Assembly (NCBI RefSeq): GCF_013623775.1
Contig: NZ_JABFAM010000006.1
Coordinates: 124,001-188,000, forward strand
Reading direction: 5' to 3'
Source of the DNA: Rufibacter sp. XAAS-G3-1
GTDB taxonomy: Bacteria; Bacteroidota; Bacteroidia; Cytophagales; Hymenobacteraceae
DNA length: 64,000 nucleotides
Part shown: positions 1 to 64,000 of the stretch, piece by piece
Numbering within the stretch: position 1 is the stretch's first letter
How the letters are laid out: each line of letters opens with the position of its first letter
Program-made: the position numbers and the translations under genes
The notes under the pieces: model-generated
Told to the model about the DNA's origin: nothing
Databases searched by the model: none
Seen by the model: only the letters and a program-made list of their open reading frames with translations

Positions 1-491
1 AAAACTCCTTCTACTACACCGATTGGGCCTTGGGCCGCTTCATCTCCGTCGCCAAAAAAATGCCTTGGTGGCAGAATACCTTGGTCGTTTTAGTCGCCGA
101 CCACGGACACCAATTCCCGGGTCGTGACCAGAACGATGCTCCCTCCAAATTCCGGATTCCGCTGCTGATGATTGGCGGAGCGTTGGCCGTAAAAGACACG
201 GTGGTATCCACCATTGGATCTCAGACCGACATTGTCCCCACCCTTTTGCAGCAGATGGGCTTGCCGACGGACCACTTTGCCTGGAGCAAAAACCTGCTGG
301 ATGCCAAAGCCACCCCGTTCGCCTTTTACGTTTTCAACGATGGGTTCGGGATGGTGACGCCGCAAGGCGCGGTGACGTTTGACAACGTGGCGAAACAACC
401 TATTCTGCGGGAGGCGGGGGTGTCAGACAAACAGTTGGAACAAGGCAAAGCCTACATGCAAACCAGTTTCGGAGATTTTCTAAGGAAGTAG
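1..491 (+). CDS. LTA synthase/sulfatase-family protein, C-terminal part
   Basis: The gene is cut by the left edge of the window; its frame is open from base 3, so the apparent TTG at 30 is not the true start. The visible 163 residues carry the end of an alkaline-phosphatase-superfamily hydrolase. A YYTDWALG stretch is followed by NTLVVLVADHGH, where the Asp-His-Gly is the typical metal-binding end of sulfatases and lipoteichoic-acid synthases, and then by IVPTLLQQMGL, the usual closing helix. In Bacteroidota such proteins are inner-membrane enzymes with an extracytoplasmic sulfatase domain that transfers or hydrolyses phosphate or sulfate head groups. The membrane segments would lie outside the window, so the substrate cannot be named. 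The stop TAG is followed at once by a TTAGTT-rich tandem repeat. Confidence 0.75.
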   Translation, partial: NSFYYTDWALGRFISVAKKMPWWQNTLVVLVADHGHQFPGRDQNDAPSKFRIPLLMIGGALAVKDTVVSTIGSQTDIVPTLLQQMGLPTDHFAWSKNLLDAKATPFAFYVFNDGFGMVTPQGAVTFDNVAKQPILREAGVSDKQLEQGKAYMQTSFGDFLRK

Positions 492-535
492 CTGTTAGTT
501 ATTGGTTGTTAGTTTTTGGTTGTTAGTTGAAATGG
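492..535. repeat. low-complexity tandem repeat after a stop codon (P5)
   Basis: Repeats of a TGTTAGTTATTGGT-like unit start directly after the TAG stop of the preceding gene. The unit itself contains TTAG, so stops recur along it. It resembles in placement the runs at 28011, 28330, 32587 and 50653. Confidence 0.6.
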
Positions 536-851
536 ACGAATCATGGCATGGACGAATCATAGCGGAGGGCAGGAACACGAACCCGGCAAAACTGACGGCC
601 GTCTTCTCGTATCAGGTCGCCACGCGTTGCAAGCCCTGGGTGATGTGGGGCGCGCCGCTACGGGCGACCAGTTCCCACTGATGGTCTATGGTCTGGTAGC
701 GTCTCATACCCTTTTTAACTTATGAGCAACATCTGCCAGAAATCATTCACTATTTGTCAACACGGCCTGAAATCATTTTTAAGGTGTTTTCTGGAAAAGT
801 GGCCTAAAACTCAGTAAAAAACACCAATTAAGAAGCTCATGCTGAGTAGTT
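536..851. other. gap with little recognisable content
   Basis: I see no credible gene here. A 60-codon open frame at 543-725 has no family-like features. A degenerate P1 palindrome lies at 774-810, with the right arm GTGGCCTAAAAC. Confidence 0.5.
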
Positions 852-886
852 ATAAAAAAGGCCGGAGCAAAAGCTCCGGCCTTTTT
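852..886. terminator. strong rho-independent terminator
   Basis: The inverted repeat AAGGCCGGAGC / GCTCCGGCCTT has a 4-base loop and is flanked by A and T runs, so it could stop transcription from either side. It is the only good hairpin terminator between the sulfatase-like gene and the large secreted protein. Confidence 0.8.
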
Positions 887-909
887 TATAAGACAGTTTT
901 AACTCAAAG

Positions 910-1107
910 CTGTTTACAGTTTTGCGCCTGTTTTCCTAAAAATACCCTGAAAACGGCGGTACAAGCAAATGCTCGCGGCTGTATGCAAATAACGGCCTCT
1001 TGTTTTTGGCCTGTTTTCATAAAAGTAATCTAAAAACAAGAGGCATAACCCGGACACTTGCCCCAGAGGATTGCTTTAAATGCCGGTTAATGAAAAACTC
1101 TAAACAT
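910..1107 (-). repeat. P3 element, about 198 bp with inverted ends
   Basis: The ends are CTGTTTACAGTTTT and AAAACTCTAAACAT. The interior matches, in opposite orientation, the elements at 22569-22766 and 34676-34872. Two P1-like palindromes lie inside, at about 919-955 and 999-1041. No coding potential is evident. Confidence 0.75.
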
Positions 1108-1188
1108 GTTCCTCAAAAAATCATGAATCAACCAAAGACTCTGCAAGATTCATTTCAAGCATTTACGATTGATCTAAAGTAGATTAGG

Positions 1189-1357
1189 AACCTGTTTAGA
1201 GCTCTTTATTTCACCTATTTCAATGACATGGCTGGCGCAAGCGTCTGTCTGCTGGTGCTCACGTTTTCAAGCTGCTTTTTGAAAAACAGCTTAGAAACAG
1301 AAGCCTCCTGGCCCACTAAGCTACCAGCGGGTGATGAAGTTAAACTCTAAACAGGTT
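1189..1357. repeat. P3-related element with perfect 13-bp inverted ends
   Basis: AACCTGTTTAGAG at 1189-1201 is mirrored by CTCTAAACAGGTT at 1345-1357. The 169-bp interior is largely different from the other P3 copies, but it contains a P1-like palindrome near 1261-1298. The shared termini suggest one family with variable cargo. Confidence 0.55.
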
Positions 1358-1379
1358 TATGACACCTCTCTTTGAAGAC

Positions 1380-4300
1380 TTATAATTGTTTGATAACTTT
1401 TTTGACCTCTTCCAAACCATTTGCTCTAAGACGAATAAAGTACAAGCCATTGGCTAGATTCTGTAAAGACACAGTTTGCAGAATCTCGCCGGCAGTTTTG
1501 TTCAGAATAATACTTCTAACAACTTTACCAGAAGCATTCAGCACGTCTACAGTTAACTCACCCATTATTGGACGGCCTATCTGCAACTGAACCTTATCTC
1601 GAACTGGGTTCGGGTAAACTGACCAGCTGTCCTCTAATGTCTCTCCATTGAGTGACGAGTCTGCTGACACCGAAGATTTGGCTGATTGTGCTTTCAGGGA
1701 AGAATCGGCCTCCATTCCCTCACTTTGTTGTTGCTTGCTATTTTTTTTAGTGATAGGATGGTCAATGTAAGAGGTAACCTTAAGCCCATTACCAGTCGCG
1801 TTACCCAGATGCATGCGGTAAGTGAACCGCTGCCCATCATTCCAGTTGTTACGTAAAGTGAGCGTCCATTGCGTACCGGAGCCCTCTATACCAGTTACTT
1901 CGTTGCCGTCTATTTCATAGCCTCCGGTACCTGACTGATTAACGGACTTATCATACGTGATGGTTAACTTCTTGCCGTTGGCTTCCACAGAGGTGATTTG
2001 TGGCGGTGTTGGATCATTAAAGGGCGAGGCCACATTTCGGTTCTGCTTGAATACGTTCACCAACCCGGTGGCCGGGTTGTAAGAGAAATCATCAGCGCCG
2101 GTCACGGTTACACTGTGGATGTTGCGGTCACTGTCTACCAACAAGGACATGTCACGCAGCCTGTTCCTATCTGAGACTTTAGATAAGTCCAGGGTAATGG
2201 TGAGGGTGTTACCCGAGAGTTCCTCAGATTTCACCACGCTTTCCTTGGTCTCATAGTACTCAGCGAATTCTTGGGTTCCCGCAATCCAAGCCCGGTCTCG
2301 GTTAGAAGGGTGGTCTTTCACATAGTGAACGAACTGTTGGAAGTACTTCACCTGAGACGCTCCACCAGGGCCATGGGAGAAGGCGTGCCCCATGATCTTG
2401 TTTCCTTGGGTGGCGGCGGCAAAGATGTTGTCTACCCAACTATCAGCGCTGCCCAGGTCAGCCTTCCACATGTCATCCATGTTGAAGCGGGACACCAGCA
2501 GGTAATCTGTCTTCATGTTCTTGATGCTCACTCGGTCACTCCAGTTCACGTAGGCATCATAACCGTCACGGGAGGCGGCAACTCCAAACGTACTTCCTAT
2601 GAATTTATAGCCTTCCTGTATCCAGGAGGAGACAAAACCCTCATCAGCCGTAGGAATCACCCCAGTTCTGGTGCGGTAACCGGTGTGCTGGAAAATTTCC
2701 TTCTCCAGTTCCTTGACTTCCTGGTAGCGGTGAGAGCCTCCGTGGCTGCGGGTATGGTTCATAACATCGAAGCCTTCGGCGATCATCTCAGCTAACTGTG
2801 GGTACTGGGTGTACGCCGAGCCCGGCTCGTCTCCCCTGCCGTTGACAGCGAAACTCCATTTGTAGCCCACCTGATTGCCAGCTCCGTCAGTATAGGTCAC
2901 TCCCGGGTAAGTTTTACCATCCACGGCCGTTCCGCCATGAAGCACCTTGTAGACCAGATTATAGTTAGCCAAGTGAGCATCGTCGGCCACGAACAGGAAA
3001 CCTACTGACTTGTCGTACTTCATGTCTGCAAAAGAGGACGATGCCGAACGGGGGGCAGAATCGAATTTCACCTGCACGGTAATGGCGTTAGCTGGGGCCG
3101 GAGTTGGGTCCTTTGCCGGTGCTACGGTTAAAGTCCGGGACAAGGATTCAGCAGCCAGGAAACCAGCACCGGCGGCCTGAGTGGCAGTAATGGTGACAGT
3201 ACCAGCCTTCAGGATGGAGGCTCTCCACTTGCCCGAAACCTCAGCTACCGCCACAATCGCCGGGTTTGAGGACGAATAGGCAATGGGCACTTGCGTGTTT
3301 GTGCTGGAGGCACTTAGCTCGAAAGGCGCATCACCCACTGTTCTATTGCTTAATACCGGAAAGGTGATTACGGCCGGAACCGGAGCAACAGCACCGGCAG
3401 TCGCCTCAAACCAGTTGAGATTCCAGCCACCTTCCTTGGCATACAGCCGTATGGTCTGATCACCCGCATTGAGGTTTACCGCCACCTTTACGGTTGTATA
3501 TGATTGCCAGTCGCCCGTAGCGGGTACCGTCACCGAGCCTAGAACGGCTCCGCCCGCGTTTTTAACTTCAATAACGCTGGAACCACTATGCGATGCAACC
3601 CTCAGGCTGAAGGTGTAGGCACCGTTGGAGGCCGCGCTCACCTTGTAGTCTGCCCAATCACCATCGTCCACGTACCCCAGGTTCTGGCCTCCGCCGGTAT
3701 CGTCTGTATTTTCTTTTTGCATGCCAGACATCGCCGAGTACGCCTCCGCCTGAATTAGGCCCGGAATGGATTTGTAGTCAGTAGGTGCTGTGGGCGCCAC
3801 AGAGGCACTGCCGGTCACCTCAAACCAGTTAATGTTCCACCCTCCTTTCTTTGCATAGAGTTGCAGCGTCTGAGTGCCAGCATCTAAAGTGATGGAGGCA
3901 CTCACCGTCTGCCACCTCTGCCATTCACCTGTCTCTGGCACGTCTACAGTGGCCAATACCTTGCCATTCGCATTTTTTACCTCCAGTTTTGCTCCCTTAC
4001 TCTGGGCCGCTACCCTGAAACTCATGGTGTATTGCCCGGCAGCACTTACCGGAACGGTATAGTTCATCCAGTCATCATTGTCTGTGTAGCCTACATTCAG
4101 GCCACCGCCGGTATCAGCGGTGTTCTCCGTCTGCACACCGCTCATGCGGGTGTACTCCTCTGCCTCTATCCTGAACGTGGAAGTAGGGGAAGTTGAAGCC
4201 CCAGAGGTGACTTCAAAAGACTGGCTAACTTCTGCGGCCGCATTATAGGTGCTGTTCCCGCCCTGTGACGCTTCTACGGTAACATGACCGGGGCCCGAAA

Positions 4301-6014
4301 CCGTTAGAGACTTGCCGTTGACAGTAGCCGCCCCTGACACAACTTTGAATTCAACTGTCAAACCAGACGTAGAAGTTGCTTGTAAGTCAAAGGAAGAAGG
4401 CTCCCCCTCAAAAACTTTTGGTTCAATAGAATTGAACGTGATGGTTTGATTCTGCTTTACAACCGAACCAGTTGCAACCTTAAAAAAGGAAGGGGTAGTG
4501 TTTATAGTTAGCCCTGTAGGTTGTGGCTGGGTTTTGTTACCGCTAACCGCATAATCCCACTCAAAACGATCTATTTTGGAGATGTTTAAGGCAGACGGAA
4601 AGGAAAATGGCAGTGAGTAGCTTTCTGTTTTATCATTCGGGTTTTTGGCCCAGAGTACATATACCGTTTCCCCCTCTTTTCGGAAAGCCCCTCCTTCTAT
4701 TCCGGCAGGCAGCTTCAAGGCTGCTGTTTGCCCGGCATCATAAACATAGCCCTGCAATAGCTGGGAGGTTGTCTTGATGCCTTTCCCTAACTGGGTGAGT
4801 TTTTCTGCGCCGGGTGCATCTCTGGTTAAGTTTTCATAAAGCCCCATCAAGCCATACTCCACTGTGCCAGAAACTACATCAGACGTATTAGGGGCATTTA
4901 CATTTTCCCCTACTCCATAGATATGCACCTGCTTTATGTTGTTTTTCTGGGCCAACACCATTGTTTTGATTCCAAAATTGCGTTGCATTTCATCTGAGCT
5001 ATTACGCCAGTCACTTGTCCTACGACTGATGTTTGTTTCCGTAACTATGAAATGCTTTTTAGGATAAGTAACCCCATTGTATCCATATTTTTGCAAGACC
5101 GCCTCAAATCCATTCTTATGGTTTATTACCTGGGCTGCGGCATAGTCAGAATTACGAAGGAATTTGAATCCACCAATGGAATTGTCCCAGATACGCAGAA
5201 AGAAAGAAGGGTACACATGGTAGCTCACCATATCAAAATAAGCGCCTCCTTTGTTGGGGTACTGGCTGGTAACTGCCCCCCCATTTGGGTTGTCTGTATA
5301 GCGCAACAAAGCATCTAGGTAGGTAGAGTGACCAATACCACCCGGTGTTACATGGTCTTCGGGATTATACTTTTTTACTACCTCCCAGGTAATGCGCAAC
5401 ATGCGTATGTAGTGGAAGAAGGGAGCCTTGAAGTTTTCCATCTCAGAAGGCAGCGGTGCCCGGGTAAGCCATTCATCTGGCTTGTTGTTTCCAAGGTCTG
5501 GCTCATTGATCACTTCCCAATTCTTAATATACGGCCCGTACAGTTGCACCAGATTATACACGTACGTGGCGTAGTAATTGGTTGGGTTTACGGTACCATC
5601 TGCTTTCCAAATAGGTTCGTAGAGATTGGCAAAGCTCTTAGAGGAGGAAGCCCCTGGATACTTTGTTTTGTCACGGTGCGCCTCAGAAGGGCCTTCTATA
5701 AAGCAGGTTATTTCCTTCATGCCCAAATCATTGGCATAATATTGAAACTCACTCAACCTGACTTTGTATCCCCAGGTGTCAACAAACGTTTCTGGCAGGG
5801 TTGGTCTTATAGAATTCCCTCCAGCTTTATCGACCAGAGTAGCCAGGCTTTTATCATCCCACCCATTGGCATAATAGCCCATGTTACTCCCATATCCAAA
5901 ATTGGCTGTATAGGGTATTACACTTTCATGAGCGGTTGGCTGCTGTGCAAAGAGTTTTAAAGAAGAAAAGAACAGGGAAAGGATACTAATTGATCGTAGT
6001 AAACCTAATTTCAT
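1380..6014 (-). CDS. secreted multidomain glycosidase/CBM6/deacetylase-like protein with T9SS tail
   Basis: A 1544-residue protein. It starts with a signal peptide (MKLGLLRSIS..., cleavage after LFAQ near residue 23). Residues about 30-490 look like a TIM-barrel glycoside hydrolase: VINEPD at 168-173 supplies a likely acid/base Glu and VTETN at 324-328 a likely nucleophile Glu. An Ig-like spacer precedes two CBM6-type modules (about 613-735 and 750-872), each with DTGGG, a GY.D..DW stretch and a closing GGWN.NWFE. Another Ig-like spacer follows (880-965). Residues about 1000-1255 resemble a polysaccharide deacetylase, with DD at 1011-1012 and NHTRSHGG at 1086-1093 as candidate metal ligands. 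A further spacer and a type IX sorting domain (about 1464-1544, YPNPV) finish the protein. It is probably exported by T9SS and acts on a polysaccharide; the substrate is not evident. Domain limits are approximate and families were assigned by eye. Confidence 0.8.
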   Translation of the reverse strand: MKLGLLRSISILSLFFSSLKLFAQQPTAHESVIPYTANFGYGSNMGYYANGWDDKSLATLVDKAGGNSIRPTLPETFVDTWGYKVRLSEFQYYANDLGMKEITCFIEGPSEAHRDKTKYPGASSSKSFANLYEPIWKADGTVNPTNYYATYVYNLVQLYGPYIKNWEVINEPDLGNNKPDEWLTRAPLPSEMENFKAPFFHYIRMLRITWEVVKKYNPEDHVTPGGIGHSTYLDALLRYTDNPNGGAVTSQYPNKGGAYFDMVSYHVYPSFFLRIWDNSIGGFKFLRNSDYAAAQVINHKNGFEAVLQKYGYNGVTYPKKHFIVTETNISRRTSDWRNSSDEMQRNFGIKTMVLAQKNNIKQVHIYGVGENVNAPNTSDVVSGTVEYGLMGLYENLTRDAPGAEKLTQLGKGIKTTSQLLQGYVYDAGQTAALKLPAGIEGGAFRKEGETVYVLWAKNPNDKTESYSLPFSFPSALNISKIDRFEWDYAVSGNKTQPQPTGLTINTTPSFFKVATGSVVKQNQTITFNSIEPKVFEGEPSSFDLQATSTSGLTVEFKVVSGAATVNGKSLTVSGPGHVTVEASQGGNSTYNAAAEVSQSFEVTSGASTSPTSTFRIEAEEYTRMSGVQTENTADTGGGLNVGYTDNDDWMNYTVPVSAAGQYTMSFRVAAQSKGAKLEVKNANGKVLATVDVPETGEWQRWQTVSASITLDAGTQTLQLYAKKGGWNINWFEVTGSASVAPTAPTDYKSIPGLIQAEAYSAMSGMQKENTDDTGGGQNLGYVDDGDWADYKVSAASNGAYTFSLRVASHSGSSVIEVKNAGGAVLGSVTVPATGDWQSYTTVKVAVNLNAGDQTIRLYAKEGGWNLNWFEATAGAVAPVPAVITFPVLSNRTVGDAPFELSASSTNTQVPIAYSSSNPAIVAVAEVSGKWRASILKAGTVTITATQAAGAGFLAAESLSRTLTVAPAKDPTPAPANAITVQVKFDSAPRSASSSFADMKYDKSVGFLFVADDAHLANYNLVYKVLHGGTAVDGKTYPGVTYTDGAGNQVGYKWSFAVNGRGDEPGSAYTQYPQLAEMIAEGFDVMNHTRSHGGSHRYQEVKELEKEIFQHTGYRTRTGVIPTADEGFVSSWIQEGYKFIGSTFGVAASRDGYDAYVNWSDRVSIKNMKTDYLLVSRFNMDDMWKADLGSADSWVDNIFAAATQGNKIMGHAFSHGPGGASQVKYFQQFVHYVKDHPSNRDRAWIAGTQEFAEYYETKESVVKSEELSGNTLTITLDLSKVSDRNRLRDMSLLVDSDRNIHSVTVTGADDFSYNPATGLVNVFKQNRNVASPFNDPTPPQITSVEANGKKLTITYDKSVNQSGTGGYEIDGNEVTGIEGSGTQWTLTLRNNWNDGQRFTYRMHLGNATGNGLKVTSYIDHPITKKNSKQQQSEGMEADSSLKAQSAKSSVSADSSLNGETLEDSWSVYPNPVRDKVQLQIGRPIMGELTVDVLNASGKVVRSIILNKTAGEILQTVSLQNLANGLYFIRLRANGLEEVKKVIKQL

Positions 6015-6078
6015 TATTTTAAGTTTAATGAATGAAAGTATAAGGTGTAGAAGGCAAATTAGAATTGATGCTATGAGA

Positions 6079-6086
6079 CAAAACTA
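6079..6086 (-). promoter_or_regulatory. possible -7 element for the secreted glycosidase gene
   Basis: On the minus strand this reads TAGTTTTG, fitting the Bacteroidota -7 consensus TAnnTTTG. It lies about 65 bases before the start codon in a very AT-rich leader. No clear TTTG -33 element is present, so the call is weak. Confidence 0.3.
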
Positions 6087-6602
6087 ATTTAAAATTTGAA
6101 TAATTAAAATTAAGTCTAAAACAATATAAATATTTTCAAATTCATATATATCTAGTTAACTGTTATTTATGAAATAAATGCATTCATAAAGTTATATTTC
6201 TACTTTTATAAATAAAGCCATTTCTTATACTTTAGCCCTTTTTGCAAAATATAGTACAATTATGGCATCTTTATATTTCTTTAACTTTTATACAAAGTTT
6301 AAGTTAATTTAATTTGGAGATGGGAGTTTGTGTATTGAATATTTTCTATGGTAACTTTATAAGCGAACCCGCCAGTGTATGTGACCTTTTTTATAAAACT
6401 TGCATAATACCACTAAGATTCACAACTCAATTAATTGGTTCTCAATCATTAACCCCAAAATATTAGAGAATTTACTATTCTGTTTTGAAGTGATAAAGTA
6501 AAGTAAGAAGCATGAAGGGAAATTATGCTCTAGTTGGCTTTGATGGAGCATCATGAATATGACTTCTCTTAAATATTTATAATATTTATGATATAACGCA
6601 AT
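6087..6602. other. AT-rich gap, nothing recognised
   Basis: Very AT-rich DNA upstream of the large secreted protein, with no open frame of note and no repeat from the families seen elsewhere. It may hold regulatory sites for that gene. Confidence 0.4.
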
Positions 6603-6762
6603 CTCGCTGGTGGTTCCTGCCGGGTCTGGAGGCGCGCTACATCTCCCGCCACAAGACAGCAGTTTAGCGCCAGTTTTTTTGTTGACTCACCCTGCCATAC
6701 CACTTGCACCAAAAGACCTCGTAGCGTTTGGAAGACCTGCGAGCGCCTGCGTGCGTCGATGC

Positions 6763-6802
6763 CGTTTCTGGCCTGTTTTCCCTAAACTAGCCCCAAAACG
6801 CA
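6763..6802. repeat. P1 palindrome
   Basis: The left arm CGTTTCTGGCCTGTTTTC and right arm AAACTAGCCCCAAAACG are imperfectly complementary. The right half closely matches the copy overlapping the lipoprotein start at 49708. Confidence 0.65.
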
Positions 6803-6914
6803 GGGGCAAAAGGAGGATGTCTGCCCCGGCAGAAAAAAACAACCGTAGAAAGCAAAGCGTGCCTGAGACAAGGCAGTGCCTGGTCTCTACCGTTATCTAA
6901 TTTAACCGGTTTCC

Positions 6915-6953
6915 GCGTTTCCGATCCGTTTTTCGCAAAACAGCCCTGAATCG
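6915..6953. repeat. P1 palindrome, degenerate
   Basis: GCGTTTCCGATCCGTTTTTC pairs loosely with CAAAACAGCCCTGAATCGC. Recognisable by the GTTTTTCGCAAAAC centre. Confidence 0.5.
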
Positions 6954-7220
6954 CATTAGCGGGGTTCGCCTTCTCAACTGGAGAGGAGGCTGGAGGTAAG
7001 ACTGCTTTCTGCGTAAGGTTAGTTATTTAGAGAAGTCTTTATAGCAATTGTCAATTACTCCTATTCTCCTATAAGAATGATACGTGTGCAATGCATTTGC
7101 AAACTTGCCTCATGTCAACCACATTTACACTAACGCAAAACTTTCGGTAGGTTAATCTAACCATCCGCAGAAAGACAACTCACCCCCACCTCCTCTCCAG
7201 CGAAGAGGGGCTCTACAGAT

Positions 7221-7260
7221 GCGTTTAGGGGCCGTTTTGTAAAAAAGGGCTTTAAACGGC
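7221..7260. repeat. P1 palindrome, degenerate
   Basis: The arms GCGTTTAGGGGCCGTTTTGT and AAAAAAGGGCTTTAAACGGC are imperfect. The copy follows a CCCCACCTCCTCTCC piece that also neighbours P1 copies at 22997 and 54068. Confidence 0.5.
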
Positions 7261-8113
7261 AATGGACTAGACACTCGTAGGAACTGCGCGCACTACGGGG
7301 TCTTTGGAGCGAGTGATACAGCGGAAGCAAGCGGTTAGAAAGTACTGGCGCGAGACTTCAGTCTTGTGACAAAGGGTAAAGCGAGTCTCCAGACTCGCCG
7401 GGAACCATGCGCAGGATTGTGTGACAGCAGTTATAGATACCTGATAAAAAGCCACGGAAGTAAATCTGCGCCATAGATGCTAAAGCGCTAGAACCAGGTG
7501 ATGCTGGTATAATTTAGAGGCAATCAGAGAATAAGCAATTAAGAGGGAAGCAGCTTGAGATAAGTTCCCTGAAACCTTCTCATTTAAGCAGTCTGGATTG
7601 GCAGCTCTTTTGCTTCATGGTTACCACCACCCCCAGCCCCTCCTACATTAGGGAGGAGTAGCCTCTGTTCTGCCCCTCAGATTGATACTGGGGTGCGGTA
7701 GAGACGGGTTGGCGCAGGCGCTCGCAGGTCTAACGCTGCAAAGTCTTTTGAGTGGGCGGTATTGCGTATACTGGAGAAAGCAGAACCCACCCCTACCCCT
7801 TATAGGAGGGGAATACGCCTTTGCGGTAAGACTCTTGCTGTTCAGGAGTAGAACTCCCGAACATGCCTGCTGCGGAGTTTAACTCCATCGGGAACCACGG
7901 GCAAAAGAAGGGGAGTAGGACTCCCCGGCAGGTTACCTGCGTAGTGGAACTCCGGAAGAGCGGTAGAATCAAGATTGCGCTTATGACCTGTGACAAAGCA
8001 AAATATAACCCCACCCTTACCAAGAGGAAAATCCTTCTAACGTAAGTGACGGGGCAAATGCTCGTAAGCGAATAATTTAGTTGATATTGGTGTTAGGCAC
8101 AATCTATTGGGCA

Positions 8114-8146
8114 TAAAAAAAGCCCAGCCTACGCTGGGCTTTTCAA
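8114..8146 (-). terminator. terminator of the thrS-infC-rpmI-rplT operon
   Basis: AAAAGCCCAGC / GCTGGGCTTTT hairpin with flanking A and T runs, placed 20 bases after the rplT stop. Confidence 0.85.
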
Positions 8147-8165
8147 AGGGTATGAGCAGGAAAGC

Positions 8166-8510
8166 TTATTTTACTTTCTCAACAATTCCGGTGAATGCTT
8201 CTGGATGGTTCAAAGCTAGGTCAGCCAAAACTTTGCGGTTCAGGTTGATGTTGGCTTTTTTCAAACCGCCCATTAACTGGGAATAAGACAGGCCGTTGAT
8301 GCGGGCTGCGGCATTGATACGCTGGATCCAAAGAGCTCTAAAGTCTCTTTTCTTCACCTTTCTGTCGCGGTACGCATAAAGCAACCCTTTTTCAACCGCG
8401 TTTTTGGCTACTGTCCAAACGTTTTTTCTACGGCCAAAGTACCCTTTGGCCATTTTCATGATTCTCTTTCTCTTGTGGCGGGCCGCCACGGTATTGACCG
8501 ATCTAGGCAT
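8166..8510 (-). CDS. rplT: large ribosomal subunit protein L20
   Basis: 114 residues, the usual length. The sequence [28 protein letters not shown] is typical of bL20, a basic protein that binds 23S rRNA early in large-subunit assembly. It is last in the thrS-infC-rpmI-rplT cluster, conserved across many bacteria, and a strong terminator follows. In other bacteria L20 represses its own operon; the 84-base rpmI-rplT spacer could hold such a site, but I did not identify one. Confidence 0.97.
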
Positions 8511-8594
8511 TTCTACTTTTTTTTGGGGCTGGTGATCTCGGTTTAATGCTTAGTTACCAGTTCCCGATGAAACAATTGGAAAAATTGAATGTGA

Positions 8595-8789
8595 TTAAGA
8601 CGCAAGCATCCGCAGCACGTTGGCTTGATCAGCTTCGCTAACCAGTCCGGTGTGGGTCAGATTTCTCTTCTGCTTGGTGGTCTTTTTGGTCAGGATGTGG
8701 CTTTTGTAAGCGTGCTTACGCTTTACTTTGCCAGTACCTGTCAGGGTGAATCGCTTCTTAGCCCCTGATTTGCTTTTCATCTTTGGCAT
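8595..8789 (-). CDS. rpmI: large ribosomal subunit protein L35
   Basis: 64 residues, the standard length. It begins [20 protein letters not shown], typical of bL35, a small basic protein of the large subunit. It lies 23 bases after infC and 84 before rplT, as in many bacterial translation operons. Confidence 0.97.
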
Positions 8790-8812
8790 TTGGGTGTATA
8801 TAAAGTGTACTG

Positions 8813-9367
8813 TTATTTTTTCACCTTTGGTCCCAGGAACAGAAACATCCGTTTCCCTTCCAGCTTTGGCAACTGCTCTACTTTTGCCACGTCTTCCAAC
8901 GCCTGGGCAAATTTAAGCAAAAGTAACTCGCCGCGCTCTTTGAAGACAATCGTCCGGCCAACAAAGTGCACATAGGCTTTCACTTTTGCGCCTTCGGCCA
9001 AGAACTCACGGGCGTGTTTCAGCTTGAATTCGAAATCATGGTCATCGGTGTTAGGACCGAACCTGATTTCCTTCATCACCACCTTGGTGGTTTTCGCCTT
9101 CATTTCGCGCTGTTTCTTCTTTTGCTCGTATTTGAATTTTGAATAATCAATAATACGGCAAACGGGTGGATCTGCCTTGGGCGATATCTCTACCAAGTCC
9201 AGGTTCTGCTCTGTGGCAAGACGACGGGCTTGGTCTATGCTATATACACCGGGCTCCACGTTTTCACCAACCACCCGCACGTCGCGGACGCCGGTGATGC
9301 GCTGATTGATACGATAAGGTTCTTCGACCTTGCCACGTGGCACGTAGCGTCTGTTATTCGTAGAAAT
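8813..9367 (-). CDS. infC: translation initiation factor IF-3, ATT start codon
   Basis: 184 residues with the start chosen at ATT (9365-9367). The encoded start reads (M)[20 protein letters not shown], and IF-3 similarity runs upstream of the GTG at 9343, which would drop conserved N-terminal residues. A perfect AGGAGG lies at 9375-9380, seven bases before the ATT, in a genome where such ribosome sites are rare. IF-3 binds the 30S subunit and rejects wrong initiator tRNA or codons. In E. coli the rare AUU start of infC makes the factor repress its own translation, and the same arrangement here suggests the same autocontrol (inference). It sits between thrS and rpmI. Confidence 0.95.
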
Positions 9368-9374
9368 AGTTGTA

Positions 9375-9380
9375 CCTCCT
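9375..9380 (-). promoter_or_regulatory. Shine-Dalgarno site of infC
   Basis: Minus strand AGGAGG, 7 bases upstream of the ATT initiator. This fixes the start and is unusually strong for a Bacteroidota gene. Confidence 0.85.
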
Positions 9381-9457
9381 AAAAGTTTAAGGTTTCACAA
9401 TCAGGGTGCGAATATCGCCTTTATCCCTGTAAAATAAAAGTATTTTTCTAATATTTT

Positions 9458-11395
9458 TTAACTGAGCATCTCTGCCAGTACTGCCTTGAAGTTGTCTACG
9501 AAGGCGTCAACGCGCAATGTACCCATGTCTCCCAAGCCGTGTTTCCGCACCGACACAATCTCGTTTTCTTGCTCTTTCTCCCCTACAATGATCATGTACG
9601 GCACTTTGCTCACTTCGGCATCCCGTATTTTACGGCCGATTTTCTCATCACGGGTGTCAATGTATCCTCTGATGTCCTGCTCGGCCAACTGTTCGTTTAC
9701 CTGGTGGGCGTAGTCATGGTATTTTTCAGAAATAGGCAGAATGGCTACCTGGTCTGGGCTGAGCCACAGCGGGAAATTCCCGCCGCAGTGCTCAATGAGT
9801 ACCGCTACAAAACGCTCCAGCGAACCAAACGGGGCCCGGTGAATCATGACCGGACGGTGCTTTTCGTTATCGGCGCCAATGTACTCCAGCTCAAAACGCT
9901 CGGGTAAGTTGTAATCTACCTGAATGGTTCCCAGCTGCCACTTACGGCCCAGGGCATCGCGTACCATGAAGTCCAGCTTAGGCCCGTAAAACGCAGCTTC
10001 GCCCAGTTCAGTTACAGTAGACAGGCCTTTTTCGGCGGCAGCCTCTATAATTTCACGCTCGGCTTTTTCCCATAGCTCATCAGACCCAATGTATTTGGCC
10101 TTGTTCTCTGGATCCCGCAAGGAGATTTGGGCGGTGTAGTTATCAAAGCCCAACGCCTTGAACACGTATAATACCAGGTCAATTACCTTAGTGAATTCTT
10201 CTTTCACCTGGTCTGGGCGGCAGAAGATGTGGGCATCGTCCTGGGTAAAGCCCCGCACGCGAGTTAGGCCATGCAACTCGCCACTTTGCTCATACCGGTA
10301 CACCGTCCCGAACTCGGCCAGCCGCACCGGCAATTCCTTGTAAGAACGCGGACGGGTTTTGTAGATCTCGCAGTGGTGCGGGCAGTTCATGGGCTTCAGC
10401 AGGAACTCCTCGTTCTCGTTGGGGGTCTTGATGGGCTGGAACGAATCTGCCCCGTATTTTTCGTAGTGGCCCGAGGTCACATACAGTTCTTTGGACCCGA
10501 TGTGCGGGGTTACCACCGGTTGGTACCCGGCTTTCATCTGGGCTTTGCGCATGAATTGCTCCAGGCGCTCGCGCAGCAAGGTGCCTTTTGGTAACCACAA
10601 CGGCAGCCCCATGCCCACTTTCTCAGAGAAAGCGAACAGCTCCATTTCCTTGCCCAACTTGCGGTGGTCGCGGCGTTTGGCTTCCTCCAGGCGCTCCAAA
10701 TACTCGGTGAGTTCTTTCTGCTTAGGGAAGGTGATGGCGTACACGCGGGTCAACTGCTTGCTCTTCTCGTCACCGCGCCAGTAGGCACCGGCCACGTTCA
10801 TGAGCTTGGCGGCTTTGATAAAACCCGTGTTGGGAATATGTGGCCCACGGCAAAGATCCGTGAAGTTTCCCTGGGTGTAGAACGTGATGGTTCCGTCTTC
10901 CAGACGCTCCAGCAAGTCTAATTTATAGGGGTCGTTTTTCTCGGTGAAGTAGGCAATCGCGTCGGCTTTGCTAACCGGCTTGCGCACGTAGTCACTTTTC
11001 TGACGGGCCAACTCCAGCATTTTCTGCTCAATGGCCGGGAATTCCTCCTGAGAGAGCGATTTCCCTTCGCCCAGGTCAATGTCATAGTAGAACCCGTTTT
11101 CAATGGCGGGGCCAATACCCAGTTTAACGCCAGGATAAAGCGCCTCCAGTGCCTCGGCCATTAAGTGCGCCGAAGAGTGCCAGTAGGTTGCTTTGCCTTC
11201 GTCATCGTTCCAGGTCAACAATTGAATGGAGGCATTTTCAGTGATAGGGCGCGTTAAATCCCACACCTGACCGTTCACTTTCACGGCCAACACGTTGCGG
11301 GCTAACCCTTCACTGATGGAGGCGGCAATCTCAATTCCGGTTACTCCCTCCTGGTATTCACGGACCGAACCGTCTGGTAAGGTAATGTTGATCAT
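9458..11395 (-). CDS. thrS: threonine-tRNA ligase
   Basis: 645 residues, the normal length. The N-terminal TGS domain ([14 protein letters not shown]) is followed by the editing domain with [11 protein letters not shown] near residue 73, and by a class II catalytic core. Zinc ligands are visible in [10 protein letters not shown], in [13 protein letters not shown] (motif 2 region) and in [13 protein letters not shown] (motif 3). A C-terminal anticodon-binding domain follows. The enzyme charges tRNA-Thr and hydrolyses Ser-tRNA-Thr in the editing site. It is the first gene of the operon with infC, rpmI and rplT. The 49-base gap upstream is almost filled by a P1 palindrome. Confidence 0.97.
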
Positions 11396-11415
11396 ATATA
11401 AAGAAATAAACTTCT

Positions 11416-11453
11416 TTGTTTTAGCCTAGTTTTCGGCAAAATAGCTAAAAAAC
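11416..11453. repeat. P1 palindrome overlapping a stop codon
   Basis: GTTTTAGCCTAGTTTTC pairs with GCAAAATAGCTAAAAAAC. The right arm contains the TAG stop (minus strand, 11445-11447) of the TPR lipoprotein gene. It fills the gap to thrS. Confidence 0.65.
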
Positions 11454-12515
11454 AGATACGGAACGCAATGTATCTAGCATAGGCCTAGGTTGTACGGGTC
11501 TATTGATACGTTGCAAAGCTACACTATAGCGCCGGTTCTGCGGATATTTTCTGATTAAATATACATAGTGCGGGCGGGCGGCGGCCTTTTGGCCGGCCCA
11601 CTCCAGACAGGTAGCCAGAATCCAGCGGTTATGTTCGGTGAGCGGAAGCCCTAATTCCTGCGCTTTCAACAACTGCGGCAAGGCCGTGCTGTACTGCCTT
11701 TTCTTGTACCAGGCCTCTCCTAACCCGGCATACCCCTCGGCCTTGTCTGGCTGTAGATTGATTGATTTTCCAAAGCAGGCAATAGCCGTATCAGTCAAGT
11801 TACGGTTCAGATAGTACTGCCCCAACTGTTGCCACCAGAAACCGTCATGAGGCTGTTTCTGAACGCCTTTCTGCACCATGGGGATAGCCAGGTCATACCA
11901 TTTACGGGCGGTGTAGATGGCACTTAATTCCCTAAAAGCGGGTAATGAAGCCGAGTCCCGCAGCAAGGCGCGGTTCAGGTTGAAAATAGCGCGGGCTGTA
12001 TCGCGCGTGCCCGCCTGGGCTTTGGCCAGCAGTACGTAATATTTGGCTTCTCCCGGACTCAGCCTGATGGCTTTGCTGCTGTGGCTAAGTGCCCGCTCAT
12101 ACATTTTCAAACCCACGTAGGTTTCGGCCAGAATGGCTTCTGATTCTGGGGAGTAGAAGTTGAAGGCGTTGGCTTGCATCATCATTTTCATGGCCTCCTG
12201 GTACTGCTGCTCACCCGCCAATATTTTGGCCCTCCAGAAATACGCCTCGCCCAGCGATGGATCCAAGGCGATGGCCAGGGAAAGGTCTTTGACGGCGGGT
12301 TGCGTTTTGTCCAGGGCTAGGTACAGCTTTGCCCGTTTCACATACCATTCCGGCGGCGGGTTCCGCTGCTCCAGCGCCTTGCTCAGTTCGTCTATCTGGG
12401 TGGGAAGGCTGCTGTCTACCCGCGTGGGATTGAACATTCTCTCCTGCGTTGTTTCCTGGGAACAGGCAGATAGAAACCCAATGCCTAACCATAAAAGCAA
12501 AAGAGGAAAACGCAT
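11445..12515 (-). CDS. TPR-repeat lipoprotein
   Basis: 356 residues from the ATG at 12515, chosen because it gives a clean lipoprotein signal MRFPLLLLWLGIGFLSAC with the lipobox Cys at residue 18; an earlier in-frame start adds 15 unlikely residues. The rest is a chain of about eight tetratricopeptide-like helical repeats (for example LDPSLGEAYFWRAKILAG and LQPDKAEGYAGLGEAWY). TPR lipoproteins usually act as scaffolds at the envelope; the partner is unknown. It lies upstream of thrS in the same direction, separated by a P1 palindrome. Confidence 0.8.
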   Translation of the reverse strand: MRFPLLLLWLGIGFLSACSQETTQERMFNPTRVDSSLPTQIDELSKALEQRNPPPEWYVKRAKLYLALDKTQPAVKDLSLAIALDPSLGEAYFWRAKILAGEQQYQEAMKMMMQANAFNFYSPESEAILAETYVGLKMYERALSHSSKAIRLSPGEAKYYVLLAKAQAGTRDTARAIFNLNRALLRDSASLPAFRELSAIYTARKWYDLAIPMVQKGVQKQPHDGFWWQQLGQYYLNRNLTDTAIACFGKSINLQPDKAEGYAGLGEAWYKKRQYSTALPQLLKAQELGLPLTEHNRWILATCLEWAGQKAAARPHYVYLIRKYPQNRRYSVALQRINRPVQPRPMLDTLRSVSVF

Positions 12516-12580
12516 GCGAGAAAACAGGTACATGAAAAGATGACAGGACGAAGGTACCATTTCCAGATTAGTTCTGCTTT

Positions 12581-12617
12581 GTTTTAACCCTGATTTTGAA
12601 AAAACAGCCCTTTAACC
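12581..12617. repeat. P1 palindrome
   Basis: The arms GTTTTAACCCTGATTTTG and AAAAACAGCCCTTTAACC are imperfect. This is the first of two copies within 130 bp between the DUF5686 gene and the TPR lipoprotein gene. Confidence 0.55.
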
Positions 12618-12673
12618 AGATGGTGCGCGAATAGGAATCTGAGGGAAATCACTGCTTCTAAAGGACAATCTGA

Positions 12674-12711
12674 CGTTTTAACCCTTATTTTGTAAAAACA
12701 GCCTCTAAACG
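12674..12711. repeat. P1 palindrome abutting a stop codon
   Basis: CGTTTTAACCCTTATTTTG and AAAAACAGCCTCTAAACG form the arms. It ends at 12711, directly next to the stop (12712-12714) of the DUF5686-family gene. Confidence 0.6.
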
Positions 12712-15186
12712 CTACGGGTTCACTGACACTGACAGGCGCAGCCCCCACAAGGGAGCATCCAGATCTTGGTACGTTACCCTATGCACCAGATCTACCCGTA
12801 ACACTTGAAAGATGTTCTTGAAGCCCACGTTGACTTCGGCATAGGGGTCTTTCCCCAGACGCTGGAAGTTCACATTTCCAGTACCCGAAGCCGGGTGAGC
12901 AGGTTTGTTTTTATCTGTGAGCCTACCGTACAGAACCGCTCCGCCGGCCACCAGCAACAGCTTCGTTTTCTTCAGGAGCGGCAGACGGTTGGTGATGGAA
13001 AATGCCCCTTCAAAATGGTGGTCATAGCGCAGCGAAACATATTCATCGGTGGCGAAGGAGAAGAACGGCATGAGGTTGTAGCCGTGCAGAATAAAGAAAG
13101 GCGTCTCGTTGCCTATGGGCACCTGCAGCAGCGGCAACGGTACTTTGGCGAAGGTTTTCCCGGCTTGCAGATAGTAGCGCCCATACCCGAAGATGCCCGC
13201 CCGCACCCGCTGCTCCACCGACAGAGCCACTTCCTGGTAGGTTAAATCAGAGTTCATCACTCCGCTTATGCCCGCCGAAACATCTAACCCGATGATGGGG
13301 GCATTGGAATTGGAGATGGGGATTTTCTCGTAGTGCCTGATCAGCATCTTCTGATCTGGGGAGAAACGCAGGCTCAACGAAACATCGGTGGTGCTGAAAC
13401 CGGCGTATTTGGAATCTCCTTTTACACCGCTCAACGGCTCTGCATCAAAGACAGGCCGGTAATTGGTGCGCCGGAACGTCACGCGCTGCCGGAAGGAAGG
13501 AAACCATTCCCGTTCTGCCCACATCTGCATGCGTTCCTGCTGGTACGGAAAGTTCATCTGCCCCCATCTGAACGCGGAGAAAAACAGGCTGTTCAGTTGC
13601 GTGTTGTTCAGATCCATGGAGGCGGGCCCCACATCGTTCAGGTAACTTACCCCCCACTCCGTCCATTGCTGACGGTCAGCGACGTACCTGATGTTGAACA
13701 GGCTTTTGAAAGACTCATCTCTGGTGCCGTAGCCCACATACCCGTTCAAAATCCAGTTAGGATGGAATTCTGGGGTGGTTCTGCCGCCTAATTGAAACCG
13801 GTGGCCCTCCAGTTTGTTGTAAACGTACGTGCCGAACACCGGGCCCCACTCAAATTTGTCATTGAGCGGCAAATGCCCTTCCACCACCACCCTGATCAGT
13901 TTCACGGCACTTTGGATCTCGGGCAGCTTGTTGATCTGGGCAATGGATTCCACCCTCTTCTGCTCTTCCGGGGAAAAAGCCTGCGGCCGAACCGTTTGCC
14001 AGTATTGCTCCTGATGCTTCAACGCCGAATCACTGATCTGGTGCGTCATGTCAAAGAACTCTTCAGGCTTTGGTTGGCCTATGACCAGATCTGTGTAGGT
14101 GGTCACGGTTTCTACGAACAGACGAACATCTGAGCCGGGCAAGCCGGTAATCTGGAACTTTCGCTTGCTGGACAGTGGCAGGATAGACGAGTTTTGCTCA
14201 TCCCAAGCCTGCACAATTTGGAGCTCTTTCACGAAGTTGAGGGCTACGTCTTTGTTCAGCTTCAGCTCAATGCGGCGCAGCGAAAAGGAGCCCTCGGCAA
14301 TCCACATCTTACCTTCAAAGGTGAGATCCTGTGACCTTTTGGGAATGATTTTAATTCGGTACACTTTCCCACTTGCGGTTTCCACGCTGTCCTCCAGGTC
14401 ATAGTCATAATAACTGGCCCACTGGTTTGCGATGGGGCTCACGAAATCTTTGTCAAACATGCGCATCCAATTCTGGTTCAGCGAAAAGTGCTCGGCCTGC
14501 GCGTTCAACAATTGCGCGATCTGGCTTTCGCGTTCAATGCCCACGCCTACCACTTTACTGGCCTTCAGAATCTCTTTTGAATTAGGCGGGTCACGGCTCA
14601 AGAAGGTTTCTTTGACGGTTTCAGACTGGAAGATGGGCAACGAGGCCGTTCTGGAAGGCGCATGGCTAAGGGTGAGGCTGTCCAGGTAAGGAGCGAACCG
14701 TTTGGAAAAGCCCTTCCTTTTGTCTTTCGCCTCCCGTTCCAGAATGCTGCCCTTCATTAAGGTATAGGTTCCAAACTGAATGGCTGGCTGGTTTTCGGGC
14801 AAATAGAGGTGCTTGTTTTGGGCGGCAGCCCGCACAATTCTATAAGCCGGATTCTCCCTGGGGCGCACCACAATTTCCTGGATGGCATAACTCTGGCGCA
14901 CCAATGAAATATTACCGTTTAACTGGAGATCTCTCACCGCTTTTATAACCGGGGAATACCCCAGCAACGTGAAAGTGACAGTGTCTGCAATTGTGTATTT
15001 CCTGATGATGTACTGACCTGCTTCATCCGTAAACGAGGGAATTTTGGCAGACTGCAGATACACGGTGACATAATCCAGTGGCTTGTGGGTTTCCGCATCT
15101 GTGACCCTCCCAATCAAAGGTGACGTTTGGGCATGTGCCGCCCTAACGCTCATGAACAGGAAAAGATAGATCAGGACGTTTCTCAC
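12712..15186 (-). CDS. DUF5686-family outer-membrane protein with carboxypeptidase-regulatory-like domain
   Basis: 824 residues. A signal peptide ends at AAHAQ (about residue 20). Residues about 22-105 form a CarboxypepD_reg-like domain beginning LIGRVTDAETHKPLDYVTVY, the plug-side module common to Bacteroidota outer-membrane proteins. The remainder matches the DUF5686 pattern in character, with a long predicted beta-rich region of alternating hydrophobic residues ending in an aromatic-containing strand, suggesting an outer-membrane barrel. There is no TonB-box or SusC-type plug beyond the first domain. Function is unknown. It stands alone between P1 repeats and an AT-rich leader. Confidence 0.8.
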   Translation of the reverse strand: MRNVLIYLFLFMSVRAAHAQTSPLIGRVTDAETHKPLDYVTVYLQSAKIPSFTDEAGQYIIRKYTIADTVTFTLLGYSPVIKAVRDLQLNGNISLVRQSYAIQEIVVRPRENPAYRIVRAAAQNKHLYLPENQPAIQFGTYTLMKGSILEREAKDKRKGFSKRFAPYLDSLTLSHAPSRTASLPIFQSETVKETFLSRDPPNSKEILKASKVVGVGIERESQIAQLLNAQAEHFSLNQNWMRMFDKDFVSPIANQWASYYDYDLEDSVETASGKVYRIKIIPKRSQDLTFEGKMWIAEGSFSLRRIELKLNKDVALNFVKELQIVQAWDEQNSSILPLSSKRKFQITGLPGSDVRLFVETVTTYTDLVIGQPKPEEFFDMTHQISDSALKHQEQYWQTVRPQAFSPEEQKRVESIAQINKLPEIQSAVKLIRVVVEGHLPLNDKFEWGPVFGTYVYNKLEGHRFQLGGRTTPEFHPNWILNGYVGYGTRDESFKSLFNIRYVADRQQWTEWGVSYLNDVGPASMDLNNTQLNSLFFSAFRWGQMNFPYQQERMQMWAEREWFPSFRQRVTFRRTNYRPVFDAEPLSGVKGDSKYAGFSTTDVSLSLRFSPDQKMLIRHYEKIPISNSNAPIIGLDVSAGISGVMNSDLTYQEVALSVEQRVRAGIFGYGRYYLQAGKTFAKVPLPLLQVPIGNETPFFILHGYNLMPFFSFATDEYVSLRYDHHFEGAFSITNRLPLLKKTKLLLVAGGAVLYGRLTDKNKPAHPASGTGNVNFQRLGKDPYAEVNVGFKNIFQVLRVDLVHRVTYQDLDAPLWGLRLSVSVNP

Positions 15187-15442
15187 CTTGTAGAATTTGG
15201 TTTTCTAATATACTAAATATGTTCCCTTTCCTATTTAACAAACCCGCTCTACATCCTATATTTTAATTGAATTAGGAAAAAATGAGCCAAAAAGGGAGAC
15301 TTCTGCTGGCAGAAGCTTCCCACCAAAGAAGACCAACTTGAGAAAATCCCTACTTAACACCAACCAGTATTTACTAACTGCCATTGATTTTATGGCGCAG
15401 GCGCCCGTTTGCGCCAGGAGGCATCTAACCAAAAAACCACCT
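15187..15442. other. gap, small inverted repeat only
   Basis: Leader of the DUF5686-type gene and spacer. CTTCTGCTGGCAGAAG at 15300-15315 is a short hairpin. Nothing coding was seen. Confidence 0.4.
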
Positions 15443-15479
15443 GATTTTAAGCTATTTTCTCTAAAATAGCCCTAAAACG
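15443..15479. repeat. P1 palindrome next to a terminator
   Basis: GATTTTAAGCTATTTTC and AAAATAGCCCTAAAAC form the arms. It directly adjoins the terminator at 15480, between two same-strand genes. Confidence 0.65.
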
Positions 15480-15515
15480 AAAAGGCCTCCCTCTGCTATG
15501 AGGGAGGCCTTTTTG
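15480..15515 (-). terminator. terminator of the TPR gene
   Basis: AAAAGGCCTCCCT / AGGGAGGCCTTTTT hairpin located just after the stop of the TPR gene on the minus strand. Confidence 0.8.
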
Positions 15516-15529
15516 CGGGTGAAGAAGTC

Positions 15530-16318
15530 TTACGCTCTTACTTTCAATACTTCCTGCAACAAAACTTTACACCTTCTGCTCAACTCCAGGTCTTCGGTAG
15601 TAACCAGTTTCTGATCCAGGGCCTTTTGCAAGGTGCTCACGCAATCGCTGGTCAGGTCTGCTTCGCGCTGCACGCGGGCCAGGTCATAGTAGTACAACAA
15701 GTTAGAGGGATCTAACTCAATGGCTTTGATAAAAGCATTGATGGCAATTTCATTGGAAGAGGTGGGCAAAGGAAGCTGTGTCAAGAGTTTGTTTGCCGAT
15801 CTCTCCGCAAAAGAAAGGTTGGCTACCTTAAACGCCCAGCGGCCCATGAGATGCCAGGCACCGGCATGGTTTGTATCTTCAGCTAAAGACTTGTCCAGAT
15901 AGGTTTTAATGTGGGTTAGCTGCACCATGCGGTCTTTGATGGCTACTGTCTGGCACAGATTGCTCAGAGAAAGCGCCATGGCGTAATTGGTCTCAGCCGA
16001 AAGGCTGTCTAGTTCCATGGCTTTCTGAGCAAACCCGAAGGCTTTCTGGAAATATAAACTTTTGTGGGTGTCGTCAAAAAATCTGTTGCCAATACGGCCG
16101 CAGACAATGCTGGCCTTGATTAAAGCCTCTTGCTGCTCTGGTTCATCAGAAAGCAGTAATTCATATTTTGCCAAGGCCTCAGTGTCCTTGTATTCACGAA
16201 ACAGTTGATTGGCCTCCCATAAAAGTTTTTCCGAACCTAAGCCGCCGGCAAGGGCCGCCAGGTTCGGAAAACTCATGAGAGTCAACATGAAAAGCATCAG
16301 TCTAAATGTTCTGCGCAT
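15530..16318 (-). CDS. exported TPR-repeat protein
   Basis: 262 residues. The hydrophobic N terminus MRRTFRLMLFMLTLMSFPNLAALAG looks like a signal peptide. The body consists of TPR-like helices (AFGFAQKAMELDSLSAETNY, AFIKAIELDPSNLLYYYDLA), resembling RMDN-type TPR proteins. Likely a periplasmic scaffold; no enzyme motif is seen. It lies 63 bases downstream of parC on the same strand and is followed by a terminator, so it may be read from the parE-parC transcript. Confidence 0.7.
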   Translation of the reverse strand: MRRTFRLMLFMLTLMSFPNLAALAGGLGSEKLLWEANQLFREYKDTEALAKYELLLSDEPEQQEALIKASIVCGRIGNRFFDDTHKSLYFQKAFGFAQKAMELDSLSAETNYAMALSLSNLCQTVAIKDRMVQLTHIKTYLDKSLAEDTNHAGAWHLMGRWAFKVANLSFAERSANKLLTQLPLPTSSNEIAINAFIKAIELDPSNLLYYYDLARVQREADLTSDCVSTLQKALDQKLVTTEDLELSRRCKVLLQEVLKVRA

Positions 16319-16381
16319 ACATTCCCGGGTAATCAGTTTAGTCCAACGTACGGGTAATCTACGAAAACAATTCAGAAATTC

Positions 16382-19135
16382 CTAGAACAGATTGAGCTGT
16401 TTCTTAGGTGTCTTAGCTGGTGCTGGCAGATCCCCGTTTTGTTCACTCTCTACGGATAAATCCAGGGCTGGTTTTAGTGTTTCTAAATCAAGCAAGACTT
16501 CGTCTCCGGTAGAGAAAGAAGCGGTTGCCGATTGCACTATTTTAGGCTCTACCTTTACCGTTTTTATTTGCTTTGTACCAATCTTAGGCCTACTCAGCTC
16601 TACTTCTTCCTCTTTTTGGATACTTGCCCCAAAGATTTTGAAGTAGTTCAGTTTGTTGCCCATGGCCCGCCAGCCTTTCACGTCTATGAAGTCACTCAGC
16701 AACAGGTTTTCTGTCTCTTTCTCAGACTTCTTATCCCGCAGGAACTTAATTTCTGCTTTAGGTTCCGGGTGCACCGAGGCCGTCAACAGTTTGGAGCCCT
16801 TCGTCTCAGAGATGAAGGTGAAGCGCTTGCCAATGGTGGTGGTCTCCACCACAAAGCGTTTCACATAAGAGACTTTGGACTCACCTTCGGTGTAGATGGC
16901 AGACACCACCAACTCCGGGGAGAACTTATGGATCACCTCAATGTTGGGCACATCATAGTGGTTGGTCAAATCAAACGAAGTCATCTCATAGGTTCCGTCT
17001 TTGAAGATCACCAGAATGGTGTCATCGGTGTTGAAGGAACCCAGGTACCGGCCTCTGTTCTCGGCGTTCAAGCGCCCGATCACCTCGTCATAATAGATCT
17101 CACGTCCGCCGCGGGTGGATTCTCCCAGGGCTTTCTGCACGATTTTCTTGATGGGGTGCTTGGTCACGATGTTTCCCTGCGAGCCTTTGCCTTTGATGAG
17201 CAGCTCGGCAAAGTCAAAGTCGAACTGTTTCACGCGGGCGGTGCTGGCCGGTTGCAATGTGATGGCCACCAACTCAGACTCAGAGTTAGGGTTCGCCGTC
17301 AAGTACACCACCTTAGAGTTTTTCTCGCCCTTGGTCAGATCATACTCTTTGTCGCGGGTGATGGAGGTCACCGCAAAACGCTTCGCGAACGAGATGCCGG
17401 TCTTTCCATCCACGTAGATCATGTTGTAGACCATGTGCTCATCATTCTTGTTGTAGACGCCCACGTAGATGATGTCTTTGCCCATGAAGATCTTGTCGCT
17501 GATGCGGGACACCATGAACTTGCCGTCTTTTCTGATGGCGATGATGTCATCCATGTCAGAGCAGTCCACCACAAACTCGTCTTTTTTGAGGCCATAGCCC
17601 ACGAAACCGTCTTTGCGGTTCACGTACAGCTTCTGGTTGGCCACGGCCACTTTCTGCGCCGACACCACATCAAAGGTTCTGATCTGGGTTTTGCGCTCTT
17701 TGTTTTTGCCGTATTTGGCCAAAAGGCCTTCAAAATAGCTGATGGCATAACGGGTCAGGTTCGCCAGGTTATCGGCTACCTCGGCCATTTCATCCTCCAA
17801 CTTCTTGATGAACTCATCGGCTTTAAAGGAATCAAACTTGGAGATCCGCTTGATCTTGATCTCCGTGAGGCGCACAATATCGTCCTGGGTCACCTCGCGG
17901 CGCAAGATAGGTTTGTAAGGATCTAAGCCTTTGTCAATAGCCACCAAAACGGCTTCCCAGGTTTCGCACTCCTCAATGTCCCGGTAAATGCGGTTCTCAA
18001 TGAAGATTTTCTCCAGGGACGATTGGTGCCACTTGTCTTCCAGCTCACCCATCCTGATCTCCAGCTCCCGCTCCAGCAACCGTACGGTTTTGGCGGTGGA
18101 CATGCGCAGCAGCTCATCCACGTTCAGGAAACGGGGCTTCTCTTCAATGATCACGCAGGTGTTGGGCGAGATAGACACTTCACAGTCGGTGAAGGCGTAC
18201 AGCGCGTCAATGGTCAAGTCAGGCGAGATCCCCGGCGGGATGTGCACCTGAATCTCCACTTCGGCGGCGGTGTTGTCCACCACCTTTTTGATTTTGATCT
18301 TGTTGTTCTCGCTGGCCTTTACAATGGAGTCCATCAAAGCCGTGGTGGTGGTGCCGTACGGTACATCCCGGATGATGAGCAGCGACTTGTCTACTTTCTC
18401 AATAGTAGCCCGCAAGCGGATTTTGCCGCCTCTGCCCCCACCGTTGTAGTTCGTGAAATCAGCCAACCCCCCCGTCGGGAAATCCGGAAGCAAGGTGGTT
18501 TTGCGGCCTTTGAGCACGTCAATGGATCCTCTGATCAACTCCCGGAAGTTGTGGGGCATAATCTTGGTGGACAAACCCACGGCGATCCCCTCCACGCCTT
18601 GCGCGAGCAACAGCGGGAATTTCACCGGTAAGGTGACCGGCTCGTTTTTACGACCGTCATAGCTTAGTTGCCACTCAGTGGTCTGCGCATTGAAGACTAC
18701 ATCCAGGGCGAATTTGGTGAGGCGCGCCTCAATGTAACGCGGAGCCGCCGCACTGTCGCCGGTGCGCACGTCGCCCCAGTTCCCCTGGGTTTCAATCAAT
18801 AAATCTTTCTGGCCCAGGTTCACGATGGCATCGCCAATGGAAGCGTCCCCGTGCGGATGGTACTGCATGGTCTGCCCAATCACGTTCGCCACTTTGTTGA
18901 AACGACCATCGTCCATTTCCTTCATGGCGTGCATGATGCGGCGCTGCACGGGTTTGAAACCGTCTTCCAGGGCAGGCACGGCCCGCTCCAGAATCACGTA
19001 GGAGGCGTAGTCCAGAAACCAGTTCTCGTATAACCCCGAAACGGAGGTTATCTCATGGATCACCTCTTCCCCATCCAAGGACGTGGAAAGTTCCAGGTTG
19101 TTTTCAGGCTCGTTTTCCAATTCTTCGTTATGCAT
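16382..19135 (-). CDS. parC: DNA topoisomerase IV subunit A
   Basis: 917 residues. The N-terminal winged-helix breakage-reunion domain contains the active-site Tyr134 in [13 protein letters not shown], and a long C-terminal domain (from about 520) should form a beta-pinwheel that wraps DNA. With ParE it decatenates chromosomes after replication by double-strand passage. The quinolone-pocket sequence reads [11 protein letters not shown] (92-102), so the position equivalent to E. coli GyrA Ser83 is Ala while the acidic residue is kept. The gene overlaps parE by 8 bases, which implies coupled translation. ParC rather than GyrA is inferred from the neighbour, the acidic N-terminal extension and the divergent C-terminal region. 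Confidence 0.9.
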
Positions 19136-20999
19136 ACTCCTCTTCTACTATATCTTTCTCAATCTTGAGATTCTCAATGATAAACTGCTGCCGCTCCGGG
19201 GTGTTCTTGCCCATGAAGTAAGACAGCATCTTTTGAATGTTCTGCTCGGTCTTGCCCATGATCACCGGCTCCAGCCTAATGTTGTCCCCAATGAACTTTC
19301 CGAACTCCTCCGGCGAGATCTCGCCTAGTCCTTTGAAGCGGGTGATCTCTGGGTTCTTGCCCAGCTTGCGCATGGCGTTCTGCTTTTCCTGCTCGTTGTA
19401 GCAGTAAATGGTCTCTTTCTTATTGCGCACCCTGAAAAGCGGCGTTTCCAGAATGTACAAATGGCCGTTCTTCACAAGATCTGGGAAGAACTGCAGGAAA
19501 AAAGTCATCAGCAGCAAGCGAATGTGCATTCCGTCCACGTCGGCATCGGTGGCGACCACCACGCGGTTGTAGCGCAGACCTTCCAGGCCTTCCTCAATGT
19601 TGAGGGCGTGCTGGAGCAGGTTGAACTCTTCGTTCTCGTACACGATCTTCTTCTTCAGCCCGAAACAGTTCAAAGGCTTTCCGCGCAAGCTGAATACGGC
19701 CTCCAACTCCACGTTTCTGGATTTGGTGATAGAACCGGAAGCCGAGTCGCCCTCGGTGATAAACAAAGTGGTCAAGGCTTCTTTCTCCAGTTCCTTGCTC
19801 TCCCCGAAGTGAAAGCGGCAGTCGCGCAGTTTCTTGTTGTGGAGGTTCGCTTTCTTGGCGCGTTGGTTCGCCAGTTTCTTGATACCGGCCATATCCTTCC
19901 GCTCCCGCTCACTCTGCTCAATGCGACGGCGCAGGGCATCGGCCACGGCCGGGTTCTTGTGCAGGTAATTGTCCAGGTGCTCCTTCACGAAATCATTCAC
20001 GAAGTTCCGAACGGATGGCCCTTCATGGGCGATGTTGATGGAACCGAGCTTGGTTTTGGTCTGGCTTTCAAAAACCGGCTCCTGCACCCTAATGGCAATG
20101 GCGCCTACAATGGAACCCCTGATATCGGTGGCATCGTAGTCTTTCTTATAAAACTCGCGCACGGTTTTCACCACCGCTTCGCGAAAGGCGGCCAAGTGCG
20201 TCCCGCCCTGGGTAGTGTACTGGCCGTTCACGAAGGAATAGTACTCCTCGCCATAATCATTGCCGTGGGTGATGGCCAGCTCAATGTCCTCCCCTTTCAG
20301 GTGGATGATGGGGTAGCGCATGGTTTCCTCGGCAATCTTGCGGCTCAGCAGGTCTTTCAGGCCATTTTCAGACAAATACTTCTGTCCGTTAAAATGGATG
20401 GTAAGGCCCGCATTCAGGTAGACGTAGTTCCAGATCTGGTTCTCCAGGAACTCGGGAATGAAGTGGTAGTTCTTGAAAATAGTGTCATCGGGCACAAAGA
20501 CGGTAGTGGTGCCGTTGCGCTGGTTGGAGTCTTGCAGCGGTTCATCGTTCACCAGTTCGCCGCGCTCAAACTCGGCTACTTTGGTTTTTCCGTCCCGCAC
20601 CGATTGGATTCTGAAGTTGGAGGACAAGGCGTTCACCGCCTTGGTACCCACCCCGTTCAGGCCTACCGATTTCTGGAAAGCACGGCTGTCATACTTCCCA
20701 CCAGTGTTGATTTTGCTCACGCAGTCAATCACCTTGCCCAGCGGAATACCGCGGCCGTAGTCGCGCACCACTACTTTGTGGTCAGAAATCTTTACTTCAA
20801 TGGTGCGCCCGTGCCCCATCATGTGCTCATCAATGGAGTTGTCAATCACCTCTTTCACAAGAATGTAGATCCCATCATCGGGAGAGGAACCATCACCTAG
20901 CTTGCCAATGTACATGCCCGGACGCAGCCGGATGTGTTCACGCCAGTCAAGGGAACGGATACTATCCTCGTTGTAGGTAACATCAATTTGCTCAGCCAT
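19128..20999 (-). CDS. parE: DNA topoisomerase IV subunit B
   Basis: 623 residues. The GHKL ATPase region has [11 protein letters not shown] (Mg-ATP Asn/Glu), DYGRGIPLG and [12 protein letters not shown]. The TOPRIM domain shows ITEGDSASG and [10 protein letters not shown]. It supplies ATP hydrolysis for DNA passage by topoisomerase IV. It precedes and overlaps parC. Type IV rather than gyrase B is inferred from the short length and the neighbouring parC. Confidence 0.92.
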
Positions 21000-21325
21000 A
21001 CAGAAGGTAAGGGTTTAGTAGAATTAGGTAAAATTAAAATAAATTTAGCGGGTACTTTGCTATTAAAACCGCGAAAAGGCAATTTTAATGCCGGCAGAAC
21101 CCGTATAAAACCTAGATTTAGTGTCTGGCGGGTTTCGCCAGCGGGGTAGTTTTCGTACTTAAATGTAACCAAATTTAGCACTTGGCAGTTCATTCAGAAA
21201 ACCTTATTTTGCCTTTGATTTTAGCAAAATAGCCTATAATCTGATTACCAATACCTTGTAAAACTAATTAAATTAGCAAATTAAACAAATTCCCTCTCTC
21301 CGAGTTACCTATCAGAAACAAACCC
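21000..21325. other. divergent spacer between parE and the AI-2E permease gene
   Basis: About 330 AT-rich bases that must hold both divergent promoters. A degenerate P1 palindrome (CCTTATTTTGCCTTTGATTT / AGCAAAATAGCC) is at 21203-21240. I could not pick a convincing -33/-7 pair. Confidence 0.4.
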
Positions 21326-22438
21326 ATGGAAATAAAACTACCCTCCTATTTTAAGTACACCGTCATTCTGCTGGGGCTGTTTCTGCTGCTTCATTTCCTT
21401 CAGACGTTTAGTCCGGTGCTCATACCCATTTGCTTTGCGGGGTTATTTTCCTTGCTGCTGCTGCCCATGGCCAGAAGCCTGGAAAGGCGGCTCCCCAGAT
21501 CGGTGTCCATCATTATTTCCTTGATTGTGATCATCATTGTGCTGGGGCTCCTGATCTGGTTTCTGTCGGCCCAGTTAAGCAACTTCTCTTCTGAGTTGGC
21601 CGAAATCAACAGCAAGTTCTCTTTGCTGCTGGCTAAGTTTCAGGCGTTCCTGTTTGAGCGGTTCGGCATTAAACCCACCAACAAAGCTGAATTCATGCAG
21701 AAGGCGCTGGGAAACGTAACGCAAACCGGAACCGCTTTTCTGGGCAGCACTATCTCGCTTACCACGGGTGCCCTCACGGTTTTGTCCCTTATTCCTATCT
21801 ACATCTTCTGTATGCTGTATTACCGTGACCACCTGCGGCAGTTCATGTTTCAGTTCATCACCAAAGATCGGCGCGAGCCATTGATGGAAACCGTGGACAA
21901 CATTCAGCGGGTAGTGCAGGGCTATCTCTCCGGACTTTTAATCGTGATTTTGGTGGTATCAGTGTTGAACTCGGTGGGTTTGATGATCATGGGCGTTGAA
22001 TACGCCATTTTCTTCGGGGTGATGGCGGCTATCTTAACCGTCATTCCTTACATAGGCATTCTGATTGGGGCCATGTTCCCGGCCTTGTTTGTGCTGGTGA
22101 ACACCGGTTCTGCCGGTCAAATGCTGATTGTGATTGGTATTTTCGCCTTTGTCCAGTTCCTGGAAGGCAATTTTATCACGCCGTTTGTGGTGGGCTCCAA
22201 AGTGAGCATTAACCCGTTTGCCGCTATTCTGGCGCTGATCATTGGGGGGGAAATCTGGGGTGCCCCGGGCATGATCCTTTCCATCCCTATCATTGCTATC
22301 CTGAAAGTCATCTTTGACGCGTATGAACCCCTGCAACCTTTTGGTTTCCTGCTGAATGACATCCACAACGGCCCCGAAGAAAACCGGCTTCTAAAGAAAC
22401 TGAAGAGCAGGACAAACCAACTGAAAGGCCCCCAATAA
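21326..22438 (+). CDS. AI-2E family transporter
   Basis: 370 residues with about seven or eight hydrophobic segments: two N-terminal (YFKYTVILLGLFLLLHFL, PICFAGLFSLLLLPMA), a third after SIIISLIVIII, then several in the second half. The layout and the conserved VVQGYLSGLLIVILV ... GVMAAILTVIPYIGILIG ... EGNFITPFVVGSKVSINPFA stretch are typical of the AI-2E/PerM family. Family members are inner-membrane permeases; substrate varies (AI-2 in TqsA, Na+/H+ in others) and cannot be deduced here. It is a single gene divergent from parE. Confidence 0.88.
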   Translation: MEIKLPSYFKYTVILLGLFLLLHFLQTFSPVLIPICFAGLFSLLLLPMARSLERRLPRSVSIIISLIVIIIVLGLLIWFLSAQLSNFSSELAEINSKFSLLLAKFQAFLFERFGIKPTNKAEFMQKALGNVTQTGTAFLGSTISLTTGALTVLSLIPIYIFCMLYYRDHLRQFMFQFITKDRREPLMETVDNIQRVVQGYLSGLLIVILVVSVLNSVGLMIMGVEYAIFFGVMAAILTVIPYIGILIGAMFPALFVLVNTGSAGQMLIVIGIFAFVQFLEGNFITPFVVGSKVSINPFAAILALIIGGEIWGAPGMILSIPIIAILKVIFDAYEPLQPFGFLLNDIHNGPEENRLLKKLKSRTNQLKGPQ

Positions 22439-22568
22439 GAGCCGTTGAAACGAAACCAGCCTCAAAACAGGGTCACCTAAGTAGCGGGACAGATTAAGCC
22501 TACTCCTTGTCTTCCTTCCAGGAAAACAAGGAGTAGGAGATGCTTGTTGTACTCCCATTCTCCTGAAT
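22439..22568. other. spacer before a P3 element
   Basis: It contains the imperfect inverted stretch CTCCTTGTCTTCC / GGAAAACAAGGAG at 22502-22532, which could act as a terminator for the AI-2E-type gene. Confidence 0.35.
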
Positions 22569-22766
22569 CTGTTTAGAGTTTTTCATGAACCGGCACCTAA
22601 AGCAATTCTTCTGGGGCAAGCGTCAACCAATGCCATCGCTTTTAGGCTACTTTTATGAAAACAGGCAGAAAAACAAGAGGCCGTTATTGGCATACTACCG
22701 CAAACATCCGTTTGTACCACCGTTTTCAGGGTGTTTTTAGGAAAACAGGCGCAAAACTCTAAACAG
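22569..22766 (+). repeat. P3 element, 198 bp with 14-bp inverted ends
   Basis: Ends CTGTTTAGAGTTTT and AAAACTCTAAACAG are perfectly complementary. The interior is nearly identical to 34676-34872 and, inverted, related to 910-1107. It contains two P1-type palindromes (about 22641-22679 and 22721-22758). Confidence 0.8.
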
Positions 22767-22921
22767 CTTCTCCTGTAAGATTGCTACCCCCAGGCATTAA
22801 CCTGACCTGGCTGGTGGTTCCCGGCGAGTCTGGAGTCTCGCGCCAGTACTTTCTAAAGCCTGCTTCCGTGAGGCTGCCCGCTCAAAGAGCCCGCCGCTCC
22901 TACGAGTGTCTACGCCAATGC

Positions 22922-22960
22922 CGTTTCAAGCCTGTTTCCCTTAAAATAGCCCCAAAACGC
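22922..22960. repeat. P1 palindrome
   Basis: CGTTTCAAGCCTGTTTCCC and AAAATAGCCCCAAAACGC form imperfect arms. Confidence 0.55.
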
Positions 22961-22996
22961 TCCGCCAGGGCTCCAAGACCTCACAGGTTTGGGGGC

Positions 22997-23034
22997 CGTT
23001 TTAAGCCTGTTTTCCGCAAAACAGGCTTAAAACG
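22997..23034. repeat. P1 palindrome, perfect arms
   Basis: CGTTTTAAGCCTGTTTT and AAAACAGGCTTAAAACG are exactly complementary over 17 bp around a 4-base loop. The inner triplet pair TAA/TTA differs from the CGG/CCG pair at 30128, yet pairing is kept. Confidence 0.8.
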
Positions 23035-23218
23035 CATTGGCAGGGCTCCCCTCTCCGCGGGAGAGGGGCTGGGGGTGAGGTCTCTCTTTCTGCGTAACGG
23101 CAGTAATCTAGTATCATCTATAGTTTAAAGCCATAAGGGCGAATGAAACGATCTTACCAGTTTTATGGTTCTAATAAGGTTAGCACTTACAAACCATCTT
23201 CCACCTTAACCAGAGCGC

Positions 23219-24640
23219 GTGTACGCCATTATAGATATAGAGACCACCGGTAGTCAGCCCGCCGAAGATCGGATTACCGAGATCGCGATTTTCATCCATG
23301 ACGGCAACCAGGTAGTAGACCAGTTTCACAGCCTGATCAATCCAGGCCGGTCTATCCCCTATTTTATTTCGCAGCTCACCGGCATTACCGATGAAATGGT
23401 GCGCGACGCGCCCAGATTCCATGAAGTAGCCAAGCAGATTGTGCAGATCACCGAGGGCAACGTGTTTGTGGCCCACAACGTGCGCTTTGACTATTCCTTT
23501 GTGAAAAAGGAGTTCGCTGACCTGGGCTTCACGTTCCAGCGCAAGACACTGTGCACCGTGCGGCTAAGCCGAAAACTGATGCCGGGGCTTCCCTCCTACA
23601 GTTTGGGCAAACTCTGCAAGAGCATTGACATCCCGCTGCAGATGCGCCACCGCGCCATCGGCGACGCCGAAGCCACCGCCGTGCTTTTTGACCGTTTACT
23701 TAAAATTGACGAGAAAAAGGTCTATGACGCGCAGGACGACAAACTGCTGGAGACTTCCTCTATTTCCAAGGAAATCAAAACCTCTTTGCTGCCACCAGCC
23801 ATCAGCAAAGACATGGTAGATGCCCTGCCGCTGGAAGCCGGCGTGTATTATTTCCATGACGAAGACGGCCAGATCATCTACGTAGGCAAAAGCAAGAGCA
23901 TCCGCAAGCGCATCATCCAGCACTTCAACATTGATTTCAAGAGCAAAAAGTCTATTGAGTTCAAGAACCGGATTGCCACCATCACCTATGAACTGACGGG
24001 CAGTGAATTGGTGGCGCTGCTGTTTGAATCTGACGAGATCAAGAAACGCAAACCCTTCTACAACCGCGCGCAACGCCGAAGCGTGTACCACTCGGGCATT
24101 TACTCTTATTATGACCAGGAGGGTTACCTGCGGCTCACGTTCCAGAAAGCCAAGACTGAAGTGCCGCCGCTGTTAACCATGTCCAACCAATTTCAGGCGA
24201 AGAACTTTCTCTATAATAGAGTGGCCAAGTACAATCTCTGCCAGAAAATGTGTGACCTGTACAAATCTAACGGGCCCTGTTTTGACTACCAGGTGCACCA
24301 GTGCAAAGGGGCTTGCGTGGGCAAAGAATCACCAGAAGATTACAACCAGCGGGTCATTGAGTCTATTGACGCGTTCAAATATGACTATGATACCTTCGTG
24401 ATTATAGGCAAAGGCCGCAGTGCCGACGAAAAATCTGTGGTGGTGGTGGACAATGGCCGTTATCTGGGCTTCGGGTATTTTGACGAGACGTTCAGCGCCA
24501 GCTCCCTGGGGGACTTTAAAAGCGTGATCAAATACTACAATGACAACAAAGACACCCAGCAGATTATAAGAGGCTACATGCGCACCAAACACCAGGACAA
24601 AGTACTGGTGTTTTCCTCTGATGTGGACGTGGCGCTTTAA
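23219..24640 (+). CDS. DEDDh exonuclease / GIY-YIG nuclease fusion (DnaQ-UvrC-like)
   Basis: 473 residues from a GTG start; an in-frame stop at 23207 leaves no earlier choice. Residues about 1-165 are a DnaQ-like 3'-5' exonuclease with MYAIIDIETTG (Exo I), an NVRFDYSFVKKEF-type Exo II and HRAIGDAEAT (Exo III). Residues about 200-285 are a GIY-YIG nuclease, LEAGVYYFHDEDGQIIYVGKSKSIRKRI, as in the UvrC N-terminus or Cho. A Cys-rich stretch around residues 340-365 (CQKMCDLY ... CFDYQVHQCKGACVG) resembles the UvrC-like Cys region. Such fusions occur in several phyla and are thought to take part in DNA repair. The TAA stop lies inside a P1 palindrome. Confidence 0.88.
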   Translation: MYAIIDIETTGSQPAEDRITEIAIFIHDGNQVVDQFHSLINPGRSIPYFISQLTGITDEMVRDAPRFHEVAKQIVQITEGNVFVAHNVRFDYSFVKKEFADLGFTFQRKTLCTVRLSRKLMPGLPSYSLGKLCKSIDIPLQMRHRAIGDAEATAVLFDRLLKIDEKKVYDAQDDKLLETSSISKEIKTSLLPPAISKDMVDALPLEAGVYYFHDEDGQIIYVGKSKSIRKRIIQHFNIDFKSKKSIEFKNRIATITYELTGSELVALLFESDEIKKRKPFYNRAQRRSVYHSGIYSYYDQEGYLRLTFQKAKTEVPPLLTMSNQFQAKNFLYNRVAKYNLCQKMCDLYKSNGPCFDYQVHQCKGACVGKESPEDYNQRVIESIDAFKYDYDTFVIIGKGRSADEKSVVVVDNGRYLGFGYFDETFSASSLGDFKSVIKYYNDNKDTQQIIRGYMRTKHQDKVLVFSSDVDVAL

Positions 24641-24669
24641 GCCTGTTTTCTGAAAAGTAGGCTTAAAAC
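24634..24669. repeat. P1 palindrome containing a stop codon
   Basis: GCTTTAAGCCTGTTTTC and AAAGTAGGCTTAAAAC form the arms. The TAA stop of the exonuclease/GIY-YIG gene (24638-24640) is part of the left arm. It lies between two convergent genes only 32 bases apart, so it may act as a bidirectional terminator. Confidence 0.7.
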
Positions 24670-24672
24670 ACC

Positions 24673-26262
24673 TTAATGCAGACGGTGCCGCAGAAGCCAA
24701 CCGGCCCCGTTGAATTCCTGCGCGGCCGGAGTATATTCCTCCCGTTTGATCATGTCGTTCTTTTCATACTCGTTTCCGTCCTCTTCGTCCAGCAGGTTTA
24801 TTTTCTTGCCGGTAAGTTGAAAGGAAGGCTGCACGGTTAGCTGGTCGGTTCCTTCCCCACCGTAGAGCCGCAGTTTGATTTTATTCCGGCCTTTTCCGGC
24901 CAGCACAAACGTGTCTTCACCGCCTAATCCGTAGATAGCAAGGCTGGTGGTTTCTGAGGGGGAAAAAGACTTCTGGTGCAGCAGTATTTCCGTTGCGTCT
25001 TGCGCGGCTGCCCAATGCTGCACCACCACCCTGCCGTCTTCCTCAAACTGTACCACAAACCGGTCTTTGGCCTCTGTGCCGGGCAGAAGCACCTCTTTGT
25101 TTATGAGCTTATAAAACGCCGCCGAGGCAGCCGGTAAATCTTCGCGCCTTGATCTGAGTTTGGCGGTGAACTCCCGGGCAGACAGTTCCCTGATTTGGGT
25201 GGGCCACTCTTGGAGCGCTTCCGCGATTACCTGGTCTGACAGTTTCTGCTGAAGTTCCCGCGCCGCTTGGTCAAAGTCACGTTTGGTGAGATACGCCAAA
25301 AGATGGCCATCCATCTGCGACGAACTTTTGATGAGCCCTTTTACATTCTTGCCCACAATGGTTTTGTCAAAACTTTGGTAATTCAGCTTAAAAACGCTCA
25401 CCAGTTTGGTGAGAAGTCCATCGTTGAATTTAAAGAAAGCGTGGTCTCGGTCGCGCGGGATGGGTTCATACTGGGTGCGTGCTCCTTTTTCTGCTACGGC
25501 CCAACGCCACTGGTCTTCCCGCCTGCTCCAATCGCTTAGCCACATATCAAACAGCCTGGACAAAAGGTACCGCTTGGCATCTACCTGATGGGCCGGGTTG
25601 CCGATGAGGTTTTCAAAAGCCTTTCTGGAGCTTACTATGCTTTTGGGATTGCCAAAGCTCCGGAGATTTTCCCAATTCCCATCGGGGCGTTCTTCCAGCA
25701 AAGCCAGCATCTGGGCAAACTCTTCCCGGAACTCGCCTAATGCCGGATCATCGGCGATGTACACCAACCTGGGATTGGTGTGGTACACCCCGGCCGCGGA
25801 GGCCAACGTTGGTACCAGAAAGGCACCGTACGGGTGAATAACGCTGGTCTGGTCACGCATTAAGTTGGCTACAAACGTTTTCCGCAGCTTACTGGGCAGT
25901 GCCTTTGTTGGGTCTTTGTCAATGGAGCGCAGCACGTACTCCCGCCCGGCGGCATCAACCAACCGTAGGTTCTTCGTCTGGAAACTTCCTCCTTCTTTTA
26001 AGGGCGTTACGCCGCCTTTGAACTGGCTTACCCAGAAATAAGGCACCTCCACCGGTTCTGCCCACACCGGGCGGTAATGGCGGCCCCACCAGAACCTGTG
26101 CCAGGCACTTTTAAGATAATGCTTTCCGGCGGCAACAGTGATGGTAGCGTCTGAAGGCTGCGCCCTTGCTTTACCTGGTTGGAGCAAAAGAAACGCCAGC
26201 ACCCAAAGTAACCGGTGTATTAAAATGCTGTTTCCCTTTTGGTTAGATAGGTGTAGTGCCAT
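24673..26262 (-). CDS. unrecognised secreted protein, paralogue of the adjacent lipoprotein
   Basis: 529 residues from ATG 26262, chosen because it gives a signal peptide (MALHL... LLWVLAFLLLQPGKARAQ); a longer reading adds 78 residues crossing the divergent gene's leader. I do not recognise a named family. Relative to its neighbour at 26418, it shares AGKHYLK..WHRFWWGRHYRPVWAEPV, EYVLRSIDKDPTK, LRKTFVANLMRDQTS and DRDHAFFKFNDG. Where the neighbour has GDWDRHEGQW, it has SDWSRREDQW, losing the Asp and His of a possible kinase-like catalytic loop. The C-terminal LYGLGGEDTFVLAG and YGGEGTDQL resemble RTX-like turns. Similar segments are found, as I recall, between phosphoesterase and barrel domains of some Bacteroidota envelope proteins. 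It may be a degenerate partner of its neighbour. Confidence 0.6.
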   Translation of the reverse strand: MALHLSNQKGNSILIHRLLWVLAFLLLQPGKARAQPSDATITVAAGKHYLKSAWHRFWWGRHYRPVWAEPVEVPYFWVSQFKGGVTPLKEGGSFQTKNLRLVDAAGREYVLRSIDKDPTKALPSKLRKTFVANLMRDQTSVIHPYGAFLVPTLASAAGVYHTNPRLVYIADDPALGEFREEFAQMLALLEERPDGNWENLRSFGNPKSIVSSRKAFENLIGNPAHQVDAKRYLLSRLFDMWLSDWSRREDQWRWAVAEKGARTQYEPIPRDRDHAFFKFNDGLLTKLVSVFKLNYQSFDKTIVGKNVKGLIKSSSQMDGHLLAYLTKRDFDQAARELQQKLSDQVIAEALQEWPTQIRELSAREFTAKLRSRREDLPAASAAFYKLINKEVLLPGTEAKDRFVVQFEEDGRVVVQHWAAAQDATEILLHQKSFSPSETTSLAIYGLGGEDTFVLAGKGRNKIKLRLYGGEGTDQLTVQPSFQLTGKKINLLDEEDGNEYEKNDMIKREEYTPAAQEFNGAGWLLRHRLH

Positions 26263-26417
26263 AGGTGCGTATTTATACCTAAAAGCCTGCCGGTATGTTC
26301 TGCTTCTGCAAGGCAGGGGCTGTAAACCAGAAATGGGAAAAAGACTTATTCCGGCTAAAAAGAGGAAGATAACTTTTATGGTACACTTTCTGTATGGCAA
26401 ATATTCAAACATTCTAT

Positions 26418-28010
26418 ATGCGGAAACTACTGACTTTTTCTTTCTCCATTCTTTTAGTGTCTTCCGGCTGCGCCCGGAAAGAATACTTTCAATCATCGGC
26501 GTTGGTGGGAGCTGTGGAGCAGGAACGGAACGCCAAATGGGATTCGGCCACGGTAGTGGCGGGAAAACATTACCAGAAAGGATTTCTCCACCACCTCTTC
26601 TGGGGGAAACACTACCGCAACGTTTGGGCCCAGCCCGTTACCTTACCCGTCTTAGACATCTCTAAAATGCACGGCGGGCTGAGTCCCGAAAAAATGGGCG
26701 GCGGTTTCCAGACCACCAGCCTCACGCTGCAGAACGAGGCCGGAAAAGAATACGCCCTGCGTTCCGTTGACAAAGATCCGCAGGACATTCTTCCCAAAGG
26801 CCTTCGCAAAACCTTTCTTACCAACCTGCTCAGAGACCAGACCTCGGCCGCCCATCCGTACGGGGCCCTCGTGGTTTCCCATCTGGCGGGGGGTGCCAGA
26901 ATTCCCCACAGCCATCCGCGCTATGTGTACGTTCCCAAGAACGAGAAAGGCCTGGGAAAGAACTCTTCGGAGTTCCAAGACAAAGTGTTCATGCTGGAGG
27001 AAAAATACGAAGGCAAAGCAGCCATTACCAGTTACCTGGGCAAAGCCAAAAACCTGGTAGACTCCAAAGACTTCCTCCGGAAGAGATTCACCCAGCACGC
27101 GCACCTGCCAGACCAATTATCGTTTGCCAAAGCCCGGTTGTTTGATGTCTTGATTGGCGACTGGGATCGCCACGAAGGCCAGTGGCAATGGGCCGTCTAT
27201 GATACCAGCCACGTCACCACCTACACCCCGGTACCCAAAGACCGGGATCAGGCCTTTTTCAAGTTCGATGACGGATTAGTGCCCTGGCTTTTCAGCCGAA
27301 GCTGGGCACCTTTAAAAAAAATGAAGACCTTCCACGCGCGGGTTTCCTCGCCCGAAGGCTATCTGCAGAACGCAGCGTTCATAGATGCCCGCTGCCTGAA
27401 CGAAGTCACCCTGGAGCAGTGGCAACAACTGGCGGTACAACTCCAAACCCAACTGACAGATAGCGTCATTGCCGCCTCGGTAGAGGCCTTGCCCCCCCAG
27501 GCCTACGCCTTAACCGGAAAAGAGATCCAGCAAAAGCTTCTCTCCAGACGCGATCAATTGCCCCAATTGGCCCACGCTCTCTACCGCAGTTTAGCCAGAC
27601 ACGTACTGGTGGCGGGCACCGACCAGAAAGAGAAGTTTATGGTAGAACGTCTGCCCAATGGCGATACCCGGGTTTTAGTGTCACAACTGGCCAGTAAAGA
27701 CAAAGAAGCCCCGCTGCTGGTGTTTGACCGTGTTTTCAGGAAAATAGACACAAAATCAATTTCTCTCTACGGCCTTGCCGATGAAGATGAGTTCATTCTC
27801 ACCGGCCAGGGCCGAAGCGGCATCAAGGTTAACCTCTATGGCGGAATGGGAGAAGATGAGGTGAAAGATGATTCCTCCGTAAAGGGCTGGGGCAAGAAAA
27901 CCCGTGTCTATGACACCAAACAAGGCATTGAGGTAGAGAAAGGAAAAGAAACCAAGCTCAAGAAATCGCGTGACGTCAAAGTCCACGCTTTTGACCGCGA
28001 GGGGATTTGA
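26418..28010 (+). CDS. unrecognised lipoprotein with kinase-like GDWDRH motif
   Basis: 530 residues from ATG 26418 (MRKLLTFSFSILLVSSGC, lipobox Cys18). It is divergent from and homologous to the 529-residue neighbour. Candidate kinase-fold elements in order: YALRSVDKD (112-120), a conserved Asp/Gln helix LLRDQTSAAHPYG (137-149), LFDVLIGDWDRHEGQWQWA (241-259) and PKDRDQAFFKFDDG (273-286). The GDWDRH...Q and following Asp resemble catalytic and metal-binding loops of atypical (HipA/PI4K/Fam20-like) kinases, but this is only motif resemblance. The C-terminus has LYGLADEDEFILTG and LYGGMGEDEV turns. It is probably anchored on the periplasmic or outer-membrane side. Function is unknown. The TGA stop lies inside the first unit of a tandem repeat. 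Confidence 0.6.
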   Translation: MRKLLTFSFSILLVSSGCARKEYFQSSALVGAVEQERNAKWDSATVVAGKHYQKGFLHHLFWGKHYRNVWAQPVTLPVLDISKMHGGLSPEKMGGGFQTTSLTLQNEAGKEYALRSVDKDPQDILPKGLRKTFLTNLLRDQTSAAHPYGALVVSHLAGGARIPHSHPRYVYVPKNEKGLGKNSSEFQDKVFMLEEKYEGKAAITSYLGKAKNLVDSKDFLRKRFTQHAHLPDQLSFAKARLFDVLIGDWDRHEGQWQWAVYDTSHVTTYTPVPKDRDQAFFKFDDGLVPWLFSRSWAPLKKMKTFHARVSSPEGYLQNAAFIDARCLNEVTLEQWQQLAVQLQTQLTDSVIAASVEALPPQAYALTGKEIQQKLLSRRDQLPQLAHALYRSLARHVLVAGTDQKEKFMVERLPNGDTRVLVSQLASKDKEAPLLVFDRVFRKIDTKSISLYGLADEDEFILTGQGRSGIKVNLYGGMGEDEVKDDSSVKGWGKKTRVYDTKQGIEVEKGKETKLKKSRDVKVHAFDREGI

Positions 28011-28155
28011 AGATGTGGAGATGTGGAAATTTGGAGATTTGAAGATGTGGAGATTTGAAGATGTGGAGATGAGGAGATGAGGAGATTTGAAGATTTGAAG
28101 ATGTGGAGATGAGGAGATGAGGAGATTTGGAGATGTGGAGATTTGGAGAGGGGGA
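28011..28155 (+). repeat. tandem repeat of GATGTGGA/GATTTGAA units (P5)
   Basis: About 145 bases of mixed GATGTGGA, GATTTGAA and GATGAGGA units, starting in the stop codon of the lipoprotein gene. The same units occur in inverse orientation at 28330-28425. Confidence 0.85.
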
Positions 28156-28199
28156 GATGTGCCGATATGGAAGCATGGATGGTTGAAGGTCACCAAATG

Positions 28200-28249
28200 G
28201 TACCGCCTGCTATGGCGCCTCTTTACTTCCGCGCCATAGCAGGCGGTAC
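28200..28249. repeat. P2 hairpin, perfect 19-bp arms
   Basis: GTACCGCCTGCTATGGCGC and GCGCCATAGCAGGCGGTAC pair exactly around a 12-base loop CTCTTTACTTCC. The core TATGGCGC/GCGCCATA and the TTTACTTCC loop are shared with 32829-32876, while the outer stem differs. Confidence 0.85.
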
Positions 28250-28282
28250 TAAAGAGGCTGTAAGATTTCCAAGATCTCACAG

Positions 28283-28317
28283 GTTTGGGGCCAGTTTCTG
28301 TAAAACAGCCCCAAAAC
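28283..28317. repeat. P1 palindrome
   Basis: GTTTGGGGCCAGTTTCTG and TAAAACAGCCCCAAAAC form the arms; the left arm merges with an AGATCTCACAGGTTTGGGG piece. Confidence 0.6.
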
Positions 28318-28329
28318 ACTTCACTTCAA

Positions 28330-28425
28330 CCATCCTCCCCATCTTCTCATCTTCTCATCCCCTAATCTTCTCATCTCCAAATCTCCTAATCTTCTCATCT
28401 CCACATCTCCACATCTCCTAATCTT
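28330..28425 (-). repeat. inverted copy of the GATGTGGA tandem repeat (P5)
   Basis: CTCATCTCC, CACATCTCC and CCTAATCTT units run into the stop of the acetyltransferase gene. Read on the minus strand, the repeat begins with its TAG stop and mirrors the run at 28011. Confidence 0.8.
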
Positions 28426-28942
28426 CCACCAGTTCTTTCACGGGGCGTTTCCACCAGCTGTTATCGCGGGTGTGGCAGTCCCGGAGGAAGCCGTTTCTGG
28501 TCAGGATCTTTTCTGAGGCGGTGTTTCCGGTCTCGGTTTCAGCGATGACGGTGGAGATGTCTGGCCGGTTGGAGCACCAGGTCAGCAGGCCGTCAATGGC
28601 TTCACACATGATGCCCTGTTGCTGGTAATCTGGGTAGGTGCCGTAGCCAATCTCCACTTCCCCGGTCTCGTCGGGTTCACCTTTAAAGCACAAATCCCCC
28701 ACTAGTAGCTGCTCTTTTTTAAGGACAATGGCCCATAAGGTGTAGAAGTAGTATTCGCGGGGATGAAACGGGATCAAGCGCAGGAAGTAGTTTTCCAGGG
28801 CATCTGCCAGATCGGCTTCAATGTTTTTGGGGGTGTGCTGGAGGCCGAGCTGCTTTTCCAGCGAACCGTTGTTGGCGGCATACAATTTCAGTTGCGCCTC
28901 TGTGAGGGGCTGAATGAGCAGGCGTGGGGTTTCAATGATCAT
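28418..28942 (-). CDS. GNAT-family N-acetyltransferase
   Basis: 174 residues, full length for the RimJ/RimL-type branch. It begins ETPRLLIQPLTEAQ, a signature of this branch. The acetyl-CoA pocket region is EVEIGYGTYPDYQQQGIMCEAIDGLLTWC, with YQQQGIM in place of the usual Q-x-x-G-x-G/A, followed by a C-terminal NTASEKILTRNGFL. It transfers acetyl groups from acetyl-CoA to an unknown amine. It is convergent with the lipoprotein gene; its last codons run into the inverted tandem repeat. Confidence 0.85.
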   Translation of the reverse strand: MIIETPRLLIQPLTEAQLKLYAANNGSLEKQLGLQHTPKNIEADLADALENYFLRLIPFHPREYYFYTLWAIVLKKEQLLVGDLCFKGEPDETGEVEIGYGTYPDYQQQGIMCEAIDGLLTWCSNRPDISTVIAETETGNTASEKILTRNGFLRDCHTRDNSWWKRPVKELVED

Positions 28943-28998
28943 GTGCTTTGCCTTTTTGCAGATGAAAGATATTCATAAAAACCAGATTTTTTCCATCG

Positions 28999-30066
28999 CT
29001 ATTTGATTGCTTTTAGCATTTTAATAACAAATTCCTCTGTTCTGGACAGGTAAGGGTTCTCTTTTCGTTTCTTGGCATCGTGCTTCCGGAGGTAGTCAAT
29101 CAGTTTTTCCTGCTGGAAGAGGCTCACCACTTCGGGGTGGATGTAGTATTTGTTGCAGACGCTGGGCGTGTTGCCTAATTCCTGCGCCACCAGTTTGGCG
29201 GCCTCCTTCACCGCCTTTTCTTTGGAAATGGCAGGGTCTTCCCCCAGAATATGCTCCAGGCTTTCTACCATCAGTACCGTGCCCCCCCACGTCCGGAAGT
29301 CTTTGGCCGTAAACTCCTCCGGGCACAGGCTGCGCAGGTATTCGTTCACGTCCCCAGATTCAATGGGCTGACGGTTTCCTTCATCATCATAGTACTGGAA
29401 AAGATCATACCCCGGAATATCCTGGCACTGTTTCACCAGGCGCGCCAACCGCCGGTCTTTGATGCTGATTTCGTGTTTGATACCTTTCTTGCCCACAAAG
29501 TCAAGCTTGAGGTGGTCGCCTTCCACTTTCACGTGCCGGTCGCGCAACGTGGTGAGCCCGTAAGACTTGTTTGATTTGGCGTACGCTTTGTTTCCTATTC
29601 TGATGAACGAGTTATCCAGCAACTCCACCACAATGGCCAGAATCTTGCGCTTCTCCAGCTTCTTAAGCCGAAGGTCTTTCTCCACCTGCTTCCTGATGGC
29701 GGGCAAGGCGTTGCCAAACGCAATCATGCGCCCGAATTTGTTTAGGCTTCTGACTTGTTTCCACTGCGGGTGGTAGATGTACTGTTTGCGGCCTTTGTCG
29801 TCTCGGCCGGTGGCCTGAATGTGGCCGTTGGCCATGGGGCAAATCCAGACATTTGTCCAGGCCGGTGGTATGACCAGTTTCTGAAGACGCTCCAACACCT
29901 TCTCATCGGTCACGGGTTCTCCCTTGGCCGTAAAATAGGTAGCGGTCTTCCCCTTCAATACCCGGGTAATGCCGGGTTTGGTGTCTGGGAAATAACGAAG
30001 GCCGGCCTGCTGGGCAGAAACGGTCGCATCGGCATAGATGGCGTGGGGAGTTAACTGGTTTTCCAT
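28999..30066 (-). CDS. DNA topoisomerase IB
   Basis: 355 residues, typical of bacterial poxvirus-like TopIB. Motifs include GHIQATGRDDKGRKQYIYHPQW (catalytic Arg region), AYAKSNKSYGLTTLRDRHV with the catalytic Lys nearby, FRTWGGTVLMVESL (second Arg) and SVCNKYYIHP with the nucleophilic Tyr (307 or 308). The enzyme relaxes supercoils by nicking one strand through a 3'-phosphotyrosine. It is present in a minority of bacteria and probably supplements gyrase. It is a single gene. Confidence 0.92.
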   Translation of the reverse strand: MENQLTPHAIYADATVSAQQAGLRYFPDTKPGITRVLKGKTATYFTAKGEPVTDEKVLERLQKLVIPPAWTNVWICPMANGHIQATGRDDKGRKQYIYHPQWKQVRSLNKFGRMIAFGNALPAIRKQVEKDLRLKKLEKRKILAIVVELLDNSFIRIGNKAYAKSNKSYGLTTLRDRHVKVEGDHLKLDFVGKKGIKHEISIKDRRLARLVKQCQDIPGYDLFQYYDDEGNRQPIESGDVNEYLRSLCPEEFTAKDFRTWGGTVLMVESLEHILGEDPAISKEKAVKEAAKLVAQELGNTPSVCNKYYIHPEVVSLFQQEKLIDYLRKHDAKKRKENPYLSRTEEFVIKMLKAIK

Positions 30067-30127
30067 TTCAAGGTAGCGCTAGAGAAGTTTCACTCCTTAA
30101 ACCCGTGCGGAAGATAAAAGTTGTAGC

Positions 30128-30169
30128 TTTGTTTTCGGCCTGTTTTCAAGAAAACAGGCCGAAAACAAA
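30128..30169. repeat. P1 palindrome, perfect 20-bp arms
   Basis: TTTGTTTTCGGCCTGTTTTC pairs exactly with its complement after a 2-base loop. It is the best-formed copy in the window and lies between divergent genes, so it is not simply a terminator. Confidence 0.9.
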
Positions 30170-30327
30170 CTTTTCCCTTTCTCCTTTTTCCGCATAAGTT
30201 TGAGACGGGTGCATTTGCAAACTTGCCTCATGTCCACCACATTTACGCCAGTAACAGTGCGGTAGGTCAATGGTAAGGGCGATGACGCTTTTCTTCTGGC
30301 CTGCTAGCGGACAGGCCAGGGAGCCAG

Positions 30328-30364
30328 CTTTCGGCCTCTTTTCAAGAAAACAGGCCGAAAACAA
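30328..30364. repeat. P1 palindrome
   Basis: TTTCGGCCTCTTTTC and GAAAACAGGCCGAAA differ at one position. It is the same CGG/CCG subtype as 30128, 160 bp away. Confidence 0.75.
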
Positions 30365-30465
30365 ACCGTATCCTTGTCCTGCTTCTTTCATGGGCAGCAG
30401 CAACCAGCCGTTGTTGTCATTTTACCAGAGTTCTCGTAGAAGTGAATTTTAACCGATGTACACCT

Positions 30466-31329
30466 ATGTTTGCTAGATTCTTCGCCCCGCTTTCCTCAGG
30501 AGTGAAACCAGCTTTTGCCGCGTTCCTGTTGCTCTCTTCTGTCCTGCTCACCAGTTGCGGCGACAAAAACGGCGATACGGTCTTTTTCCCCATAGAGAAT
30601 GATCTGCAGTTAGGAATGCAGGTGTCGCAACAGGCAGATTCTTTGTATGCCAGCAAAGGTCAGTTATTAGACCGTAACTCCCCCAACCCAAGAACGCGCG
30701 CCGCTTACGCGCACCTTGATCAAATTGTGGAGCGGATATTGGAATCTGGACAGGTCACGTACCGTGATGAATTCCCCTGGGATGTCAAGATCATTGATGA
30801 CAAGAATGTTCAAAACGCGTTCGCCACGCCGGGCGGCCACATCTACGTTTTCACCGGTTTGATCAGTTATCTGGACAACGAAGACCAACTGGCGGGAGTT
30901 CTGGGCCATGAGATAGCCCACGCAGACCAACGGCATTCCATCAAACAACTACAGAAGCAATACGGCATTTCGGTTATCTCCGGACTGATTCTGGGGAGTG
31001 AAGCAGGGGGTTTGGAGCGGGTTATCACGCAAGCGGGGGGACAGTTCTTAGGGCTAAAATTCAGCCGCGACTATGAGCGGGAGGCAGACGAGTTCTCGGT
31101 GCTGTATTTGGGAGCCACTGATTATTACGCCTGTGACGGCGCCGCCGGATTCTTCCAGAAAATGCAAGCCCTTGAAAACAGAGGCACCCCGCCCGAGTTT
31201 GCCAGCACCCACCCCGCCCCCGGTAACCGCATCCAGGACATTCAGGCCCACGCCCGCCAACGCGGCTGCAAAACAGAAACCGCCTCTAACACCGGCTTCC
31301 AGGAATTCAAACGCAATCTGGGCTTGTAA
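30466..31329 (+). CDS. M48-family metalloprotease, lipoprotein
   Basis: 287 residues from ATG 30466; an upstream GTG adds eight residues without improving the signal. The signal ends FLLLSSVLLTSC (lipobox Cys31). The active site is HEIAH at 148-152, with the third zinc ligand in the later READEF. Before it are ATPGGHIYVFTGLI and DQLAGVLGHEIAH, typical of the BepA/Oma1-like M48C branch. Such proteases act in the periplasm on misassembled outer-membrane proteins. A C-terminal TPR extension like that of BepA is lacking. It is followed 68 bases later by the APP1-type gene. Confidence 0.9.
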   Translation: MFARFFAPLSSGVKPAFAAFLLLSSVLLTSCGDKNGDTVFFPIENDLQLGMQVSQQADSLYASKGQLLDRNSPNPRTRAAYAHLDQIVERILESGQVTYRDEFPWDVKIIDDKNVQNAFATPGGHIYVFTGLISYLDNEDQLAGVLGHEIAHADQRHSIKQLQKQYGISVISGLILGSEAGGLERVITQAGGQFLGLKFSRDYEREADEFSVLYLGATDYYACDGAAGFFQKMQALENRGTPPEFASTHPAPGNRIQDIQAHARQRGCKTETASNTGFQEFKRNLGL

Positions 31330-31397
31330 TCCAGTGTCTCTACTTATTGCCGCGTTTTTCGTAAAAGAGCGGAGAAACGCAAAAAGAACCTTGTACC

Positions 31398-32603
31398 ATG
31401 GCCAACGACTTCAAACAGAACCTGGGTAAAATCATTGAACGCTCCAATGATCAATTTGATTTGGTGATGCAGCGGCTCAGGAACCGGTTTGGCCTCTACA
31501 AGCCTTTGCAGATTGTGGCGTACCGCAGCTACGGCACCGTGAACCGCCTTTACCTGAAAGGACGCGTGCTGGCCAACAAAGGCATTACCTCGGCCGAAGA
31601 CAATGACACGCTCCTGAAGAACCTGCTTAACATGTACCGGAGGTTTGAGAGTGACGAGGTGCCGAATGCCCAATTGCGCATTGTGTACCAGGAGCAGGAA
31701 TACACCGTCTTGACTGACAAAGAAGGGTATTTCGTGATCAACCTGGAGCCTAACACCCCGCTGCCCCTGGATAATATCTGGCACGAAATGGAAGTGGAAC
31801 TGGTGCAGGCCGCTATCTCTTCCTTTGAACCCGGCGTGAAAACCATGGCCCACGTGTTGGTGCCACCGCCCGATGCCGAGTACGGCATCATCTCTGACAT
31901 TGACGACACCATCGTGCTCACCTCGGCCACCGATATTATCAAGATGTCGCAGCACACGTTCATGAACAACGCCCGCACCCGTTTGCCTTTCGCGGGCGTC
32001 TCGGCGTTTTACCGTTCGCTGCAACTGGGCCGGAACGGCAAGCGCAACAACCCGTTTTTCTACGTGAGCAGCAGTCCCTGGAACATGTATGACCTGCTCC
32101 ATGACTTTCTGGACATCAATGACATTCCGGCCGGCCCGCTCCTGCTCCGCGACTTTGGGCTCATGCAGAACAAGTTCTTCGGGGCAGACCACATGAGCCA
32201 TAAATTCAAGGAGATCCAGAACATTCTGCTCACCTACCCGCACCTGAACTTCGTGCTCATCGGCGACAGCGGCCAGCAGGATGCCCCCATTTACAAAGAA
32301 GTCATCCAGAAATTCCCCGGTCGCATTCTCTGTGTTTACATAAGGGATGTGAAATTAGAAGAGCGCGCTAAAATTGTGACCACTATCTCAGAAGAACTAA
32401 AAGGGACGGTAGAAATGCTGCTGGTCAAAGACACCGAAACCGCCGCCCAACACGCCGCCGACACCGGCCTTATCTTCCATGAAGAAATCAAGAAAGTGGA
32501 AGAGCAGAAAGAAATTGACAAAAGCGCCGCCGCCGGCACCCCCACCCACCAAGCCCCGGCCCCCCTCAGCAAAGACACGAGGAAAATGAGTCCTGAGTCT
32601 TGA
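31398..32603 (+). CDS. APP1-family phosphatase-domain protein (DUF2183)
   Basis: 401 residues. The central domain starts EYGIISDIDDTIVLTSATDI (162-181); the Asp167/Asp169 pair in DIDDT is the HAD-type catalytic motif of the yeast App1 phosphatidate phosphatase. Also conserved are FFYVSSSPWNMYDLL, PAGPLLLRDFG and FVLIGDSGQQD, matching HAD motifs II-IV. The N-terminal 150 residues include a beta-sandwich-like region (LYLKGRVLANKG, TDKEGYFVINL). There is no signal peptide, so it probably dephosphorylates a lipid or phosphoester in the cytoplasm. The last codons form the first unit of a TGAGTCC tandem repeat. Confidence 0.87.
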   Translation: MANDFKQNLGKIIERSNDQFDLVMQRLRNRFGLYKPLQIVAYRSYGTVNRLYLKGRVLANKGITSAEDNDTLLKNLLNMYRRFESDEVPNAQLRIVYQEQEYTVLTDKEGYFVINLEPNTPLPLDNIWHEMEVELVQAAISSFEPGVKTMAHVLVPPPDAEYGIISDIDDTIVLTSATDIIKMSQHTFMNNARTRLPFAGVSAFYRSLQLGRNGKRNNPFFYVSSSPWNMYDLLHDFLDINDIPAGPLLLRDFGLMQNKFFGADHMSHKFKEIQNILLTYPHLNFVLIGDSGQQDAPIYKEVIQKFPGRILCVYIRDVKLEERAKIVTTISEELKGTVEMLLVKDTETAAQHAADTGLIFHEEIKKVEEQKEIDKSAAAGTPTHQAPAPLSKDTRKMSPES

Positions 32604-32626
32604 GTCCTGAGTCTTGAGTTCTGAGT
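32587..32626 (+). repeat. TGAGTCYTGAGTCY tandem repeat at a stop codon (P5)
   Basis: Alternating GAGTCCT and GAGTCTT units run from the last coding codons through the TGA stop of the APP1-type gene (32601-32603). The stop is supplied by the repeat itself. Confidence 0.75.
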
Positions 32627-32654
32627 TGTGTTTATGATAATCCTCCTCTTATTT

Positions 32655-32733
32655 TGTCATCCTGTAAGAATCTTGTGGGCAAACTAGATTAACTCTTCTT
32701 TGGTCGCCTTCAAGATTCTTTCAGGAGGACAAT
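32655..32733. repeat. dispersed TGTCATCCTG repeat
   Basis: GTCATCCTGTAAGAATCTTG ... AAGATTCTTTCAGGAGGACA form outer arms of an imperfect inverted repeat. A related copy is at 50776-50862. Confidence 0.55.
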
Positions 32734-32828
32734 GTGGATGATTGGTGCGCACAGGAAGGAGACGGTGGGGAGTAGAACCCATCCCCGCCCCTCCGAGGAG
32801 GGGAATACGTTTTTGCGGAGGAGTACAG

Positions 32829-32876
32829 GTAATGCCTCTATGGCGCGGATTTACTTCCGCGCCATAGAGGCATTAC
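32829..32876. repeat. P2 hairpin, perfect 21-bp arms
   Basis: The left arm (32829-32849) begins GTAATGCCTC and ends GGCGCGGA. The right arm (32856-32876) is its exact complement, and the loop is TTTACT. The outer stem sequence is unlike that at 28200 but equally well paired. Confidence 0.88.
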
Positions 32877-32924
32877 AAACCAATAGCCGCTGCTGCCTTT
32901 ACTACATTTACTGCTACTTCCATT

Positions 32925-33150
32925 ACTTACTTTCCCAGTTCCAGTCTTCCCCGAGCGCGCCTCGCTTTTGGCCATAGACAGACCTCAGCTAAGAGAAGAG
33001 AACTTCCCGGGCCGAAAGGGCAGTGCGAGAGGGGAAGACGGGGCCCCGCGGCCGTGAGCGCATACCGCCAAAGATGGAACAATACAGCACCTGCACCCAC
33101 GCAAAAAGCAGCCAAGCCGAGGGAACAGCAGATTGCATGCACCAATCACT
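32925..33150. repeat. P4 block, GC-rich repeat copy 1
   Basis: About 220 bp repeated at 45528-45780 in the same orientation. The central part (about 33003-33062) is identical in both copies, including GGGCCGAAAGGGCAGTGCGA and GGGGCCCCGCGGCCGTGAGC. It follows a P2 hairpin in both places. A short minus-strand frame ending LALPFRPGKFSSLS is shared, but the DNA identity extends through third codon positions, so a protein product is doubtful. Confidence 0.7.
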
Positions 33151-33307
33151 CCAAAGAAGAGGCCAAGAATGAAGCAAGAACGGATAGTAGCCAACCCATG
33201 TTTTACGCCTGTTTTCCCTAAAGCAGACCAGAAACGCAGAAAGGAACCACTTAGCGTAAAAGTTTCAACAAACAAACACTCTTTCCGCGCAAGCACGAAT
33301 CTTCTCC
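33151..33307. other. end of the repeat-filled gap
   Basis: It contains a P1 copy at 33200-33236 (GTTTTACGCCTGTTTTCC / AAAGCAGACCAGAAACG). The rest is unrecognised. Confidence 0.4.
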
Positions 33308-33766
33308 CTAACTGGAATGATCCGCGACAATCTTCCATTTACCGGCTATTTTCCTGAAAACAAGCGAAAAATGACCTTGCACATCGCCAATGGCGCGGCG
33401 CAGGTGCCACTTGCCTACCACAAAGAAAGCATCCTTGCTCAGCCGGTCGGTTTTGAGCAAGGTGAACGTAAGGGTTCCCATGGCTTCTGGGGTAGGATAA
33501 CTTCGGCGGTAGTTTTGCAGGGTCTTTTCCCATCCATAAGTAGGCCCGTTCTTCCCGATGAACACCAGCGAATCTGAATGCCAATAGGAGGCCATGTAGG
33601 CTTCCAGATCACCTCTGTTCCAGGCCTCACTTTGCTCCAGCATCACGGCGCCAATAGCTTCTTTTCCCTGACCCGATGCTCTCAACGGTGGGGTGCAACT
33701 GCTGCTGCCTACCAACAGCAAAAGCCACAAGGCAGATAGACAAACAAGGTGCTCAGGTCTCTTCAT
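33308..33766 (-). CDS. SnoaL/DUF4440-like (NTF2-fold) lipoprotein
   Basis: 152 residues from ATG 33766, which gives the lipoprotein signal MKRPEHLVCLSALWLLLLVGSSSC. The body has the NTF2-like pattern of DUF4440 proteins: LEQSEAWNRGDLEAYMASYW, LVFIGKNGPTYGWEKTLQNYR and a closing GHFSLVFRKIAGKWKIVADHS. Such domains bind small ligands or act as enzymes; no catalytic function can be assigned. It starts 4 bases after mtgA ends, so the two are probably co-transcribed. Confidence 0.8.
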   Translation of the reverse strand: MKRPEHLVCLSALWLLLLVGSSSCTPPLRASGQGKEAIGAVMLEQSEAWNRGDLEAYMASYWHSDSLVFIGKNGPTYGWEKTLQNYRRSYPTPEAMGTLTFTLLKTDRLSKDAFFVVGKWHLRRAIGDVQGHFSLVFRKIAGKWKIVADHSS

Positions 33767-33770
33767 GGCC

Positions 33771-34505
33771 TTAGTTTTGCAGCCATTTGTTGATGTAGGC
33801 ACTTCCTCCCAGACGGGTCATGTTCCGGGCAATATTGCGGCGGCGGCGCAGGGTGTAGCCAGAAGGTTTGGCCGCCGAATAGCGGATGGGGTTGGGAAGC
33901 ACCGCCGCTAACAGGGCTGCCTGGTTCTTGCTCACGTTTTTAGGGTCGGTTTTGAAATACTTTCTGCTGGCGGCATGCACCCCAAAGATATGGTCGCCCA
34001 TTTCAGCAATGTTCAGGTACACCTCCAGAATGCGTTCCTTGCCCCACAGCAGCTCAATGAGAAAGGTGAAGTACATCTCCACTCCTTTTCTCAGATAGCT
34101 TCGTCCGTGCCACAGGAACACGTTTTTGGCTACCTGTTGACTGATGGTGCTTCCGCCCACCGTCTTTTTGCTGGACATGTTCCGCTGGAAGGCTTGTTTG
34201 ATGGCTTTAAAGTCGAAACCGCTGTGGGTAAAGAATAACTGATCCTCGGCGGCAATCACGGCCAGCGGCAAGTTCACCGACATGTCTTCCATATCCACGA
34301 ACTGGTGCTGGATCTGGTCTACCTTCTGCGTTTTAGGGGAAGGTTCAGAACGTTTGGAGAGCATGTGCAGCGTCACGGGCGGGTCAATCCACTTGTAGAC
34401 AAGCACCCACAGAACCGTCACCAGGAACAGGGTAATGCAAAGCTTCAGGAAAAGCCATCGGGCATCTGCCCAGGTAAAGGGAACGGAAATCTGCTTTTTA
34501 GCCAT
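33771..34505 (-). CDS. mtgA: monofunctional biosynthetic peptidoglycan transglycosylase
   Basis: 244 residues with one N-terminal membrane anchor (FLKLCITLFLVTVLWVLVY). The GT51 domain shows AAEDQLFFTHSGFD with the catalytic Glu, STISQQVAKNVFLWHGRSYLRKG and ERILEVYLNIAEMGDHIFGVHAAS. It polymerises lipid II into glycan strands at the periplasmic face. There is no transpeptidase domain, hence monofunctional. It is first in a two-gene unit with the DUF4440-like lipoprotein. Confidence 0.94.
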   Translation of the reverse strand: MAKKQISVPFTWADARWLFLKLCITLFLVTVLWVLVYKWIDPPVTLHMLSKRSEPSPKTQKVDQIQHQFVDMEDMSVNLPLAVIAAEDQLFFTHSGFDFKAIKQAFQRNMSSKKTVGGSTISQQVAKNVFLWHGRSYLRKGVEMYFTFLIELLWGKERILEVYLNIAEMGDHIFGVHAASRKYFKTDPKNVSKNQAALLAAVLPNPIRYSAAKPSGYTLRRRRNIARNMTRLGGSAYINKWLQN

Positions 34506-34675
34506 AAACACCTAAGAGCTTGTTTACATTTGAGGTTTGCAGGCTCAACTAACCAGAGAAAGGTTCTGCGGAAGCGCTTTTTGAGCAGCGTAGCGGCGCT
34601 ACGGGGCGGCGCAACCGCGAACGCAGGTTCTTTTTATAGTCGTTTGCAGCGCAAAATAAAATTTAAACATGGAAC
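34506..34675. other. spacer upstream of mtgA
   Basis: A small hairpin GTAGCGGCGCTAC lies near 34590-34602 and there is a GC-rich tract. No gene or clear promoter is seen. Confidence 0.35.
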
Positions 34676-34872
34676 CTGTTTAGAGTTTTTCATGAACCGG
34701 CATTTAAAGCAATTCTTCTGGGGCAAGCGTCAAGCAGCGCCATCGTTTTTAGGCTACTTTTATGAAAACAGGCAGAAAACAAGAGGCGGTTATTTGCATA
34801 CTGCCGCAAGCATCTGCTTGTACCGCCGTTTTCAGGGTGTTTTTAGGAAAACAGGCGCAAAACTCTAAACAG
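34676..34872 (+). repeat. P3 element, 197 bp with 14-bp inverted ends
   Basis: Ends CTGTTTAGAGTTTT and AAAACTCTAAACAG. Nearly identical to 22569-22766. Differences between the copies are single-base changes spread along the length. Confidence 0.8.
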
Positions 34873-34994
34873 CTTCATGCTCTTAGCTGCCTGCACAAAG
34901 TATCGTCTGTCAAGACAAAAATACTGAAATAGTGGTAGCATGAAGAAAGCCTTCTTAAATTAGAAGCGTTTACGTACGTTTTTAAAAAACACGC
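34873..34994. other. leader of the Lon-N-domain gene
   Basis: AT-rich; nothing specific recognised. Confidence 0.3.
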
Positions 34995-35630
34995 ATGAGT
35001 AGATTTCTACCCCTTTTTCCGTTGAACATAGTGGTGTTTCCGGGGGAAAAGCTGAATCTCCATATTTTTGAACCCCGCTACCGGCAACTCATCATGGAGT
35101 GCCAGACCAATGGCACCACGTTTGGGATACCGGTGTACCTGGAGAATGGGCTGGGCGAGTATGGCACCGAAATCAAGATCCTGAGTCTGGAAAAGAAATA
35201 CCTGGGCGGCGAGATGGACATCAAAACCAAAGGTCTGGGGGTTTTCAAGATAAAGGAATTCCAGCGGCAGGTGCCGGGTAGGCTTTACTCAGGCGGTGAG
35301 GTGGAAGACCTGCCCCTCATCAAGGACGAAGACCCTTTCCAGCGAATCCAGATACTGGAATTGCTCAAGCAACTGTACAGCGCGTTGGGTATTCAAACGC
35401 TCATGCTCAACCTGCCAGATAATTTTCAGTCTTATGATGTGGCGCACCATCTGGGTTTCTCCACCGAACAGGAATATGAACTGTTGCAACAAACCAAGGA
35501 AAGTGACCGGCTGGAGATGATCTTAGCCCACTTGACCAGGATTTTACCGGTGGTTCTGGAAACCGAACGCCTGAAAGAACGGGTGAAACTCAACGGCCAC
35601 TTCAAACACCTTATTCCGCCCAACTTTTAA
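34995..35630 (+). CDS. Lon N-terminal (substrate-binding) domain protein
   Basis: 211 residues consisting of a stand-alone Lon substrate-binding (PUA-like) domain: FLPLFPLNIVVFPGEKLNLHIFEPRYRQL is the characteristic opening, followed by a helical C-terminal region (YDVAHHLGFSTEQEYELLQQ). There is no ATPase or protease domain. Such proteins are common but uncharacterised, and may recognise unfolded proteins. The metallophosphoesterase gene follows 47 bases later in the same direction. Confidence 0.88.
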   Translation: MSRFLPLFPLNIVVFPGEKLNLHIFEPRYRQLIMECQTNGTTFGIPVYLENGLGEYGTEIKILSLEKKYLGGEMDIKTKGLGVFKIKEFQRQVPGRLYSGGEVEDLPLIKDEDPFQRIQILELLKQLYSALGIQTLMLNLPDNFQSYDVAHHLGFSTEQEYELLQQTKESDRLEMILAHLTRILPVVLETERLKERVKLNGHFKHLIPPNF

Positions 35631-35677
35631 CTTGCAAGAAGAGTAAGTGATACTGCTAGCACAGCCCCACCCAAAAA

Positions 35678-36904
35678 ATGCTTTATACCATTGCCCTCTC
35701 TGTTCTCCTTGTCTTTATTGCCTGGTTTGTCTGGGCGTACCTGCGCGAGCGGAAATACCGGAAAAAACCCTTTTATTCTTTAGCTGAGATTGGCTGGCGC
35801 ACCAACTCACCGCCGCCGGCCAGTCAAAGAATCCACTCCATTGCCATGGTGGGTGATGTGGGGAGCAATGGTTCACCGGAAGAGGATCTGCTTCTGCAAG
35901 CTATCCAGGCCTGGATTGCTGAAGCCGGGAAAAACAGCACCATTCTTTTTCTGGGAGACAACATCTACCCTACCGGTTTACCGCCCGTAGAGAGTTTCAG
36001 GTACGCCCAGGCCGAACAACGGCTGAACAACCAATTAGCGCTTTTCAAGCATTACCAGGGCAAAGTCATTTACCTGAGCGGCAACCATGACTGGAACAAA
36101 GGGCGCAAAGACGGGCATTCCTTTGTGCTGCGGCAGGAGAACTACATCACTGAGAAGTTGCAGGATGCCTTGGCCTACCTGCCCCAGGGCGGCAGTCTGG
36201 GCCCGGTTACCTGGGAGATCAACGGGCAGCTTCTGATCATTGTGATCAATACCCAATGGTGGGTACAGAGAGGTTTCAAGCCTTTGGAGCGGAGCCCCGG
36301 CCAAGCGTATAAGATCTCCAGGGATTTTTACCCAGCTTTGAAAGAGTTGCTGGAACAAAACAAACATAGGTTCATTGTGCTGGCCGCGCATCACCCGTTG
36401 TACAGCAATGCCTTACACGGCGGTAAGTTCACCGTTAAACAGCACCTGTTTCCGCTTACCTTCATCAACAAACGGGCTCTTATTCCGCTTCCGCTGGTGG
36501 GTTCCATGTTCAGGGTATACCGCAAATACCTGGGCATGCACGAAGATATGTCGTATCCGCCGTACCGGAAATTCAGGAGAAGGTTACTGCGGATTCTGCA
36601 CCAGTACAACTCCATTTTTTACGTGGCGGGGCATGACCACAACTTGCAGTACTTTCAGGTGCAGGGCAACCATTACGCGGTGAGCGGCTCGGGCAGTAAA
36701 ACCAACTTTGTGGCCAAAGGCGGCAAAGCCTCTTTCGCCCACGAGAACAAAGGCTTTATGGTGCTAGACCAATACCAGGACGGCACCATCTGGCTGCGCG
36801 TCATAGAACCGGCCCTCACGGCGGGCGAAGAACCGGTGCTGGCTTTTCAGAAAAGGATTTACCAGGCCCCTGCTCCCGTTACTCCTCCTGCCGGGGCAGA
36901 ATAA
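35678..36904 (+). CDS. membrane-anchored metallophosphoesterase
   Basis: 408 residues. One N-terminal membrane segment (LYTIALSVLLVFIAWFVWAYL) precedes a calcineurin-like domain: MVGDVGSNG replaces the usual DxH start, then FLGDNIYPTG, YLSGNHDWNKG, VLAAHHPLYS and VAGHDHNLQYF. These supply two-metal ligands for hydrolysis of a phosphoester. The substrate is unknown. The gene overlaps the convergent lipid-kinase gene by 26 bases. Confidence 0.87.
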   Translation: MLYTIALSVLLVFIAWFVWAYLRERKYRKKPFYSLAEIGWRTNSPPPASQRIHSIAMVGDVGSNGSPEEDLLLQAIQAWIAEAGKNSTILFLGDNIYPTGLPPVESFRYAQAEQRLNNQLALFKHYQGKVIYLSGNHDWNKGRKDGHSFVLRQENYITEKLQDALAYLPQGGSLGPVTWEINGQLLIIVINTQWWVQRGFKPLERSPGQAYKISRDFYPALKELLEQNKHRFIVLAAHHPLYSNALHGGKFTVKQHLFPLTFINKRALIPLPLVGSMFRVYRKYLGMHEDMSYPPYRKFRRRLLRILHQYNSIFYVAGHDHNLQYFQVQGNHYAVSGSGSKTNFVAKGGKASFAHENKGFMVLDQYQDGTIWLRVIEPALTAGEEPVLAFQKRIYQAPAPVTPPAGAE

Positions 36905-37766
36905 CGTGAAGGCTTTTGTGTTGTATTTTAAAGACGATCTCCCGGCCTAGTTCTTCGGGCTCACCGTCTATCTGGGAAACCTCTTCTGAATGGTTCATAA
37001 TGGTGGCGGAACGACAGCTGAACCGGTGCGTGTAGACCGAATTATCAATGCTATCGGTATACAGTTGGTACAGGATTCCCACGCTAGATGTCTTGGGGAA
37101 AGGCTCCAGCACACAAATCTCGAAAACACCATCATCAATTATCCCCGTAGGGTTGATGGCGGCATTACTCCCGAACGCATTGGCATTGGTGACGGTGATC
37201 ATGAACGCCTCGCCGTCAAAGATGGTCTTTCCCTCTGTCATGATGGTGTACTTCTTGGGTTCATAGCCCATAAACTCCTGCATGGCAATCCAGGCGTACG
37301 CGCCCGGGCCGCGGGTATCGCCGGTGCAGAAGCGTTTCACCACCAGGGCATTGAAACCCATGTCGCACAAGTGAATGGAGAGAATGCCGTTCACATCCAG
37401 CGTGTCAATGGCTACTTTCTTGTGGTCTACAAGCAAATGAAGCGCTTCGCCAAAGTCCTGGGATATTCCTAAGTCTTTGGAGAGCCCGTTGCCGGAGCCC
37501 AGGGGAATAATGGCAAGTGCCACATCTGTGCTGATGATGGCTTTGGCCACCAAGCTAACGGTTCCGTCGCCGCCTACCGCGCAGGCAATGTCTGGTTTTA
37601 AGGTGTTGATAGCGTTCTTCAGCCTCTCTTCGTCCTGCTCGCCGGTGGTTTTAAAGATCTCTGCCGTAAGGTCATACTGCCGACAAAAGTCTTTCAAGTC
37701 ATCTATCAGATCTATTTTGTCAATGTCTCCAGAAATAGGATTTACTATAAAAAGTACCTTCGACAT
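36879..37766 (-). CDS. diacylglycerol/lipid kinase family protein
   Basis: 295 residues of the YegS/DgkB type. KVLFIVNPISGDIDK starts the nucleotide-binding domain, AVGGDGTVSLVAKAI is the GGDGT motif and PLGSGNGLSKDLGI the second loop. Family members phosphorylate diacylglycerol, sphingosine or related lipids using ATP. The first half of the protein holds the kinase motifs and the second half is the beta-sandwich. It is convergent with, and overlaps, the phosphoesterase gene. Confidence 0.9.
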   Translation of the reverse strand: MSKVLFIVNPISGDIDKIDLIDDLKDFCRQYDLTAEIFKTTGEQDEERLKNAINTLKPDIACAVGGDGTVSLVAKAIISTDVALAIIPLGSGNGLSKDLGISQDFGEALHLLVDHKKVAIDTLDVNGILSIHLCDMGFNALVVKRFCTGDTRGPGAYAWIAMQEFMGYEPKKYTIMTEGKTIFDGEAFMITVTNANAFGSNAAINPTGIIDDGVFEICVLEPFPKTSSVGILYQLYTDSIDNSVYTHRFSCRSATIMNHSEEVSQIDGEPEELGREIVFKIQHKSLHVILPRQEE

Positions 37767-37798
37767 ATTACCTGTAGCTTTTGAATTACATAACTAAG

Positions 37799-37836
37799 CG
37801 TTTTTAAGCTTTTTTTCCTAAAACAGCCTTAAAACG
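37799..37836. repeat. P1 palindrome
   Basis: CGTTTTTAAGC and GCCTTAAAACG form the outer arms with a T-rich centre. It lies 33 bases upstream of the lipid-kinase start. Confidence 0.6.
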
Positions 37837-38255
37837 GTACCTCTATTATCAAACCAACCCTTCTGGTATTCCCTTGGGGAAGTTGCCACCAGCGGCTTGC
37901 TCAATTAGGCCCATCCGATTTTCTGGGTTTCCCATCCCGGGCGTATATTCCCGTTTGCTGCAGGAAGTCACCAATGAGTATGGCACCAACGGCAGTCCTA
38001 TTCCAAATCTGGGGAACGGCTCACTGTTGCAGTTTTCTCAGTTTTCCGTTTCAAGGGTCTTTTGGTAAAAACAGGCCAAAAACGAAGCATGCCTAGAAGA
38101 ACGGCAATACAGTTACTTAGTTGCGTGAACTACGGACAGTCCTGCAAAAGAATTCTGCTGGATATAGCTAGAGGACTATATCATTTTTGATTGTACATAC
38201 GTAAGAATGCCTGTAACGCCAGCAGGCGTTTTCTTTCACCAAGCGAAACTAGAAA
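37837..38255. other. gap with one P1 copy
   Basis: It contains a P1 palindrome at 38047-38084 (CGTTTCAAGGGTCTTTTGG / AAAACAGGCCAAAAACG). A 65-codon frame at 37874-38068 has no recognisable features. A GCCAGCAGGCGTTTTC stretch lies just upstream of the small membrane-protein gene. Confidence 0.4.
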
Positions 38256-38462
38256 ATGAATCTAAAAAGAACTTTCGGCGCTATTCTTACAATCCTAGGG
38301 ATTGTGTGCCTCATATGGGGAGCATATGCATTTTTGGCCGGTGGTGGTTCAGTAGGCAATGTGTCTGTGAATCAGTTTTCTGCGGCGGTACCTTTTGTGT
38401 TAGGCCTGATATTTTTCTTTACCGGTATTAGCCTCATCAAAAGAACCAAGGACACTGCCTGA
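38256..38462 (+). CDS. small two-helix membrane protein
   Basis: 68 residues with two hydrophobic segments, ILTILGIVCLIWGAYAFLAG and AVPFVLGLIFFFTGISLI, and a basic C-terminus (KRTKDTA). Its size and pattern resemble DUF3185-like and similar small inner-membrane proteins. Function unknown. A strong terminator follows. Confidence 0.65.
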   Translation: MNLKRTFGAILTILGIVCLIWGAYAFLAGGGSVGNVSVNQFSAAVPFVLGLIFFFTGISLIKRTKDTA

Positions 38463-38480
38463 GTAAACCAACTCTCCCAA

Positions 38481-38523
38481 AAGCAGAAGAAGCCAACCTT
38501 GTAAGGTTGGCTTCTTCTGCTTT
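38481..38523. terminator. bidirectional terminator
   Basis: AGCAGAAGAAGCCAACCTT / AAGGTTGGCTTCTTCTGCT, an almost perfect 19-bp stem, between the small membrane-protein gene and the convergent transpeptidase-like gene. Confidence 0.85.
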
Positions 38524-38543
38524 CACGGTACCGTGTCTTTTCT

Positions 38544-39344
38544 TTATTTGCTTAGCAGTACTTTCTGCTTGGCCAGAATCTCTGTTTCAAAACGTTTGAT
38601 GGCAGAGTCTGTATCAAGGTAAGCCGAAGTGTAGTTGGCGGAGGGGGCGTCAATATACAGGCAGGTACCTCCTTTGATCAGCTGTACTACCTGGCTAGTG
38701 ATTTCTTTTGGTAAGGCTGGGCAGCCGTGGCTACGGCCTAACCGGCCATGTTGCTTGACAAAAGCCTCGCTCACATAATCTGCGCCGTGCACTACTACCG
38801 CGCGTTCCTTGGCTTTGGTGTTAAACCCACGGTCCAATCCGTTGAGCTTAAGCGATAAGCCGTGCTTGCCTATGTAGGTATTCTCGGTGACATAGAAGCC
38901 CAGGCTGCTCATGTGTGAGTTTACTACGTTTGAGAACTTAACGGCTCTTTCATTGCCAGATCCCATGCCGTGGGCCACCAGGCTGTGGTACAACACTTTC
39001 TTTTTGTTCATATCTACAATCCAAAGCCGTTTCTCACTGCTATGCTTGCCGAAATCTATCACGGTCAGCAAGTTCTTAGAGGCACTGAGTTTTTTCTGCT
39101 CTTTCAGATTGTAGTATCCCGTGGCCGCTCTTCTGAAGACATCATAGCTTAAGCCTGCTTTCTTAAGGTCTGCCTCATCATACACGTTTTCCAAAAAATC
39201 TTCAAAGGACTCTCTGGCAGAGGAAACCGCCACGGGCTGTGAGATAGTCACCGTGTCTGGCGTACCGTATGAAATGGCACTGTTTGCAGGTGATACGAAA
39301 GATAATATAGATATGAAGGAAAAGGCTGATATGATTTTGTTCAT
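38544..39344 (-). CDS. murein L,D-transpeptidase catalytic-domain protein
   Basis: 266 residues with a signal peptide (MNKIISAFSFISILSFVSPANS). The catalytic region is RAVVVHGADYVSEAFVKQHG followed by RSHGCPALP, containing the Cys nucleophile and His of the YkuD-like fold; the wider sequence fits the DUF4105/LDT catalytic-domain family found in Bacteroidota. Expected activity is cleavage or cross-linking of peptidoglycan stem peptides, or attachment of proteins to them. It is a single gene. Confidence 0.87.
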   Translation of the reverse strand: MNKIISAFSFISILSFVSPANSAISYGTPDTVTISQPVAVSSARESFEDFLENVYDEADLKKAGLSYDVFRRAATGYYNLKEQKKLSASKNLLTVIDFGKHSSEKRLWIVDMNKKKVLYHSLVAHGMGSGNERAVKFSNVVNSHMSSLGFYVTENTYIGKHGLSLKLNGLDRGFNTKAKERAVVVHGADYVSEAFVKQHGRLGRSHGCPALPKEITSQVVQLIKGGTCLYIDAPSANYTSAYLDTDSAIKRFETEILAKQKVLLSK

Positions 39345-39509
39345 CTTTATTTCTTTGCGTGTGGCACTATAATAACCCCAATCCTACCTACTTTTGTTCC
39401 AAATTTTCTTAAATGTCTCTTACATTCTTAGTAAAAAGAAAAAAAGAAGGTGTTTGCTGATTAAAACTATTGTTATATGAAGTTACAGATATTATCCAAA
39501 CAAAAAACG

Positions 39510-39890
39510 ATGACCACGTTTCTGTGTTGCTTTTTTTTTGTGGCCTCCTTTTCCTGCTCATCGTCAGAAAACAACCTGGGCTTGGATTCTAAAGCCTGGA
39601 AGAATGACTTAAACGGTTGCAAAGGGGAACGCCTGAAACTCAGAAGCCAGGTAGAGGAACTCAGGCTCAAGTTGGTGGGCCTAAAGGAGTGGAATATCAG
39701 GAAATTACTGGGGAAACCAGACGCTGAGGAATTGATGGAAAGGAGCCAGAAAATCTATATCTACTATATCACGCCCGGCCCTAAGTGCGCAGCCGCTCCG
39801 GCGGGCCAGACATCAAGCATAACAGAGGCCCTTACCGTACGTATGGATGCTTTGGGCACGGTACGGGAAGTGAATATATTCAATGACTAA
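39510..39890 (+). CDS. small lipoprotein, BamE/SmpA-like in pattern
   Basis: 126 residues from ATG 39510 (MTTFLCCFFFVASFSC, lipobox Cys16); an earlier ATG adds 11 residues. A short coiled region (RLKLRSQVEELRLKLVGLKE) precedes IRKLLGKPDAEE ... KIYIYYITPG ... EALTVRMDALGTVREVNIF. That order resembles BamE/SmpA-type beta-domains, in which a G-x-P turn and a final strand with G-x-V are typical. The resemblance is weak and no role is assigned. Confidence 0.6.
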   Translation: MTTFLCCFFFVASFSCSSSENNLGLDSKAWKNDLNGCKGERLKLRSQVEELRLKLVGLKEWNIRKLLGKPDAEELMERSQKIYIYYITPGPKCAAAPAGQTSSITEALTVRMDALGTVREVNIFND

Positions 39891-39904
39891 GACCGCGAAG
39901 GCTA

Positions 39905-39946
39905 TAAAAAAAGAAAGCCATTCTCCTCTAGGGGAGAACGGCTTTC
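39905..39946. terminator. terminator between convergent genes
   Basis: GAAAGCCATTCTCC / GGGAGAACGGCTTTC hairpin with a preceding A run, between the small lipoprotein gene and the convergent exported-protein gene. Confidence 0.75.
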
Positions 39947-39964
39947 CAGGGCAAGCGTCAACTC

Positions 39965-40483
39965 TTAGTTTTTCACTTTCTTTTTAGTTGTCTCGGTTTT
40001 AATCTTCTTTTTATCACCCTCTACCTTTACTTTCTCTTCTACTTTCACCTCTGTTCCGGTAGAGCCGGCAGAAACGTTCGTGCTGGAGGCACCCATTTCT
40101 GTGGAGGAGGAGGACGGGGCCACTGCTACAGCCCGGCCGTCCATTTCAAGGTAAGCGGTGAACTGTTTTGGCGTAAGAACCTGGGCGAACTCCTGGTCTA
40201 GCTGTTGGTTTACTTCTTTGATCTTGGCATCGCGCATTTGCGCGTCATTGCCATACATCTTCTCAATCTCGCTGAATTTATCAAACCTGGCTTGGTTCAG
40301 CGCTCTCAGTTTAATGTATTGGCCCTCGTTGAGTTGAAGCTCATTGTACATCTGGCGGCTCATTTCCTGCGCGCTCATAGAAAGCACAGCGCGGGAAGTT
40401 GCGGCTGCCCCGGTAAGGTTGGTCTGGGCTTGGGCTGTGTAAACGGCGCCAAGAAGGAATGCAGATAGGATTAACTTTTTCAT
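39965..40483 (-). CDS. exported Spy/LTXXQ-like helical protein
   Basis: 172 residues from ATG 40483, which gives the signal MKKLILSAFLLGAVYTAQA. The middle is helical with MSAQEMSRQMYNELQLNEGQ and QVLTPKQFTAYLEM; the L-x-P-x-Q-F pattern is that of Spy/CpxP-like periplasmic chaperones. The C-terminus is a low-complexity tail of Ser/Thr then Lys/Glu (KVEEKVKVEGDKKKIKTET). Probably a periplasmic stress or folding protein; uncertain. Confidence 0.65.
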   Translation of the reverse strand: MKKLILSAFLLGAVYTAQAQTNLTGAAATSRAVLSMSAQEMSRQMYNELQLNEGQYIKLRALNQARFDKFSEIEKMYGNDAQMRDAKIKEVNQQLDQEFAQVLTPKQFTAYLEMDGRAVAVAPSSSSTEMGASSTNVSAGSTGTEVKVEEKVKVEGDKKKIKTETTKKKVKN

Positions 40484-40858
40484 GGTATTGATTGACGCTT
40501 TAGGAGGTAGAGTTTTTATCAAATGGGTTAGTGTTTTTCTATATACCCTTTAACGGAACAGATCTAGGAAGGTTATAAGAATTTTGATATTTTTTCTTCA
40601 ACCACTCGGCACCCCCCTGTAGATTTTGCATTATTTAAGCCAAAGCAACAAACAAACAATATATATAACATTTATTATATAGAAAGATTCTTACCCATTA
40701 AAAGCCCATTTTGCCATTGTTAAGGCATATTATCTATTTGCTTCAAATGTCATTTTATCTATTATATAAATTTGCCCATTTCAATCTCACCCAGATCCAC
40801 TTCTACAAATAGTCTAGTTAAATACCCCGTTCAACAACCCACTTTTTTCCAGGCCGGA
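40484..40858. other. AT-rich gap
   Basis: Very AT-rich with runs such as TATATATAAC. No gene, repeat family or clear promoter pair was recognised. Confidence 0.4.
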
Positions 40859-40890
40859 CAAAAAAAGGCCTGACAAAAATGTCAGGCCTG
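40859..40890 (-). terminator. terminator of the DUF4199 gene
   Basis: AAAGGCCTGACA / TGTCAGGCCT hairpin. On the minus strand the stem is followed by a T run, 20 bases after the DUF4199 stop. Confidence 0.8.
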
Positions 40891-40911
40891 TAAGTTTCAA
40901 TGAAATTTCTC

Positions 40912-41376
40912 CTACAAAGTAAATTTATGGTCTGGTCGCTTGAAGAACTGCATGGCTATGTAGCCCACAAAAGCGCCAAGCACTACGCCCAACAAGACCC
41001 AGATAATTGCCAGTACCCAAATGGCTTGCTCATTGCCATAGGTTTCATCTGCCATGTAAGGATAAGACAAGGCCAGATTGAAAATCTTATCTGTTAAAAC
41101 CTGAAAAATGGTAAACAGAACAGATGAAACCAGGCCCACAAAAAAGCCTACTCCAATTCCTTCCAGATAGCCCAAGGCACCGGCGTTCGCTATTTTATGC
41201 CGCCTGATAGCCAGGCAAACACCAATGACCAAGATGATCCCCGTCAGGAAGTGCAAGGATACATTCTCAATCAGCCCCAGCAGTTTTACCAAGACAATGT
41301 AAAGGATAGCTGCAATTCCCGTCATTATTCCGAAATAGGTACCCGTTTTCTGTACCGTTGTTCTACGTTGTTCCAT
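40912..41376 (-). CDS. DUF4199 membrane protein
   Basis: 154 residues with four hydrophobic segments (GIMTGIAAILYIVLVKLL, LTGIILVIGVCLAI, GVGFFVGLVSSVLFTIFQVL and AIIWVLLGVVLGAFVGYI), the layout of DUF4199 proteins of Bacteroidota. Inner-membrane location is likely and function unknown. Confidence 0.8.
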   Translation of the reverse strand: MEQRRTTVQKTGTYFGIMTGIAAILYIVLVKLLGLIENVSLHFLTGIILVIGVCLAIRRHKIANAGALGYLEGIGVGFFVGLVSSVLFTIFQVLTDKIFNLALSYPYMADETYGNEQAIWVLAIIWVLLGVVLGAFVGYIAMQFFKRPDHKFTL

Positions 41377-41687
41377 TGTAGTTCTGTTTTGTTTAAGATA
41401 TTCTTAACCAGAGAATAGGTTTCCCCCTCTGCTACACACGGTAGATATGGTTTATCATATACTTATTTCGCTCCAGAGGTGTTGTGCAAAACCTGTACTT
41501 TTTGTAGTTCCGGCCTCAGGTATAACCCCTTCACGGCATTCTTGTTTTGGCTGAACTGAATTAAGGCTTTGATTGTCTGTAAATAAGGCAGTCTCCCAAA
41601 AAGCTGGATTTACCTGAATAGCAAGAGGCTTTTCAGTTCTTTTGGTAACTTCGCCCCCGCAAACCCCATTATATATTAAAGAGCAGC
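41377..41687. other. divergent spacer before the ABC-F gene
   Basis: It contains TAACTTCG at 41646-41653, a near match to the Bacteroidota -7 element, 35 bases before the ABC-F start. Nothing else was recognised. Confidence 0.35.
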
Positions 41688-43316
41688 ATGATCAGTACTA
41701 GCAACGTTAGTCTTGGCTACGGCAAACGCACCCTTTTTGAAGACGTCACCATTAAGTTTTCTCCCGGCAACTGTTACGGCCTTATTGGCGCGAACGGGGC
41801 GGGGAAGTCAACTTTCCTTAAAATATTGTCTGGCGAGATTGACCCCAACACCGGCACGGTAGATATTCCCGCCAAAATGCGCCTGGCGATTCTGAAACAG
41901 AACCACTATGAGTATGATGAGTTTCCGGTGCTCCAGACCGTGATCATGGGCCACAAACGCCTGTGGGACATCATGAACGAGAAGGACGCCATTTACGCCA
42001 AAGAGGACTTCACCGAGGACGATGGCATGCGCGCCTCTGAACTGGAAGCCGAATTCGCGGACATGGAAGGCTGGAACGCGGAGTATGAAGCCGGTGAATT
42101 ACTGAGCGGCCTGGGCATTCAGCCCGAGATGCATTACACCCTTATGAAAGACCTGGGCGGTAATGAGAAAATCAGGGTCTTGTTGGCGCAGGCCCTGTTT
42201 GGCAACCCAGACATCCTGTTGCTGGATGAGCCTACCAACCACCTGGACGCGGAGTCTATCATGTGGCTGGAGAACTTCCTGGACAACTTCCAGAACACCG
42301 TGATTGTGGTTTCCCACGACCGCCACTTCCTGGATGCCGTGTGTACGCACATAGCAGACATTGACTACGGCAAGATTCAGCTGTATGCTGGTAACTACAC
42401 GTTCTGGTATGAGTCCAGCCAGTTGGCCTCTAAGCAGCGCACAGACGCTAACCGCAAAACCGAGGACAAGCGAAAAGATTTGCAGGCGTTTATTGCCCGT
42501 TTTAGCGCAAACGCCTCCAAATCAAAGCAGGCTACTTCCCGCGCCAAACTGTTGGAAAAACTGACCCTGGAAGACATTAAACCATCCAGCCGTAAATATC
42601 CTTACATTCAGTTCAAACAAGAGCGCGAAGCCGGGAACCAGTTGCTGCAGGTAGACCATCTTTCTGCCAACAGTGAAGATGGTCTTATTTTCAAGGATGT
42701 CACCTTCACGGTAGACAAGAAAGATAAAATCGCCATCATCAGCCGGAACGATTTAGCCGCCACCACTTTCTTCAGGATCATCATGGGGGAGGCTACCCCA
42801 GACCAAGGTGAATACAAATGGGGAACCACCATCAATACGGCTTACTTCCCCAAAGACAACACCGAGTTCTTCAATGTGGATCTGAACCTGGTAGACTGGC
42901 TGCGTCAATATTCCGCGGAAAAAGACGAAAGCTTTATCCGGGGGTTCCTGGGCCGTATGTTATTCTCCGGGGAGGAATCTCTGAAGAAAGCGAGCGTTCT
43001 GTCTGGAGGCGAGAAAGTGCGCTGTATGCTGTCACGCATGATGTTGCAGAGCGGCAACATGCTGGTCTTGGATGAGCCTACCAACCACCTGGATCTGGAG
43101 TCAATCACGGCTCTCAATAACGGCCTGAAAGATTTCCAGGGGTCACTCCTGTTCAGTTCCCATGACTTACAGTTCGTAGACACCATCGCCAACCGTATCA
43201 TTGAGCTAACGCCTAAGGGAATCATTGACAAGCGCATGAGCTATGATGAGTACCTCACCAATGAAGACATCAAAGCCTTACGCGCCCAGATGTACGGCGT
43301 AAGCACGCTGGTGTAA
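41688..43316 (+). CDS. ABC-F family ATPase (YbiT-like)
   Basis: 542 residues with two ABC domains and no membrane segment. Domain 1 has GANGAGKSTFLKIL and ILLLDEPTNHLDAESIMWLE. The linker between domains is charged and helical (SKQRTDANRKTEDKRKD). Domain 2 lacks a normal P-loop, reading ISRNDLAATTFFR, but keeps LSGGEKVRCMLSRM and LVLDEPTNHLDLESITALN. ABC-F proteins bind the ribosomal E site and rescue or tune translation. YbiT-type members often have a degraded second P-loop, as here. Length and the DEYLTNEDIKAL tail fit that branch. Confidence 0.9.
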   Translation: MISTSNVSLGYGKRTLFEDVTIKFSPGNCYGLIGANGAGKSTFLKILSGEIDPNTGTVDIPAKMRLAILKQNHYEYDEFPVLQTVIMGHKRLWDIMNEKDAIYAKEDFTEDDGMRASELEAEFADMEGWNAEYEAGELLSGLGIQPEMHYTLMKDLGGNEKIRVLLAQALFGNPDILLLDEPTNHLDAESIMWLENFLDNFQNTVIVVSHDRHFLDAVCTHIADIDYGKIQLYAGNYTFWYESSQLASKQRTDANRKTEDKRKDLQAFIARFSANASKSKQATSRAKLLEKLTLEDIKPSSRKYPYIQFKQEREAGNQLLQVDHLSANSEDGLIFKDVTFTVDKKDKIAIISRNDLAATTFFRIIMGEATPDQGEYKWGTTINTAYFPKDNTEFFNVDLNLVDWLRQYSAEKDESFIRGFLGRMLFSGEESLKKASVLSGGEKVRCMLSRMMLQSGNMLVLDEPTNHLDLESITALNNGLKDFQGSLLFSSHDLQFVDTIANRIIELTPKGIIDKRMSYDEYLTNEDIKALRAQMYGVSTLV

Positions 43317-43325
43317 GGCATTCTG

Positions 43326-43361
43326 GTTTTTAAGCCGTTTTACGTAAAACGCCCCTAAAAC
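43326..43361. repeat. P1 palindrome next to a terminator
   Basis: GTTTTTAAGCCGTTTTAC and GTAAAACGCCCCTAAAAC form the arms. It ends on the first base of the terminator core at 43361. Confidence 0.7.
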
Positions 43362-43398
43362 AGAAAAGGCGACCTATTAAGGTCGCCTTTTCTGTTTT
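43357..43398. terminator. bidirectional terminator
   Basis: A perfect 18-bp stem (AAAACAGAAAAGGCGACC and its complement) with a 6-base loop, between the ABC-F gene and the convergent small membrane-protein genes. Confidence 0.85.
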
Positions 43399-43416
43399 AG
43401 GGGTAAAGTATCTACC

Positions 43417-43566
43417 CTACCCGCGTATTATTCTTAGCAAAACAGCCACTATGGCGATCACCAACAATACGTGGATGATTCCTCCCACTTGGCTTGGAAA
43501 TCCTAAGAACCCGATGAGCCATAAAATCACAAGCACTATCGCAATGATATACAATAAATTTCCCAT
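43417..43566 (-). CDS. lmo0937-type tiny membrane protein, copy 2
   Basis: 49 residues, MGNLLYIIAIVLVILWLIGF then LGFPSQVGGIIHVLLVIAIV and a basic end LLRIIRG. Two hydrophobic segments joined by a FPSQ-GG turn match the lmo0937/DUF5670 family. Function unknown; family members are often stress-induced. It lies 54 bases downstream of a nearly identical paralogue on the same strand, indicating a recent tandem duplication. Confidence 0.85.
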   Translation of the reverse strand: MGNLLYIIAIVLVILWLIGFLGFPSQVGGIIHVLLVIAIVAVLLRIIRG

Positions 43567-43620
43567 ACTCTTATTTTGTTATGTAGAAGACAGATAGTGC
43601 TCCTTATGAAAGCAGCGGAA

Positions 43621-43773
43621 TTATGCCCGCCGAATCAAGCGTAACAAAACGGCGATCACCGCAATGACCAACAAGACGTGGATGATTCCGCCGGTTTGGC
43701 TTGGAAATCCCAAGAACCCGATGAGCCATAGAATGACCAGCACTACTGCGATAATATACAATAGATTTCCCAT
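43621..43773 (-). CDS. lmo0937-type tiny membrane protein, copy 1
   Basis: 50 residues, MGNLLYIIAVVLVILWLIGF followed by LGFPSQTGGIIHVLLVIAVI and LLRLIRRA. It differs from the downstream copy by a few conservative changes (I/V swaps, V/T in the turn) and a longer basic tail, while third codon positions differ often. That pattern shows the protein, not just the DNA, is kept under selection. Confidence 0.85.
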   Translation of the reverse strand: MGNLLYIIAVVLVILWLIGFLGFPSQTGGIIHVLLVIAVIAVLLRLIRRA

Positions 43774-43942
43774 AGTTTTAGTTGTGTTTGGTTTTGGTTA
43801 GTTGGGTGCTACTTTTTATAAATAGAACCATTAATGATTTTTCTGCTTGTACGCAAGAGTATTAGAAAAGATTTATATAGTTTTCTATGCAGATACAATT
43901 ATTTCTAAACCTGATCGTTAAATTGGCTTGTCCTTGTTTCTT
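43774..43942. other. divergent spacer
   Basis: AT-rich region that must hold the promoter of the tiny membrane-protein genes; not resolved. Confidence 0.3.
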
Positions 43943-43973
43943 CTTGCAGCCCTTTCAAAATATTCTAGCTTTG
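43943..43973 (+). promoter_or_regulatory. promoter of the 3-hydroxyacyl-CoA dehydrogenase gene
   Basis: CTTG (-33, one mismatch to TTTG), a 19-base spacer and TAGCTTTG (-7) match the Bacteroidota sigma-A pattern. They lie 31 bases before the ATG at 44005. Confidence 0.65.
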
Positions 43974-44004
43974 CAACTTCATCTTACTAACTAACGCTCA
44001 TTTT

Positions 44005-44895
44005 ATGAACATAGCCGTCATTGGGTCTGGCACCATGGGCAACGGCATCGCCCACGTTTTCGCGCAGCATTCCTTCTCCGTTTCCCTTATTGATATCTCC
44101 CAGGAGTCATTGACCAAGGCGCTGGGCACCATCTCCAAAAACCTGGATCGCATGGTTTCCAAGGGAACCGTGACCGAAGAACAGAAATCTGAGACCCTGC
44201 AGCGCATCACCACGTTCACCCAACTTCAAGATGGGGTAAAAGACGCTGATCTAGTGATTGAAGCCGCCACTGAAAACGTAGAAATAAAACTGGACTTGTT
44301 CCGGCAGTTAGATCAGTTCACCAAGCCGTCCTGCATTCTGGCCAGCAACACCTCCTCTATCTCCATCACCAAAATTGCCGCGGTCACCCAGCGTCCCGAC
44401 AAAGTCATTGGCATGCACTTCATGAACCCGGTTCCCGTCATGAAATTGGTGGAAGTGATCAGAGGGTATTCCACCAGCCATGAAGTCACCACCCAGATCC
44501 TGGAGCTGTCTAAACAGCTAGGGAAAATCCCCGCCGAGGCGAATGATTACCCCGGGTTTGTGGCGAACAGAATCCTGATGCCCATGATCAATGAAGCCGT
44601 TTACGCCCTTTTTGAGGGAGTAGCCGGCGTAGAGGAGATTGACACCATTATGAAACTGGGCATGGCGCACCCCATGGGCCCGCTCCAGCTCGCAGATTTC
44701 ATAGGACTGGATGTTTGCCTTTCCATTCTGCGCGTGCTGCACGAAGGTTTCGGCAACCCCAAATACGCGCCGTGCCCTTTACTGGTGAACATGGTACAAG
44801 CCGGACACAAAGGCGTGAAAAGCGGCCAGGGTTTCTACCGCTATTCCCACGGCACCAAAGACCTGGTGGTGGCAGACACTTTCAAGAAACGGTAA
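44005..44895 (+). CDS. 3-hydroxybutyryl-CoA (3-hydroxyacyl-CoA) dehydrogenase
   Basis: 296 residues. The Rossmann NAD site IGSGTMGNGIAHVFA is at the N-terminus. Motifs ASNTSSISITKIAA, GMHFMNPVPVMKLVEVIRG (catalytic His) and PGFVANRILMPMINEAV follow, then a C-terminal helical domain with KLGMAHPMGPLQLADFIGLD. It reduces or oxidises short-chain 3-hydroxyacyl-CoA with NAD(P) in fatty-acid or butanoate metabolism. It stands alone with its own promoter and a P1 palindrome with a T tract downstream. Confidence 0.92.
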   Translation: MNIAVIGSGTMGNGIAHVFAQHSFSVSLIDISQESLTKALGTISKNLDRMVSKGTVTEEQKSETLQRITTFTQLQDGVKDADLVIEAATENVEIKLDLFRQLDQFTKPSCILASNTSSISITKIAAVTQRPDKVIGMHFMNPVPVMKLVEVIRGYSTSHEVTTQILELSKQLGKIPAEANDYPGFVANRILMPMINEAVYALFEGVAGVEEIDTIMKLGMAHPMGPLQLADFIGLDVCLSILRVLHEGFGNPKYAPCPLLVNMVQAGHKGVKSGQGFYRYSHGTKDLVVADTFKKR

Positions 44896-44920
44896 CCACC
44901 AGAAATCTCCCGTAAGCAAA

Positions 44921-44966
44921 AGCGTTTCTGGCCTGTTTAATGAAAAACAGGCCAGAAACGCTTTTT
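44921..44966 (+). terminator. P1 palindrome acting as terminator
   Basis: AGCGTTTCTGGCCTGTTT and AAACAGGCCAGAAACGCT pair perfectly over 18 bp around a 6-base loop, followed by TTTTT. It lies 25 bases after the dehydrogenase stop. This is a P1 copy with all features of a rho-independent terminator. Confidence 0.8.
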
Positions 44967-45435
44967 AATGTTCTCCTTGCTCGCCTCTCGTACGCGTGCG
45001 CGCTACCGGCGGCGTTCCGCCGATTTTAATACATTTTATGGCTATTGCATGATGGCGCGCCTTAGAAAGGAGTTGGCGGAGCGCCAGAACTCACCCCTTG
45101 CCCTCCCAAGCTCATCTTTAGAGAAAAAGAGGCTGATCGTTTCCTTGGCTTGTCCCCTGAACAAACCGAAGTAGGGGAAGGACAGCTTGAGCCGCCTTTC
45201 TCCCGTCCTGTAGAGGGACAGGCCGGGAAAGCGAGTTGGTGCGTTTTAGGTTCGTTTTTCGCAAAACAGGCCCAAAACACCATCCCCGCTCTTTCGGAGT
45301 GGAACTCCGCAGCAGGCAGGTTCGGGAGTTGAACTCCCGAACAGCGACATCAGCAAAGAGCCAGAACCTACCCCTCCCAGAAGGGGTAGGTTCTGGCTCT
45401 TTGCTGCGGAGAAAAGGTAATGCAACTAGTACACT
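44967..45435. repeat. intergenic repeat mosaic, first part
   Basis: It contains a P1 copy at 45241-45278 (GCGTTTTAGGTTCGTTTTTC / GCAAAACAGGCCCAAAAC), the palindromic GTTCGGGAGTTGAACTCCC piece at 45330, and a CTACCCCTCCCAGAAGGGG piece. Similar pieces occur near 7790-7880 and 32780. Confidence 0.55.
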
Positions 45436-45511
45436 CACTATGGTGCGGATTTACTTCCGTGACTTCCAATAATGCTTCAATAAGTCACGGAAGTAAATCC
45501 GCGTCATAGTG
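45436..45511. repeat. P2 hairpin, long-arm form
   Basis: Arms of 29 bp (45436-45464 and 45483-45511) with few mismatches carry the shared core GCGGATTTACTTCCGTGACT and its partner AGTCACGGAAGTAAATCCGC. The loop is 18 bases. Here the conserved TTTACTTCC sits in the stem instead of the loop. Confidence 0.8.
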
Positions 45512-45527
45512 CCATAGAAAAAGTGGG

Positions 45528-45780
45528 CTTACTTACTTTCCCCAGTTCCAGTCTTCCCCGAGCGCGCCTCGCTTTTGGCTATAGATAGGTATCAACTAAG
45601 AGCAGAGGACTTCCCGGGCCGAAAGGGCAGTGCGAGAGGGGAAGACGGGGCCCCGCGGCCGTGAGCGCTTACCGCCAGAGATGAAACAACACAGCACGTG
45701 CACCCACGCAACAAACAGACAAACCTAGGGAACAGCATATTCCGTGCACCCACCAATCCTACGCAGAAGCGGACAAGCCA
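45528..45780. repeat. P4 block, GC-rich repeat copy 2
   Basis: Same order and orientation as copy 1: TTTCCCCAGTTCCAGTCTTC opening, then GAGCGCGCCTCGCTTTTGGC, then the invariant GC-rich centre (about 45609-45668) and a diverging tail with GGGAACAGCA pieces. The tail here contains an extra duplicated GGGAACAGCA-GCATGCAC segment. Confidence 0.7.
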
Positions 45781-45935
45781 AGGGAACAGCAAACCGCATG
45801 CACAAACTAATCACTCTACAAAAGCCAATTCTAAGCAGAGGCCAAACCCCAAACAACCAGAAACAAGCTAAAATGGAAGAGGCCGACAAATTGCCCGCCT
45901 CTTCCATTTTAGCTATATTTTATAAAAAACAGCCC
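45781..45935. other. end of the repeat-filled gap
   Basis: It contains the hairpin CTAAAATGGAAGAGGC / GCCTCTTCCATTTTAG (45868-45912), a likely terminator for dapD, followed by a degenerate P1-like TTTTATAAAAAACAGCCCC next to the dapD stop. Confidence 0.5.
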
Positions 45936-46754
45936 CTAAACCGCTACTTCGTTTTCCCGCAGCGCCTCATTCAAGGAAGTTTTCAAATCAGTACTCTCTT
46001 TCCGCTGACCAATAATGAGGGCGCACGGAACCTGGTAAGAACCAGCCGCGAACTCTTTGGTGTAAGAACCCGGTATCACCACAGAGCGAGGCGGTACGTA
46101 GCCTCTGTATTCCTTAGGCTCGGTTCCGGTCACGTCAATGATTTTGGTACTGCCCGTGATGCATACGTTCGCACCAACCACGGCTTCTTTGCCAATGTGA
46201 CAGCCTTCCACCAAAATACTGCGCGAACCAATAAAGGCACCATCCTCAATAATCACAGGAGCCGCTTGTACGGGCTCCAGCACGCCGCCTAAGCCTACGC
46301 CGCCGCTTAAGTGCACGTGCTTGCCTACCTGCGCGCAAGACCCCACGGTGGCCCAGGTGTCTACCATGGTTCCCTCGTCCACATAAGCGCCAATGTTGGT
46401 GTAAGACGGCATCAGGATGACACCTTTGGAAATGTAGGCCCCGTAACGCGCCAAGGCATGCGGTACCACGCGTACCCCCAACTCGGCAAAGCCACTTTTC
46501 AGCGGAATCTTGTCATGGAACTCGAAAGGGCCCGCCTCAATGGTTTCCATCTTCTGGATGGGGAAATACATGAGCACTGCCTTCTTCACCCACTCATTCA
46601 CCTGCCATTTCTCTGCACCGGTAGGTTCCGCCACGCGCAGTTCACCACAATCCAGGTGATGGATGACGGCTCTAATGGCTTCCTGGGTGACTTTATGCCC
46701 CAACAACGACCGGTCACCCCAGGCGCTTTCTATTGCTTCTCGTAAATCGTTCAT
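45936..46754 (-). CDS. dapD: 2,3,4,5-tetrahydropyridine-2,6-dicarboxylate N-succinyltransferase
   Basis: 272 residues from ATG 46754 (MNDLREAIESAWGDRS), close to the E. coli length; the frame is open further upstream but that part overlaps the divergent glycosyltransferase start. The left-handed beta-helix shows hexapeptide runs (YISKGVILMPSYTNIGAYVDEGTMVDT, GKHVHLSGGVGLGG, EDGAFIGSRSILVEGC). It succinylates tetrahydrodipicolinate in the succinylase branch of lysine/diaminopimelate synthesis; dapB is also in the window (62045). Confidence 0.95.
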   Translation of the reverse strand: MNDLREAIESAWGDRSLLGHKVTQEAIRAVIHHLDCGELRVAEPTGAEKWQVNEWVKKAVLMYFPIQKMETIEAGPFEFHDKIPLKSGFAELGVRVVPHALARYGAYISKGVILMPSYTNIGAYVDEGTMVDTWATVGSCAQVGKHVHLSGGVGLGGVLEPVQAAPVIIEDGAFIGSRSILVEGCHIGKEAVVGANVCITGSTKIIDVTGTEPKEYRGYVPPRSVVIPGSYTKEFAAGSYQVPCALIIGQRKESTDLKTSLNEALRENEVAV

Positions 46755-46780
46755 ATTGTCTTCTTGAAAGAATAAGAGAC

Positions 46781-46811
46781 CAAAATTATTAAATTGTGGC
46801 GATGTTTCGAA
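46781..46811 (-). promoter_or_regulatory. probable dapD promoter
   Basis: Minus strand TTCG (46808-46811), 19 bases, TAATTTTG (46781-46788) fits -33/-7 of Bacteroidota with one mismatch in the -33. The transcript would start about 20 bases before the dapD ATG. It overlaps the start of the divergent glycosyltransferase gene. Confidence 0.45.
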
Positions 46812-47944
46812 AACGAATTCTGCTGGCCTCTCTCCTGAAGCCAGCTTCTGACACCCGTTTATATGAGAAAATAGGCAAAAGCCTGGCAAAAATACCACAG
46901 GCAGAGGTGCACGTGGCCGGCTTTGAAAGTGTGCTTCCCTCCTCTTCAGACGCGAACGGAATCATTTTCCACCCTCTTTTCTCGTTCAACCGCTTATCGG
47001 TGGGCCGACTCACGGCGCAAAAAAAGTTCTGGAACCTTCTGCGGGAAATAAAGCCGGAGGTGTTGGTGGTAGCCACGCATGAGTTATTACCCGTGGCTTG
47101 GCTTTACTGTAAACGGCACGCCTGCCGGTTGGTGTATGATGTGCGGGAAAATTACTTTCTCAACCTCACCACCCAACAGGTATACCCGGGTTTGCTGGGA
47201 AAAGCATTAGGTTTATTGGTACGGGGAATAGAAAAAGCAGTAGCTCCTTCGGTCAGCCATTTCTTCCTGGCAGAAGAAGCGTACGCGCAGGAACTGCCCT
47301 TTCTGGGGAATCGCTTTACAGTAGTTCAGAACAAGTACCTTCCGTCTTCAGTCTTTACTTCTACTCACCAGAAAAACCCTGTTTCATTAAGAGAAGCCAG
47401 GCCGCTGCGCCTGTTGTATTCCGGTACCATCTCCCGGCTGTACGGGGTTCTGGAAGCAGTGAAGTTCACCCAGCAACTGCGCACCTGGGTGCCGGAAGCC
47501 GAGTTAACCATCATAGGTTATTGCGCCGATAAGGGTTTTCTGCAGGAATTAAAACAGCACATCCAGCCCCTGCCTTTCGTACGGTTGATAGGCGGCGATG
47601 CCTTGGTGCCGCACCAGGAAATTTTAAAGCAGGAACAGCAACACCACCTCGGCCTTTTGCCCTACCACCCGCATCCCAGCACCTTCACCTGTATTCCCAC
47701 CAAACTCTATGAATACATGGGCAACGGCTTGGTGGTGATTACGGAGGAGAACCCTTTGTGGGCCACCCTTCTGGAAAGAGCCACGGCGGGTATCAGTTAT
47801 TCCTTCTCCCAAGAACTAACCTCCCCAAAAGTAGAGATTTTGCTGAACCAAACGTACTACCTGAACGGCATTCCAAAGGAGGTTTTCTGGCTTGGCGAAG
47901 AGCGAAAAGTGCAGCGAATCATACAAGGTCTAGCGGGACTTTAG
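46802..47944 (+). CDS. glycosyltransferase (GT4-like)
   Basis: 380 residues from ATG 46802 (MFRKRILLASLLKPASDTR); a GTG six bases earlier is an alternative. It has a two-Rossmann GT-B layout: an N-terminal acceptor domain with YDVRENYFLN, then PLRLLYSGTISRLYGVLEAV opening the donor-binding domain and a CIPTKLYEYMGNGLVVI stretch, the E-x-x-G-like sugar-nucleotide motif. It probably transfers a sugar to a surface polysaccharide or lipid. No other glycan genes are adjacent. Confidence 0.82.
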   Translation: MFRKRILLASLLKPASDTRLYEKIGKSLAKIPQAEVHVAGFESVLPSSSDANGIIFHPLFSFNRLSVGRLTAQKKFWNLLREIKPEVLVVATHELLPVAWLYCKRHACRLVYDVRENYFLNLTTQQVYPGLLGKALGLLVRGIEKAVAPSVSHFFLAEEAYAQELPFLGNRFTVVQNKYLPSSVFTSTHQKNPVSLREARPLRLLYSGTISRLYGVLEAVKFTQQLRTWVPEAELTIIGYCADKGFLQELKQHIQPLPFVRLIGGDALVPHQEILKQEQQHHLGLLPYHPHPSTFTCIPTKLYEYMGNGLVVITEENPLWATLLERATAGISYSFSQELTSPKVEILLNQTYYLNGIPKEVFWLGEERKVQRIIQGLAGL

Positions 47945-47959
47945 TCTACTAAAAAATAA

Positions 47960-47975
47960 TTTAGACAAACCTAAA
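47960..47975. promoter_or_regulatory. candidate MntR/DtxR operator
   Basis: TTTAGACAAACCTAAA is a palindrome of the TTTAG(N6)CTAAA type used by DtxR/MntR-family repressors. It lies upstream of the -7 element (47994-48001) where the -33 contact should be, in the promoter of the locus that encodes an MntR-like regulator. Binding is inferred. Confidence 0.5.
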
Positions 47976-47993
47976 CTTTTACTCCTATACACG

Positions 47994-48001
47994 TATATTT
48001 G
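47994..48001 (+). promoter_or_regulatory. -7 element of the fabH-mntR operon
   Basis: TATATTTG matches TAnnTTTG and lies 7 bases before the fabH ATG, implying a nearly leaderless transcript. Confidence 0.5.
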
Positions 48002-48008
48002 ACGAACT

Positions 48009-49019
48009 ATGGCAAAAGAATTAAGAAACGCACGCATTGCTGGCCTAGGCCATTACGTACCTGAAAAGGTCGTGAAGAACGCAGATCTGGAAAAACTGAT
48101 GGACACCTCAGATGCCTGGATTGTGGAAAGAACCGGTATCCATGAGCGCCGCTATTTTGAGCCCGGCAAAGATACCACCACCAACATGGCTGCCAACGCC
48201 GCCCGCAAAGCGCTGGAGAAAGCCGGACTGGAAGCCAAAGACCTGGACATGATAGTGTTCGCCACCTTAAGCCCAGACTATTTCTTCCCCGGCTCCGGGG
48301 TATTGCTGCAGCGCGAACTTGGCCTCTCTGATATTCCTTGCTTTGATGTAAGAAACCAGTGCTCCGGGTTTATCTACGCCCTTTCCCTGGCAGACCAGTT
48401 CATCAAAACCGGCATGTATGACAACGTGTTGGTGGTGGGTTCTGAAATCCATTCCTCGGGGCTGGATTTCTCAGATAGAGGCCGGTCTGTTTCGGTGATC
48501 TTCGGCGATGGAGCCGGGGCGGCGGTCTTAACGCCATCTGACAGTTTAGACCGCGGCATCCTGTCCACGCACCTGCACGCCCAGGGCGAGTTTGCCGAGG
48601 AACTGATGGCCATGGGGCCGTCCAGCAATGAACCCGAGCGCATCACCCACCAGATGATAGACAACGGCGACATCTTCCCCATCATGAACGGTAGCACGGT
48701 GTTCAAACACGCGGTGACCCGGTTCCCGGAAGTGATCAACGAAGCCCTTACCCAGAACGGCGTTACCGCCGAAGATTTAGACTTGGTAGTACCGCACCAG
48801 GCAAACTTGCGCATCACCCAGTTTATTCAACAAAAGATGAAGCTGCCAGAGGGTAAGATCTTCAGCAACATCCAGAAATACGGCAACACCACCGCTGCCT
48901 CGGTGCCCATCGCCTTTTCCGAAGCCTTTGAGGAAGGCCGCGTGAAGGACGGTGATCTGATCTGCCTGGCGGCGTTTGGGAGTGGTTTCACCTGGGCCTC
49001 GGCCTTGATCCGCTGGTAA
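48009..49019 (+). CDS. fabH: 3-oxoacyl-[acyl-carrier-protein] synthase III
   Basis: 336 residues. The active-site Cys118 lies in DVRNQCSGFIYAL, the His in VPHQANLRI and the Asn in KYGNTTAASVPIA; it ends GSGFTWASALIRW. It starts fatty-acid elongation by joining acyl-CoA with malonyl-ACP. It is not beside other fab genes; it is followed after 6 bases by an MntR-type regulator gene and is probably its operon mate, so it may be a second, specialised FabH copy. A palindromic DtxR-type site lies in its promoter. Confidence 0.93.
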   Translation: MAKELRNARIAGLGHYVPEKVVKNADLEKLMDTSDAWIVERTGIHERRYFEPGKDTTTNMAANAARKALEKAGLEAKDLDMIVFATLSPDYFFPGSGVLLQRELGLSDIPCFDVRNQCSGFIYALSLADQFIKTGMYDNVLVVGSEIHSSGLDFSDRGRSVSVIFGDGAGAAVLTPSDSLDRGILSTHLHAQGEFAEELMAMGPSSNEPERITHQMIDNGDIFPIMNGSTVFKHAVTRFPEVINEALTQNGVTAEDLDLVVPHQANLRITQFIQQKMKLPEGKIFSNIQKYGNTTAASVPIAFSEAFEEGRVKDGDLICLAAFGSGFTWASALIRW

Positions 49020-49025
49020 CCTGCC

Positions 49026-49685
49026 ATGCAAAGCACCGCAGAAGAAAACTACATCAAGGCCATCTACAAACTGTCGGGCGGCGGGGCGGCCGCGGTAAGC
49101 ACCACCGCGCTCTCTGAAACGCTGCAAACCAAACCCGCCTCGGTGAGTGACATGCTGCGCAAGCTGAGCGCCAAAGACCTGGTGCACTACGTGAAATACC
49201 ACGGTGTGCAATTAACGGACGAAGGCCAGCGGGTTGCCCTGAAAATTATCCGGAAGCACCGCCTCTGGGAGGTGTTTCTGGTGCAGAAACTGCGCTTCTC
49301 CTGGGACGAGGTGCACGAGGTGGCCGAGCAGATGGAACACGTGAAATCGGAGTTACTCATTCAGCGGCTAGACGAGTTCCTGGGCCATCCGCGCCTGGAT
49401 CCGCACGGCGACCCTATTCCTACCGAGGCCGGTGAACTGCGCGAGGTGGAGCAGCGGGCCCTGGCTTCGTTGAACATAGAGCAGGAAGGCGTGGTGTGCC
49501 GCGTCAAAGACTCGCAACCCGCCTTCCTGCAGTACCTCAACCGGGTGGGCATCCAGATTGGCTCCCAGCTGCAAGTGGTAGACAAGATACCGTATGATAA
49601 CTCCTTGGAGATAAGCATAGATAAAAGCAAATCGGTGATTCTGTCTTCCGATGTGCTGGAGAAGATTTTCGTTATCAACCCATGA
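49026..49685 (+). CDS. metal-dependent DtxR/MntR-family repressor
   Basis: 219 residues. N-terminal winged helix (AEENYIKAIYKLSGG, TTALSETLQTKPASVSDMLRKL), metal-binding/dimerisation region with KHRLWEVFLVQKL and WDEVHEVAEQMEHVKS giving Glu and His ligands, then a C-terminal SH3/FeoA-like domain (GVVCRVKDSQ ... VILSSDVLEKIF). It represses uptake genes when Mn(II) or Fe(II) is abundant. The position between fabH and the metal transporter genes supports manganese or zinc control. A P1 palindrome starts 4 bases after its stop. Confidence 0.9.
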   Translation: MQSTAEENYIKAIYKLSGGGAAAVSTTALSETLQTKPASVSDMLRKLSAKDLVHYVKYHGVQLTDEGQRVALKIIRKHRLWEVFLVQKLRFSWDEVHEVAEQMEHVKSELLIQRLDEFLGHPRLDPHGDPIPTEAGELREVEQRALASLNIEQEGVVCRVKDSQPAFLQYLNRVGIQIGSQLQVVDKIPYDNSLEISIDKSKSVILSSDVLEKIFVINP

Positions 49686-49688
49686 GGT

Positions 49689-49727
49689 GCGTTTTCCTGC
49701 TTCTTTTATGAAACTAGCCCCAAAACG
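49689..49727. repeat. P1 palindrome containing a start codon
   Basis: GCGTTTTCCTGCTTCTTTT and ATGAAACTAGCCCCAAAACG form imperfect arms. The right arm provides ATG AAA CTA GCC CCA AAA CGC, the first seven codons of the lipoprotein gene. The right half matches the intergenic copy at 6763-6802. Confidence 0.7.
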
Positions 49728-50652
49728 CTGGTTACGTTGTCTCCTGTTTCTCGCGCTTCTGCTTTGTGCGGCCTGTGAACCGGTGAATACGCCCGGCGCC
49801 AAAGCCCACCAGCAGGGCAAGCTCTACATTGTGACCACCACCGGTATCCTGCGCGATGCCGTGGCCAACGTGGTGGGTGACCGCGCCGTGGTAACTGCCC
49901 TGATGGGCCCCGGCGTTGACCCGCATTTGTACAAAGCCGCCCTGGGCGATTTGCAGACCCTCCGGGAAGCGGACATCATCATTTACAACGGGCTGCATTT
50001 AGAGGGAAAAATGGGCGAAGTACTCCAAAAGCTAGCGCGCCAGAAAGTGGTCTGGGCCGCGGCCGAAGGCCTACCGGATAGCAAGCTCTACAAGACCCCG
50101 GCGTTCCAGAACAGCTACGACCCGCACATTTGGTTTGATGTAAGCCTCTGGAGCCAGCTGGTGGAACACCTCTCCCAGAAACTGCAGCAGCAGGACGCGC
50201 GCCACGCCACTTACTACCAGGAAAACACCCGCCGCTACCGCGCAAAACTGGACAGCCTGCACCAGTGGACGCAGGCCGAAATAGCCACTATTCCCGCCCC
50301 GCAGCGGATTTTGATCACCGCCCATGACGCTTTCGGGTACTTGGGGCGGGCTTACCACATTCAGGTGCAGGGATTGCAGGGCATTTCTACGGTGTCAGAG
50401 TTCGGCCTGCAAGACGTTTCCTCGCTGGTGAACTTCATTGTGCGCCGCAAGGTGAAGGCCGTGTTCGTAGAAAGCTCCGTTTCGCAGAAAGCCATTGAAG
50501 CCGTGCTGGAAGGCTGTCGGCAGAAGGGCCATGACATCCAACTGGGCGGCACCCTGTATTCTGACGCCCTGGGGGAAGAAAATGGCCCGGCAGGAACTTA
50601 CGTGGGCATGGTGCGCGTGAATGTGGGCACAATAGTGAAGGCGCTGAGGTGA
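49708..50652 (+). CDS. metal ABC transporter substrate-binding lipoprotein (TroA/MntC/ZnuA type)
   Basis: 314 residues from ATG 49708. Signal MKLAPKRWLRCLLFLALLLCAAC with the lipobox Cys. The cluster-9 solute-binding fold shows GVDPHLYKAALGDLQTL (His ligand), DPHIWFDVSLWSQLV (His), ITAHDAFGYLGRAYHI (His) and a late SDALGEENGPAGTYVG (Asp/Glu). It lacks the long His-rich loop of ZnuA, favouring manganese or mixed Mn/Zn binding. It follows the MntR-type gene and precedes the ABC components. Its N-terminal codons come from a P1 palindrome. Confidence 0.9.
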   Translation: MKLAPKRWLRCLLFLALLLCAACEPVNTPGAKAHQQGKLYIVTTTGILRDAVANVVGDRAVVTALMGPGVDPHLYKAALGDLQTLREADIIIYNGLHLEGKMGEVLQKLARQKVVWAAAEGLPDSKLYKTPAFQNSYDPHIWFDVSLWSQLVEHLSQKLQQQDARHATYYQENTRRYRAKLDSLHQWTQAEIATIPAPQRILITAHDAFGYLGRAYHIQVQGLQGISTVSEFGLQDVSSLVNFIVRRKVKAVFVESSVSQKAIEAVLEGCRQKGHDIQLGGTLYSDALGEENGPAGTYVGMVRVNVGTIVKALR

Positions 50653-51021
50653 CAAGGTGGGATTGAGAGATTGAGAGATTGAAAGAGAGGTTGAGTGCAT
50701 TTGGATTTGGGAATATCTGTTTTAGGCGTGTTTTTCTGAAAACAGGCCTAAAACGAAGCATTTCCTCCCTTCTCTGTCACCCTGAAAGGAACTTGTGGGT
50801 ATGCTAGAAAGGCCTTTCCGTAAACGCTTCTACCGTTCGCTACATCCTTTCAGGAGGAAAAAAGGAGGATAGCCTTGCCGCCATTATTGGGGTTCTCACC
50901 AACAATCCAGATGCTGGGGCCTTTCCGCTTACTGGTGAAAACACGCGGCAAGGGTGAGAAAGGAAGGTGATACTCCTTTTCTGACCCATGCTTTTTTAAT
51001 TTTAGAAGAAAGATAAAACCC
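50653..51021. repeat. repeat-filled gap inside the metal transport locus
   Basis: It starts with a GATTGAGA tandem run (50662-50695), then a P1 palindrome (50719-50754) and a copy of the TGTCACCCTGAAAG dispersed repeat (50776-50862). A GGTGATACTCC stretch precedes the next gene. It separates the binding-lipoprotein gene from the ATPase gene, so the latter may have its own promoter. Confidence 0.6.
50719..50754. repeat. P1 palindrome
   Basis: GTTTTAGGCGTGTTTTTC and GAAAACAGGCCTAAAAC form arms with one mismatch; the TAGG/CCTA subtype. Confidence 0.7.
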
Positions 51022-51825
51022 ATGATACAACACGTAACGGATCCGGTTTTGGAGGTGCATGATTTGACGGTGAGTTATCAGCGGAAGCCGGTGCTGTGGG
51101 ATGTGGACTTAACTGTACCCAAACAGGCGTTGGTAGGCGTGATCGGCCCAAACGGGGCCGGGAAATCTACGTTGATCAAAGCCATCATGGGCTTGCTTCC
51201 GCTCAACAGCGGGTACGTAGAACTGTTCGGCAAACCGCTGGATGAAGTGCGCGAAAAAGTAAGCTACGTGCCCCAACGCGAATCGGTGGACTGGGATTTT
51301 CCGGCCTCAGCGCTGGATGTGGCTATGATGGGCACCTATGGCTCCCTGGGCCTTTTCCGCCGACCGGGGGCCAAGCAGCGGCAACTGGCCATGGAGGCGC
51401 TGGAGAAAGTAGGCATGCAGGACTTCGCCCATCGGCAGATTTCCCAGCTTTCGGGCGGGCAGCAGCAACGGGTATTCCTTTCCCGGGCCCTGGCGCAGGA
51501 CGCCGATCTGTACCTCATGGACGAACCCTTCGCGGGCGTGGACATCGCCACCGAGACCGCCATCATTGAACTGCTGCGCCAGATGCGTGAAACCGGCAAA
51601 ACGGTGGTGGTGGTGCACCATGACCTGCAATCGGCACAGGATTACTTTGACTGGATCATCTTGCTCAACATGCGCCTGGTGGCCTCTGGGCCCACGGACG
51701 AAACGCTTACCCCGGCCTTGCTGGAGAAAACGTACGGAGGCCGCTTAACCGAACTCAGCCGCGTGAGCGAACTGCTGCACAAAAAGAACTTTCCCATCAG
51801 AGAAACCAAACCTCCCCGCAAATGA
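51022..51825 (+). CDS. metal ABC transporter ATP-binding protein
   Basis: 267 residues. Walker A GPNGAGKSTLIKAI, signature LSGGQQQRVFLSRAL, Walker B DLYLMDEPFAG and the switch His in VVVVHHDLQ. It energises the Mn/Zn importer. It overlaps the next permease gene by 4 bases (ATGA), a sign of coupled translation. Confidence 0.94.
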   Translation: MIQHVTDPVLEVHDLTVSYQRKPVLWDVDLTVPKQALVGVIGPNGAGKSTLIKAIMGLLPLNSGYVELFGKPLDEVREKVSYVPQRESVDWDFPASALDVAMMGTYGSLGLFRRPGAKQRQLAMEALEKVGMQDFAHRQISQLSGGQQQRVFLSRALAQDADLYLMDEPFAGVDIATETAIIELLRQMRETGKTVVVVHHDLQSAQDYFDWIILLNMRLVASGPTDETLTPALLEKTYGGRLTELSRVSELLHKKNFPIRETKPPRK

Positions 51826-53114
51826 GCACGCTATGGGATTTCCTGAGCATGTCTGACGCCAACGTGCGGTATGTGACCATCGGCTCTGTACTGCTGGCGG
51901 CCTCTTCTGCCGTGGTGGGCTGCTTTACCGTGCTCCGGAAAAGAGCCTTGGTGGGCGACGCCGTGGCCCATGCTGTTTTGCCGGGCGTCTGTCTGGCCTT
52001 CATGCTGACCGGGGAGAAAAACCCGCTTATTCTCCTGTTGGGCTCTTTTCTGACTGGTTGGCTATCCCTAGTGGTCATTGATGTGATTACCGCTAAAAGC
52101 CGCATTAAGGAAGATACGGCCATTGGGCTGGTGCTGTCCGTCTTTTTTGGCATTGGCATTTTGCTGCTCACCTCCATCCAGCATTCCGGCAACGAAAACC
52201 AGAGCGGGCTGGACAAATTCCTGTTCGGGAGTGCGGCGGCGTTGGTGGGGCAAGACCTGATCACCTTCGGGGCCGTGGCCGTGCTGCTGCTGTTGAGTGT
52301 GCTGCTGCTGTACAAAGAGTTCAAACTGCTCAGTTTTGACCTGGCGTACGCGCGTACCATTGGGTTGCCCGTGCGGGGGCTGGAACTGCTGCTGACCACG
52401 CTCACCGTCTTGGCCGTGGTGGTGGGCATTCAGTCGGTAGGTGTGGTGCTGATGTCGGCCATGCTCATCACTCCCGCCGCCGCCGCCCGCTTCTGGACCG
52501 ATAGGCTGGGGATCATGATTGTGCTGGCGGCCGTCATGAGCGCCTTCTGCGGCGTTGCCGGGGCCTTTGTCTCGTTCACCGCGCCCGCCATGCCCACCGG
52601 GCCCTGGATTGTGATGCTGCTGTCATTGCTGGCGATTTTCTCGTTCATTCTGGCCCCTAAAAAAGGACTGCTGGCCCGCTACCTGCTGCAGCGCCGGTTA
52701 CGCCGCCAGATGACCCGGGAGAATATCCTGAAAACCCTGTTCCACCTGGGCGAAGAGAAAGGCGCCTACGAGGGCAGCTATTCCAGAGCCCAGATTCTGG
52801 AGCGGAGGCAACAGCCTTTGCTCAGGATGAAAAACGCCCTGCACACCCTGCGCCGCCAAGGCTTGGTCAAGGAAAGCCCGTCTGGCTGGGCCTTGACCCC
52901 AACCGGCAAGAAAGAAGCCCAACGCATTGTGCGCCTGCACCGGCTCTGGGAACTGTACCTGACCCAATACCTGCAAGTGGCCTCAGACCACGTGCACGAA
53001 GACGCCGAGTCCATTGAACACGTGCTCACCCCAGAACTGGAGAAGCGCCTGGAGGAACTCCTGGACTTCCCCACCGCCGACCCGCACCACTCCTCCATTC
53101 CGCAACAGCCATGA
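51822..53114 (+). CDS. metal ABC permease fused to a DtxR/MntR-like tail
   Basis: 430 residues. The first ~285 form an ABC-3 permease (MntB/ZnuB type) with about eight membrane segments and the VVGCFTVLRKRALVGDAVAHAVLPG signature. The tail of ~145 residues is soluble: a winged helix (RAQILERRQQPLLRMKNALHTLRRQGLV) then RIVRLHRLWELYLTQYLQV and DHVHEDAESIEHVLTPELEKRLEELLDFP, which closely parallels the MntR-type protein encoded at 49026, including the Glu/Glu/His ligand pattern. The tail could sense cytosolic metal and gate transport. Overlaps both neighbours by 4 bases. Confidence 0.92.
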   Translation: MSTLWDFLSMSDANVRYVTIGSVLLAASSAVVGCFTVLRKRALVGDAVAHAVLPGVCLAFMLTGEKNPLILLLGSFLTGWLSLVVIDVITAKSRIKEDTAIGLVLSVFFGIGILLLTSIQHSGNENQSGLDKFLFGSAAALVGQDLITFGAVAVLLLLSVLLLYKEFKLLSFDLAYARTIGLPVRGLELLLTTLTVLAVVVGIQSVGVVLMSAMLITPAAAARFWTDRLGIMIVLAAVMSAFCGVAGAFVSFTAPAMPTGPWIVMLLSLLAIFSFILAPKKGLLARYLLQRRLRRQMTRENILKTLFHLGEEKGAYEGSYSRAQILERRQQPLLRMKNALHTLRRQGLVKESPSGWALTPTGKKEAQRIVRLHRLWELYLTQYLQVASDHVHEDAESIEHVLTPELEKRLEELLDFPTADPHHSSIPQQP

Positions 53115-53998
53115 ACCTAGATGCTTTCTGGATTATCCTCACGGGCGCCCTGGTCGCTATCTGCTGCAGCCTGCTGGGCTGCTTCCTGATTCTGCGCCGC
53201 ATGGCCATGGTGGGCGACGCCATTTCACACGCCGTGCTGCCAGGCATTGTGCTCGCCTTTTTGTTCAGCGGTTCCCGCGAGGTGTGGACGATGCTCCTGG
53301 GCGCGGCCCTGCTGGGTGTGGCCTGTACGTTCCTGATTGAGTTCTTCCACAAGAAAGCCAACGTGCCCGCTGATGCCTCCATTGGGGTCACCTTCACCTG
53401 GCTTTTCGCGCTGGGCATCATCCTTATCTCTGTGTATGCCGGGCAGGTAGACCTGGATCAGGACTGTGTGCTCTACGGCGAGATTGCCTACGTGCCCCTG
53501 GACATCTGGATCACCCCAAGCGGCCTGAACCTTGGCCCCCGCACCGTCTGGATTATTGGCGGCGTTTTGGTGGTGCTCCTTCTGTTTATCGGCTTGTTTT
53601 ACAAACAATTGTACCTCACCTCCTTTGATCCGGCTTTCGCGGCTGCCATTGGTATCTCCACCACGCTGTGGTACTACTTATTGATGGGGGCGGTGTCCTT
53701 GACCACCGTGGCGGCGTTTGAATCAGTAGGGGCTATTTTGGTGGTGGCCCTCATGGTGGGCCCGCCCGCCACGGCCTACCTCCTCACCGATGACCTGAAG
53801 AAGATGCTGTTGATTTCGGCGGGGCTGGGCACCCTGGCCTCGGCGGGCGGTTTCTACCTGGCTTTGTGGCTGAACGGGTCTGTGGCGGGTGCCATCTCGG
53901 TGGTGATTGGATTGCAGTTCCTGCTGGTTTTTGTTTTCTCCCCCAGCCACGGCCTGGTCTCCCGCCGCCGGAAACCAGCCCTCTCCGCCCAGGGGTAA
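53111..53998 (+). CDS. metal ABC transporter permease
   Basis: 295 residues, ABC-3 family with about eight membrane segments and the signature LLGCFLILRRMAMVGDAISHAVLPG. It is homologous to the permease half of the preceding protein but has no regulator-like tail, so the importer is probably a heterodimer of the two. It overlaps the upstream gene by 4 bases and is last in the unit. Confidence 0.93.
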   Translation: MNLDAFWIILTGALVAICCSLLGCFLILRRMAMVGDAISHAVLPGIVLAFLFSGSREVWTMLLGAALLGVACTFLIEFFHKKANVPADASIGVTFTWLFALGIILISVYAGQVDLDQDCVLYGEIAYVPLDIWITPSGLNLGPRTVWIIGGVLVVLLLFIGLFYKQLYLTSFDPAFAAAIGISTTLWYYLLMGAVSLTTVAAFESVGAILVVALMVGPPATAYLLTDDLKKMLLISAGLGTLASAGGFYLALWLNGSVAGAISVVIGLQFLLVFVFSPSHGLVSRRRKPALSAQG

Positions 53999-54067
53999 GT
54001 TGCTATGCGGCAGGAAGAGACCTCACCCCCGGCCCCTCTCCCGCGGAGAGGGGAGCCCCGCTGATGT

Positions 54068-54103
54068 GTTTTGAGCCTGTTTTGCGAAAAACGGGCTTAA
54101 AAC
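54068..54103. repeat. P1 palindrome
   Basis: GTTTTGAGCCTGTTTTGC and AAAAACGGGCTTAAAAC form arms with few mismatches. Confidence 0.65.
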
Positions 54104-54528
54104 GGCCTTGGCGCAGACACTCATAGGAGTTGCGCACCCTACGAGGTCTTTTGGTCAGGCGGTTTAGCGGAAAAAGGCTAGAAACGAAGAAACCTGTGAG
54201 GTCTCCATGCCCTCACAGGTGTAGAGTAAACTGGCGCGGGACTTTAGTCTCGTGACATGGGAGGAAGCGAGTCTCCAGACTCGCCGGGAACCACCGGCAG
54301 GAGTACGCAACATCGTTGTGCGTAGAGTTAGCGTCAGCGCTCTACGCACTATAGGACAGCCAATCTCCTGATTGGCGAGCTATCGGCACAGACGCTACGA
54401 GGTCTTTGGAGCAACAGATAGTGCACGGTGATGGGAACCACCGGCAGAAATGCGGAACAGCAGTAAAGGGTATGAGATCATGGCCAAAGCCGAAATTCAC
54501 GCACGTGAGAAGGTAATAGGTGAAGCTT

Positions 54529-54565
54529 TGTTTTAGGCCTGGTTTATTAAAAACGGGCTTAAAAC
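54529..54565. repeat. P1 palindrome
   Basis: GTTTTAGGCCTGGTTTATT and AAAACGGGCTTAAAAC are the arms. It lies about 75 bases upstream of the pyrG -7 element. Confidence 0.6.
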
Positions 54566-54633
54566 ACAGAACACCAGCACGGGATTAGAGGCTTTCGGGC
54601 GTATCCAAAACATTTTAGGCCCTGTTCTAATAA

Positions 54634-56295
<1,662 letters not shown>

Positions 56296-56310
56296 CCCTT
56301 CTTAACACTT

Positions 56311-58134
56311 ATGGATAAGAATTCCGCAATAGGCATGGGCCTGATTGCCATCCTCATACTGGTATACAGTATTTTCTTTATGAAAGGGCCGGAACAGCAG
56401 CCAGCCCAAAAAACAACGAAATCAACTTCTACGCAAGCTGCATCTGCCAAACCAGAGACAGCCCAAGACTCCCTGGCTTCCGCGCAGCGCACCGCCCAAT
56501 TGGGGGAGTTTGGGGCCTTAGCCACCGGCCAGAACCAAACCATCGCCCTGGAAAACCAGGTGCTTCGGGTTTCTTTGGGCAGCCAGGGAGGCAAAGTACA
56601 GGAAGTAGAACTGAAGAATTACAAAACCTGGGACAAAAAGCCGCTGATCTTGTTTGACACAGAGTCAAGCCAGCAGGAGTTGAGTTTCCAGACCAAAGGC
56701 GGCCGCACCATCCGTTTGTCAGACCTGTTTTTCCAGCCATCGGCGGTCGCCAACCTCACGGTGAACGAAAAGCCGGCTAAGTCCATCACCTTCACCGCGC
56801 AGGTGGCACCGGGGCAATCCATTGAGCAGGTCTATACGTTGCAGGACGATGCTTACGAGGTAAGCTACCAGTTGAACTTCCGGGGACTGGAGAACCTGGT
56901 GGCCCAGCAACCTATCCTTTTCTCCTGGACAGACGAGCTGAAGCGCCTGGAGAGAGACATCAAGCAGAACCGCAGCCACTCTACCATCAACTACTACACC
57001 GCTGAGGGCAGCTTTGACAACCTGTCGGCCAGCGCTACGGAGACCGAGACCGAGAAGGTGGGCGAGCCGGTGAAATGGGTTGCCAACAAGCAGAACTTCT
57101 TCACCGCGGCCATCATCGCGCAGAACAATTTCGGCACCGCCGAGGTAACGACTTCCATGAACGAGGCCGATACCACGCAGGTGAAAACCTTGACTTCCAA
57201 GCTGACCATACCGGTACAAGACGCCCTGGGCGGGAAAGCGCAGTTCACGTACTTCTTCGGCCCCAACGACTATGATGTGCTGAAGAACGTAACCGATGGT
57301 TTTGACCGCAACCTTGAGCTGGGCTGGGGCATCTTCTCTTGGGTAAACAAACTCCTCATCATCCCGGCCTTCGACTTTCTGGAAGATTATGTTCCTTCCT
57401 ACGGCATCATCATCATCCTGCTGGTACTGTACATCAAGCTAATCCTGACCCCGCTGACCTACAAGTCATACATCTCTATGGCGAAGATGAAGGTGCTGAA
57501 GCCAGAGATTGATGTGATCAAAGAGAAGAACGACGGCGACATGCAGAAGACGCAGGCGGAGACCATGTCACTCTACTCCAAGATGGGCGTGAATCCCATG
57601 AGTGGCTGTATTCCTATGCTGCTGCAGATGCCTATCCTGTTTGCCATGTTCAACTTCTTTCCTAACTCCATTGAACTTCGCCAGGAGCCGTTCCTGTGGG
57701 CCCATGACCTGAGCACGTATGATGTGTTCGCCATGCTGCCCTTCACCATTCCGTTCTATGGAAACCACGTGAGTATGTTCACCCTGCTCATGACCGCCTC
57801 TACCATCCTGTACACGTGGTCTAACAACCAGGTGAGCACGATACAGGGCCCCATGAAGTTCTACTCGTATTTAATGCCCGTGATCTTCATGTTCGTGCTG
57901 AACAGTTTCCCGGCGGGTTTGAGCTTCTATTACTTCGTGTCCAACATTGTGACCTTCGGGCAACAAGCGGTGATCAGATACTTTGTGGATGACACTAAAA
58001 TCCGGAAGAACCTGGAAGAGTATCAGGAAAAGAACAAAGGCAAAGAGCCGAAGGGAGGTTTCCAGAAACGGTTACAGGAAGCCATGAAAGCTGCCGCTGA
58101 ACAAGAGTCAAAACGCAAGAAAGGCAGTAAATAA
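56311..58134 (+). CDS. yidC: membrane protein insertase YidC
   Basis: 607 residues, Bacteroidota form. An N-terminal membrane segment (AIGMGLIAILILVYSIFF) leads to a large periplasmic beta domain (from LRVSLGSQGGKVQEVELKNY). The C-terminal core has SYGIIIILLVLYIKLILTPLTYKSYISMAKMKVLKPEID, GCIPMLLQMPILFAMFNFFP and PAGLSFYYFVSNIVTFGQQ, giving five membrane segments, then a Lys-rich tail. It inserts and folds inner-membrane proteins with or without SecYEG. Co-transcribed with pyrG; an intrinsic terminator follows. Confidence 0.96.
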   Translation: MDKNSAIGMGLIAILILVYSIFFMKGPEQQPAQKTTKSTSTQAASAKPETAQDSLASAQRTAQLGEFGALATGQNQTIALENQVLRVSLGSQGGKVQEVELKNYKTWDKKPLILFDTESSQQELSFQTKGGRTIRLSDLFFQPSAVANLTVNEKPAKSITFTAQVAPGQSIEQVYTLQDDAYEVSYQLNFRGLENLVAQQPILFSWTDELKRLERDIKQNRSHSTINYYTAEGSFDNLSASATETETEKVGEPVKWVANKQNFFTAAIIAQNNFGTAEVTTSMNEADTTQVKTLTSKLTIPVQDALGGKAQFTYFFGPNDYDVLKNVTDGFDRNLELGWGIFSWVNKLLIIPAFDFLEDYVPSYGIIIILLVLYIKLILTPLTYKSYISMAKMKVLKPEIDVIKEKNDGDMQKTQAETMSLYSKMGVNPMSGCIPMLLQMPILFAMFNFFPNSIELRQEPFLWAHDLSTYDVFAMLPFTIPFYGNHVSMFTLLMTASTILYTWSNNQVSTIQGPMKFYSYLMPVIFMFVLNSFPAGLSFYYFVSNIVTFGQQAVIRYFVDDTKIRKNLEEYQEKNKGKEPKGGFQKRLQEAMKAAAEQESKRKKGSK

Positions 58135-58205
58135 CTGCTGCCGGGTCTGGCGACTCGCTTCATCTACTGGCACCCGGCGGGAGTCTCGCGCCAGTTCATT
58201 CTAAA

Positions 58206-58237
58206 CCGGTGAGGTCTTGAAGACCTCACCGGTTTTT
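58206..58237 (+). terminator. terminator of pyrG-yidC
   Basis: ACCGGTGAGGTCTT / AAGACCTCACCGGT stem with a short loop, followed by TTTTTCG. It lies directly before a P1 copy. The core GACCTCACAGGT-like sequence recurs in other gaps, so this terminator may also be repeat-derived. Confidence 0.8.
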
Positions 58238-58275
58238 CGTTTTAGGGCTATTTTGCGCAGAACAGCCCTAAAACG
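58238..58275. repeat. P1 palindrome
   Basis: CGTTTTAGGGCTATTTTGC and AGAACAGCCCTAAAACG pair well. The inner AGGGCT/AGCCCT variant differs from other copies on both arms, an example of co-variation. Confidence 0.75.
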
Positions 58276-58915
58276 CCTCCGCGGGGCTCCTCTGTCTGGG
58301 GCACATCTTGGAAGGCATAAAGAAATGCTGTACACAGGTTATATCTATAACGTGAAATACTGTATTACAGATGTTTACTTGAAATTAACTAAAACTTAAC
58401 TTTAGGTTAAACTCCCCCCACAGTAGGCAACAACTTCCGTTGTAAACGAACTTCATTCATCAGCAAACAAAAGGGAATCGCGCCAATCAAAAGTAAGTTG
58501 ACACCTTCTTTCCGTTTACCGCCTTTTTTCCGGAAAACAGGCCAGAAACGGCTATCTCAGAAAGCAGTTGGCTTCGGCAGAAAGCTGCGTTTAAAGCGCG
58601 TTTTTCTTAAATCAGGTTAATTCTGGGGATGTTTACTTCCTGGGTAAACCAGGCAAAAGGCAGCCCCACCCATTCATTACCTGTTCTTGCCCCGGTTTTG
58701 GCTTAAAACGCAGAAACGAGGCGGAAAACGGCAGACAAGGGACTTAAAGGATCAATGGCAGTGCCACACTTTGCCGGGATAGCTAAAAAGATAGAGATCA
58801 GGCCTCTACCCTGTTTTTCTTAAACCTGTCAACAAACCGCGTTTTCCCCAGAAATTGGGGATAAATAACCCCAAAGTGTTAATAAGTCGGGGTTCTACGT
58901 ATCTTCAAATTACCT
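58276..58915. other. gap before the parAB operon
   Basis: It contains one further P1 copy at 58516-58552 (CGCCTTTTTTCC / GGAAAACAGGCCAGAAACGG), some P1 fragments near 58591 and 58813, and CTACTGGCACCCGGCGGGA-type pieces just before it at 58160-58185. No gene and no parS-like site were recognised. Confidence 0.45.
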
Positions 58916-58923
58916 TATCTTTG
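58916..58923 (+). promoter_or_regulatory. -7 element of the six-gene operon
   Basis: TATCTTTG fits TAnnTTTG, 52 bases before the ATG of the hydrolase gene. The -33 is unclear. Confidence 0.45.
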
Positions 58924-58975
58924 TGGAAGCGAATGCTTATTCTCGTGGTTTAACGTTTACCCTGGCTTCAATCAG

Positions 58976-59656
58976 ATGAAAATCACTTATTACGGACAGT
59001 CTTGCTTTCTCTTTGACCTGGGGGGTACCAAGGTGCTTTTTGATCCCTTTATTTCCCCTAACCCCTTAGCGTCTGAGATTGACCTTGATTCCATAGAATG
59101 CGATTACATCCTGCTCTCCCACGGGCACACAGACCACGTGGCAGACGCCGAGTACCTGCTCAAGATAACCGGTGCCACCCTGGTGGCCACGTTTGAAATT
59201 GTGAGCTGGTATCAGAATAAGGGCATTGCCAACGTTCATCCTATGAACACCGGCGGAAAGGTGCATCTGCCCTTCGGGACGGTGAAGATGGTGAACGCCG
59301 TTCATTCCAGCTCGCTGCCAGATGGCACCTATGCCGGCACCGCCGCTGGTTTTGTAATAGAAAGCGCTGAGAAGACGTTCTACTATGCCGGAGACACCGC
59401 CCTGCACCTGGACATGAAATTGATTGGCGAACGTTACAAGGTTGATTTTGCCCTTTTACCAATCGGGGACAATTTCACCATGGATGTGGAAGACGCGCTG
59501 GTAGCCGCCAATTACGTGAATGTGAAAAGAATCATTGGGATGCATTATGACACCTTCCCGTACATAGAGATTGATCATGTGGAGGCGCTGGAGCTTGCCC
59601 GGCGCCAGCAGAAGGAGTTGATATTGATGGAGATTGGTCAAACATTAGAACTGTAA
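58976..59656 (+). CDS. UPF0173 metal-dependent hydrolase
   Basis: 226 residues of the metallo-beta-lactamase fold. [17 protein letters not shown] is the HxHxDH motif, [22 protein letters not shown] and [12 protein letters not shown] supply further ligands, and [13 protein letters not shown] closes the site. Two-metal hydrolase with unknown substrate. It begins a tight operon; parA starts 9 bases after its stop. Confidence 0.92.
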
Positions 59657-59664
59657 CCTGTAGA

Positions 59665-60444
59665 ATGGGAAAAATAATTGCCGTTGCCAACCAGAAAGGC
59701 GGAGTAGGGAAAACCACTTCGGCCATTAACCTGGCAGCCAGCTTAGCCGCCTTAGAATTCAGAACCCTGCTGGTAGATGCTGACCCGCAGGCCAATGCCA
59801 CCTCTGGCATCGGGTTTGACCCGAAAGACATTGAGAACAGCATCTATGAGTGCATGGTAGACGGCGTGAAAACCGAAGACATCATCATGACCTCTCCCAT
59901 TGATTTTCTGGATCTGATCCCTTCCCATATTGACTTGGTAGGGGCCGAAGTGGAGATGATCAACCTGCCTAACCGCGAGGAGAAAATGAAAGAGGTGTTG
60001 GTGCCTTTGAAGGAAAAGTATGATTTCATTATCATTGACTGCTCTCCTTCTTTGGGTTTGATCACCGTCAACTCCCTTACCGCCGCTGACTCCGTGATTA
60101 TTCCGGTGCAGTGCGAGTATTTCGCCTTGGAGGGCTTGGGAAAACTCCTGAATACCATTAAGATCATCCAGAGTCGGCTGAACCCTGACCTAGAGATTGA
60201 AGGCTTGCTGCTGACCATGTATGACGTGCGGCTGCGCTTGTCTAACCAGGTGGTGGAGGAAGTGAAAATGCACTTCCAGCAGATGGTGTTTGATACCATT
60301 ATCCCTAGAAACGTGAAGTTGAGTGAATCTCCCTCTTTTGGAGTACCGGTTATTCTCCATGACGCCGAAAGCAAGGGAGCCATTAGCTACCTGAACCTGG
60401 CGCGCGAGATTGTGGAGAAAAACGGGGTGGCCGTAGCCCAATAA
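59665..60444 (+). CDS. parA: chromosome-partitioning ATPase ParA (Soj)
   Basis: 259 residues. Deviant Walker [15 protein letters not shown] at the start, [12 protein letters not shown] (Walker A') and [11 protein letters not shown] (Walker B). The short N-terminus without a helix-turn-helix is the chromosomal Soj/ParA type. It binds DNA non-specifically with ATP and moves ParB-parS complexes. It is followed by parB after 23 bases. Confidence 0.95.
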
Positions 60445-60467
60445 TACCTTTCCTTTAAATTACCTAC

Positions 60468-61385
60468 ATGTCTGATAATTCAGCCAAGAAGAAACCCAGT
60501 GGCCTTGGAAGAGGCCTAAACGCATTGATTACGGGGAGCTATGACCGCAAACCCGAAACTGTACCCAGTACCACCTTACACGCCGTCAATACCATCGCAG
60601 ATATCAGTTTAACCCAGATTGAGACCAACCCCTTCCAGCCCCGTACCCACTTTGACCAAGTGGCGCTGGAAGAATTGGCTGAGTCTATCCGCATACAGGG
60701 CATTATTCAACCCATCACGGTTCGGCAGCTCAGCGCCGAGGCCTATCAGTTGATTTCGGGGGAGCGCCGTTACCAAGCCGCTAAACTGGCGGGACTGGAC
60801 ACCATTCCGGCCTACATCCGCAAAGCCGATGACCAGCAAATGCTGGAAATGGCCTTGATTGAGAACATTCAGCGCGAAAACCTCAACGCCATTGAGATTG
60901 CCTTGAGTTACCAGCGGTTGCTTTCTGAATGTAGCCTCAAACAAGAGGAACTGGGCGAACGCGTAGGCAAAAAACGGACAACGGTGACCAATTACCTGCG
61001 CCTGCTTAAACTGCCGCCCGACATCCAGATTGGCATCAGAGACAACCTCATCTCCATGGGCCATGCCCGCGCCATCATCAACATAGATGACGTAGACAAG
61101 CAACTGGAGGTATACCGCAAGATTGTCAATGAAGAATTGTCTGTGCGTAAAGTGGAGGAACTGGTGCGCAACATCAGCTTGCAGAACAAAAAGCCAGACC
61201 CACAGACCAAACTAGACCTGCATCCGTTAGAGAACGAGGTGAAACGCGTAGAATCAAGGTTGTCTTCCTACTTTGGCACGCGCATTCACGTAAAGGCCTC
61301 TCCTGAAGGCAAAGGGGAAATCAAAATCCCGTTTGTGTCAGTAGATGAGCTGAACCGTATCCTGGAAATCTTAAACTACGCCTAA
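60468..61385 (+). CDS. parB: chromosome-partitioning protein ParB
   Basis: 305 residues. GLGRGLNALI is the ParA-interacting N-terminus. The CTP-binding ParB/Srx domain has ETNPFQPRTHFDQVALEELA, QPITVRQL and GERRYQAAKLAGL. A helix-turn-helix (GERVGKKRTTVTNYLRLLKLPPDIQ) binds parS. The C-terminal dimerisation part ends FVSVDELNRILEILNY. It loads as a CTP-gated clamp at parS. No parS palindrome was seen in this window. Confidence 0.95.
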   Translation: MSDNSAKKKPSGLGRGLNALITGSYDRKPETVPSTTLHAVNTIADISLTQIETNPFQPRTHFDQVALEELAESIRIQGIIQPITVRQLSAEAYQLISGERRYQAAKLAGLDTIPAYIRKADDQQMLEMALIENIQRENLNAIEIALSYQRLLSECSLKQEELGERVGKKRTTVTNYLRLLKLPPDIQIGIRDNLISMGHARAIINIDDVDKQLEVYRKIVNEELSVRKVEELVRNISLQNKKPDPQTKLDLHPLENEVKRVESRLSSYFGTRIHVKASPEGKGEIKIPFVSVDELNRILEILNYA

Positions 61386-61386
61386 C

Positions 61387-62040
61387 ATGCGGCAGTTCGC
61401 GGCCCTGTCCTTCTTTTTGGGTATCTTTTTGGGCAACACATTCACCGGCACCGCGCAGGTGATCACTACCGGGCCTGATTCTGCGCAGGTAGCTACTCCG
61501 CCGGTGGCGGTGCAAGCCCCGGATACCTCTAAATGGAAGCCCTTCAATACCTGGAGCCGCCCTGCCAAAGCCGCCTTTTATTCGGCCGTTTTGCCGGGTT
61601 TGGGGCAAGCGTACAATAAAAGCTATTGGAAGATTCCGCTGGTCTATGCCACTGGGGCCGTCATAGGTTACTTTATCTATGACAACAACAAGAAATACCA
61701 GGGGTTTGCCAAGGCCTTGCGGCTGAGGTTAGACGGCGATTCTACGACCATAGATGAGTATGCCAACACCACCGGCGCTTACAGCACAACCCAGCCCAAC
61801 AACCGGGGAGCCATCAATCTTCAAAGATCCAGAGACTTCCACCGCAAGTACCGCGACCTGGACATCATTCTTGGGGTTCTGGCCTGGGGCCTTAACATCA
61901 TGGAAGCTCACGTACATGCCCACCTAAGGGCCTTTGACGTGAGCGAAGACCTTTCTTTACAGATGAAACCCAATTTGCAGCCTCTGGCGGGTACTCCCTC
62001 TTACGCGGCGGGTTTCACCCTCCAACTGAACCTTAAATAA
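61387..62040 (+). CDS. DUF5683 exported protein
   Basis: 217 residues with signal MRQFAALSFFLGIFLGNTFTGTAQ. A central PAKAAFYSAVLPGLGQAYNKSYWKIPLVYATGAVIGYFIYD has the conserved A-x-x-x-S-x-x-x-PG-x-GQ-x-Y-N-x-x-W-K motif of DUF5683, in which helices likely lie in or on the membrane. Function unknown. It starts 1 base after the parB stop and precedes dapB. Confidence 0.85.
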   Translation: MRQFAALSFFLGIFLGNTFTGTAQVITTGPDSAQVATPPVAVQAPDTSKWKPFNTWSRPAKAAFYSAVLPGLGQAYNKSYWKIPLVYATGAVIGYFIYDNNKKYQGFAKALRLRLDGDSTTIDEYANTTGAYSTTQPNNRGAINLQRSRDFHRKYRDLDIILGVLAWGLNIMEAHVHAHLRAFDVSEDLSLQMKPNLQPLAGTPSYAAGFTLQLNLK

Positions 62041-62044
62041 AACT

Positions 62045-62761
62045 ATGCGCATATTACTCATTGGGTACGGTAAAATGGGCCAAACTATTGAACGCCTGGC
62101 CTTGGCCAAAGGCCATGAAATAGTAGGAGCCCTTACCATACATGATGCTGACCAACTTTCTGGCTACACCGCAGACCAGGTAGACGTGGCCATTGAATTC
62201 ACCAGCCCAAATGCGGCCGTAGGCAACATTCTTACCTGCTTTGAGAAAAAGATACCGGTAGTGGTGGGTACAACCGGCTGGTTAGAGCACTTGCCCCGGG
62301 TGAAAGAGAAATGCCAGGAACTGAACGGAAGCCTTTTCTACGCCTCCAACTTTAGCGTGGGCGTCAATCTTTTCTTCCACTTCAATGAGTACGTGGCGCA
62401 AAAGATGCAGCAGTACCCTGGGTATGAGGTGCAGGTAAAAGAAATCCACCACGTGCACAAACTGGACAAACCCAGCGGCACCGCCCTCTCCATCGCCGAC
62501 GGGATTCTGCAGCATTTTCCGCAGAAAAAAGGCTGGGTCAATGATGTTTCTGCAAAGCCCGATCAATTAAGCGTGGTTTCTGAGCGCGAAGGTGAAGTTG
62601 TAGGGACGCATATTGTGCAATACACCTCAGAAAACGATACCTTTGAGCTACACCACATTGCCCACAGCCGCGAAGGATTCGCGGCTGGTGCCCTTTTGGC
62701 CGCTGAGTGGTTACCGGGCCGTGCAGGCATTTACGGCATGCCCCATCTGCTACAACTCTAA
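62045..62761 (+). CDS. dapB: 4-hydroxy-tetrahydrodipicolinate reductase
   Basis: 238 residues, shorter than the E. coli enzyme (273) as is usual for Bacteroidota. NAD(P) site ILLIGYGKMGQTIERLA; GTTGWLEHLPRV and YASNFSVGVNLFFHFN around the active site; KLDKPSGTALSIADGI is the catalytic Lys motif. It acts in the diaminopimelate/lysine pathway, feeding peptidoglycan synthesis; dapD of the same pathway is at 45936. Confidence 0.95.
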   Translation: MRILLIGYGKMGQTIERLALAKGHEIVGALTIHDADQLSGYTADQVDVAIEFTSPNAAVGNILTCFEKKIPVVVGTTGWLEHLPRVKEKCQELNGSLFYASNFSVGVNLFFHFNEYVAQKMQQYPGYEVQVKEIHHVHKLDKPSGTALSIADGILQHFPQKKGWVNDVSAKPDQLSVVSEREGEVVGTHIVQYTSENDTFELHHIAHSREGFAAGALLAAEWLPGRAGIYGMPHLLQL

Positions 62762-62771
62762 ATTTGACTGC

Positions 62772-63878
62772 ATGAGTATCCGTTTTTGGACTAAGAAGGA
62801 AGCCAGGCCTAAACAGAAGAAAGGCTTTTTCAGGGAATGGGGAGATGCCATTCTTTTTGCCGTAGTAGCGGCTACCTTAATCAGGTGGGCCACCTTTGAG
62901 GCGTATACCATCCCTACTCCTTCCATGGAGAAAACGTTGCTGGTAGGCGATTATCTTTTCGTGAGCAAACTGCACTACGGCCCCCGTACGCCCATCACGC
63001 CACTACAGGTTCCCCTCACCCACCAAACCATCTGGGGCACCAACATCCCGTCCTACTCAGATGCCATTCAGTTGCAGTCGTACCGTTTGCCCGGCTTCAC
63101 CACCGTCAAGAACAACGATGTGGTTGTGTTCAACTGGCCAGCCGATGTGGCGCACCCTACTGACCTGAGAATGAATTACATCAAACGCTGCATTGGCATT
63201 GCGGGCGATAAAATTCAGATGCGGGACATGCAGGTGTACATCAACGACAAGCTGATGCCAGAGCCGGAGCGGGTGCAATACGCCTATGGTTTGCTGACCA
63301 CTACGCCCATCAACGAGAAGTTTTTCAAAGACCACGACATCACAGATAAACAGGAGGCTTTTGGCGGCATCGGGTACGTGATTAACACCACGCCTGCTAC
63401 CGCCGCCAAGCTGAAAGGCTTTGACTTTATCAAAGAAGTGGTGCTGTACAAAGACAGTATTGGTTCTGTAAGGGCAGATGTTTTTCCGTTCAAGCCTTCT
63501 AGCTACCCGTACAACAAAGACAACTTCGGCCCTTTTATCATCCCCAAAGAAGGCATGACCATTGATATCAACCCCATGACCATTCCTCTGTATGAAATGG
63601 CCATCCGGAAATATGAAGGTTTTGGCAAAGACGAGGTCACCGTTACGGATAATCAAATTCTGATCAATGGACAGGCAATCAAACAATACACCTTCAAGCA
63701 GGACTACTATTGGATGATGGGCGATAACCGCCATAATTCTGAAGACTCGCGGTACTGGGGGTTTGTGCCCGAAGATCACATAGTAGGCAAGGCGGTTCTG
63801 ATCTGGATGTCCGCTGACCCGAACGAAACGCTCTTCAACAAAATCCGCTGGAGCCGGATCTTCAAAGGGATAGAATAA
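62772..63878 (+). CDS. lepB: signal peptidase I
   Basis: 368 residues from ATG 62772; the frame is open upstream but that part lies within dapB. The membrane segment WGDAILFAVVAATLIRWATF precedes the catalytic Ser51 in IPTPSMEKTL. The Lys general base is Lys138 in MNYIKRCIGIAGD, and the C-terminal MMGDNRHNSEDSRYWG box is intact. It cleaves signal peptides of exported proteins. Between the boxes lies a long insertion (about residues 150-310), usual in Bacteroidota. It is last in the operon, 10 bases after dapB. Confidence 0.95.
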   Translation: MSIRFWTKKEARPKQKKGFFREWGDAILFAVVAATLIRWATFEAYTIPTPSMEKTLLVGDYLFVSKLHYGPRTPITPLQVPLTHQTIWGTNIPSYSDAIQLQSYRLPGFTTVKNNDVVVFNWPADVAHPTDLRMNYIKRCIGIAGDKIQMRDMQVYINDKLMPEPERVQYAYGLLTTTPINEKFFKDHDITDKQEAFGGIGYVINTTPATAAKLKGFDFIKEVVLYKDSIGSVRADVFPFKPSSYPYNKDNFGPFIIPKEGMTIDINPMTIPLYEMAIRKYEGFGKDEVTVTDNQILINGQAIKQYTFKQDYYWMMGDNRHNSEDSRYWGFVPEDHIVGKAVLIWMSADPNETLFNKIRWSRIFKGIE

Positions 63879-63888
63879 ACGACAGTTT

Positions 63889-63924
63889 GTTTTTAGGCTG
63901 TTTTTAGGAAAATAGGCCTAAAAC
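63889..63924. repeat. P1 palindrome after lepB
   Basis: GTTTTTAGGCTGTTTTT and GGAAAATAGGCCTAAAAC are the arms. It starts 10 bases after the lepB stop, at the end of the six-gene operon, where it may end or protect the transcript. Confidence 0.7.
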
Positions 63925-64000
63925 CACTGGTGGTTCCTTTCTGCGGTTTAGCCTCTGCTTGGAGCCGGCTTCTTTGGAGAGGTTGGCAGGTGCATGCAGT

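Follow-up and report, generated by a model that had tools for sequence, protein, structure and literature searches.

Four repeats of about 200 bp with inverted ends lie in the window, the stretch of 64,000 nucleotides of Rufibacter sp. XAAS-G3-1 that was analysed here, and they raise the question of what kind of element they represent. The initial annotation had offered two readings, a MITE-like family or a structured RNA cassette. The repeats are almost certainly IS5-family MITEs. The first of the two readings is borne out by paired ends found genome-wide, by a full-length element with the same ends that encodes a transposase and by an empty site for one window copy together with its host repeat. 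To these the sequence adds target duplications, copies at unlinked places, an open frame and putative DDE residues in the matching IS, nesting with a second repeat family and the finding of no full-length copy in 15 congeners. Together with their partner IS the repeats form a well-supported new family of a known kind of mobile DNA.

Repeat copies in the window

All four annotated repeats are present (Table 1), with ends that lie 4 bp further out on each side in three of them and 1 bp further out in the copy at 1188-1358. Comparison of the flanks placed the true ends of the family at GAA[C/G]CTGTTTAGAGTTTT...AAAACTCTAAACAG[C/G]TTC, up to 4 bp outside the ends first given. With the true ends, target duplications that had been described as not obvious appear as CTC, ATG and the 4-bp TCCT, although none is seen at 1188-1358. 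The copy that first drew attention (22565-22770, hereafter the reference copy) is the 4-bp case, which accounts for its duplication having been overlooked at first reading. The copy reported earlier as 1189-1357 does have 13 perfect terminal bases, which are common to the family, and a different interior, with one palindrome of the type called P1 and not two.

Between the inverted ends of the four window copies, 15-18 of the first 22 bases match. A scan of the window for the 10-bp end, one mismatch being allowed, gave 12 occurrences, where shuffled sequence gave 3.42 on average (maximum 9; none of 100 shuffles reached 12). The longest ATG frame of the four copies is 38-58 aa. Adjoining the reference copy, the intergenic stretch 22892-23083 is composed of other dispersed repeats, of which congeners contain many copies.

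Table 1. Repeat elements of the window and their parts
Feature	Position	Strand	Remarks
Reference MITE copy, 206 bp	22565-22770	+	True ends GAAT...CTTC; 4-bp direct repeat TCCT at 22561-22564 / 22771-22774
P1a, first P1-type quasi-palindrome of the reference copy	22638-22674	+	37 bp, one base longer than in most copies
P1b, second P1-type quasi-palindrome of the reference copy	22722-22757	+	Adjoins the right terminal inverted repeat
MITE copy, 205 bp	34672-34876	+	3-bp duplication ATG at 34669-34671 / 34877-34879; inserted in the right end of a family B repeat
Family B repeat interrupted by the MITE	34516-34882	+	About 160 bp excluding the insert; ends GAGCTTGTTTACATTT...AAATTTAAACATGCTC; flanks TAA/TTA
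MITE copy, 206 bp, inverted	906-1111	-	3-bp duplication CTC at 903-905 / 1112-1114; one mismatch per 10-bp end
Diverged MITE copy, 171 bp, same terminal inverted repeats	1188-1358	+	Single central P1 at 1263-1298; without target duplication

Family size, ends and target sites

The search for paired inverted ends elsewhere in the genome, which the initial annotation had proposed, gave 37 exact pairs 120-180 bp apart, against none for a reversed control pattern. When ends were counted singly and one mismatch was allowed, the genome gave 191 (95 + 96) and the control again none. A similarity search with the reference copy returned at least 42 matches, the copy itself included (best 40 of 356 candidates scored).

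The elements used below were drawn from the listed part of the 191 ends and from loci found in other searches, and are not a random sample. Of 87 pairs 85 were retained, one of them being the IS itself, and the two that were dropped joined an end of family B to an end of the MITEs (family A); ten ends in the fetched loci were left without a partner. All of the paired elements have inverted ends and 60 of the 85 measure 196-206 bp. Exact 3-bp duplications flank 51 of the 85, and 4-bp duplications flank three more, among them the reference copy; with shuffled flanks the mean was 3.61 and the maximum 12. Neither an exact 3-bp nor an exact 4-bp duplication was found for the other 31, of which 17 differ at one base of the three.

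A hand-curated set leads to a similar picture. It holds 51 elements from 69 candidate pairs, 18 having been judged by hand to be mis-pairings, duplicates or poor ends, and an exact 3-bp duplication is present in 34 of the 51 (shuffled flanks: mean 2.33, maximum 8). Other symmetric offsets from 0 to 8 gave at most 3 of 51 in the same set. The asymmetric offsets 3/5 and 5/3, both of which overlap the duplication by two bases, gave three-base matches in 13 of 51. The target is A/T-rich and roughly symmetric, with TTT preceding the duplicated triplet by 5-7 bases and AAA following it at the same distance: at the 34 sites with exact duplication, T is found in 21, 23 and 25 at 7, 6 and 5 bases before the triplet, and A in 21, 20 and 20 at 5, 6 and 7 bases after it. 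A single element out of 60 overlaps an open reading frame of at least 150 aa by more than 60 bp, whereas elements placed at random in these loci did so in 66% of cases.

Of the 61 elements with a length of 196-206 bp, 59 were entered in alignment A1 and two were skipped for a poor anchor. The median pairwise identity of these 59 copies is 78%, one pair is identical and several reach 98.5-99.5%, which suggests an old family with some recent movement. The near-identical copies that were compared by eye have different flanks.

Members of other lengths and interiors were also seen. A form of 120-122 bp with one P1 (L065:1354-1474, L060:83-204, L081, L082 and L083) looks as if one half had been lost by recombination between the half-repeats, or as if it were the ancestral single-unit form. 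Elements with differing interiors (1188-1358, L048, L050, L005:1282, L087 and L035) were considered as separate captures of P1. By eye, however, several of them share a stretch before P1, GGSGCAAGCGTCYG...CGTTTT, and for this reason most elements with odd interiors are now treated as old members of one family.

The partner IS and its transposase

Whole-genome PF01609 and transposase searches list no transposase in the window, as had been remarked before, but an element with the same ends and a transposase is present elsewhere in the genome. Three PF01609 matches were found, and the one at C17:42834-43322 falls between two MITE-type ends. The full-length element for which the initial annotation had suggested looking is thus an IS of 921 bp at C17:42449-43369, whose ends read GAAGCTGTTTAGAGTTTT / AAAACTCTAAACAGGTTC and which is flanked by ATC at either end; it has the 18-bp ends of the MITE family and a 3-bp duplication of its own.

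The open frame of this IS encodes a transposase of 291 aa that scores 115 bits against NF033580, the NCBI IS5-family model (cut-off 110). It is also above the cut-offs of PF13340, PF13359 and PF01609, and a match to PF00884 lies below the cut-off. When the protein was aligned with six relatives, D118 and D197 were invariant, and E246 is present in the copy of this genome; by IS5 motifs, these three residues are the presumed DDE triad. The closest named relative, the transposase of Rufibacter ruber (L100), is 82% identical and has G in place of the presumed catalytic E, which suggests that the R. ruber copy is probably inactive.

Related transposases occur at 23 loci, all from Bacteroidota according to the record titles. 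At nine of 20 foreign loci GAAG-type ends with exact 3-bp repeats were found (one side varies in two), in a ranking of pairs that favoured such repeats. Within the genus, strong relatives (E <1e-50) are present in G001, G002 and G009 and weaker ones in G005, G010 and G012. Genome G040, of the same order, has 42 transposase matches, several of them near-identical in score and with a single in-frame TAA.

One full-length copy of the partner IS is present in the draft of 73 contigs, and the other matches to its transposase in this genome are short pieces; contig breaks in the draft may conceal further recent copies. The end scan detected no MITE-type ends at the two other PF01609 loci (L058 and L059; wider L063 and L064). 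Two decayed IS copies do have MITE ends, namely L089:767-1175 (409 bp, internally deleted, 74% identical over 375 bp) and L066:1303-1779, which contains a nested B copy. These older remnants indicate that related ISs were present here before.

The MITE was also considered as an internally deleted form of the resident IS. A blastn comparison with word size 7 returned the ends only or weak pieces (E >=1.9), and since the MITE has nothing significant in common with the IS apart from the ends, it is not a simple internal deletion of that IS.

Very probably it was the transposase of the resident IS, and not another of the same specificity, that moved the MITEs. It is possible, though unlikely, that another IS5-family transposase specific for the same ends, which may since have been lost, amplified them and that the resident IS arrived later. 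The unrelated interior of the MITEs would agree with such a history, as would the single full-length IS copy beside the older remnants and the existence of a transposase as close as that of R. ruber. Nevertheless, it is the resident IS that carries the 18-bp ends of the family and its own 3-bp duplication, whereas the two other PF01609 loci showed no such ends in the end scan and the remaining matches to its transposase in the genome are short pieces.

Each MITE is a DNA cassette that has no coding function, lies mostly between genes and ends in the terminal inverted repeats GAA[C/G]CTGTTTAGAGTTTT. If the resident IS is indeed the partner, its transposase would recognise these repeats and cut the MITE out or copy it, and insertion into an A/T-rich target would give rise to a duplication of 3 bp, sometimes of 4. 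To judge from the sequences, the MITEs may still be able to move. Four unexplained repeats have become a defined mobile family with ends, a target rule, a partner transposase and one empty site, so that annotators can mask the copies, and mobilisation in trans becomes testable with a single protein of 291 aa.

Comparison with described elements

ISCaa2, ISCaa3 and ISCaa6 of Amoebophilus asiaticus, which belong to the ISL2 group of the IS5 family, are 914-991 bp long, with a transposase of 275 aa and inverted repeats of 19-23 bp, according to the available part of the source (PMC3196728). They are comparable to the partner IS, with its 921 bp, 291 aa and GAAGCTGTTTAGAG ends, the likeness being drawn at the level of the IS5 family. 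In contrast to the elements described here, they are listed with no direct repeats, and the same part of that source describes no MITE. MITECca01 of Cardinium cOegib is derived from an IS982-family element, with which it shares sequence beside the left end (PMC9769881), whereas the present family is of the IS5 type with an unrelated interior. BrickBuilt of Porphyromonas gingivalis is likewise a MITE of the Bacteroidota with an internal repeat, and is described as always intergenic. Its internal repeat, however, is a tandem minisatellite of 23 nt (PMC4596501), whereas here it is the dispersed 36-bp palindrome P1, found genus-wide.

Nesting with family B and the empty site

The second repeat, family B, is about 160 bp long, with ends GAGC[T/A]TGTTTAAATTT and 3-bp repeats of the TAA/TTA type. 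Exact 3-bp repeats were found in 12 of 35 candidate B pairs, many of the 35 being mis-paired, and ten of the 12 are TAA or TTA. Family B is matched in several congeners at 71-86% identity. By eye, seven or more A copies are situated within a B copy or at its end (L004, L021, L045, L047, L053, L056 and L084), and at least six B copies lie inside A-type elements or their ends (L010, L013, L062, L066, L077 and L088). Further family B loci are L019 and L027.

The window copy at 34672-34876 sits in the last bases of its B repeat (AAACATG / element / ATGCTC). When positions 33800-35630 were used as a query, both flanking genes were found in all 15 congeners. The gap between the aligned parts is 6-41 bp in 11 of the 15, compared with about 407 bp here. 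Longer gaps of 59, 123, 146 and 290 bp occur in G001, G013, G012 and G008, respectively, where the gene alignments end earlier. At locus L179 the junction reads ...CAACCTAA / GCTGCC..., and in the window it reads ...CACCTAA / B with A inside / TTAGCTGCC.... Wherever the junction can be read in a congener, the composite 34516-34882 is absent. The empty junction and the nesting together indicate two insertions on the lineage leading to this species, first that of B and later that of A into B.

The comparison of empty sites in relatives, suggested earlier as a check, was in this way successful for the copy at 34672-34876 jointly with its host B repeat, but not for the reference copy. There the flanking genes are conserved and the intergenic stretch has diverged between species, and an empty site is not demonstrable.

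Distribution among relatives

Among the 59 genomes searched, with the best <=13 candidates per genome scored, the full reference element was found in its own genome only. Under the same scoring 14 of the 15 congeners gave short pieces only, mostly over P1, the longest noticed being 66 bp. The remaining congener, G012, gave none, and G023, of another genus, gave one piece of 28 bp. Exact paired ends are present in three of the 16 genomes of the genus, with 37 in this genome, six in G001 and one in G003. The two G001 copies that were read measure about 161 bp; they agree with the family in their ends, differ from it in their interior and carry P1 at the centre. One of them has an exact TTA duplication (L156) and the other matches at two bases of three (L155). 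A 24-base MITE-specific pattern had no match in a contig collection which may leave out the present genome. In the open-licence PMC literature on Rufibacter repeats or ISs and on MITEs of Bacteroidota or of the IS5 family, none of the titles or abstract openings listed describes this family.

The P1 palindromes

P1 is a palindrome of 36 bp with 16-bp arms, the sequence of which varies while the pairing is often kept. With at most three mismatches it has 19 matches in the window (e.g. 919-954, 22998-23033, 30131-30166, 50719-50754 and 54068-54103), against a shuffled mean of 0.00. When up to two mismatches are allowed, all 16 genomes of the genus contain the pattern GTTTTNNGSCTGTTTTNNNNAAAACAGSCNNAAAAC, with 15-1340 copies each and 678 in the present one; none of 43 other genomes has it. 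Among named genomes the counts are 1340 in Rufibacter ruber and 149 in R. psychrotolerans, equal to those of G001 and G002, respectively, and 0 in five other named relatives. A guessed 20-bp palindrome, 'P2', had one weak match in the window and was dropped.

Each of the 59 aligned MITEs contains two imperfect P1 copies, and each of eight atypical elements, chosen by hand, contains one. By a strict rule P1 is present in 58 of 84 elements of at most 500 bp; among control windows, which overlap by half and take in coding sequence, 61 of 1995 contain it. Six of 17 elements that were inspected (L024, L062, L072, L077, L079 and L089) are without P1 by this rule.

It is very improbable that the repeats are a structured RNA cassette or a conserved regulatory element with its function in the internal hairpins. 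The copies are almost all intergenic, as such an element could be, and P1b exceeds shuffled alignments on four of five measures, which related sequences can do without structure: eight pairs show two-sided changes, a number attained by 2 of 500 shuffles (mean 5.1), 75.9% of the cells are paired compared with 74.5% in shuffles (0 of 500), and the covariation score is 0.075 compared with 0.062 (1 of 500). However, about a quarter of the P1b cells are unpaired, and P1a pairs no better than shuffled columns (76.5 vs 76.7%). RNAalifold gave -0.03 kcal/mol and 2 pairs for the 59 copies, and no Rfam family reached the gathering threshold in five loci; on these results and the P1a pairing, the RNA cassette of the initial annotation was given up for the element as a whole. 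In addition, the DNA fold of the reference copy has a z-score of -1.94, with 10 of 200 shuffles folding equally well. The composite is moreover absent at the single readable orthologous site, and 3-bp duplications are present, as in the MITE reading.

The number of Watson-Crick pairs in P1b is two-peaked, with 48 copies at 8-13, 11 copies at 15-16 and none at 14; P1a is without two peaks. Only copies with at most 13 pairs were considered when a neighbour was chosen for each near-perfect palindrome. L051 and its neighbour L057 differ by 4.2% outside P1b, and the right arm of L051 has six changes, all six of them copied from the left arm. L022, compared with L023 (4.8%), has three changes, which are confined to the left arm and are each copied from the right, and L029 shows the same three against L023 (12.2%). 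The other near-perfect palindromes have more distant neighbours and changes that are only partly templated.

Some P1b arms appear to have been rewritten from the opposite arm, which would fit quasipalindrome correction by template switching. This process, known from microbes, acts on imperfect palindromes and converts one arm, in a single step, into the complement of the opposite one (PMC8794818); in the present case it is read from diverged MITE copies and not from experiment. Templated changes of an arm give the same sign as compensatory ones, so that the excess at P1b need not mean RNA. The two close-neighbour copies with arm changes copied from the other arm (6/6 and 3/3) can serve as a warning that covariation in short dispersed palindromes need not imply an RNA function.

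A more speculative proposal, which we regard as distinctly unlikely, is that P1 is a working part of the MITEs and no chance cargo. The IS5-ended MITEs of the genus would then keep the central 36-bp palindrome while the remaining interior diverges, template switching would keep the arms complementary, and the MITEs would spread and renew P1. If this were true, P1 would be a genus-wide palindrome partly dispersed by transposons, and the 'compensatory' changes would be mutational and not selected. The more interesting question would be the reason why these MITEs keep a genus-specific central palindrome.

It is scarcely credible that a Y1/RAYT transposase spread the repeats together with P1, in the manner of REP-type palindromes, and that they are not DDE-type MITEs. 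Each standard copy does have two P1-type palindromes, and a P1-like sequence (about L153:1019-1054, by eye) lies some 250 bp from the one PF01797 gene of the genome. However, another inverted pair lies closer to that gene on its two sides (by eye), and P1 is present by hundreds in the genus so that one copy near the gene says little. The reading is also contradicted by the MITE duplications, since Y1 transposases are not known to leave terminal inverted repeats with 3-bp duplications. The single Y1/RAYT-type gene (PF01797, about L153:1180-1930) has its own inverted repeats, TGCGTAGAGC... and GCCAATCTCCAGATTGGC, and is a separate REP-like candidate.
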